NCBI GenBank assembly: GCA_903922465.1
Contig: CAIXTV010000111.1
Coordinates: 1 to 35,465 of the forward strand
DNA from: an uncultured bacterium
GTDB taxonomy: Bacteria > Bacteroidota > Bacteroidia > Bacteroidales > CAIXTV01
Length of the DNA stretch: 35,465 nucleotides
Reading direction: 5' to 3'
Below the pieces are notes generated by a model that was not told the DNA's origin, searched no databases, and saw only the letters and a program-made list of their open reading frames with translations. Position 1 is the stretch's first letter, and each line of letters begins with the position of its first letter. The position numbers and the translations under genes were made by a program. Positions 1-35,465 of the stretch are shown here, one piece after another.

Positions 1-3000
1 ATTGTCGATTTAAAAGCAACCAACAATACTATAGAATATAATGGTGCATCACAAACCATCACCAACCCTCAAGGGCCTTCAACAGACGTAGGATATGCGA
101 ATCTGGTAATTAATTCGAGTGGCACAACAACATTACCTGCTGCTTTAAATGTAATGCGCGATTTCACCCTCACGGCTGGCACTGCAGCAGCGGCCGCTTC
201 ATCTTCCATAGATATTTTAGGAAATGTAACTCTCACATCCGGAACTTTCAATGCTTCCTCAGCAGCCATGAGTGTTGGTGGCAATTGGACGAATAATGGT
301 GCTACTTTCACAGCGGGCACGAGCACGCTTACCTTTAACAGTACTTTGGCAGCTCAGGCTATCAATGGAACAGCATCAAGTCAAACATTTAATAATATAA
401 TAGAAACAAAAAGCTTACAAACGCTTAGCGTGGAAGGAAGCACTACTTCGATAACTGCTAATAACTTCACAGAAACAAGTGGTGATTTCGCAGCACCTTC
501 AACTCTAACTGTAAATGGCAATGTGGTTCTTACGGCAGGCACGTTTACAGCAGGAAGCACTACAAATCTGTCAGGTAATTTAACCAATAACGGAGCTAGC
601 TTTGTAGCAGGAAGCGGAACGGTGAACTTTAATAATACTGCATTAGCACAAACTATTGGGGGAACAAATGCTAACACCTTTAATAATGTTACTATCTATA
701 AAACCTCTGCAGGATACGGTGTTTCATGTAGCCAAAACGAAACTATTAATGGAACTCTCTATTTAAACAGCCCTAATCATTCGGCAACATTAGGTGCATT
801 GGATATGGGGAGCTACACTCTTACTATGGGTGCATCAGCCATCAACACGGGAACAGGGGATGTAACAGGAATCGTTAAACGTGATTCATTTGCATTACAT
901 ACGGTATATACTTTTGGAAACCCATACACTTCCTTAGATTTCTCAATAGGTCCTCTCCCCTCTTCAATTAGTATTAAGACGGTATTAACCGCTAGCGAAC
1001 CCACATGGATGAATACTACAGTGGGGATAAATAGATATTATGATATCAAAAGAGATGCAGGGACTTATACTTATACCCGATTAACACTTAACCTCCATTA
1101 TTTAGATGGAGAACTTAATGGTGCAACTGAAGCATCTTTAGACTTTTTTGATAATTTAACAAGCGGCCCAACTGTACTTGACCGTGGTCATTCAAATTCT
1201 AATCCAACTAACAATTGGCTTGCATTATCTGGTTTAGGTTTACCTTATGTTGCCAATACAACCTATGATACCAAATATTGGACACTCGGATCTCGCAATA
1301 CAGGTAGTACTTCTACTTGGATAAGTGGTGGAGCCGTTAAAACAGATTGGACTTTGCTAGACAATTGGAATGGCGGAGTGCCAACAAGCACATCTGATGT
1401 AGTTATTCCATCTATTGCTGTGGATGGCACACACGATTATCCTATTTTACCTACAAGCACGACCATCAATTCAATAGATATTTTATCAGGAGGAGTTGTC
1501 AATGCCACCACAGGCAGTCCTGAGCTGACCATAGCAGGAAGTGTAGGTGCGTGGAACAACGTAGGCACTTTCAATGCCGGAACAAGTACGGTTATTTTCA
1601 CCAATGCGGCAGCCACTATGTCTGATCCTACTAACTTCTATAACGTTACGGTTGCCGATGGTGCATCTTTGACTTTAGAAGCCGAAAATTATATTGGTAT
1701 TGCTGGAACTTTATCACTTTCGAGCACGGGTGTTTTAAATGCAACGGGAAATCACAATACGGTAGAATATAATGGAACCGATCAAACTGTTGTTTACCCC
1801 AATGGTCCAACTCCTGGATATCATAATCTAATACTTAGCAGCAGTGGAACCAAAACTATGCCCGCAACAGAATTGGATATCCTTGAGAATTTCGAGTTGA
1901 GCGGCACTGCTTCGGCAACTGCAGGACAAAACATTCATGTTGGAGGAAATATCACTATTGGATCGGGAACTACCTTTAATGCTTCAAGCTTCTTACATGA
2001 AATTGGCGGTAACTGGAGCAATAGTGGCACCTTCACAGCAGCGAGCAGCAAGATTAGCTTTATTGGAACTTCAGCACAAAGCATTGGAGGTACTGCCTCA
2101 AGCATATTTAATGATTTAACCATTAATTCGGTAGGAGTTAGCGCTAATGCAAATATCACAGTAAATGGAATCTTATACCTTGAAAGCGCTAATGCATCTG
2201 CCGTATTAGGGAGTCTTAATATGGCTTCTTCTTATAAACTTTCCCTTGGGGTTGATGCTACAACAACAGGACAAGGAGATGTTACGGGTATTGTGCGCAG
2301 GGCTCATACCTTTACTGCCGGAATAGATTATACCTTCAACCATCAATATACTACTATTAGATTTGCCTCAGGAGGTACAGTTTATCCGACAGTGCTTGAA
2401 AATAAGTTGACCATAGGTGCTGCTCCTTCATGGAAAACCAGTGCAGTTAAGCGTATTGATGATTATATCCAAGTAGCAGGAAATGGAGCTAGCGATTGTT
2501 ATGTAACCTTTACTTCCCATTACTTAGATTCTGAACTTAATGGTAATGATGAAAACAGGATTGTTAGGTTTAAGAATGCTAATTCTGCTACTATTGAAGT
2601 TGGACGTTCGGCATACGACATTACTAATAATTGGGTGGCAAACTCAAACATTCAGGTTTCTACTAAAATATCTACCGCCTATGGATGGGAGCGTTCTTAT
2701 GCCAACTCAGAAGTTGCTGCACTTGTTTGGAATGGTTCGTCGAATACAATCTTTAGTAATCAGAATAACTGGACACCTAACTCCACCCCTGGCTCTGCTT
2801 CTAATATCATCATTCCTGATGCTTCGCTAACTGCAAACGACCCTACTCTTACTGCAGACATAACTATTAACACTATATCTATTGAAAATGGGGGTATTTT
2901 AAATTCAGGAGAAAAAACACTTACTATTGCAGGAACCACTGGTGCTTGGATTAACATGGGAACATTTAATGCTGGAACTACTACTGGGACTGTTGTGTTT

Positions 3001-5601
3001 ACAGGCAATGGTGCTGATTTAGATGGCACTACCGATTTCTATAATCTTACTATAGATGCTAGTGCTCGCTTAATTGCTCAATCAGGATCTGTTATAGGAA
3101 TACTAGGAGATGTAACTATAAACGGAACAGGTGGAACAAAAGGAACATGGATGACTCTAGCTTCAGGTGTTACTACAGTAAATTACAAAGGTGGTGTGCA
3201 GACGGTTGTTGTCCCTGATATTTCCACTAATAATTATGGCAATCTAATACTTAGTGGTAGTGGACTTAAAACATTTTCTGCAACTGCTTTGGAAATTAAA
3301 GGCGATTTCAGCATGTCGGGCACATGCACAACAACAGCAGCTGCTTCTTTGACCATTGATGGTAATGTCTCGCTGGGTTCGGGCAATACTTTCGATGCGG
3401 GTTCATATACACATATCATTAAAGGTGATTTTACCAACAATGGCACCTTCACTGCTTCAACCAGCACTATAAATCTTAACGGAACATCTCTCCAAACTCT
3501 AGGTGGCAGTGCGGCTACTAGCTTTAATAATCTTACTTTGAATAACGCAAGTGGTGCTTCTCTGGGAATAGGACAAACTATAGATGGAACATTCACTATG
3601 ACGAGTGGAAAATTATTCTTAGATAATTATAACTTCACTTTAAACACCACCAATGCCATTGCAGGCTCGCCTAGTAGTAGTAAATACATCGTTTATAATG
3701 GTACAGGGAAACTTGTGAAGAATATTCCTGCAATCATGGGAAGTGATTACGTTTTCCCAATTGGTTCAGCCAGCAACTATTCTCCTGCTTCGTTCAAGCT
3801 TGCGAGCGGAACAGTGAGCGATGCATCTATTGCCATAGGATTGACCGAAGGACAACACAGCAATATCACTGCTCCCAATTATATCAATCGCTATTGGACC
3901 TTCACTCCTACCGGCTTCACAAGCCCAGTGTATGATGCTAGTTTCACTTATGTGGATGCAGATGTTGTTGGAACCGAAAGCACCATCATTTCTTCAAAAT
4001 ACAGCAGCGGTTGGACTCAACACTTACTAACAACTGAAGCAAGCAATTTACTAACTATTTTGGGAGCTACATCTTTCTCTGATTACACAGGTTATGGCAC
4101 TTTGGCCTTAACACCATCGTCTTATATCAATCCGGTGTGTTCTGGCACAGTCACAACTATCAGTGCTTATGCTAGTGGTAACAATGGTGCCCTCAGCTAT
4201 ACATGGAGTCCATCAGGTTCGGGAGCATCTTTTGACCCTAACCCTGCTTTAACAACAAGTACCATGTTTTATGTCACCGTAACCGATGCTTTAGGAGCCA
4301 CCCAAAGGTCTTCTGTTTATGTTACCGTTGATGCACGTCAATCAGTAAGGCTTAACTTTAACTATAATAACCTAGCTAACTCCTTGCTTACATCTGGTAT
4401 TACAGCCGGTTTGTATTATGCTGATACCTTAAGGAGTGATTTGGTAATTACTCCTGCAAGTGGACAAAATTATTATGAATTCACCAATATGTGTCCAAAA
4501 ACTTATGTGGTAAGAGCAACTTCTACGACCCCCACTGTCGGCACCATCAATGGAACCGATGCCGCCCAGGTGAACTATTGGGGAACCCATCCTTATGCCA
4601 TCGAAAAAGTGAGGTTTTATGCGGGCGATGTTGTAGGGCCAAATAATACCTTAACTTCAACTGACGCACAACGTATAAATAACAACTTTGTCAATGGTGC
4701 TTCTTTAGATCGCAGCGGATGGTCTTTCTGGAATGCTGGAGAAACTATTTCAAATCAGATTCCTACTCCGACTGAATCATATCCAAGTGTAACTCTTTCT
4801 GCAGGCAGCACCTTAACGGCTAATATGTATGGTCTTATTTCTGGCGACTTCAACATGAGCTACTCCCCTGCTAAAAGTTTGACAGGAGGAAATGTCAATC
4901 TTTCGTATGAAGGCAATTTAAAAACGGTAAATAATCAGGAAATTAGTTTACCCATACATCTAGTTAATCAGAACACTATTGGGGCTGCTTCGCTTGTGCT
5001 TAACTTCCCTGCCGACTTGGTGCAGATTGAAGATGTGGTTATGAATAGCACCGAAGGGCAACTCGATTGGGCTGTAAAGAACAATGAACTTCGTATTGGA
5101 TGGTATACTTCGAACCCTATTACATTTAATGCTGGCGAACAACTTCTTACTATTCGATTGAAAACATCGGCTTCATTTAATGCAACAAGTCCTGTTCAAT
5201 TCACATTGGCTGCAAATTCTGGCAACGAGATTGCCGACGAAAATTTCGAAGCCATAAACAATGCCCAAATCACTATGGCAGGCATCAATGGCACCACCAT
5301 TGGTCTGCAAGGAAATCTTGACGGAAACAGCAAGCTCAGCCTTAGCAATCGTCCAAATCCTTTTAGCGGCAATACAACGATAACTTACGAACTGCCTTTC
5401 GACGGAAATCTAAGCCTCGAAATATTTGATTACATGGGCAGAAGCGTTCAGATGTTGATTAACGAAAACCAGCTCAAAGGAAATCACAGCCTAATGTTTG
5501 ATGCCAAAAGTTTGGCTGCAGGCATCTATGTGGCACGACTTAGCTTAAGCAACGATAATAATAAAATTGTTCGCAGCATTAAGCTTATCAATAATCGATA
5601 A
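1..5601 (+). CDS. Giant repetitive T9SS-secreted surface protein (5' end outside the window)
   Basis: The reading frame is open from the first base, and the residues before the first ATG (154) already belong to a repeat seen again downstream, so the gene starts outside the window. Visible are beta-rich modules of about 470 residues, marked by recurring motifs: YNG..QTV..P (nt 37, 1767, 3178), GDVTGIV(K/R)R (nt 855, 2272) and an NNW..G/..P...D/..IIP type segment (nt 1320, 2730). The first module carries an extra internal copy of about 105 residues. Then follow an Ig/PKD-like segment (nt ~4120-4335), a dockerin-like stretch (nt ~4540-4690, with GDVVGPNNTLTSTDAQRIN), a cohesin-like domain (nt ~4894-5280) and a C-terminal sorting domain (nt ~5338-5601, starting NRPNPFSGNTTI, with GIYVARL) typical of type IX secretion cargo. 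It is inferred to be an extracellular or cell-surface adhesin-like protein. No catalytic domain is visible in the part shown. Confidence 0.9.
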   Translation: MVDLKATNNTIEYNGASQTITNPQGPSTDVGYANLVINSSGTTTLPAALNVMRDFTLTAGTAAAAASSSIDILGNVTLTSGTFNASSAAMSVGGNWTNNGATFTAGTSTLTFNSTLAAQAINGTASSQTFNNIIETKSLQTLSVEGSTTSITANNFTETSGDFAAPSTLTVNGNVVLTAGTFTAGSTTNLSGNLTNNGASFVAGSGTVNFNNTALAQTIGGTNANTFNNVTIYKTSAGYGVSCSQNETINGTLYLNSPNHSATLGALDMGSYTLTMGASAINTGTGDVTGIVKRDSFALHTVYTFGNPYTSLDFSIGPLPSSISIKTVLTASEPTWMNTTVGINRYYDIKRDAGTYTYTRLTLNLHYLDGELNGATEASLDFFDNLTSGPTVLDRGHSNSNPTNNWLALSGLGLPYVANTTYDTKYWTLGSRNTGSTSTWISGGAVKTDWTLLDNWNGGVPTSTSDVVIPSIAVDGTHDYPILPTSTTINSIDILSGGVVNATTGSPELTIAGSVGAWNNVGTFNAGTSTVIFTNAAATMSDPTNFYNVTVADGASLTLEAENYIGIAGTLSLSSTGVLNATGNHNTVEYNGTDQTVVYPNGPTPGYHNLILSSSGTKTMPATELDILENFELSGTASATAGQNIHVGGNITIGSGTTFNASSFLHEIGGNWSNSGTFTAASSKISFIGTSAQSIGGTASSIFNDLTINSVGVSANANITVNGILYLESANASAVLGSLNMASSYKLSLGVDATTTGQGDVTGIVRRAHTFTAGIDYTFNHQYTTIRFASGGTVYPTVLENKLTIGAAPSWKTSAVKRIDDYIQVAGNGASDCYVTFTSHYLDSELNGNDENRIVRFKNANSATIEVGRSAYDITNNWVANSNIQVSTKISTAYGWERSYANSEVAALVWNGSSNTIFSNQNNWTPNSTPGSASNIIIPDASLTANDPTLTADITINTISIENGGILNSGEKTLTIAGTTGAWINMGTFNAGTTTGTVVFTGNGADLDGTTDFYNLTIDASARLIAQSGSVIGILGDVTINGTGGTKGTWMTLASGVTTVNYKGGVQTVVVPDISTNNYGNLILSGSGLKTFSATALEIKGDFSMSGTCTTTAAASLTIDGNVSLGSGNTFDAGSYTHIIKGDFTNNGTFTASTSTINLNGTSLQTLGGSAATSFNNLTLNNASGASLGIGQTIDGTFTMTSGKLFLDNYNFTLNTTNAIAGSPSSSKYIVYNGTGKLVKNIPAIMGSDYVFPIGSASNYSPASFKLASGTVSDASIAIGLTEGQHSNITAPNYINRYWTFTPTGFTSPVYDASFTYVDADVVGTESTIISSKYSSGWTQHLLTTEASNLLTILGATSFSDYTGYGTLALTPSSYINPVCSGTVTTISAYASGNNGALSYTWSPSGSGASFDPNPALTTSTMFYVTVTDALGATQRSSVYVTVDARQSVRLNFNYNNLANSLLTSGITAGLYYADTLRSDLVITPASGQNYYEFTNMCPKTYVVRATSTTPTVGTINGTDAAQVNYWGTHPYAIEKVRFYAGDVVGPNNTLTSTDAQRINNNFVNGASLDRSGWSFWNAGETISNQIPTPTESYPSVTLSAGSTLTANMYGLISGDFNMSYSPAKSLTGGNVNLSYEGNLKTVNNQEISLPIHLVNQNTIGAASLVLNFPADLVQIEDVVMNSTEGQLDWAVKNNELRIGWYTSNPITFNAGEQLLTIRLKTSASFNATSPVQFTLAANSGNEIADENFEAINNAQITMAGINGTTIGLQGNLDGNSKLSLSNRPNPFSGNTTITYELPFDGNLSLEIFDYMGRSVQMLINENQLKGNHSLMFDAKSLAAGIYVARLSLSNDNNKIVRSIKLINNR

Positions 5602-5651
5602 TCCATCTTAATTATTTGGGTAAGCCAAACGCTTAATTGCCCAAAACCTCT

Positions 5652-5688
5652 AAATCCCCTTCGAAATGTATTGAAGGGGATTTTTTTT
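5652..5688 (+). terminator. Intrinsic terminator of the giant surface protein gene
   Basis: A perfect 11-bp stem (AAATCCCCTTC at 5652-5662 with GAAGGGGATTT at 5673-5683) and a 10-nt loop are followed by a T run to 5688. It lies 50 bp after the stop codon. Confidence 0.9.
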
Positions 5689-5752
5689 ATAAGACATTTT
5701 CAGCAAAACATTTTCGCGTTTCCGACCCATACTGTCATTATGGCAGAATATG

Positions 5753-6256
5753 GGTTTACATATTTACAATAAATTAAATTTTGCGAGCAATATGTAATTA
5801 CGAAGATGCCTCCCATGAAGTTTTTCCGACCAAAGTTGTTTACATAAAGGCTTCCCATAACATTTTTCTGCCATTCTTGGTTTACGTAAATGCTTCCCAT
5901 AACATTTTTCTGCCATTCTTGGTTTACATAAATGCTTCCCATAACATTTTTCTGCCATTCTTGGTTTACGTATTGGCAATAAATTAAGTTTTACAGCCTT
6001 TCTTGGTTATACTTATGTCGAAAAAACTTCATGGAACGACCTTGTGGGTTTCACTTATGAGGTAAAAATAAATTCGCACGAGGTGTTGGGTTACATTTAT
6101 GGCCGAAAAATAAATTCGCACGAGGTGTTGGGTTACACTTATAGCTGTAAATTAAATTTTCAGGCTTTTCTGCATTTACATTATGGCATAAAATTAATTT
6201 CAACCGAAATGATGGCTTATCATTCTGATGCAAAATTTCGCTTTGCAGATAATGAC
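5753..6256. repeat. Tandem array of twelve 42-bp units
   Basis: Units start every 42 bp from 5753 (5795, 5837, 5879, 5921, 5963, 6005, 6047, 6089, 6131, 6173, 6215) with no indel. Units at 5837, 5879 and 5921 are nearly identical, as are those at 6047 and 6089; the rest are divergent but keep GGTTTAC or GGTTACA near the start and a T/A-rich middle. In the frame of 5753 every unit translates to 14 residues of a common pattern (for example GLHIYNKLNFASNM, GLRIGNKLSFTAFL, GYTYSCKLNFQAFL), but units 2 to 5 carry in-frame stops. Because 42 is a multiple of 3, several short frames stay open by chance on both strands. I read it as a non-coding or decayed coding repeat. The frame from 6044 (GTG) to 6289 is open and would give 81 residues, but I do not call it a gene. 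Confidence 0.85.
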
Positions 6257-6382
6257 AATTCAATGCACATAAAATTGCAGATTGTTTAGTTCAATTATCA
6301 ATAAAAGCAGAAGATTAACAGCGTTTTAGGGGCTAAATAGAAAAAATTCTTTCCGTTTAATGATTTCGTATTGAATTATTTG

Positions 6383-6390
6383 TATCTTTG
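6383..6390 (+). promoter_or_regulatory. Candidate -7 box for the PAS sensor kinase
   Basis: TATCTTTG matches the Bacteroidota primary sigma -7 consensus TAnnTTTG. No good -33 TTTG is seen at the expected spacing. It lies 140 bp before the start codon. The rest of 6290-6530 shows nothing recognisable. Confidence 0.35.
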
Positions 6391-6530
6391 AAGAGGATTA
6401 AATAAATTTATATTGAGATTATTTGGTGTTAATTTGTTAAATATTAAAAGTATTTGCTTGTTTTCATCAATAAAAGTCCGATTAAAAACCATAAACCCAA
6501 CAAAAACACTGCTAATTAATATAGCCAAGA

Positions 6531-9347
6531 ATGAAGGATTATAGTAAATTGTCGAAAGAAGAACTGATTCGTGTTATTGAGGAAATGCAAGCCAACGCAA
6601 AAGCTGAAGCAAAATCAAAAGAGGCCGCCAATCAGCATGATAAGAATCCGAAAAACCTCGATTTGCTCAATGAAATCATGGATAGTGTTAGCGATGGATT
6701 TGTGTCATTTGATTCTAATTTCAACTACACTTATGTAAATTCAAAGGGCTATAAGCTCCTTGGCCGAAATTCAGGCGAACTCATTGGTAAAAACTATTTC
6801 ATAGAATATCCCGAAGCAAAAGGAAGCCCCTTTTCCAAGGCCTACCTAAAAGCTATGGTAACCCAAAAACCATTAGTTATAGAAGATTACTATGAGCATT
6901 GGAATCGTTGGTTTATAAACCGAATTTACCCTTCAAAAGGAGGAATTAACATTTTTTTCTCCGATATCACCGAGCTCAAACAAATTGAAAATAAACTTAA
7001 GGAGAGAAATCAATTCATTGAAACCCTCATAAACCTTAGTCCTACTATTGTCTATATTTTCGATATTGCCGAAAAGAAGAATGTATATACCAATAATGGA
7101 ATTGAAACTTCACTAGGATATTCAACAAGCGAAATAGCAAAAATGGGCAATCATGTCCTTTCAATTTTGATGCATCCTATGGATTTGCTGACTTATCACA
7201 ATGTTACTTCCCAAAAATATACTACTCTTAAAGATAACGAATCAGTCCTTTATCAATTTAGGATGAAACATAAAAATGGCTCATGGCTTTGGCTCGATTG
7301 CAATGAAGTTATATATATGCGCAATGCAGATGGCAGCCCCAAACAAATATTTGGAGTAGCATACGACATTACAGATCTTAAGTTAATGGAAGAAGCTATT
7401 CAGAAACAAACCATACATCTGAACGAAGTTCTCGAAAACTCTATTGATGCATCATATAAGCGCAATCTATGCACCAATAAATATGAGTACCTAAGTCCTG
7501 TTTTTAAAAAGATATCAGGTTACACTGCTGAAGAATTGAACAATATGCCCCTCGATAAAGTCATCAAACTTATGCACCCCGATGATATGCTGGAAATTAT
7601 AAGCAAAATCACGGCAGCTACATCAAAACCCGCAGAAAACCCCAATCAAATAACCTATCGATTTAAACACAAAACCGAAGACCATTACATTTGGCTGCTC
7701 GATAAGTTTACCGTAATGCACAACGAACAAGGCGAAGCCGTTACTCTAATTGGCAGCGTTAGCGATATAACTGAGAGTAAGCTCAACGAAGAAAAAATCA
7801 GGAAATTAAGCCGCGTCAATACTGTTTTAGAGAACATCAACCAAGCTATTGTTCGTCTCCGCGACAAGCAAAGCTTATTCGATGAAGCTTGCCGTATAGC
7901 GGTTGAAGATGGCGGTTTCGTTATGGCATGGACGGGATTGCATAATGCCGAAACAAATAAAATAGATGTGATAGCTTCCACAGGCGACATAGGCGATTAT
8001 CTTAAACTAATCAACATCGATCTTAACGACAAAGCATTATGTTCAGGCCCCACAGGACAAGCATTTATCACACAGAAAAGTGTATTATCAAATGATATTG
8101 CCAACGATAAAAGAATGTTACCATGGAAAGAAAGGGCCTTAAAATATGGATTCCGCTCAGCAATAGCATTGCCTATTTCATTATTTGGAAAAATCATTGG
8201 AGTTTACACTCTGTATTCATCCGAAGTCGATTTCTTTAGCCTTGAAGAAATTACATTGCTCAACAAAATGGCAGAAAACATTTCTTTTGCACTTGAATTT
8301 ATCGAAACAGAAAACGGACTTTTAGCCAGCGAAGAAAAATACCGCACCATATTCGATAACGTACAAGATGTTTTTTATCAGGTCGACCTCAATGGTATCA
8401 TTATGGATATTAGTCCATCAATAAAATATTTCTCTGAATATAACAGAAATGAGCTAATTGGAGAATCTGTCAGCACAATCCATTATTACCCCGATGCAAG
8501 AGAAAAGTTCCTGAATGCATTAAAAGTAAGTGGCGAATTGAAAGATTATGAGTTAGCACTAAAGACAAAAGATGGTGCTATTAAACATGTTTCTGTCAAC
8601 GCCCGCCTGATTTTTGATGAGGACGGAACACCATTTAGGGTTGATGGGGCTTTAAGAGATATAACAGAACGAAGGATTGTTCAGCAAGAATTAGCTCTCA
8701 CCCTAGAAAAACTACGTCAACTGCATCAGCATGCAGAGAAAATGATTGAAGAAGAACGAACTGCCATTTCACGCGAAATGCACGACAGCTTGGGACAAAT
8801 GCTTACGGCTGTTTTAATGGATTTAACATCCATTAAACATCATATTAAAGAGCCTGAAACAATTTTAAAAATCACTAAAATCTTCGAATTAGTTGGAGAT
8901 ACCATAAAAACAGTTCAGAAACTCACTGCCCAACTAAGACCTGCGAATATTGATGCCCTTGGACTTAAAAAAGCTTTAACTATTTACATTAACGATTTCA
9001 TACAACGATTTAAGATTGATATTAAACTTGAAATGGAAGACAAAATTGACATCAATCCCGATGTTTCTCTTGTTATTTACCGTATCGTACTCGAGTCCTT
9101 AACCAATATTGCCAGACATTCAAAAGCAACAGAGGTTTTAATTAAGCTTGAGAAATCCAAGAGCTTTATCATTGTCACTATGACTGATAATGGCATTGGA
9201 ATAAGCGAGAAAGAAATAAACGCAAAAGATTCTTTTGGTATCATCAGCATGAAAGAAAGAGCCGCTGCTCTTGATGGTAAATTCACCATTGGCAAAGGAG
9301 AGCAAGGTGGGACACTTTCAAAACTTCAGCTCCCTACTTTAAGTTAG
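6531..9347 (+). CDS. Soluble PAS/GAF sensor histidine kinase (HisKA_3 type)
   Basis: 938 residues with no signal peptide or membrane segment, so probably a cytoplasmic sensor. A short charged coiled-coil-like N-terminus (1-45) is followed by PAS domains at about 47-150, 161-285 and 297-420, a GAF domain at about 426-598 and a fourth PAS at about 601-720. The dimerisation/phosphoacceptor segment has EERTAISREMHDSLGQ with His751, which is the NarX/DegS-like HisKA_3 form. The HATPase domain (about 840-937) shows the N box ESLTNIARHSKA and the G1 motif DNGIGI. Such kinases normally phosphorylate a LuxR/NarL-type response regulator, but no regulator gene lies anywhere in this window, so it is an orphan here. 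The signal sensed cannot be read from sequence. Confidence 0.93.
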   Translation: MKDYSKLSKEELIRVIEEMQANAKAEAKSKEAANQHDKNPKNLDLLNEIMDSVSDGFVSFDSNFNYTYVNSKGYKLLGRNSGELIGKNYFIEYPEAKGSPFSKAYLKAMVTQKPLVIEDYYEHWNRWFINRIYPSKGGINIFFSDITELKQIENKLKERNQFIETLINLSPTIVYIFDIAEKKNVYTNNGIETSLGYSTSEIAKMGNHVLSILMHPMDLLTYHNVTSQKYTTLKDNESVLYQFRMKHKNGSWLWLDCNEVIYMRNADGSPKQIFGVAYDITDLKLMEEAIQKQTIHLNEVLENSIDASYKRNLCTNKYEYLSPVFKKISGYTAEELNNMPLDKVIKLMHPDDMLEIISKITAATSKPAENPNQITYRFKHKTEDHYIWLLDKFTVMHNEQGEAVTLIGSVSDITESKLNEEKIRKLSRVNTVLENINQAIVRLRDKQSLFDEACRIAVEDGGFVMAWTGLHNAETNKIDVIASTGDIGDYLKLINIDLNDKALCSGPTGQAFITQKSVLSNDIANDKRMLPWKERALKYGFRSAIALPISLFGKIIGVYTLYSSEVDFFSLEEITLLNKMAENISFALEFIETENGLLASEEKYRTIFDNVQDVFYQVDLNGIIMDISPSIKYFSEYNRNELIGESVSTIHYYPDAREKFLNALKVSGELKDYELALKTKDGAIKHVSVNARLIFDEDGTPFRVDGALRDITERRIVQQELALTLEKLRQLHQHAEKMIEEERTAISREMHDSLGQMLTAVLMDLTSIKHHIKEPETILKITKIFELVGDTIKTVQKLTAQLRPANIDALGLKKALTIYINDFIQRFKIDIKLEMEDKIDINPDVSLVIYRIVLESLTNIARHSKATEVLIKLEKSKSFIIVTMTDNGIGISEKEINAKDSFGIISMKERAAALDGKFTIGKGEQGGTLSKLQLPTLS

Positions 9348-9551
9348 TCAACAAAGTATAATCAAATCAAAAAAGCTTCGCTATTTTATGTCTCGATACA
9401 TATAAAAAGTAAAAGCTAAAAACATATTGTTGATTCTGATGTTCTTATAATGTGTTCATTTGCAGAAAGGCAATTAATCCTTTTTTATTCTAATATTAAT
9501 TCCGAAAAACTCATAAAAGAATAAAACTAAAATATAAATCATTCATCTAAA

Positions 9552-10067
9552 ATGAAGAAAACAATATTGATAATTATAGCCATAGCAGCGTCATTTAGCT
9601 TTGGTTATGCTTTAAAAACAATAACAAGCCAGCCAACAAATGATAATCCAACAATAAAAAGAGTTACAGGCATCGGTGGAATCTTTTTCAAATGTAAGAA
9701 TCCAAAAAAGCTAAAGGAATGGTATAAAACTCATTTAGGTCTGAACACCGACCAATACGGCACCAATTTCGAATGGTGGCAAGGAGCCGATTCTACAAAG
9801 AAAGGTTCTACCCAATGGAGTCCTTTTTCAGATTCTACCAAATATTTTGGCCCATCGAAACAAGATTTTATGATAAACTACAGGGTTGAAAACCTTGTGG
9901 TATTAGTTAATCTCCTTAAAAAAGAAGGGGTAAGTATTGTCGATACTATTGAAACCTATGATTATGGCAAATTTGTTCATGTCCTTGATGTTGAAGGGAA
10001 CAAAGTCGAACTTTGGGAACCCAATGATATAGTTTATGACAAATACATCGGCGGTCGAACAAAATAA
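9552..10067 (+). CDS. Exported glyoxalase/VOC-fold protein
   Basis: 171 residues with an N-terminal hydrophobic signal segment (about residues 3-20, KKTILIIIAIAASFSFGYA), so probably exported to the periplasm or membrane-anchored. The mature part resembles the vicinal-oxygen-chelate fold: the first beta-alpha unit contains GIGGIFFKCKNPKKLKEWY followed by HLGL, and the last strand has VLDVEGNKVELWEP with the metal-ligand-type Glu. It is similar to small bleomycin-resistance/glyoxalase-like proteins. Substrate unknown. The kinase gene upstream is 204 bp away, so co-transcription is uncertain. The 9348-9551 gap contains no clear terminator or promoter. Confidence 0.8.
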   Translation: MKKTILIIIAIAASFSFGYALKTITSQPTNDNPTIKRVTGIGGIFFKCKNPKKLKEWYKTHLGLNTDQYGTNFEWWQGADSTKKGSTQWSPFSDSTKYFGPSKQDFMINYRVENLVVLVNLLKKEGVSIVDTIETYDYGKFVHVLDVEGNKVELWEPNDIVYDKYIGGRTK

Positions 10068-10230
10068 ACCATTCAAATTCATTTTCCTGCAGAAATAAAA
10101 ACAAACCTTCCCTTTACTGCATTTCAAATTCAACAAAGTATCAGCTTTTTATTAGTCCTTAAATACATCAGCAAGCAAGTTATAAATAGAATTTATTTAT
10201 TTGAATTAAGCGATTAAGTGAAATAAAATA

Positions 10231-10238
10231 TATTTTTG
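10231..10238 (+). promoter_or_regulatory. Candidate -7 box for the DUF4395 gene
   Basis: TATTTTTG fits TAnnTTTG and lies 108 bp before the start at 10347. A TTTG at 10200-10203 is too far away (27 bp) to be a convincing -33 box. Otherwise 10068-10346 shows nothing recognisable. Confidence 0.3.
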
Positions 10239-10346
10239 CATTTGATTCATAAAATCAAACGTCAATAAATCCTTTTAAGAGTTATTATCACATACCAATC
10301 AGAGATTTCCTAATTAAGCAACACACAATAAAATAAGAAATTACAA

Positions 10347-11018
10347 ATGACTAAAAAAAACAAAATAATCCAATTCGGAGAAGATGTTAAAGGATACAAT
10401 ATTCCAGTTCTAAACGAAAGAGAAATCAGGGCTTCTTCTGGAATCTTTTTCCTTATTATGCTGATATCCTTAATACTTATTATTTTTCAGGGCAATTTCA
10501 TCATGATAAAATTTGTAGTTATTGCCTTCCTAACCGATTTCATCATTCGTGTATTCGTTAATCCTAAATTCTCCCCTTCATTAATCATAGGCCGACTAAT
10601 TGTTAGTAGGCAAACACCTGAGTATGTAGGCGCAGCACAAAAAAAGTTCTCATGGAAAATAGGCATTATACTAGCAAGCCTAATGTTCGTTCTCTTGGTT
10701 TTGATGAACTCATATAGCATCTTAACAGGACTTACCTGCCTTATTTGCCTTATATTTCTCTTCTTCGAATCATCATTTGGCATTTGTCTAGGATGCTTAT
10801 TTTACGGATGGTTTTATAAAGAAAAAGCTCAGTATTGCCCTGGCGAAATATGTGATGTAAAGCAAAAACAAGAAATCCAGAAAACATCGAAAGTTCAAAT
10901 TTTAATCGTTTTTGGCTTTGTTGCTTATATCGTAATCTCGGTTATTTTGCTACAGGACTATTTAAGCCAGAATCCCAGTAATTTATGGGAGATATTAGGC
11001 TTGGCATCTTCGAAATAA
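10347..11018 (+). CDS. DUF4395-family membrane protein
   Basis: 223 residues with about five hydrophobic segments (roughly residues 29-50, 52-70, 105-125, 127-145 and 184-202). The N-terminal PVLNEREIRASSG, the FVNPKFSPS motif after the second helix and ESSFGICLGCLFYGW in the fourth segment match the arrangement of DUF4395 proteins. Two cysteine pairs stand out: Cys147/Cys150 (CLGC) in the membrane and Cys164/Cys169 (YCPGEIC) just after it. In other genomes this family is sometimes found with rhodanese or thioredoxin-like proteins, suggesting sulfur or redox chemistry. No such partner is adjacent here, so the role stays unknown. Confidence 0.75.
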   Translation: MTKKNKIIQFGEDVKGYNIPVLNEREIRASSGIFFLIMLISLILIIFQGNFIMIKFVVIAFLTDFIIRVFVNPKFSPSLIIGRLIVSRQTPEYVGAAQKKFSWKIGIILASLMFVLLVLMNSYSILTGLTCLICLIFLFFESSFGICLGCLFYGWFYKEKAQYCPGEICDVKQKQEIQKTSKVQILIVFGFVAYIVISVILLQDYLSQNPSNLWEILGLASSK

Positions 11019-11055
11019 AACCTTTCCGAACAAACCAACACTTTCAGTCAATAGC

Positions 11056-11122
11056 ATACGGCATCTCTGTTTACACAAATGGCTTCCTACTTGTGTAAGT
11101 ATTCAAAAAGAGCCCCCGTATG
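11056..11122. repeat. Nested inverted repeat between DUF4395 and DUF2889 genes
   Basis: Outer arms CATACGG (11056-11062) and CCGTATG (11116-11122), middle arms CTCT and AGAG separated from the outer ones by 3-nt internal loops, and inner arms TTACACAA (11071-11078) and TTGTGTAA (11091-11098) nest on one axis. No T run follows, so it is not a standard intrinsic terminator. Confidence 0.55.
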
Positions 11123-11259
11123 AATGTTATTGCTGATTAATTGTAATATTATCCTATCATTTTTAATCATCCAAAACATTCATCAACTTTATTTGTTTGC
11201 AAAGTAAGCGAATACACATAACTATTTAAATCAATATCCCTAAATCAACTCATTTCTCT

Positions 11260-11772
11260 ATGAACGAAACACATAACAAAGACGGCATCTCCAACATGGA
11301 TAGAATCCCTGTAAAAAAATTAGTTTCAAAAAGAGATATTGGCATCGAAGCTTTTGAACTTGAAAATGGCAACCTCATGCTTGAAGCTACCTTATTAGAC
11401 CCTTATCACCTAATTCGACTCAATATACATATTGAACCCAAAACCAAAACCATCCAACTTGCTAAGAGTGAATACGCAAGTCATCCTCATGCTGCCTGCC
11501 CCCATGTTGCAGAAAAGGCAAAGCTTTTGGTTGGATTAAAAATCGAAAGAGGCATCACCCGTCTAATATCTCAGCTTATTGGAGGCACAGAAGGTTGCGT
11601 TCATCTAAGAGAATTGGCCCACGAAACCATTAACTTTGCCGCCACCACTCTAATTGGTTACGACGAAGGCTTTGGCTTAATGAGCCGCGACTTAAACATT
11701 CTTGATGAAGATAAAAAACACGAAATCTCTAAACACTTCCTTAAAAATACCTGTTATATCTATAAAGAATAA
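11260..11772 (+). CDS. DUF2889 domain protein
   Basis: 170 residues, no signal peptide or membrane segment. The core begins KRDIGIEAFELENGNLMLEA, continues with a strand-rich stretch ending in DPYHLIRLNIHIE, and has the hallmark GTEGCVHLRELAHE helix (GC.HL..L) of the DUF2889 family, followed by an alpha-helical end. The family is widespread in proteobacteria and Bacteroidota, and its function is not established. Met14 (11299) is an alternative start; the conserved region lies after both. It stands alone, with 241 bp upstream that hold the nested hairpin. Confidence 0.75.
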   Translation: MNETHNKDGISNMDRIPVKKLVSKRDIGIEAFELENGNLMLEATLLDPYHLIRLNIHIEPKTKTIQLAKSEYASHPHAACPHVAEKAKLLVGLKIERGITRLISQLIGGTEGCVHLRELAHETINFAATTLIGYDEGFGLMSRDLNILDEDKKHEISKHFLKNTCYIYKE

Positions 11773-11785
11773 ATGATATAATTTC

Positions 11786-11887
11786 ATGAACAAAACCATT
11801 TTAACACACTGTTCCAATGAAGTTCACGACAGAGCAACCATCACCCCGCTTGACGAACTACATCATTTAGTTCAGCTATTCAACTAA
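11786..11887 (+). CDS. Possible 33-residue small protein
   Basis: An ATG 13 bp after the DUF2889 stop opens a frame of 33 residues (begins MNKTILTHCSNEVHD, ends LVQLFN) closing at TAA. It has a mixed, protein-like composition and lies in the only gap between two co-directional genes. No family is recognised and length alone gives weak support; it could be chance. Confidence 0.2.
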   Translation: MNKTILTHCSNEVHDRATITPLDELHHLVQLFN

Positions 11888-11933
11888 GGGGAATCCTTAT
11901 TTGTTGTAATTTCGCACTCTTAATAAAACGAAT

Positions 11934-13121
11934 ATGAAAAGAATATTTATAGGACTATCCCTCTTACTTTTATTCATTGCAGCCACATTTGGTCAGATTC
12001 CCGCTGGATACTACGACCCTGCTGCAGGCTTAACCGGCGAAAACCTTAGAGCTGCTTTAAAGACTATTACAAAAACCGGCCACGTTAAACTAAGTTACAC
12101 CCCCGGGGTTTGGAATGCTTATGCTTACACCGATGTAAGACCAGCTCCCAATAATACAATAATTTGGGATATGTATTCAGATGTCCCAGGCGGAACCCCT
12201 CCTTACACTTTCACCCTCTATACTAAACAATGCGGAACAGCTAGCGTTGAAGGTGATTGCTATTCACGCGAACATTCGATGCCTAATTCGTGGTGGGGAG
12301 GTTTTGATGACGCAACTCACCCTCAATTCTCTGACCTTCATCATTTATTCCCTTCCGATCAAATAGTAAACTCTAACAAAAGTGCTCATCCTATTGGCCA
12401 AGTGGGGATTCCAACCTACACTTCTTCTAATGGATGCAAGGTGGGACCCTGTTCTTTCACCGGATTTACAGGTACTGTGTTCGAACCCTTAAATGAATAC
12501 AAAGGCGATTTTGCAAGGGCTTACCTCTACCTTGCTACTCGTTACATGGATGATATTGGGAATTGGGTCAGAACATATTACACCACCGAAGCCAAATATA
12601 TCATCGATACGGCAACCAATAATTTCAAACCATGGTTTATTGATATGCTGCTAAGCTGGCATAACTTAGACACCGTAAGCACTAAAGAAATCAACCGAAA
12701 CAATGCTATTTACTACAACACAGCTCAACACAACCGAAATCCTTTTATCGATCATCCCGACTATGTTAATGCAATCTGGGGAAGCATTAAACCTCAGCCA
12801 AGCAATTATCCAACTAACTTTTCAGCAAGGAATATTCACTTAAAATGGACAGATGCAATAGGAACCAAACTCCCCGAGCATTATCTCATTCGCATGAGTT
12901 CCATTGGCTTCAGTGCCATCCAAAACCCGCTGAATGGCACTTCCTATCCAAACTCTTCCACCGACTTGAATGTAAACTATGGTATGCAGGAAGCATGGTT
13001 TAGCAACCTAACACCAAACACCGTTTACTATTTTAAAATATTTGGATACACAGGCACTGGAAATACCACCAATTACAAAACAGACGGAGGCGTTCCTCAA
13101 GTTAGTTACATTACAAATTAA
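11934..13121 (+). CDS. Secreted endonuclease I (EndA/NucM family) with C-terminal fibronectin-like domain
   Basis: 395 residues with a signal peptide (about 1-20, ending ATFGQ). The nuclease domain (about 25-285) has the beta-beta-alpha-metal signature YSREHSMPNSWWGG with His114 as the likely general base, DLHHLFPSD downstream, and the family-typical KGDFARAYLYLATRY and NRNPFIDHPDYV segments. Endonuclease I enzymes degrade DNA without sequence specificity outside the cytoplasm. After about residue 290 comes a fibronectin III-like domain (NIHLKWTDAIGTKLPEHYLI, with NTVYYFKIFGYT near the end) that also occurs in the next gene. It has no recognisable T9SS sorting domain of its own. The next gene starts 12 bp later, so they are probably co-transcribed. 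A TAATTTCG sequence at 11907-11914 is a weak -7 candidate. Confidence 0.92.
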   Translation: MKRIFIGLSLLLLFIAATFGQIPAGYYDPAAGLTGENLRAALKTITKTGHVKLSYTPGVWNAYAYTDVRPAPNNTIIWDMYSDVPGGTPPYTFTLYTKQCGTASVEGDCYSREHSMPNSWWGGFDDATHPQFSDLHHLFPSDQIVNSNKSAHPIGQVGIPTYTSSNGCKVGPCSFTGFTGTVFEPLNEYKGDFARAYLYLATRYMDDIGNWVRTYYTTEAKYIIDTATNNFKPWFIDMLLSWHNLDTVSTKEINRNNAIYYNTAQHNRNPFIDHPDYVNAIWGSIKPQPSNYPTNFSARNIHLKWTDAIGTKLPEHYLIRMSSIGFSAIQNPLNGTSYPNSSTDLNVNYGMQEAWFSNLTPNTVYYFKIFGYTGTGNTTNYKTDGGVPQVSYITN

Positions 13122-13133
13122 GCAATTTCTTTA

Positions 13134-16100
13134 ATGAAAATAAATACATTAATCTGCACTAAGCTTCTGTGTCTATTCATATTTACATTTAGCCTGATGC
13201 TACCTTTTATTAGCCCCGGCCAAGTAAACATTTCATCAGGAAGCACCTATTCTCAAAACTTCACCCTGGGAGCTTCTGCCACAGCAACCTTACCCACTGG
13301 ATGGAGAATGGATAAGAATCTTAATATTAAATCAGTTGGGGCATACAGTTCAGCCCTTTCTGCAACAGAAAGGTCAGCGGGAAACAATATGTCATCATCC
13401 GCATCCAATGGACTTTATAATTTTGCCGCAGGGGATCCTCTCATAGCCACCGACAGAGCCATTGGAGGAATATCCTCAACCTCAGGATCCAAAACCATCA
13501 ATGCTTACCTTCAATTGTTCAATAACGGAAGCAATCCTATACCTTCCTTCACCATAAGCTATAATGTTGAGAAATACCGCAATGGCACTAACTCCGCTGG
13601 CTTTTCTATGCAAATGTATTATTCAACCGATGGCAGCAATTGGACTTCTACTGGCTCAGGCTTTTTAACTTCTTTTGCTGGAAGCGATACAGCCAACAAT
13701 GGTTTTGCCATTGCCCCTAACATAACCCAATCTGTTATCTCTCAAACATTAGGAATTTCTTTACCCATCAACTCTTATTTATATCTTGCTTGGAATTATT
13801 CAGTAAGCTCAGGCACCACAACCTCCAACGCTCAAGCTTTAGGCTTAGATGATGTTAATATTATTGCTGGGCAAGCTTCTTCCTCTATTATCTACGTAGG
13901 TAATATCAGCAGCTTTGGAGATCAAACCATCAACACTACATCCCCCGAAAAGACGTATAAAGTCGCTGGCAGTGGATTGAGCAGTAACATCATAATAAAA
14001 CCTCCTTTAGGTTTTAAAATCTCAAAACTATCGGGTTCGGCCTATGTTTCTTTTCCCGATTCATTAGTGTTAACTCAAACCGCTGGAATTGTTGACAGCA
14101 CCGACATCTATGTTGTATTCCGACCTACTGCCCTCCAAACCTATTCAGGAAATATAAGCCACACAAGCACAAATGCAGCCACCCGAAACGTTTCAGTCAC
14201 AGGTAACACCCTAACCATAAGCGATCCTTTTGCCTTTACGGCTAACCCAACAAGCGATTCCCAAGTCAACTTATCCTCAACAGCCAATTCGACATCGAAT
14301 GACATTGTAGTTGTGTTTAATGCTAGTGGGACTTTCACTTCTCCGGTCAACGGAATTGCTCCTGGAAACCTAGGCGATAATTTTGCCAATGCCACCATCC
14401 TTTATAAGGGCAGCGCCTCTTCTCTTCCAAACCACATGGGTTTAAATGCCCTACAAACAATCTATTATAAAGCCTTTTCTTTCGACACTTACTTTTACTA
14501 TTCAAATGGTAAGACTGCCAATGCCACAACATTTAATTCAACTCCAACCAACAATGCAACCTTCTTTACTGCCGAACAGGGCCTCCCTAATTCTAGCAAC
14601 ATCGATGTCCTTTGGACAGATGCCACTGGAAGCATTTTGCCTGACGGCTATCTGATTAAGGCAAGCACTCTTGGTTATAATAGCATTCCAAACCCAGTGA
14701 ATGGAATCGAAGAAGCTAATTCTACACTGACGAAAAACATTCTTCCAGGCACTCAAAAAAATTCTTTCACCGGATTAACTCCTGGAACAACCTACTATTT
14801 TAAAATCTTCCCCTACTCAAATTCAGGCACTCTCATTTCTTACAAACTCGATGGCTCTATGCCTCAAGATTATCAAACAACGGCTTCTATTCCTTGGATT
14901 GAAGATTTTGAAACCGGCACTAAAACAAGCTACACCCTCGCTAATGTAACTTGCACAAAAGGCTCCTGGGCTTTCGATGACGTTTTAATGGGTTCTTTGA
15001 CCACCGATCATAAATTCGGCACCCAAGCCCCAAGACTCCGAAACGCCGGAGGTTCAATCTATATGAACTTTGATAAACCTAATGGCGCCGACACCATTAA
15101 AGTCTATCATGCAGTTTATGGGGCTGACGCTCCTAGCTCTTGGAAACTACAGATGTCAACCAACCAGGGCATTTCATGGACCGATCTTGGCGATTCTGTC
15201 ACCTCTATTAGCCCAACCCTCACCCCTGCTATTTTCATTGTTAAACATCCAGGAAATGTTCGCTTTAAGATTGTCCATCTAAGCGGTGGAAGTGCCAACA
15301 GGCTTAATATCGACGACATACATATTGGTGACTTTGGAATTGCCTTAACTCTAAACTCCACCATTAATCCCGATTGCAATATCAATAATAATGGCAAGAT
15401 TACCCTCAATGCTGCTACTGGCGGCAGAGGAAATTCTTATCATTATGCCATTAGGCTTCCTGCCTTAACCGGAACTTGGAGCGCTTGGCAAACCGATACC
15501 GTTTTCAACGGACTTATTGCTGGCATCTACGGCCTGAAAGCTAAAGATGCTGCAGATATCGAGACCAAAGAAATCTCAGTTACCCTTGCTCAAAACCGCA
15601 TACTTCAGCTTAAACTGTTTTTAGAAGGCCTTTATACCAATAATTTCATGACCGAAGCCATGGAAGGCAACTCCTCTTTACCAATGTGGGGGCTCGGAAT
15701 TGCCGATAAAATTGACGTTGAACTTCATAACGAAACCTCCCCCTTTGCTACAGTTTTCACCCAAACAAATGTTGATTTGTTAACCAATGGCACCGCCTCA
15801 ATAAACACTGCTTGCGCCAACAATGGCAATTATTATGTTGCCATTAAAAATCGTAACCACCTACAAACCTGGTCAGCCTTGCCGCTCCCCTTCAATTCCC
15901 CGGCCAACACCTATTATGACTTCACAACCAGCATGATTCAGGCTTATGGCATAGACGCTCAAAAGCAAGTTCCTAACGGAAAGTATGCTTTTCCCCTAGG
16001 CGACCTCGACCAAAGCGGATGGGTCGACTCCGATGACTTTAATGTATTTGAATTAGACCTGATTATCGGCGTTGTTGGCTTCACTCCTACCGACTTCAAC

Positions 16101-16184
16101 GGTAGTGGCTGGGTCGATTCTGATGATTTCAACATCTTCGAACCCAATTTAACTATCGGGGTGACTGCTCAGTACCCGCTCTAA
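13134..16184 (+). CDS. Large modular secreted protein with fibronectin-like and C-terminal dockerin-like calcium-binding repeats
   Basis: 1,016 residues with a signal peptide (about 1-29). Modules in order: a domain with GNNMSSSASNGLYNF and ATDRAIGG (about 35-245) common in secreted Bacteroidota proteins; an Ig-like segment (about 250-360); two fibronectin III-like segments (about 360-590), the second with DVLWTDATGSILPDGYLI and TPGTTYYFKIFPYS, closely resembling the end of the endonuclease; a jelly-roll-like segment starting PWIEDFETG (about 590-740); a segment with short loop motifs (about 740-820); and a C-terminal region with two calcium-loop repeats, GDLDQSGWVDSDDF (about 956) and TDFNGSGWVDSDDF (about 986). 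It ends right after the second loop, with no typical T9SS sorting domain. Extracellular location is inferred; the role is unknown, and with the nuclease upstream it may take part in processing extracellular DNA or polymer. Confidence 0.85.
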   Translation: MKINTLICTKLLCLFIFTFSLMLPFISPGQVNISSGSTYSQNFTLGASATATLPTGWRMDKNLNIKSVGAYSSALSATERSAGNNMSSSASNGLYNFAAGDPLIATDRAIGGISSTSGSKTINAYLQLFNNGSNPIPSFTISYNVEKYRNGTNSAGFSMQMYYSTDGSNWTSTGSGFLTSFAGSDTANNGFAIAPNITQSVISQTLGISLPINSYLYLAWNYSVSSGTTTSNAQALGLDDVNIIAGQASSSIIYVGNISSFGDQTINTTSPEKTYKVAGSGLSSNIIIKPPLGFKISKLSGSAYVSFPDSLVLTQTAGIVDSTDIYVVFRPTALQTYSGNISHTSTNAATRNVSVTGNTLTISDPFAFTANPTSDSQVNLSSTANSTSNDIVVVFNASGTFTSPVNGIAPGNLGDNFANATILYKGSASSLPNHMGLNALQTIYYKAFSFDTYFYYSNGKTANATTFNSTPTNNATFFTAEQGLPNSSNIDVLWTDATGSILPDGYLIKASTLGYNSIPNPVNGIEEANSTLTKNILPGTQKNSFTGLTPGTTYYFKIFPYSNSGTLISYKLDGSMPQDYQTTASIPWIEDFETGTKTSYTLANVTCTKGSWAFDDVLMGSLTTDHKFGTQAPRLRNAGGSIYMNFDKPNGADTIKVYHAVYGADAPSSWKLQMSTNQGISWTDLGDSVTSISPTLTPAIFIVKHPGNVRFKIVHLSGGSANRLNIDDIHIGDFGIALTLNSTINPDCNINNNGKITLNAATGGRGNSYHYAIRLPALTGTWSAWQTDTVFNGLIAGIYGLKAKDAADIETKEISVTLAQNRILQLKLFLEGLYTNNFMTEAMEGNSSLPMWGLGIADKIDVELHNETSPFATVFTQTNVDLLTNGTASINTACANNGNYYVAIKNRNHLQTWSALPLPFNSPANTYYDFTTSMIQAYGIDAQKQVPNGKYAFPLGDLDQSGWVDSDDFNVFELDLIIGVVGFTPTDFNGSGWVDSDDFNIFEPNLTIGVTAQYPL

Positions 16185-16204
16185 AGAAAAATAATTTTAC
16201 CTTA

Positions 16205-17077
16205 ATGAAAATCACCATCGACACACAATCTGGCTTTTGTTTTGGAGTAGTTAATGCCATCAGAGCCGCCGAAAAGGAGCTAAAAACCAACGAAACCCTT
16301 TTATGCTTAGGCGACATTGTGCACAATAATGCCGAAGTCAACCGTCTTAAAGACAAAGGTCTCGAAATAATTGAACACGAACAACTCCACACAGCAAGCA
16401 ACCGCAAGGTCTTAATACGCGCCCATGGCGAACCTCCCGAAACCTATTTAAAAGCCAAGGAAAATCACATCACCTTAATCGATGCCACCTGTCCTGTTGT
16501 GTTAAAGCTTCAGGAACGCATCCGTAAGGGTTACGAAGAAATAAAATCACAAGGGGGGCAAATCGTAATTTATGGCAAAGAAGGCCATGCCGAAGTCAAT
16601 GGCTTAGTGGGACAAACCAACAACCAAGCCATCATCATCAATCATCCCGATGATATTCACAAAATCGATTTCACTCGCCCCATTAAACTCTACTCACAAA
16701 CCACCCAAAGCATCGATGGTTTCAAGCAAATTGTTGATTTAATCAGTAAAGAAATAACATCTTTAGACAATGGCCCCAACCAATTCACGGCTATTGATTC
16801 CATTTGCAGGCAAGTTTCTCATCGAGCTCCCCATCTCCGAAAATTCGCTACTCAATTCCAGGTTATTGTTTTTGTTAGTGGAAAGAAAAGCTCTAACGGA
16901 TTAGCTCTCTTTGCCGAATGTAAAAAGACCAATCCCCTTTCTTATCTTATTTCCGACACCGATAACATTGAAGCCAAATGGTTTACCGATGTTGAAACCG
17001 TTGGAATATGTGGTGCAACCTCCACTCCCATGTGGTTGATGGAAAAGGTAGCCCAACACCTCCACCGCAACTATTAA
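16205..17077 (+). CDS. ispH: 4-hydroxy-3-methylbut-2-enyl diphosphate reductase
   Basis: 290 residues, the usual length. IspH is the last enzyme of the non-mevalonate (MEP) isoprenoid route: it reduces HMBPP to IPP and DMAPP with a [4Fe-4S] cluster. The three cluster cysteines are visible as Cys12 (SGFCFGV), Cys96 (DATCPVV) and Cys201 (DSICRQVSHR), and the RAHGEPP and GATSTPMWLME motifs are present. It starts 20 bp after the large secreted protein, but the two have no functional link; a shared transcript is possible. Codons are C-rich, as in its neighbours. Confidence 0.96.
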   Translation: MKITIDTQSGFCFGVVNAIRAAEKELKTNETLLCLGDIVHNNAEVNRLKDKGLEIIEHEQLHTASNRKVLIRAHGEPPETYLKAKENHITLIDATCPVVLKLQERIRKGYEEIKSQGGQIVIYGKEGHAEVNGLVGQTNNQAIIINHPDDIHKIDFTRPIKLYSQTTQSIDGFKQIVDLISKEITSLDNGPNQFTAIDSICRQVSHRAPHLRKFATQFQVIVFVSGKKSSNGLALFAECKKTNPLSYLISDTDNIEAKWFTDVETVGICGATSTPMWLMEKVAQHLHRNY

Positions 17078-17159
17078 CCCAATCCCCTTTGCCCACAACA
17101 CACCACCCCAAATTCACTCTCAATTATTAATTATTCATTCCCCATTATTAATTATCATC

Positions 17160-17699
17160 ATGAGCATAATATCAGAAGAAAGCATACGCCTCGAAAATCT
17201 GCAGCAAGTAGCCCGACTAATGATGCTCTCAGCCCGAACAGCACCTAAAGGCAGAGGCATCGACACACTTAGCATCCTTATGGTGCAAGGCGATGAAATA
17301 ATTCGCATTGCCCAACAAATGAAAATCATTGGCAAACAAAAAGGAAGTGAATTTTTCCTTCGCGATGCCGCGAATATTGAAGCCTCCGGCATTATGATAT
17401 TAATAGGAACCCGCATTGCCTCCACCGGCTTAAGCTATTGCGGTATATGCGGTTTCGAAAATTGCGACCAAAAGAACACCCACCCCAACACCCCTTGCAC
17501 TTTTAACAACATAAATCTGGGCATTGCTATCGGCTCTGCCGTCACTGTTGCCGCCAATCACCGCGTCGACAACCGAATTATGTATACCCCCGGCTTGGCC
17601 GCCATCCAACTCGGCATCATGGGCAACGACATTAAAGTTTGTATGGCAATTCCACTGTCCTGCACCAGCAAAAGCCCTTTCTTTGATAGGCAAATTTAA
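17160..17699 (+). CDS. DUF2148 ferredoxin-domain protein
   Basis: 179 residues, cytoplasmic. The N-terminal half has SARTAPKGRGIDTL, seen in DUF2148 proteins, and the C-terminal half has the cysteine cluster CGICGFENC followed by PCTFNNINLGIAIGSA, which probably holds an iron-sulfur cluster. Near the end comes a further Cys stretch (KVCMAIPLSCTSKSPFFDR). The family is found in anaerobes, and the reaction is not known. It follows ispH by 82 bp of AT-rich spacer (ATTATTAATTAT twice), so it may be a separate transcript. Confidence 0.8.
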   Translation: MSIISEESIRLENLQQVARLMMLSARTAPKGRGIDTLSILMVQGDEIIRIAQQMKIIGKQKGSEFFLRDAANIEASGIMILIGTRIASTGLSYCGICGFENCDQKNTHPNTPCTFNNINLGIAIGSAVTVAANHRVDNRIMYTPGLAAIQLGIMGNDIKVCMAIPLSCTSKSPFFDRQI

Positions 17700-17969
17700 A
17701 ACTATCAAATTAGCTAAGCATTTAGCCTAATCACCTCTCACAAAAATCGCAGCACTAACACATTATCACCAATCACCTCAACTTCAAAGCCACAATTGAA
17801 ATTCAATTTAGCTTAGAAAAGCACTACAACAGCCTCACTCCCCGCAACTTCCCTTCCTACTATCGCAACCTGCAACTACCACACTTGCCCTTTGCGAAGC
17901 ATAAGTTTGAAAACCCGATTAGCTCACTAGCATTACCAAACCAATAGTTTTATCGATGATTTCAACCCA
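17700..17969. other. Intergenic, no gene seen
   Basis: This stretch is strikingly C-rich and G-poor on the plus strand. No convincing frame, RNA gene or hairpin terminator was found. It separates two convergent genes. Confidence 0.5.
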
Positions 17970-18902
17970 TCAAACAATCACCGAATTCAGCTCAATATGC
18001 TCACGAGTAACCACTGTTAAAGCATTAATCTTCAACAACGAGCCCTTTGTCACAACTTGGTTATAATCACAAGCCTTCATTCCTCTCATGCTATACTTTC
18101 CTTCAGCATTCGTGTAAACTGTTTTTGTCCGACCTCCATTAACTGGAATCAATTTCACTTTCGCCTTGTTCACAGGCTTTCCGTCTTCAGTGCAAACCCT
18201 ACCAAACACCTCAGTCTGAGCACCATCATGCCGCATATAAGAAATCAGTCTCGAAGCTGTATAATCTTTTGCTTTAGCAGGTTTAGAAATTTTATAAATC
18301 AACTTACCTGCAACCAACGTAGGCGAAACATAAGTCCTCCAATAATCATTATAAAGCACCATATCACTCTCAGTTGTGCTCGAGCGCGTTCCTCTTAAGC
18401 TTGTTTGTAAAAGATTATCCACACTAATAACTTCAAAAGCTTCCACCAAAGCTTCTTGCATTTCCTCAGTCATCCCCACATCATCGAGCGCATCATCATT
18501 ACGAGCTATATTTTGATTAAGAACGTTTCCATCCAACAGCAATTGCTCAGTATCTCCTAAATCAATTGACACACGAACAGCATGAAGACCCATATCTTTC
18601 ACTGCTACATCCAAACTGCTACCTGCACTCTTAAAATAAACCTCCGCTGAATTCAACAAGGCCCTCAAACCGTAGCTATTAGTGAGCACTCTAAAGGTAA
18701 CCATCTTCAATTGTCCAATAATTACAACTGGCGACACAACGTTTATCACTTCCTGTGTTTTTAATAAAAAGTCCTCCGGAAAGGGCGAATTAAACGCTAA
18801 GTATCGCGCAAAGTCATTTGCGTCCCTAACTAAGCTATTATGAACAGAAGCACCCAACACAGAGAGTTCTTCAATCCTACATTGAAACAATTTTTTCTCC
18901 AT
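17970..18902 (-). CDS. Protein of unknown function with C-terminal carboxypeptidase-regulatory-like domain
   Basis: 310 residues. The N-terminal 225 residues are helical-looking and unlike any family I recognise (landmarks: RDANDFARYLAFNSPFPEDF and DDVGMTEEMQEALVEAFEV). From about residue 230 there is a beta-sandwich of the carboxypeptidase regulatory/CnaB type (TEVFGRVCTEDGKPVNKAKV, then TNAEGKYSMRG), which is normally extracellular. Here there is no signal peptide and no membrane segment, so it appears cytosolic or exported by another route. It is a single gene with its own promoter, convergent with the DUF2148 gene and adjacent to the 21-bp satellite. The function is unknown. Confidence 0.8.
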   Translation of the reverse strand: MEKKLFQCRIEELSVLGASVHNSLVRDANDFARYLAFNSPFPEDFLLKTQEVINVVSPVVIIGQLKMVTFRVLTNSYGLRALLNSAEVYFKSAGSSLDVAVKDMGLHAVRVSIDLGDTEQLLLDGNVLNQNIARNDDALDDVGMTEEMQEALVEAFEVISVDNLLQTSLRGTRSSTTESDMVLYNDYWRTYVSPTLVAGKLIYKISKPAKAKDYTASRLISYMRHDGAQTEVFGRVCTEDGKPVNKAKVKLIPVNGGRTKTVYTNAEGKYSMRGMKACDYNQVVTKGSLLKINALTVVTREHIELNSVIV

Positions 18903-18957
18903 AATATGTGTTTATTTATAATTTCATCACCACTTGCAAAGCCACGCTTTGAATTTG

Positions 18958-18987
18958 CAAATATAACGTTTTATTTTAACCTGCAAA
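18958..18987 (-). promoter_or_regulatory. Promoter of the 310-residue gene
   Basis: Read on the minus strand: -33 box TTTG (18984-18987), an 18-bp spacer, and -7 box TATATTTG (18958-18965). This fits the Bacteroidota consensus well. The predicted start of transcription is about 50 bp before the start codon. Confidence 0.75.
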
Positions 18988-19146
18988 CATTTTTATGTTT
19001 TTTTTTATGATGTTATGAATTTAAACTCATCCTATATGCTCAAGTCCTGTAAACATAATAACTCCTAATCATTCTTGCCCTGCTAATTCTTACATCCTCC
19101 CTAACTTTACTTTAATTCAACCCAACTCTTTTCACCAATACTTAAT

Positions 19147-19255
19147 CCCTACAGGAATAATGGTTTCTAGAAATCCCAAGTCCCTCATGGTCGTAATATT
19201 TGTAGAAACACCATTTGCCATAAAATTCAAGCCCCCTACGTGCGAAATATTTCAA
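19147..19255. repeat. Degenerate intergenic repeat, three related copies
   Basis: Copies begin TCCCTACAGG (19147), TCCCTCATGG (19181) and CCCCCTACGTG (about 19232). The first two are followed by AATAATGG/GTAATATT and then TCTAGAAA/TGTAGAAAC, and the third by GAAATATTTC. The pattern resembles (CCCTACGGG, then a TAGAAA run) dispersed repeats common in Bacteroidota intergenic DNA, from general knowledge. The rest of 18988-19363 shows no gene. Confidence 0.4.
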
Positions 19256-19363
19256 AACACACAGCAATTAAGACACTCTATATCAATTAAAACTTTACCT
19301 CCCACAACAATAATTCCTAATCTAAAACCAATTATATAATAAACGATAACAAAGAAGAACACC

Positions 19364-20371
19364 ATGAATCTAATTCTTCAAAAACATGCAAAAGCAATGG
19401 AATATATTGAATAAATCATTTCAATTCTATAACCCCCAAAGTCTATTGCTAAACAAATTATAATTCCTCATGAGCTACTAACACCCATTATGAAGCAAAT
19501 CACTTCAACACTAAAGCTACTAATGACTAGTAGCAAACAAATTACTTCAACATAGGAGCTAATAATCCAACCTGCCAAGCTAATTATTCAAACTTAGGAA
19601 TTAATTATTTAAGATGAGGAATAAATCATCCCACCTTACGAACAAATCATTCAACCTTAGTAGCTTATTATTCAACCTTAGGAATTAATTATTTAAGATG
19701 AAGAACAAATCATCCCACTTTACGAACAAATCATTCAACCTTAGTAGCTAATTATTCAAACTTAGGAATTAATTATTTAAGATGAAGAACAAATCATACC
19801 CCCTTACGAACAAATCATTCAACCTTAGTAGCTAATTATTCAACCTTAGGAATTAATTATTTAAGATGAGGAACAAATCATACCACCTTACGAACAAATC
19901 ATTCAACCTTAGTAGCTAATTATTCAACCTTAGGAATTAATTATTTAAGATGAGGAACAAATCATACCCCCTTACGAACAAATTATACCACCTTAGTAGC
20001 TAATTATTCAAACTTAGGAATTAATTATTTAAGATGAAGAACAAATCATACCACCTTACGAACAAATTATACCACCTTAGTAGCTAATTATTCAAACTTA
20101 GGAATTAATTATTTAAGATGAGGAACAAATCATCCCACCTTACGAACAAATTATACCACCTTAGTAGCTAATTATTCAACCTTACGAACTAATTATTTAA
20201 GATGAGGAATAAATCATACCCCCTTACGAACAAATCATTCAACCTTAGTAGCTAATTATTCAACCTTACGAACTAATTATTTAAGATGAAGAATAAATCA
20301 TACCCCCTTACGAACAAATTATACCACCTTAGTAGCTAATTATTCAACCTTACGAACTAATTATTCAACCT
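19364..20371. repeat. 21-bp satellite with 84-bp higher-order repeat
   Basis: A strictly 21-bp monomer, core AATTATTCAACCT preceded by TA-G-A(A/G)C. From 19595 to 20350 four distinguishable monomer types follow in fixed order and repeat nine times as an 84-bp block (starts 19595, 19679, 19763, 19847, 19931, 20015, 20099, 20183, 20267): type 2 AATTATTTAAGAT, type 3 AATCATACCCCCT or AATCATCCCACCT, type 4 AATCATTCAACCT or AATTATACCACCT, and type 1 GTAGCTAATTATTCAA. A final monomer (20351-20371) closes the array. About eleven decayed monomers in the same 21-bp register run leftward to about 19364. Stops occur in every frame I read, and there are no unique spacers, so it is neither coding nor CRISPR. 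Confidence 0.95.
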
Positions 20372-20393
20372 CTGGCTCTACCCATAAACACAA

Positions 20394-20434
20394 GGTTAGA
20401 ATTGACAACTTTTTTCAAGTTGTCAATTCTAACC
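20394..20434. repeat. Perfect 18-bp inverted repeat at the satellite boundary
   Basis: GGTTAGAATTGACAACTT (20394-20411) and its exact complement AAGTTGTCAATTCTAACC (20417-20434) are separated by the 5-nt loop TTTTC. It sits 22 bp after the last satellite monomer and 49 bp beyond the cysH stop. On the minus strand only a weak T-rich tail (TTGTGTTTA) follows, so termination of cysH is possible but not certain. Confidence 0.8.
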
Positions 20435-20483
20435 CTCCCCCCATTGAAATTAAAAATGAAAATTTTAGCCTTAAGTCTGCAAC

Positions 20484-21179
20484 CTATTTCCCGTGCAATC
20501 CACATTCTTTTTTACCCTGCTCCCACCACCATCTGCCCGAGCGAATATCTTCTCCCTCCTTCACCGCTATCGTACAAGGCTCGCAGCCTATGCTCGGAAA
20601 CAATTTATCATGCAACGCATTATATGGAATATGATGTAGCTTGATGAAATCCCAAACTTCTTGCAATGTCCAATACAATAAAGGGTTTACTTTAATAACC
20701 TGATACACTTCATCCCACTCAAAAAGCTCCATTGCTGCGCGATTAACCGATTGCTCTGCCCTAAGGCCCGTTATCCAGATGGATGTATGCTGTAAGGCTC
20801 TCTGTAAAGGCTCTATCTTACGGTTAAAACAGCATAGCTTACGGTTTTCTATATTTTGATAAAACAGATTAACCCCTCTCTCTTTTATCATAGGCTCTAC
20901 CCTACGATAATCAGGGAAGTAAATTTCCATCGGAACCTTATAACGCAAGCGTGTCTTTTCGATAACCTCATACGTCTCCTCAAACATCCGTCCCGTGTCA
21001 ATTGTAAATAACCTAACGGAAATAGCACCTTCAGCAATCAAATGTGTTATCACCTGATCCTCGGCACCCATGCTCGACGAAAAGGCGACTCTGCCTTCAA
21101 AATCATTTGAAAGCGCCGCAAGCAAGTCTTTAATACTATATGTCGTATATTTTTCTTTTAGTTCAGCTATTGTTTTCAT
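20484..21179 (-). CDS. cysH: Adenylyl-sulfate (APS) reductase, assimilatory
   Basis: 231 residues. It reduces activated sulfate to sulfite with thioredoxin. The PP-loop type N-terminal region has AFSSSMGAEDQVI and FTIDTGRMFEETY. The cysteine pairs Cys116-Cys117 (KLCCFNRK) and Cys199/Cys202 (CEPC) are those that hold the [4Fe-4S] cluster of APS-type reductases, and Cys226 in KKECGLH is the catalytic residue. The cluster cysteines favour APS over PAPS as substrate (inference). Its start ATG overlaps the stop of the upstream metallo-hydrolase gene by 4 bp, so translation is probably coupled. No other sulfate-assimilation gene is in the window. Confidence 0.92.
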   Translation of the reverse strand: MKTIAELKEKYTTYSIKDLLAALSNDFEGRVAFSSSMGAEDQVITHLIAEGAISVRLFTIDTGRMFEETYEVIEKTRLRYKVPMEIYFPDYRRVEPMIKERGVNLFYQNIENRKLCCFNRKIEPLQRALQHTSIWITGLRAEQSVNRAAMELFEWDEVYQVIKVNPLLYWTLQEVWDFIKLHHIPYNALHDKLFPSIGCEPCTIAVKEGEDIRSGRWWWEQGKKECGLHGK

Positions 21180-22021
21180 TGGGCGAAAGTTTGTAAAGTA
21201 AAAGTATTATTTAGACGAACTCCGCGCTCTGTAGCCTGCAAATCGCAGCATTCGTGTTCTATATCATGTTCAAACATCAGTGTATAATTCCCTTTTGCGG
21301 CTTCTTCCAAAAACCTCTCCTTCTCCTTCATCGCCACAAGCGGCTGAACATCAAAACTAGCAATATACCCCACCGGAATTTGAAATGCCGAAGGAATAAA
21401 ATCGGCAGTAAATACCAGTGTTTTATCCTTATACTTAACAAAAGGAATCAATTGCCCAAGAGTATGACCATTAAACATCCTCAATTCGATATTTTCAGTA
21501 ATAAAAGTATTTCCAGTAACCAAATTCAGCTTATTACTCTGCTGAATTGGCAATACATTTTCCTTGAAGTAGGCTGCCTTTTCGCGGGCATTTGGATATA
21601 AAGCGCAATCTAGTTGCTGCTGCGAACACCAATACTGTGCATTCTCAAACAAAGGAACAATCTCAGTACGATCGGCATTATACTTGAATGCCCCTCCACA
21701 ATGATCAAAATGCAAATGGGTGAAAACCACATCAGTTATATCGTTTAAACTAAACCCCAACTCCTTAATACTACTATTAAGCGAATAATTTCCAAACAAA
21801 TGGAAATAACTGAAATACTTATCATCCTGCTTATCCCCCATACCCGCATCAAAAAGTATCAATCTGTTTCCATCTTCAACTAATAAGCAACGAGATAAGA
21901 CTCCTACCATATTATTCTCATCAACTGTGACTTGCTTTTGCCAAATTGTCTTAGGTACAGTTCCAAAACATGCACCACCATCCAACTTAAATTTCTCTGC
22001 TATTATAGAATATAGTTTCAT
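21176..22021 (-). CDS. Metallo-beta-lactamase-fold hydrolase
   Basis: 281 residues, cytoplasmic (no signal peptide). Zinc-site motifs are visible: THLHFDH (His102, His104, Asp106, His107), GHTLGQ and TADFIPS, and FEHD near the C-terminus. It resembles the group that includes N-acyl homoserine lactonase-like and other single-domain hydrolases, but the substrate cannot be read. It is the first gene of a two-gene unit with cysH (overlap ATGA), which suggests a link to sulfur metabolism, though such a link is only inferred. Confidence 0.85.
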   Translation of the reverse strand: MKLYSIIAEKFKLDGGACFGTVPKTIWQKQVTVDENNMVGVLSRCLLVEDGNRLILFDAGMGDKQDDKYFSYFHLFGNYSLNSSIKELGFSLNDITDVVFTHLHFDHCGGAFKYNADRTEIVPLFENAQYWCSQQQLDCALYPNAREKAAYFKENVLPIQQSNKLNLVTGNTFITENIELRMFNGHTLGQLIPFVKYKDKTLVFTADFIPSAFQIPVGYIASFDVQPLVAMKEKERFLEEAAKGNYTLMFEHDIEHECCDLQATERGVRLNNTFTLQTFAQ

Positions 22022-22049
22022 TGTCTTTTATATGATTAAATATTTTCGG

Positions 22050-22057
22050 CAAAATTA
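22050..22057 (-). promoter_or_regulatory. -7 box for the metallo-hydrolase-cysH unit
   Basis: On the minus strand TAATTTTG matches TAnnTTTG, 28 bp before the start codon. A TTCG 21 bp further upstream could be a poor -33 box. Confidence 0.5.
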
Positions 22058-22089
22058 CGAAACCTTATGTATTGTTTACGAATTATCTC

Positions 22090-22097
22090 TACTTTTG
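22090..22097 (+). promoter_or_regulatory. -7 box for mpl
   Basis: TACTTTTG matches TAnnTTTG and ends 18 bp before ATG 22116. A transcript from here could not include the upstream in-frame ATG at 21927, which supports the shorter start. It is divergent from the metallo-hydrolase promoter. Confidence 0.55.
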
Positions 22098-22115
22098 CAA
22101 CATATCAGTCAATTG

Positions 22116-23492
22116 ATGAAAGTACATTTTATAGCCATAGGAGGCAGCGCCATGCATAACCTTGCCATAGCCCTGCACAATAAAGGATACATTGTTAGTG
22201 GGTCTGACGATGAAATCTTTGAACCATCACGCACCCGTCTTGATAAGCTCGGCTTGCTCCCACCCCAACTGGGTTGGTTCCCCAATAAAATTGATTCCAA
22301 TATCGACGCTGTCATTCTTGGAATGCATGCTCACGCCGACAACCCTGAGCTCCAAAAAGCCATCTCTTCAGGCATCAAAGTGTTCTCTTATCCCGAATTT
22401 CTTTACGAACAGTCCTTACATAAAAAGAGAATAGTGATAGGAGGCAGTCATGGTAAGACAAGTATTACCTCAATGATATTGCATGTGCTTGCCCATTATA
22501 ACATTGCTTGCGATTATATGGTGGGTGCTCAGCTTGAGGGTTTCGATGTGATGGTTAAGCTTACAGAGGATGCCCCTTACATTGTTTTAGAAGGCGATGA
22601 ATACCTCACCTCTCCCATAGACCGTCGTCCTAAATTTCATTTGTATAAACCTGATGTAGCCCTCATTAGTGGCATTGCGTGGGACCACATCAATGTTTTC
22701 CCAACCTTTGAAAATTACAAAGAACAGTTTCAGATTTTCGCTGAACTGCTTCCAGAAGATGGCTGTCTGATTTATAATAACACTGATGTAAATGTCGTAG
22801 AGATTGCAAGTCAGGCAAAAGGGGAATTTAATAAGATCCCTTACTCACTTCCCGAATACATTGTAGAAGATGGTATCACTAATATTAAATATCAAAACCA
22901 CGAATACAATATTAAGGTCTTCGGGCAACATAACCTTCTTAATATAAATGGGGCTGCTTTGGTATGCGAAGAAATGGGCATAACAAAGCCTCAGTTTTAT
23001 GAAGCATTACAAAGCTTTAAAGGTGCATCCAAGCGACTTGAAAGAATATTTGACGTGAGTGATGTTTCCATTTTCAGAGATTTCGCCCATGCTCCATCAA
23101 AACTACAGGCATCAATTCAGGCAGTTAAAGAACAATATCCAAATCGTAAACTAATTGCTTGCTTTGAACTCCATACATATAGCAGTTTAAACACAGCGTT
23201 TTTAAATGAATATAAATCTTGCATGAATCAGGCTGACGTTGCCATTGTTTATTTCAACCCTCATACACTTGCCTTAAAACGCCTTCCTATGTTGGAGAAA
23301 TCAACAATAGCAAATGCTTTTGACATTTTGAATCTCAAAACATTTGACAATAAAGATGATATGCTTAAATTTCTTGTGTCATTTGTTGGCAATCAACAGA
23401 ATTTATTATTAATGAGTTCTGGCGATTTTGACGGAATGAGCATCGAAACCATTAAAAACGCCTATTTACTGTTAAATAATGTTAAGGAGTAG
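22116..23492 (+). CDS. mpl: UDP-N-acetylmuramate:tripeptide ligase (peptidoglycan recycling)
   Basis: 458 residues from ATG 22116. It belongs to the Mur ligase family: Mpl reattaches recycled L-Ala-gamma-D-Glu-meso-DAP to UDP-MurNAc with ATP, in the cytoplasm. Visible are the N-terminal nucleotide fold MKVHFIAIGGSAMHNLA, the ATP loop GSHGKTSITSM (about residue 108), the EGDEYLTSPID motif (acidic metal-site region), HINVFPTFENYKEQF and DFAHAPSK in the C-terminal domain. An in-frame ATG at 21927 would add 63 residues but would overlap the divergent metallo-hydrolase gene; family alignment begins at MKVHFIAIGG, so 22116 is chosen. It is separated by 65 bp from the next gene. Confidence 0.93.
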   Translation: MKVHFIAIGGSAMHNLAIALHNKGYIVSGSDDEIFEPSRTRLDKLGLLPPQLGWFPNKIDSNIDAVILGMHAHADNPELQKAISSGIKVFSYPEFLYEQSLHKKRIVIGGSHGKTSITSMILHVLAHYNIACDYMVGAQLEGFDVMVKLTEDAPYIVLEGDEYLTSPIDRRPKFHLYKPDVALISGIAWDHINVFPTFENYKEQFQIFAELLPEDGCLIYNNTDVNVVEIASQAKGEFNKIPYSLPEYIVEDGITNIKYQNHEYNIKVFGQHNLLNINGAALVCEEMGITKPQFYEALQSFKGASKRLERIFDVSDVSIFRDFAHAPSKLQASIQAVKEQYPNRKLIACFELHTYSSLNTAFLNEYKSCMNQADVAIVYFNPHTLALKRLPMLEKSTIANAFDILNLKTFDNKDDMLKFLVSFVGNQQNLLLMSSGDFDGMSIETIKNAYLLLNNVKE

Positions 23493-23557
23493 CATTGCGA
23501 ACCAACCTTTTTATGAAATTTGCATCTTGAAATATTATTAATATTAAAACCAAAACT

Positions 23558-24679
23558 ATGAAAAAAACATTGCTTATTTTAACCGCCTTTGTATTATTTA
23601 TTTCTTTTGCAAAGGCACAAAAGAAACCTTCGATTGAATTTGACAAGAAAATTCATGATTATGGTGTTATTAAAGAAGAAAATGGTAAGGCTACCTGCAA
23701 GTACATTTTTAAGAATAAAGGTAATGATACTTTATTATTAAAATCGGTTCAACCAGGTTGTGGTTGCACTACTTCTGATTGGACAAAAGGTCCTGTTCTC
23801 CCAGGTAAATCTGGTTTTATATCAGCTACGTATGATCCTACTGCTCGTCCAGGTGTATTTAACAAATCAATTAACGTAACTACAAACGATCCTGACAATG
23901 CTGTTGTTGTTTTGATTATTAAAGGTGATGTTACACCTAAACCTAAATCGGCAGCCGATTTATATCAACAAAAATCTGGTAATATTGGTTTCATCAACTC
24001 TCATCTCACTTTTGGTAAGATGACACCAACTCAAACCAAAACTGATACTATTAAGATTTATAATTACGCTAAACAAGCTTTAACATTAACAATTAAAAAT
24101 CTTCCTGCTCATCTTACTGCAAAAGTTATTCCTGAGCTATTGAAACCTGAAAAAGAAGGTATTCTTCTGATAACTTATAATGCCGAAATAAAAAAAGATT
24201 TTGGATTTATTTATGATACTTTTATCTTATCGACAAATGATTCAGTTGAACCCGAAAAAAGAATTAATGTAAGTGCAGAAATTTATGATGATTTCACTAC
24301 TATGACTCAAGAACAAAAAGATAAAGCTCCTAAAATTGAATTCAAAAATACGAATTATAATTTCGGAAAAGTAACTAATGGTGAATTAGTGAACTATAGT
24401 TTTGAGTTTACCAATACTGGAAAAAGTGATTTAATCATACGTAAAACCAAAGCAAGTTGTGGTTGCACTGCAAGTAATCCTGAAAAAACCTTACTTAAAC
24501 CAGGCGAAACAAGCAACATTAACATTTCTTTCAATTCAACAGGCCGTACAGGATCGCAACATAAAAACGTTACTGTTATTACAAACGACCCTGTAAATTT
24601 CAATACTGTTTTGAATATTGAAGGCGAAGTATTAGATAAAAAAGTTGAAGGCGAAGCAGCACCTGCCCCTAAAAAGTAA
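23558..24679 (+). CDS. Exported DUF1573 domain protein
   Basis: 373 residues with a signal peptide (MKKTLLILTAFVLFISFAKAQ). Two clear DUF1573 domains (about 25-125 and 255-362), each with the diagnostic CGCT motif (about residues 68 and 300) followed by P-G-(K/E)-(S/T), flank a related but degenerate middle domain (about 140-240) that lacks CGCT. These are immunoglobulin-like (ASPM/SPD-2/Hydin-type) domains common in secreted Bacteroidota proteins. The end is Ala/Pro/Lys rich (EAAPAPKK). Precise role unknown; probably periplasmic or surface-associated. Confidence 0.85.
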   Translation: MKKTLLILTAFVLFISFAKAQKKPSIEFDKKIHDYGVIKEENGKATCKYIFKNKGNDTLLLKSVQPGCGCTTSDWTKGPVLPGKSGFISATYDPTARPGVFNKSINVTTNDPDNAVVVLIIKGDVTPKPKSAADLYQQKSGNIGFINSHLTFGKMTPTQTKTDTIKIYNYAKQALTLTIKNLPAHLTAKVIPELLKPEKEGILLITYNAEIKKDFGFIYDTFILSTNDSVEPEKRINVSAEIYDDFTTMTQEQKDKAPKIEFKNTNYNFGKVTNGELVNYSFEFTNTGKSDLIIRKTKASCGCTASNPEKTLLKPGETSNINISFNSTGRTGSQHKNVTVITNDPVNFNTVLNIEGEVLDKKVEGEAAPAPKK

Positions 24680-24699
24680 TCTAATTCGAAGAATTTTTA

Positions 24700-24730
24700 A
24701 AAAACCATCCTTATCGGGATGGTTTTTTTA
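24700..24730 (+). terminator. Intrinsic terminator after the DUF1573 gene
   Basis: Stem AAAAACCATCC (24700-24710) with GGATGGTTTTT (24717-24727), loop TTATCG, and a T run. It lies 21 bp after the stop. Confidence 0.9.
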
Positions 24731-24839
24731 TTTCTTTTAATATCAGTTAATCAAAGCTCAAAGCATCGAATTCAACGCATCACTATTAATGGTTTTGAAA
24801 ATATTTCTTTGAATCGTTAGCGTTCATTAGCTTTTTTTT

Positions 24840-24847
24840 TAACTTTG
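24840..24847 (+). promoter_or_regulatory. Candidate -7 box for the DUF6580 gene
   Basis: TAACTTTG matches TAnnTTTG, 22 bp before the start codon. The -33 region is unclear. No riboswitch-like structure was recognised between the terminator and this box. Confidence 0.45.
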
Positions 24848-24869
24848 CAACCTAATTTAATTTTACTTT

Positions 24870-25391
24870 ATGAAAACAAAGCTTTTTAGCACACAATTTA
24901 TTTTCGTTGTTTCACTTATAATACTTGCAGTGGTTTCCCGATTGCTGCCTCATCTGCCCAATTTCACTCCCCTTGCTGCAATTGCATTGTTTGGAGGAGC
25001 ACTCATTCCACGTAAATCACTTGCTTATCTTGTTCCTCTTGTAGTATTGCTTATCAGTGATATTATCATCGGTCTTCATGTTACAATGATTGCTGTTTAT
25101 GCGTGCTTGATTTTTACTGTTGCTTTAGGAACATGGGTGCGTAAAAACATGAATACTGTGAATGTGATGGCTATGACGCTTGTCTCGTCAGTGGTATTTT
25201 ACCTAGTGACAAATTTTGCTGTTTGGATGACTGGAATGGTTGGATATCCAATGAACTTAGGTGGACTTGTTGATAGCTATATTGCTGCAATTCCTTTCTT
25301 CAGATGGGAATTACTTGGAAATCTTTTTTATGTGACTGTATTCTTTGGTTCGTATGCTTTAGTTAAAAGCCGCACCAAACTTTTCGCATAA
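24870..25391 (+). CDS. DUF6580-family integral membrane protein
   Basis: 173 residues with about five membrane helices (roughly 8-25, 34-50, 52-68, 75-92 and 102-122, with a further hydrophobic stretch near 150-165). The N-terminal LPHLPNFTPLAAIALFGGA is typical of DUF6580 proteins, a group annotated as putative transporters whose overall shape resembles substrate-binding subunits of vitamin ECF uptake systems. No ECF ATPase or T component is present here. Substrate unknown. It is transcribed alone, flanked by terminators. Confidence 0.75.
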   Translation: MKTKLFSTQFIFVVSLIILAVVSRLLPHLPNFTPLAAIALFGGALIPRKSLAYLVPLVVLLISDIIIGLHVTMIAVYACLIFTVALGTWVRKNMNTVNVMAMTLVSSVVFYLVTNFAVWMTGMVGYPMNLGGLVDSYIAAIPFFRWELLGNLFYVTVFFGSYALVKSRTKLFA

Positions 25392-25412
25392 CCTTACTTG
25401 TTTTAATATGTG

Positions 25413-25442
25413 AAAGCTATCTGTAATGGGTAGCTTTTTTTT
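25413..25442 (+). terminator. Intrinsic terminator after the DUF6580 gene
   Basis: Stem AAAGCTATC (25413-25421) with GGTAGCTTT (25429-25437), containing one T:G pair, followed by T8. The remaining 25443-25649 holds only AT-rich DNA. Confidence 0.8.
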
Positions 25443-25649
25443 ATTGACTTAAATAATGTTTATTGAATTTTTATATTTGATACAATGTGCGAATACTTCA
25501 ATCATATATAACTAAAAATCAAAGAAGAAAATCCAGCTAATGATTAATAATTGATACATAAATTGAATTATTAATGAGAAAGGTCAACTTAGTTTAATCA
25601 TCGACAATACCCTTAAACTCTAAAAATCACCTTTAAAATGTAATTTTCC

Positions 25650-25679
25650 TTGAACTTTCCAACAAATGCGGTAACTTTG
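25650..25679 (+). promoter_or_regulatory. Promoter of the mutL operon
   Basis: -33 box TTG (25650-25652), a 19-bp spacer and -7 box TAACTTTG (25672-25679) fit the Bacteroidota consensus. The leader is about 15-20 nt before ATG 25702. Confidence 0.7.
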
Positions 25680-25701
25680 TCCAAGAATTGCAAATACACC
25701 T

Positions 25702-27531
25702 ATGTCTGATATAATAAAATTACTCCCCGATTCGGTAGCCAACCAAATTGCAGCAGGTGAAGTCGTACAACGTCCGGCTTCAGCAGTTAAAGAATTGATG
25801 GAAAATGCTATTGATGCAGGAGCCGATGAAATAAAACTGATTATTAAAGATGCTGGACGAACCCTCATTCAGGTAATAGATAATGGTTGTGGAATGTCGG
25901 CCACCGATGCTCGTTTAAGCTTCGAACGTCATGCAACTTCCAAAATTAGTCAGGCATCTGATTTATTTGCCATTCGAACAATGGGCTTTAGGGGCGAAGC
26001 TTTAGCATCTATTGCCGCTATTGCACACGTTGAACTAAAAACCAAACTCCATAATGAAGAATTGGGAACCCAAATTATTATAGAAGGCTCAGAAGTAAAA
26101 AAACAAGAGCCTTGTACCTGTTCTAATGGGAGTTCAATTTCAATAAAAAATCTTTTCTTTAATGTACCTGCAAGAAGGAATTTCCTCAAATCAGAGTCCA
26201 CAGAAAGCTTTCATATTATAGAAGAGTTTCAACGCATTGCTCTGGCGCATGCTGACAAACAATTTGTGATGCATCAAAACGACCGATTGGTTTTTAAACT
26301 AGAGAAAGGCAATCTAAAACAACGAATAGTAGCCATTTTTGGCTCAGCTTTCAACGAACGCATAATTCCAGTTGAACAAGATACACAAATCATAAACATA
26401 CGAGGATTTGTTGGGAAACCTGAGTTTGTAAAAAAAGGAAAATGCGAAAACTATTTCTTTGTAAATAACCGTTTCATTCGACATCCCTATTTAAATCATG
26501 CCTTAAATGCAGCTTATGTCGACTTTATTCCTGCCGGCACTAACCCCATTTACTTTGTATTCTTTCAAATAGATCCTAAACTGATCGACATCAACATACA
26601 TCCTACAAAGACCGAAATAAAGTTTCAGGATGAAAAAACTATATATGCAATATTGCGTTCGACTGTAAAGCAATCTCTTGGGAAACATCTATTAATTCCC
26701 ACTATTGACTTTGAAACCGAAGCTTCCATTCAATTCGATTTGCATCCTGAAAATCGTCCTATGATTCAACCTGTCATAAAGGTAAATCATGATTACAATC
26801 CGTTTGAGACTACGACTAAAAGATACCCATCTTACGAAAAGAATCAACAAACCCAAACGCAATATTGGGAAAAGTTATATGCTGATGAAAAGCGACAGAA
26901 AGCCCCTGAATTAGATTTGCAAACTCCTACTCAAACAATCAAAAATTCTTTAGAGGTTGAAGAGGCAAAACAACAAAACATTTTGTTGATTCAACAAAAA
27001 TATATTATCACATCGGTGCAATCAGGGATGCTTCTTATCGATTTCGAAAGGGCATTGGAACGAATTTATTTCGAAGAGTTTTCACAGCAACGTTCTGAAA
27101 CACCAAAGTCGAGTCAACAGTTGTTATTTCCACAAACTTATAGCTGTTCTACCGCCGAATCAGAACTCATGAATGACATTCTGCCAGAGTTAATTAAATT
27201 GGGTTTCGAAATAAACAGTTTAGGCAATAATACTTATGTAGTCAACGCAACTCCTCCTGAAGTAATTAATTCTGATATCACGGATCTGCTTTCTGGAGTT
27301 CTATCAAAATACAAATCAAACATGATGGATGTTAGTATTGACAAGACAAAGAATATTGCTTTGTCTTTTTCAAAGAAGATGTCGCAGCAAATCAAAATAA
27401 ATTATACTCAGGATGAACTAATTTACATTATCGACCGTTTATTTGCTTGTGGCGTTCCTCATCATACACCTTTAGGGAAAAAAGTATTCTCAATTTTCCA
27501 GACGCAGGATATCGAGAACATATTAAAATAG
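25702..27531 (+). CDS. mutL: DNA mismatch repair protein MutL
   Basis: 609 residues. MutL couples mismatch recognition by MutS to downstream repair. The GHKL ATPase N-terminus is complete: ELMENAIDAGAD with Glu31 and Asn35, DNGCGM, and MGFRGEAL. The transducer region (about 200-330) has FFVNNRFIRHPYL and INIHPTKTEIKF. After a variable linker the C-terminal dimerisation domain follows. At the site where nicking-endonuclease MutLs have DQHA..E....E, this protein has DFERALERIYFEEF (from Asp447), so Gln, His and Ala are missing although the two Glu positions are kept. The end has CGVPHHTPLGKK, where CPHGRP would sit in other MutLs. It is the first gene of an operon with two rhomboid genes (15-bp gap) and an EEP-family gene. 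Confidence 0.95.
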   Translation: MSDIIKLLPDSVANQIAAGEVVQRPASAVKELMENAIDAGADEIKLIIKDAGRTLIQVIDNGCGMSATDARLSFERHATSKISQASDLFAIRTMGFRGEALASIAAIAHVELKTKLHNEELGTQIIIEGSEVKKQEPCTCSNGSSISIKNLFFNVPARRNFLKSESTESFHIIEEFQRIALAHADKQFVMHQNDRLVFKLEKGNLKQRIVAIFGSAFNERIIPVEQDTQIINIRGFVGKPEFVKKGKCENYFFVNNRFIRHPYLNHALNAAYVDFIPAGTNPIYFVFFQIDPKLIDINIHPTKTEIKFQDEKTIYAILRSTVKQSLGKHLLIPTIDFETEASIQFDLHPENRPMIQPVIKVNHDYNPFETTTKRYPSYEKNQQTQTQYWEKLYADEKRQKAPELDLQTPTQTIKNSLEVEEAKQQNILLIQQKYIITSVQSGMLLIDFERALERIYFEEFSQQRSETPKSSQQLLFPQTYSCSTAESELMNDILPELIKLGFEINSLGNNTYVVNATPPEVINSDITDLLSGVLSKYKSNMMDVSIDKTKNIALSFSKKMSQQIKINYTQDELIYIIDRLFACGVPHHTPLGKKVFSIFQTQDIENILK

Positions 27532-27546
27532 ACATTATATACTATT

Positions 27547-28410
27547 ATGAATCAATCATTCAGACCAGGTGGATTTAACATATTACCCCCTGTAGTAAAA
27601 AACCTTCTCATCATTAACGGACTTTTTTTCTTAGCTAGCTTTGCTTTAGGAAGTTCCTTTGGAATTGACCTTACTGATTATTTGGGTTTACACTTCTTAG
27701 GCGCGGAGAAATTTCGCCCCTATCAGTTTATTACCTATATGTTTATGCATCATGATTTTTCTCACATCTTCTTTAATATGTTTGCCCTTTGGATGTTCGG
27801 AAATGCACTTGAAAACCTCTGGGGACCCAAGAAATTCCTTATCTATTATATTATTACTGGTATTGGAGCTGCACTGATTCATTATCTCATTGTATATATT
27901 GAAGTGACCCCAATTTTAAATACAATCGACAGCTTCCTTGAAAGTCCGTCAAACAATGCATTTGTCGACTTCATGAATAATGGGAAATTGCATGTGGTGT
28001 CAGAAGAAATTCAAAATTCTATGCGTGAATTTATTCCAAGATATAATGCCCTATTAAATTCAAATCCTCAGGCTGCCTTAAGTTCAAGTATTGAATTCAT
28101 TTCTCAATACAGGGTCGAATATCTCAATGCTCCTGTTGTTATTGGTGCCTCAGGTTCAGTGTTTGGTTTATTGTTAGCTTTTGGAATGATGTTCCCCAAC
28201 TCATTGATTTATGTATATTTCGCCATCCCTGTTAAAGCAAAATGGTTTGTTATGATTTATGGTGCCATTGAATTGTTTAGTGGATTTTATAACAGGCCAG
28301 GAGATAATGTTGCACATTTCGCACATCTTGGAGGAATGGTTTTTGGGTTTTTATTGTTGATGTATTGGAGGTATCAGTCTCGTTCACGTTTAAACAAATT
28401 CCATGAATAA
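27547..28410 (+). CDS. Rhomboid-family intramembrane serine protease (first copy)
   Basis: 287 residues, polytopic membrane protein. Rhomboids cleave membrane-anchored substrates within the bilayer. The catalytic serine is in the GASGSVFG motif (Ser202) and the histidine in AHLGG (His260). The helix 2 motif YMFMHHDFSHIFFNMFALWMFG has the expected HxxxN-type arrangement. About 80 residues (roughly 120-195) between the second pair of helices are a large hydrophilic insertion, longer than usual. Translation of the next rhomboid overlaps the last 8 bp, indicating coupling. Confidence 0.9.
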   Translation: MNQSFRPGGFNILPPVVKNLLIINGLFFLASFALGSSFGIDLTDYLGLHFLGAEKFRPYQFITYMFMHHDFSHIFFNMFALWMFGNALENLWGPKKFLIYYIITGIGAALIHYLIVYIEVTPILNTIDSFLESPSNNAFVDFMNNGKLHVVSEEIQNSMREFIPRYNALLNSNPQAALSSSIEFISQYRVEYLNAPVVIGASGSVFGLLLAFGMMFPNSLIYVYFAIPVKAKWFVMIYGAIELFSGFYNRPGDNVAHFAHLGGMVFGFLLLMYWRYQSRSRLNKFHE

Positions 28411-29299
28411 ATCACTTTTTGGACCTGGGTTAAAACTTGTTTTCGATGGTCGTTCAGCACTTTCAAAACTATTACTGATTAATGTCATTGTATTTCTCTT
28501 TATTCAACTTGTAAATGTAGGTTTCTTTCTATTCAACGTCAATCCTGTTTTAAGTGAAACTCTTCCAATATCAAAGTCTGTGTATTGGTTGGCTCTCCCC
28601 TCAGATGTCGAATTATTACTTCTTCGCCCCTGGACCTTAATTTCTTATATGTTTCTTCACGAAAGCATATTCCATATATTCTTTAACATGTTGATGCTCT
28701 ATGTAGGAGGAGGTTTATTTGCTTCTTATCTAGGAAGCAAGAAATTAGTCTATACATATATATTTGGAGGAATAATAGGTGGGATTTTTTATGTAGTCTC
28801 TTTTAACCTATTCCCTGCATTCGAAAACTTGAAACATGCTTCAATTGCCCTTGGAGCTTCAGCTTCGGTTTTAGCAATACTTGTGGCAATTGCAACTTAT
28901 ATCCCAAATTTCACCATGCAGTTATTCCTATTTGGCAAAGTCAAATTGAAATATTTGGTAATTGCATTTATCATTCTCGACCTACTGAGTATTGATAAAG
29001 GAAATCCGGGCGGGCACATTGCTCATATTGGGGGTGCAGCATGGGGATTTCTTTCGATATGGATCCCTCGTTTAGGTTTATTTAAATTTAAGCCTCGTTC
29101 TAAACTTAAATATAAATTGGGCAAAGGAAACACCAAAGCTAAGCCAATTCAACGGCCTATGACCGATGACGAATACAATACTATTAAACAAAATAACCAG
29201 AAAAGGATAGATGGAATATTGGATACTATTTCTAAGAGAGGTTATGATGCTTTAAGCAAAGAAGAAAAGGATTTTTTATTCAATCATCAGAATAAATAA
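28403..29299 (+). CDS. Rhomboid-family protein with C-terminal DUF6576-like tail (second copy)
   Basis: 298 residues. It has the same layout as the previous gene: YMFLHESIFHIFFNMLMLYVGG, the serine motif GASASVLA (Ser153) and HIAHIGG (His205/His208). The residue after the serine is Ala where most rhomboids have Gly, so activity is likely but not certain. The soluble tail (about 245-298, containing DDEYNTIKQNNQKRIDGIL and ISKRGYDALSKEEKDFLF) matches the short helical domain found at the end of many Bacteroidota rhomboids. Overlap with the first rhomboid and a 1-bp gap to the next gene indicate one operon. The pair may form a heteromer (inference). Confidence 0.9.
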   Translation: MNKSLFGPGLKLVFDGRSALSKLLLINVIVFLFIQLVNVGFFLFNVNPVLSETLPISKSVYWLALPSDVELLLLRPWTLISYMFLHESIFHIFFNMLMLYVGGGLFASYLGSKKLVYTYIFGGIIGGIFYVVSFNLFPAFENLKHASIALGASASVLAILVAIATYIPNFTMQLFLFGKVKLKYLVIAFIILDLLSIDKGNPGGHIAHIGGAAWGFLSIWIPRLGLFKFKPRSKLKYKLGKGNTKAKPIQRPMTDDEYNTIKQNNQKRIDGILDTISKRGYDALSKEEKDFLFNHQNK

Positions 29300-29300
29300 C

Positions 29301-30443
29301 GTGGCTAAAAGCAAGAAAAAAAAGTCAGGTATATTAGTTAAAATCCTTTTGGGTTTTAATTTCTTGCTAATTGCCTTAACCCTCCTCTCCTATTTGTCAC
29401 CTTTTGTTGACCCTGCTTATTTTTGGGTAATTGCCTTTTTAGGACTCGCTTTCCCTTTACTTATCTTACTCAATTTAGTTTTTCTTATACTTTGGATGAT
29501 AGTACGCTTACGGCTTGCTTTATATTCTTTTTTCACTATTCTACTTGGAGTTTTCTTTATTTTATCAAACGTTCAATTTCATAAAAGAACAAACATCGAT
29601 AACATCAAAGGAAAAATCAAAGTGATGTCATACAATGTCAGGCTTTTTGATTTGTATAACTATAACAAAAATTGGTCTCTTAATTTCTCAGGAAGAAACA
29701 ATATGTTTTCCTTACTCAAAGAACAAAACCCTGATATTATTTGCTTTCAGGAATACTATTGGGATAGCTCCCGTGCTTTTAACACCACAGATACTTTATT
29801 AAAATTACTTTCGGCAAAACATTATTTCTCAAATTACCCTGTGACCATAAAAAAGATTCATCATTATGGTATTGCTACCTTTTCAAAATACCCAGTACTT
29901 AATCAAGGCATAATTCGTTTCCCAAACAATACTTCTGAATCGGCCATATGGGTTGACATTTTAAAAGAACAAGACACCATCAGGGTGTTTAATGCTCATC
30001 TCGAAAGCATACGATTGGGAAAAGAAGACCAGATGTATTTAAGCAGTTTGACAAATGTAGAGAATGAAAAAATTAAAACAAAACAAACCATTAAAGGCCT
30101 ATTATTGAAGTTCAAGAATTCATTCCAAAAACGTTCAGAGCAATCACGGATTTTAGCAGAAAGCATAGAAGATTCACCTTACCCTGTTATTGTATGTGGC
30201 GATTTTAACGACACCCCTGTTTCTTATACCTATCAGACTGTCTCGCAGGGTTTATTAGATGCTTTTAAAAAATCAGGAAGTGGATTTGGGAATAGCTATA
30301 GTGGGTTTTTCCCATCCTTTAGAATAGATTACATCCTATATTCTTCGTTTTTCAACTCTTATAATTACACAACCCTTCCTAAACCTTACTCAGATCATTA
30401 CCCTATTTTTTGTTACCTTGCACCGGTTTCACAAAACAAATAA
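29301..30443 (+). CDS. Membrane-anchored endonuclease/exonuclease/phosphatase-family protein
   Basis: 380 residues from a GTG start that lies 1 bp after the preceding stop. Three hydrophobic segments (about 10-28, 35-58 and 68-85) anchor the N-terminus. The EEP catalytic domain starts near residue 107 with KVMSYNVRLFD, then has ICFQEYYWD (metal-binding Glu), FNAHLES, CGDFNDTP and the final SDHYPI (catalytic His). Members cleave phosphodiesters in nucleic acids, inositol phosphates or lipids; the membrane anchor favours a non-DNA substrate, but this cannot be settled. Last gene of the mutL operon. Confidence 0.9.
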   Translation: MAKSKKKKSGILVKILLGFNFLLIALTLLSYLSPFVDPAYFWVIAFLGLAFPLLILLNLVFLILWMIVRLRLALYSFFTILLGVFFILSNVQFHKRTNIDNIKGKIKVMSYNVRLFDLYNYNKNWSLNFSGRNNMFSLLKEQNPDIICFQEYYWDSSRAFNTTDTLLKLLSAKHYFSNYPVTIKKIHHYGIATFSKYPVLNQGIIRFPNNTSESAIWVDILKEQDTIRVFNAHLESIRLGKEDQMYLSSLTNVENEKIKTKQTIKGLLLKFKNSFQKRSEQSRILAESIEDSPYPVIVCGDFNDTPVSYTYQTVSQGLLDAFKKSGSGFGNSYSGFFPSFRIDYILYSSFFNSYNYTTLPKPYSDHYPIFCYLAPVSQNK

Positions 30444-30503
30444 AGGTGATTCCTTATTGGTTAAAAATCTAATTTCTGACTTGAGAGTTAAACAAAAGCT
30501 AAT

Positions 30504-30959
30504 TTAGCTCTTTTTTAACCATTCATACAATTTGTAATTATTGGCATTCATATCAAGCGATTCAAAAAGTTTTTGAGCATGTATGTCGTCTTTGCCAATA
30601 TACAATCGCACTCCTTTATAATCGAATGATTGATCCACCACTTCTTTGATTTTTTTAATCAATTCTTTAGAGACTCCCATCCCTCTGTGTTCAGCATCAA
30701 CATAAATTGTGTCGACCCAAATAACTCTTCCATTTCTCCAATCACTCCATTCATTTAAAGTAAGGCAAAACCCAACCACTTTCATATTAAAAATAGCAAC
30801 ATAGTATTGTCCCACTGCTGGGTTTTTAAAGATAAACTCAACTCCTTTTTGTAGTTCTGATTTGACCAGGGAAATGTTTTTTGTTTCCAGTGCAAACTTA
30901 ATTTGAAATTCAATAATTTTCATTGAATCTTCCTGTAAAGCTTTTCTAATGCGTATCAT
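30504..30959 (-). CDS. GNAT-family N-acetyltransferase
   Basis: 151 residues, cytoplasmic. It carries the GNAT core: beta4 (RVIWVDTIYVDAEHRGMGVS) with the acetyl-CoA-binding R-G-M-G-V-S loop followed by the helix KELIKKIKEVV, and a final KLFESLDM stretch of the fold. Transfers acetyl from acetyl-CoA to an amine; substrate not identifiable. Convergent with the EEP gene (60 bp). A short hairpin AGCTA-ATT-TAGCT with a T run (30497-30517), overlapping its last codons, could terminate the EEP transcript. Confidence 0.85.
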   Translation of the reverse strand: MIRIRKALQEDSMKIIEFQIKFALETKNISLVKSELQKGVEFIFKNPAVGQYYVAIFNMKVVGFCLTLNEWSDWRNGRVIWVDTIYVDAEHRGMGVSKELIKKIKEVVDQSFDYKGVRLYIGKDDIHAQKLFESLDMNANNYKLYEWLKKS

Positions 30960-31104
30960 AATTGTAGTTTTTAAAAGTTTCGATAAAGGTACGATTTAAA
31001 TTCCATTTTATAACTACAAGACACTTTTTTATATCAAAAAGTTTCCTGTTGATAAAATGTTTATACGATTATTTTTATTTTAATTTCGATTTTTAATATT
31101 ACTG

Positions 31105-31112
31105 TATCTTTG
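31105..31112 (+). promoter_or_regulatory. Candidate -7 box for purL
   Basis: TATCTTTG matches TAnnTTTG, 26 bp before ATG 31139. No clear TTTG in the -33 region. Confidence 0.45.
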
Positions 31113-31138
31113 TTACCAAATTAAATCACCTATTCTAT

Positions 31139-34100
31139 ATGGTTATATATTTCGTTTTAAAGCAGATAAGTGTTTTTGCCATCTCAATTCAATCAAAACC
31201 CGAGCCTAAAGAAATTGAAAAAATAAATTGGCTTTTGGGTGGAGCCGAATTTCTCGAAAAAAATTCTATTGAAGGAAGCTTTGTTGGTCCCCGAAAAGAA
31301 ATGATTACGCCCTGGTGCACCAATGCTATTGAAATCATGAGCAATATGGGGCTAAAAGGCATAGACAGAATTGAAATGCTTGAAAAAGTTGACCTTCAAG
31401 ATGCGAAATTTGACCCTATGTTGCAGGCAATCTACATCAATCCGGCTCAGGATATTTTTGATATTCATCGTTTGCCCGAAGCTGTTGTTTTTGTTGAAGA
31501 TATTGCAGCTTATAATCAAAAAGAAGGACTTGCTTTGAGTCAGGATGAGATTGAATATCTGGATGAATTAAGCAGAAAAATAAAACGCCCCCTATCCGAT
31601 AGTGAAGTCTTTGGCTTTTCGCAAGTTAATTCTGAACATTGCAGACATAAAATCTTCAATGGCACCTTTATTATTGATGGAATTGAAAAAGAATCTTCTC
31701 TTTTTGCTTTAATTAAGAAAACAGCTAAAGAGCATCCAAACTTTATTGTTTCAGCTTATTCAGATAATGTTGCTTTTATTGAAGGGCCTGTGGCAATTCA
31801 ATTTGCACCTAAAAGACAAGATGTTCCTGATTATTTTCAATTGAAAAAAATCGAGACCGTCATTTCCTTAAAAGCCGAAACTCATAATTTCCCTACCACT
31901 GTTGAGCCTTTTAATGGGGCTGCAACTGGCTCAGGAGGCGAAATAAGAGACCGAATGGCGGGTGGAATTGGAAGTATTCCGATAGCGGGGACGGCTGTTT
32001 ATATGACTTCTTACCCCAGATTGAAAGAAGATAGAAAATGGGAGTCTTATTCTGAAAAAAGGAAATGGTTATATCATAATCCTGCCGAAATATTGATTAA
32101 AGCTTCCAATGGAGCCAGCGATTTTGGCAATAAATTCGGACAGCCCTTGATTTGCGGAAGTCTTTTTACCTTCGAACATTTTTCGGAAAACAAAAAATGG
32201 GGATATGATAAGGTGATTATGCTTGCCGGAGGAATCGGTTTTGCCAGAAAAGAACATGCTCAGAAAAATATTCCTCAGGAAGGCGATAAATTGGTTGTGT
32301 TGGGAGGCGATAATTATAGAATTGGCATGGGCGGTGGCGCTGTTTCTTCAGTTTCAACGGGTGAATTCACCAATTCAATTGAGTTAAATGCCGTTCAACG
32401 TTCGAATCCTGAAATGCAAAAGAGAACATTTAATGCCATACGTGCTATGGCTGAAATGGATGTGAATCCTATTGTTTCCATTCACGATCATGGTGCAGGT
32501 GGACATTTAAATTGTCTTTCGGAATTGATTGAAACAACGGGTGGTGAAATTGATATCAGCAAATTACCCATAGGCGATAAAACCCTTTCTTTAAAAGAGA
32601 TTATCGGAAACGAATCGCAGGAACGAATGGGCCTTGTGATTAACGAAAAACATCTGAAAACCCTACAAAATATCGCCGAACGCGAAAGAGCACCCATCTA
32701 TGTTGTTGGCAAAATTGGGAATAATCAGCATTTACTTTTCAAAGATCCGCTTTCTGGCACCAATCCTATAGATTTGGATTTAAAAGATATGTTTGGGAAA
32801 ACTCCCAAAACAATCATCACCGATACAACTGTAAAAGAACAGTTTGAAGAGCTACATTATGAGCCTTCCATGCTAATGGAATATCTTGAAAGCCTGCTTC
32901 AGATGGAAGCCGTTGCTTGCAAAGACTGGTTAACCAATAAAGTTGACCGTTCGGTTACAGGAAGAATTGCGCTTCAGCAATGTGCAGGCGAAATTCAACT
33001 GCCTTTGAACAATGCCGGCGTGGTGGCTCTCGATTATGAGGGCAAAAAAGGAATTGCAACCGCAATTGGACATGCTCCCATGGCTGCTTTAATCAGTCCT
33101 AAGTCGGGTTCCATTCTTTCGGTAATCGAATCGCTCACCAATATCGTCTTTTGTCCCTTGGCGAAAGGTTTGAAAGGGGTTTCGTTGAGTGCCAATTGGA
33201 TGTGGCCCTGCAAAAACAAAGGGGAAGACGCCCGCTTATATGAAGCCGTGGAAGCATTAAGCAATATGGCTTGCAGTTTAGGCATTAATGTGCCCACAGG
33301 CAAGGATTCGCTTTCGATGACTCAAAAATATCCCGATGGTGAACTGATATTATCGCCAGGAACCGTGATTGTTACGGCAGTTGCTGAAGTTTCTGACATT
33401 TCTGCTTGCGTAACTCCCGTAATTAAAGATGTTCCCAACACCCATCTTCTTTATATCGATTTTATGGGAGGCGAATTTGAATTGGGCGGAAGTGCTTTTT
33501 CGCAGCTATTGAACACTTTAGGCACCCAGGTTCCCCAATTGCCCTACTCAACTTATGTGATCAATTGTTTTAATGCCATTCAGTATTTATTGAATGAAAA
33601 ACTCATTTTAGCCGGTCATGATGTTTCGACAGGTGGACTGATTACTACCTTGTTAGAAATGAATTTCGCTTCTTCAAAAGCCGGAATGGAAATAGATTTG
33701 AATGCTTTTCAGGAAAAAGATATCATTCGTTTGTTGTTTAGCGAAAAACCTGCCGTTGTGATTCAGACTCAACATGCTCAAAGGGTTTTGAGCATCCTCA
33801 AACAAAGGGGAATTGTTTCCTATATTTTAGGAATTTGTCATCAGGAACGCAGTTTTACACTTTATCATCAACGACCTTATAATTTTGATATTGATAAACT
33901 TAGAAACATTTGGTATCAGACTTCCTATCTGTTCGATTGCAAACAAAGTGGAGCCGAACATGCTGCCCAACGTTATGAGAATTATCCAAAGCAAAGGCTA
34001 AGTTTTCAATTTCCTTCCCATTTTAAGGGAAAGGATGCAGCATTGGAACTACAAAAAAACCGAACGGAGAAAAGTGGACTGAAAGCCGCTATCATTAGAG

Positions 34101-34819
34101 AAAAAGGAGTGAACGGCGATCGCGAAATGGCTTACTCTTTATATAAAGCAGGTTTCGATGTGAAGGATGTTCACATGACGGACTTGATAAGTGGTAGAGA
34201 AAATCTGACGGACATCAATATGATAGTGTTTGTGGGTGGATTTTCCAATTCAGATGTAATGGGTTCTGCAAAAGGCTGGGCAGGTGCATTCTTATATAAT
34301 GAACAGGCTCGCAAAACCCTCGAAAACTTCTACAAAAGAGACGATACTTTAAGTCTGGGCGTGTGCAATGGTTGTCAGTTGATGGTCGAATTGGGCCTGA
34401 TTACTCAGCCCGAAAAGAAACCTTTTATGCAATTAAACCAATCTCACAAATTCGAATCAGGTTTTATCAATGTTGATGTTCAAGAAAACAACAGTGTGAT
34501 GCTGAAATCTTTAGCAGGAAGCCGTTTGGGGATATGGGTTGCACATGGAGAGGGCATGTTTAACTTCCCTGAAGAAGAAAACAGCTATCAAATCCCAATG
34601 AAATACACTTATGAGCAATATCCGGGCAATCCGAATGGTTCGATGTTTAATGCAGCAGCAATATGTTCCGAAGATGGACGACATTTAGCCATGATGCCCC
34701 ATCTCGAAAGGGCTATTTTCCCCTGGCAATGGGCACATTATCCCGAAAATCGCCCACAAGACGAAATCACTCCATGGATTGAGGCCTTTGTGAATGCCCG
34801 GAAGTGGGTAGAAAAGTAG
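31139..34819 (+). CDS. purL: Phosphoribosylformylglycinamidine synthase, single-chain form
   Basis: 1,226 residues, the length of the large fused PurL. It catalyses ATP-dependent conversion of FGAR to FGAM with glutamine as ammonia donor, the fourth step of purine synthesis, in the cytoplasm. Visible: N-terminal PurS-like segment (about 1-160); the synthase motifs FSQVNSEHCRHKIFNG and KAETHNFPTTVEPFNGAA; GSGGEIRDRM; the second half of the synthase (HDVSTGGLI); and the C-terminal class I glutaminase with nucleophile Cys1076 (GVCNGCQLM), WVAHGEGMF, and His1188/Glu1190 (MPHLERAIFPWQW). No truncation. Upstream gap 30960-31138 has only the -7 candidate; no other pur gene is in view. Confidence 0.97.
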   Translation: MVIYFVLKQISVFAISIQSKPEPKEIEKINWLLGGAEFLEKNSIEGSFVGPRKEMITPWCTNAIEIMSNMGLKGIDRIEMLEKVDLQDAKFDPMLQAIYINPAQDIFDIHRLPEAVVFVEDIAAYNQKEGLALSQDEIEYLDELSRKIKRPLSDSEVFGFSQVNSEHCRHKIFNGTFIIDGIEKESSLFALIKKTAKEHPNFIVSAYSDNVAFIEGPVAIQFAPKRQDVPDYFQLKKIETVISLKAETHNFPTTVEPFNGAATGSGGEIRDRMAGGIGSIPIAGTAVYMTSYPRLKEDRKWESYSEKRKWLYHNPAEILIKASNGASDFGNKFGQPLICGSLFTFEHFSENKKWGYDKVIMLAGGIGFARKEHAQKNIPQEGDKLVVLGGDNYRIGMGGGAVSSVSTGEFTNSIELNAVQRSNPEMQKRTFNAIRAMAEMDVNPIVSIHDHGAGGHLNCLSELIETTGGEIDISKLPIGDKTLSLKEIIGNESQERMGLVINEKHLKTLQNIAERERAPIYVVGKIGNNQHLLFKDPLSGTNPIDLDLKDMFGKTPKTIITDTTVKEQFEELHYEPSMLMEYLESLLQMEAVACKDWLTNKVDRSVTGRIALQQCAGEIQLPLNNAGVVALDYEGKKGIATAIGHAPMAALISPKSGSILSVIESLTNIVFCPLAKGLKGVSLSANWMWPCKNKGEDARLYEAVEALSNMACSLGINVPTGKDSLSMTQKYPDGELILSPGTVIVTAVAEVSDISACVTPVIKDVPNTHLLYIDFMGGEFELGGSAFSQLLNTLGTQVPQLPYSTYVINCFNAIQYLLNEKLILAGHDVSTGGLITTLLEMNFASSKAGMEIDLNAFQEKDIIRLLFSEKPAVVIQTQHAQRVLSILKQRGIVSYILGICHQERSFTLYHQRPYNFDIDKLRNIWYQTSYLFDCKQSGAEHAAQRYENYPKQRLSFQFPSHFKGKDAALELQKNRTEKSGLKAAIIREKGVNGDREMAYSLYKAGFDVKDVHMTDLISGRENLTDINMIVFVGGFSNSDVMGSAKGWAGAFLYNEQARKTLENFYKRDDTLSLGVCNGCQLMVELGLITQPEKKPFMQLNQSHKFESGFINVDVQENNSVMLKSLAGSRLGIWVAHGEGMFNFPEEENSYQIPMKYTYEQYPGNPNGSMFNAAAICSEDGRHLAMMPHLERAIFPWQWAHYPENRPQDEITPWIEAFVNARKWVEK

Positions 34820-34826
34820 CAGGGGG

Positions 34827-34882
34827 AGTTATAAGTTATAAGTTATGAATTATGAATTATGAGTTATGAGTTATGAGTTTTG
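34827..34882. repeat. Heptamer tandem repeat downstream of purL
   Basis: Eight 7-bp units (AGTTATA, AGTTATG and AATTATG variants, last AGTTTTG) run without gap, starting 8 bp after the purL stop. Confidence 0.85.
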
Positions 34883-34910
34883 GGGTCATATTTATTTCAG
34901 CTACCTATTA

Positions 34911-35270
34911 GCAATAACACATTAACCCTTTAACTTATTTATCCTTCAGTTAATTAGTGATGTATTTATTCCTTAATGTTTCTTTGAGCCTTAGCGTCTT
35001 GATGGCAAAGAAAGAATGCCACTAAGACTCTAAGAACTCTAAGATTCACAAAGAGCTCTTAATAAGCAATAACACATTAACCTATTAACCCATAGTTATT
35101 TGGCGATTTAGTGAATTGTTGATTTAGTGATGTATTTTCTTCCTTAGCGTTTCTTTGAGCCTTTGCGTCTTGGTGGCAAAGAAAGAATGCCACTAAGGCT
35201 CTAAAAGCACCAAGATTCACAAAGGGCTACTTAATAAGCAAGAACACATTAACCCAATAACCCATTCAAT
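34911..35270. repeat. Two tandem copies (and start of a third) of a ~155-172-bp element with palindromic core
   Basis: Copies start at 34911, 35066 and 35238 with GCAATAACACATTAACC (third: GCAAGAACACATTAACC). Each full copy contains an imperfect palindromic core (34971-35056 and 35142-35227): a left arm with TTTCTTTGAGCC and GCGTCTTG(A/G)TGGC, the spacer AAAGAAAGAAT, and a right arm GCCACTAAG(A/G)CTCTAA and AAGATTCACAAAG. Copies are close but not identical. Such palindromic elements with CTTTGAGCC/CTTAGCGTCTT motifs are widespread in bacterial intergenic DNA (general knowledge). No coding capacity. Confidence 0.8.
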
Positions 35271-35294
35271 TCCAGGTGTATGATGCATTTCAAA

Positions 35295-35399
35295 AGTTCA
35301 AATTCATATATTTTCCTTGCAAAATATTATTTTTTCCTTACAAAATGTCATATTTTCCTTACAAAATATCATATTTTCCTTACAAAATATCATAAAATG
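35295..35399. repeat. 21-bp AT-rich tandem repeat
   Basis: Units of exactly 21 bp start at 35316, 35337, 35358 and 35379 with CTTGCAAAAT or CTTACAAAAT and usually ATATTTTC at the end; a decayed unit begins at 35295. It lies near the window edge. The rest of 35400-35465 shows nothing recognised. Confidence 0.8.
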
Positions 35400-35465
35400 G
35401 TTTCAGCATGGGTTTTTACTGTTTGTTGATATAAAATGCAGATACGAAACATGGGAAAATACAGG

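Follow-up and report, generated by a model that had tools for sequence, protein, structure and literature searches.

The locus and its surroundings

In the window, by which we mean the whole 35,465-nt stretch of DNA that was analyzed, positions 19364 to 20371 hold a non-coding tandem repeat that lies between two genes and is composed of 21-bp units in blocks of four. Its left neighbor (17970-18902, minus strand) encodes 310 aa with a carboxypeptidase-regulatory-like domain (Pfam PF13620), its start facing the array region, and its right neighbor (20484-21179, minus strand) has a PAPS-reductase domain (phosphoadenosine phosphosulfate reductase, cysH-like; Pfam PF01507, E 3.8e-43). A metallo-beta-lactamase fold gene and a lytB gene were also found among the eight nearby genes searched with Pfam. 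The end of the cysH-like gene is followed after about 50 bp by a perfect 18-bp hairpin with a 5-nt loop (20394-20434, minus strand), which folds to -35 kcal/mol and is probably the terminator of that gene; hairpins are not a general companion of arrays of this type, as they flank 5 of the 53 that we sampled. RNA hairpins within the arrays were considered and rejected, the mean z being about -0.4 to -0.5 overall, a folding tendency only slightly above that of column-shuffled versions, and +0.8 and +0.3, not above them at all, for the array at 19364-20371. Neither Rfam families nor tRNAs were found in the window.

The decayed end of the array is adjoined by a dispersed repeat (19068-19311) about 250 bp long, which matches eight places in the genome, five of the matches being almost full length. 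The copy on contig 217 is 75% identical and is not followed by an array. This repeat contains GTCCC...TTTGTAGAAACA-like motifs and may be REP-like. Elsewhere, three loci (L067:1555-1709, the start of L086, and L123:177-327) share an intergenic sequence of 150 bp with 96-99% identity, and dispersed repeats are therefore common in this genome. The array itself is not a REP/BIME-type dispersed repeat, since its sequence occurs at a single place in the genome if matches of about 25 bp are disregarded. A search of 294 other genomes of the order, the closest genomes searched being of that same order, and of plasmids, phages and IMG/VR found no relative of the array sequence.

Other arrays of the same class are present in the window, all detected by Tandem Repeats Finder (TRF). 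Two adjacent 42/84-bp arrays (5798-6158) have diverged copies that also lie side by side on contig 113 (L097, 13840-14350; about 69-85% identity), which suggests that array pairs can move or duplicate as neighbors. There are also an intergenic two-copy 21-bp array (17112-17155) and an intergenic four-copy 21-bp array (35308-35394), the latter with diverged copies at 34987-35093 and on contig 104. On contig 114, an array that has AACTCAT heptamers at one of its ends occurs twice, together with about 150 bp of flanking sequence, in inverted orientation (L098:3628-4056 and L098:14274-14709); the two copies are 91.5% alike over 436 bp, and the duplicated unit is possibly a mobile intergenic segment. 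Many intergenic sites carry runs of AACTCAT/AATTCAT heptamers, at 34845-34879 of the window and at about 15 other places in the genome, and a reversed control pattern gave none. These heptamers stand beside both contig 114 copies but were rejected as general borders of 21-bp arrays, given that one of five sampled runs lay within 400 bp of such an array, compared to 14% of random non-coding positions.

Architecture of the array

TRF reported a period of 84 at 19578-20365, with 9.4 copies, 95% matches, 0% indels and a score of 1310. In agreement with a sequence-only reading of this DNA, comparison of the blocks and monomers resolved nine 84-bp blocks (19595-20350), a copy number that rests on a fragmented assembly of 312 contigs. 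Each block is made of the monomers TAGGAATTAATTATTTAAGAT, GAGGAACAAATCATACCACCT, TACGAACAAATCATTCAACCT and TAGTAGCTAATTATTCAACCT, in the same order in all nine blocks and with no indel. The blocks are followed by one extra monomer of mixed types (20351-20371), right after which unrelated sequence starts, so that the right end is abrupt, as had also been described. The AT-rich tract AATTAATTATTTAA, in contrast, had been assigned to the second monomer type and is actually in the monomer at 19595. Among the nine blocks, 12 of the 84 columns are variable. The four monomer types have 12 to 17 of 21 bases in common, and monomers of the same type are far more alike than monomers of different types, which upholds the claim of a higher-order structure.

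The region to the left of the blocks (19364-19594) contains, as previously noted, about eleven decayed 21-mers that keep the same register, with a score of 12.2 of 21 in register vs 7.3 out of register. It had been taken for the remains of an older monomeric array, and this part of the claim did not hold. Identity in this region was 0.52 at lag 42 and 0.53 at lag 84, compared to an expected 0.30 (the observed values were reached in 0 of 2000 shuffles), and because these were the strongest lags, the older array was mainly an array of 42-bp dimers. No indel was found over the approximately 1 kb of the array, although the left part is about half diverged.

No array of at least 60 bp arose in Markov-resampled DNA of the same composition. 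With a tandem unit in the range of about 10-100 bp, several copies and high identity, the array is a minisatellite, and its fixed monomer order, block identity above monomer identity, local homogenization and decayed edge are those of a higher-order repeat. It is not a CRISPR array, as the whole unit repeats and there are no unique spacers.

Could the assembly itself have created the array, or set its copy number? The genome is fragmented, and 9 of the 53 sampled arrays of the 21-bp type reach contig ends. However, the blocks carry distinct variants, and the same unit length recurs on many contigs as well as in independent genomes from this order. We thus regard an artefact as very unlikely.

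A genome-wide class of 21-bp arrays

The array belongs to a genome-wide class, overlooked by the sequence-only reading, whose members have in common their unit length and, for the most part, not their sequence. We counted non-coding arrays (TRF) that were at least 60 bp long and had a period of at least 10 in a genome sample of 965 kb (937 kb without N) that favors contig starts. Of 68 such arrays in the 937 kb, 45 had periods of 21, 42, 63, 84 or 126 bp (25, 10, 6, 3 and 1 arrays, respectively). Compared to the 25 at 21 bp, each of the neighboring periods of 18-20 and 22-24 bp was represented by about one array or none, and by two at most. A lag scan independent of TRF gave 48 stretches at lag 21 and one each at lags 20 and 22, as well as 50 at lag 42 and 37 at lag 63. 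The preference was already present among short duplications of fewer than 2.6 copies, a count that may take in pieces of longer, decayed arrays: 11 had a unit of 21 bp and 7 of 42 bp, with at most one at each of 18-20 and 22-24 bp. Scaled up to the 5.02-Mb genome, these numbers correspond to about 240 arrays; the estimate is rough, given the excess of contig starts in the sample. Unit sequences were mostly unrelated between arrays, with only a few pairs above shuffled similarity and a few small families.

Other families of the order had a weaker peak at 21 bp (12 arrays at 21, 2 at 20 and 1 at 22). Phylum-level controls consisted of two plasmids. One of them, Salinibacter ruber plasmid pSR61 (L213), is dense in short tandem repeats and has its own preferred unit, with a peak at 15-17 bp and none at 21 bp; the method is therefore not biased toward 21. 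The genes flanking the arrays showed no preferred orientation (17 co-directional, 7 divergent and 6 convergent pairs vs 81, 34 and 21 in the background).

Since 21 is a multiple of three, the unit could also be a coding or once-coding heptapeptide repeat of seven codons. One frame of the decayed part looks heptad-like by eye, and among the genome's genuine coding arrays some do have 21-bp units. On the other hand, every block contains stop codons, and 35 intergenic arrays had no 3-bp signal, either in their composition or in their variability (z at most 1.0), whereas 18 open-frame arrays had z values of 2.6 to 6.4; the 3-bp signal seen when all arrays were pooled came only from the open-frame arrays. 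A coding origin is accordingly among the least probable of the explanations that we considered.

Alternatively, 21 bp may represent three heptamers, derived from the heptamer arrays of Cyanobacteria and Bacteroidetes. Such arrays are common in this genome, the 21-bp arrays of relatives in the order, above all one genome (G024), have strong lag-7 identity (z 5.8), and a 7-bp component is seen in the T content of the genome's own arrays (z 3.5). Yet the genome's own 35 intergenic arrays lack lag-7 identity (z -0.4), which is at chance in the array described here, too. Furthermore, where TRF periods exceed 21, they are multiples of that number and not of 7 (no 35, 49, 56 or 70). We therefore consider descent from heptamers unlikely, although it deserves more weight than a coding origin.

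Helical phasing and candidate functions

A unit of 21 bp corresponds to two helical turns, and two of the proposed roles depend on this. The AT-rich tracts recur every 21 bp, as would be expected if the array were an intrinsically curved element of phased A-tracts. The prediction of the sequence-only reading that the array is curved was not borne out: predicted curvature was 3.4 degrees per turn vs a window mean of 3.1, which is not above that of column-shuffled versions. Twenty other arrays had a mean z of -0.5, and A+T content carried no 10.5-bp signal. A curved element thus seems highly improbable.

The second of these roles is to bind a nucleoid, partition or replication protein at sites spaced two helical turns apart, all of them on the same face. 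Iteron and partition arrays are likewise composed of direct repeats of about 20 bp in register. The exact 21-bp register and the absence of indels over about 1 kb, with the register kept even in the decayed part, are in favor of such a role, and indels per mismatch were somewhat, though not significantly, lower in arrays of the 21-bp type than in others (0.091 vs 0.161, p 0.2). However, the existence of dozens of arrays with unrelated sequences makes a sequence-specific binder unlikely, and no Rep, ParB or ParA-like gene was seen beside the array (Pfam on eight nearby genes; other ORFs of the window by eye), both of which set it apart from known iteron and partition arrays. Moreover, the 10.5-bp signal was weak in purine content (z 2.0) and absent from A and T content. 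The earlier suggestion of a partition, iteron or nucleoid-protein array thus found no positive evidence here, the neighboring genes being those named above. We consider a binding array an improbable explanation, about on a par with descent from heptamers and ahead of the other alternatives discussed above.

Local amplification and a possible two-turn ruler

The blocks bear traces of how they may have arisen. Neighboring blocks are the most similar, with 4.1 differences vs 5.5 in random order (p 0.012), and differences climb to 9 at the greatest separation, 8. Linked changes at columns 54, 57 and 59 show that segments have been exchanged between monomer types. Together, block similarity and exchanged segments are what local amplification of whole blocks, accompanied by some conversion, would produce, in line with the block-wise expansion from an older array that had been proposed from the sequence.

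We favor the explanation that the array is a mostly neutral minisatellite between genes, that repeated local amplification gave rise to its higher-order blocks, and that it is one member of the genome-wide 21-bp class; we consider this probable, and a neutral satellite was also one of the options named at first reading. Arrays would be started by a tandem duplication process that favors 21-bp units, as the peak among two-copy repeats suggests. From at least two copies on, whole units could be gained and lost through slippage or when sister copies exchange unequally. Once monomers had diverged, blocks of several monomers (42, 63 or 84 bp) may have been amplified into higher-order repeats, a step supported by the block similarity and segment exchange, and old edge parts escape homogenization and decay by substitution, as is seen to the left of 19595.

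As to the unit length, our leading guess, made from the number alone, is a ruler that spans two complete turns of the helix (2 x 10.5), the simplest physical match, and that would reside in the duplication or exchange machinery and not in the sequence. A duplication or recombination process in this lineage may measure exactly two helical turns, so that duplications of any sequence would acquire 21-bp units and grow into higher-order intergenic arrays; we put this forward tentatively, as a possibility with the odds against it. Neither a ruler nor an enzyme that makes such duplications was found. If the 21-bp bias were purely mutational, coding arrays should show it to the same extent, and multiples of 21 made up 8 of 15 coding arrays compared to 45 of 68 non-coding ones. 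The shares do not differ significantly (p 0.38), which would favor a mutational cause, but several of the coding cases are weak and few are cleanly 21-bp. While the evidence requires no function for the array itself, the lack of indels over about 1 kb counts against neutrality because neutral DNA should gather indels, and this could reflect selection on the register.

Relation to known repeat systems

What is new here is a genome-wide, sequence-independent unit length of 21 bp. We found no report of such a unit length, or of bacterial higher-order repeats, in the open literature; subscription papers lay mostly outside this search, so novelty is not proven. A sharp unit length, independent of sequence and common to many unrelated arrays, is difficult to reconcile with ordinary slippage; it suggests that a physical ruler acts when tandem duplications start or are maintained. 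The arrays also have practical consequences, as they break assemblies and, 21 being a multiple of three, create false open frames.

Bacterial intergenic minisatellites are known as VNTR loci, used for example in MLVA typing of Yersinia pestis (PMC3689786). The arrays described here resemble these loci in having head-to-tail non-coding units of tens of bases, with near-identical copies and no indels, and differ from them in that one unit length mostly prevails in the genome, the sequences differ, and the monomers form ordered blocks. Intergenic heptamer repeats of the TAACTGA type are known in Beggiatoaceae, Cyanobacteria and five Bacteroidetes, and in Bacteroidetes some long heptamer arrays occupy extended intergenic regions, have no counterpart there in relatives and are places where contigs break (PMC4679880). 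Many intergenic arrays per genome are common to both systems, but those repeats have a 7-bp unit and one common sequence, whereas here the unit is 21 bp, the sequences are unrelated and heptamer identity is lacking.

A structural parallel to the blocks themselves comes from eukaryotes. In higher-order repeats of the alpha-satellite type, diverged monomers follow one another in a fixed order, the blocks are much more similar than the monomers, an edge is decayed and homogenization is local, and all four traits are also found in the bacterial array at 19364-20371. It differs from alpha-satellites in that its blocks span less than 1 kb, its host is bacterial, it has no centromere role and its unit is not nucleosomal. 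These arrays offer a small-scale bacterial system for studying the evolution of higher-order repeats, which is known mainly from centromeres.
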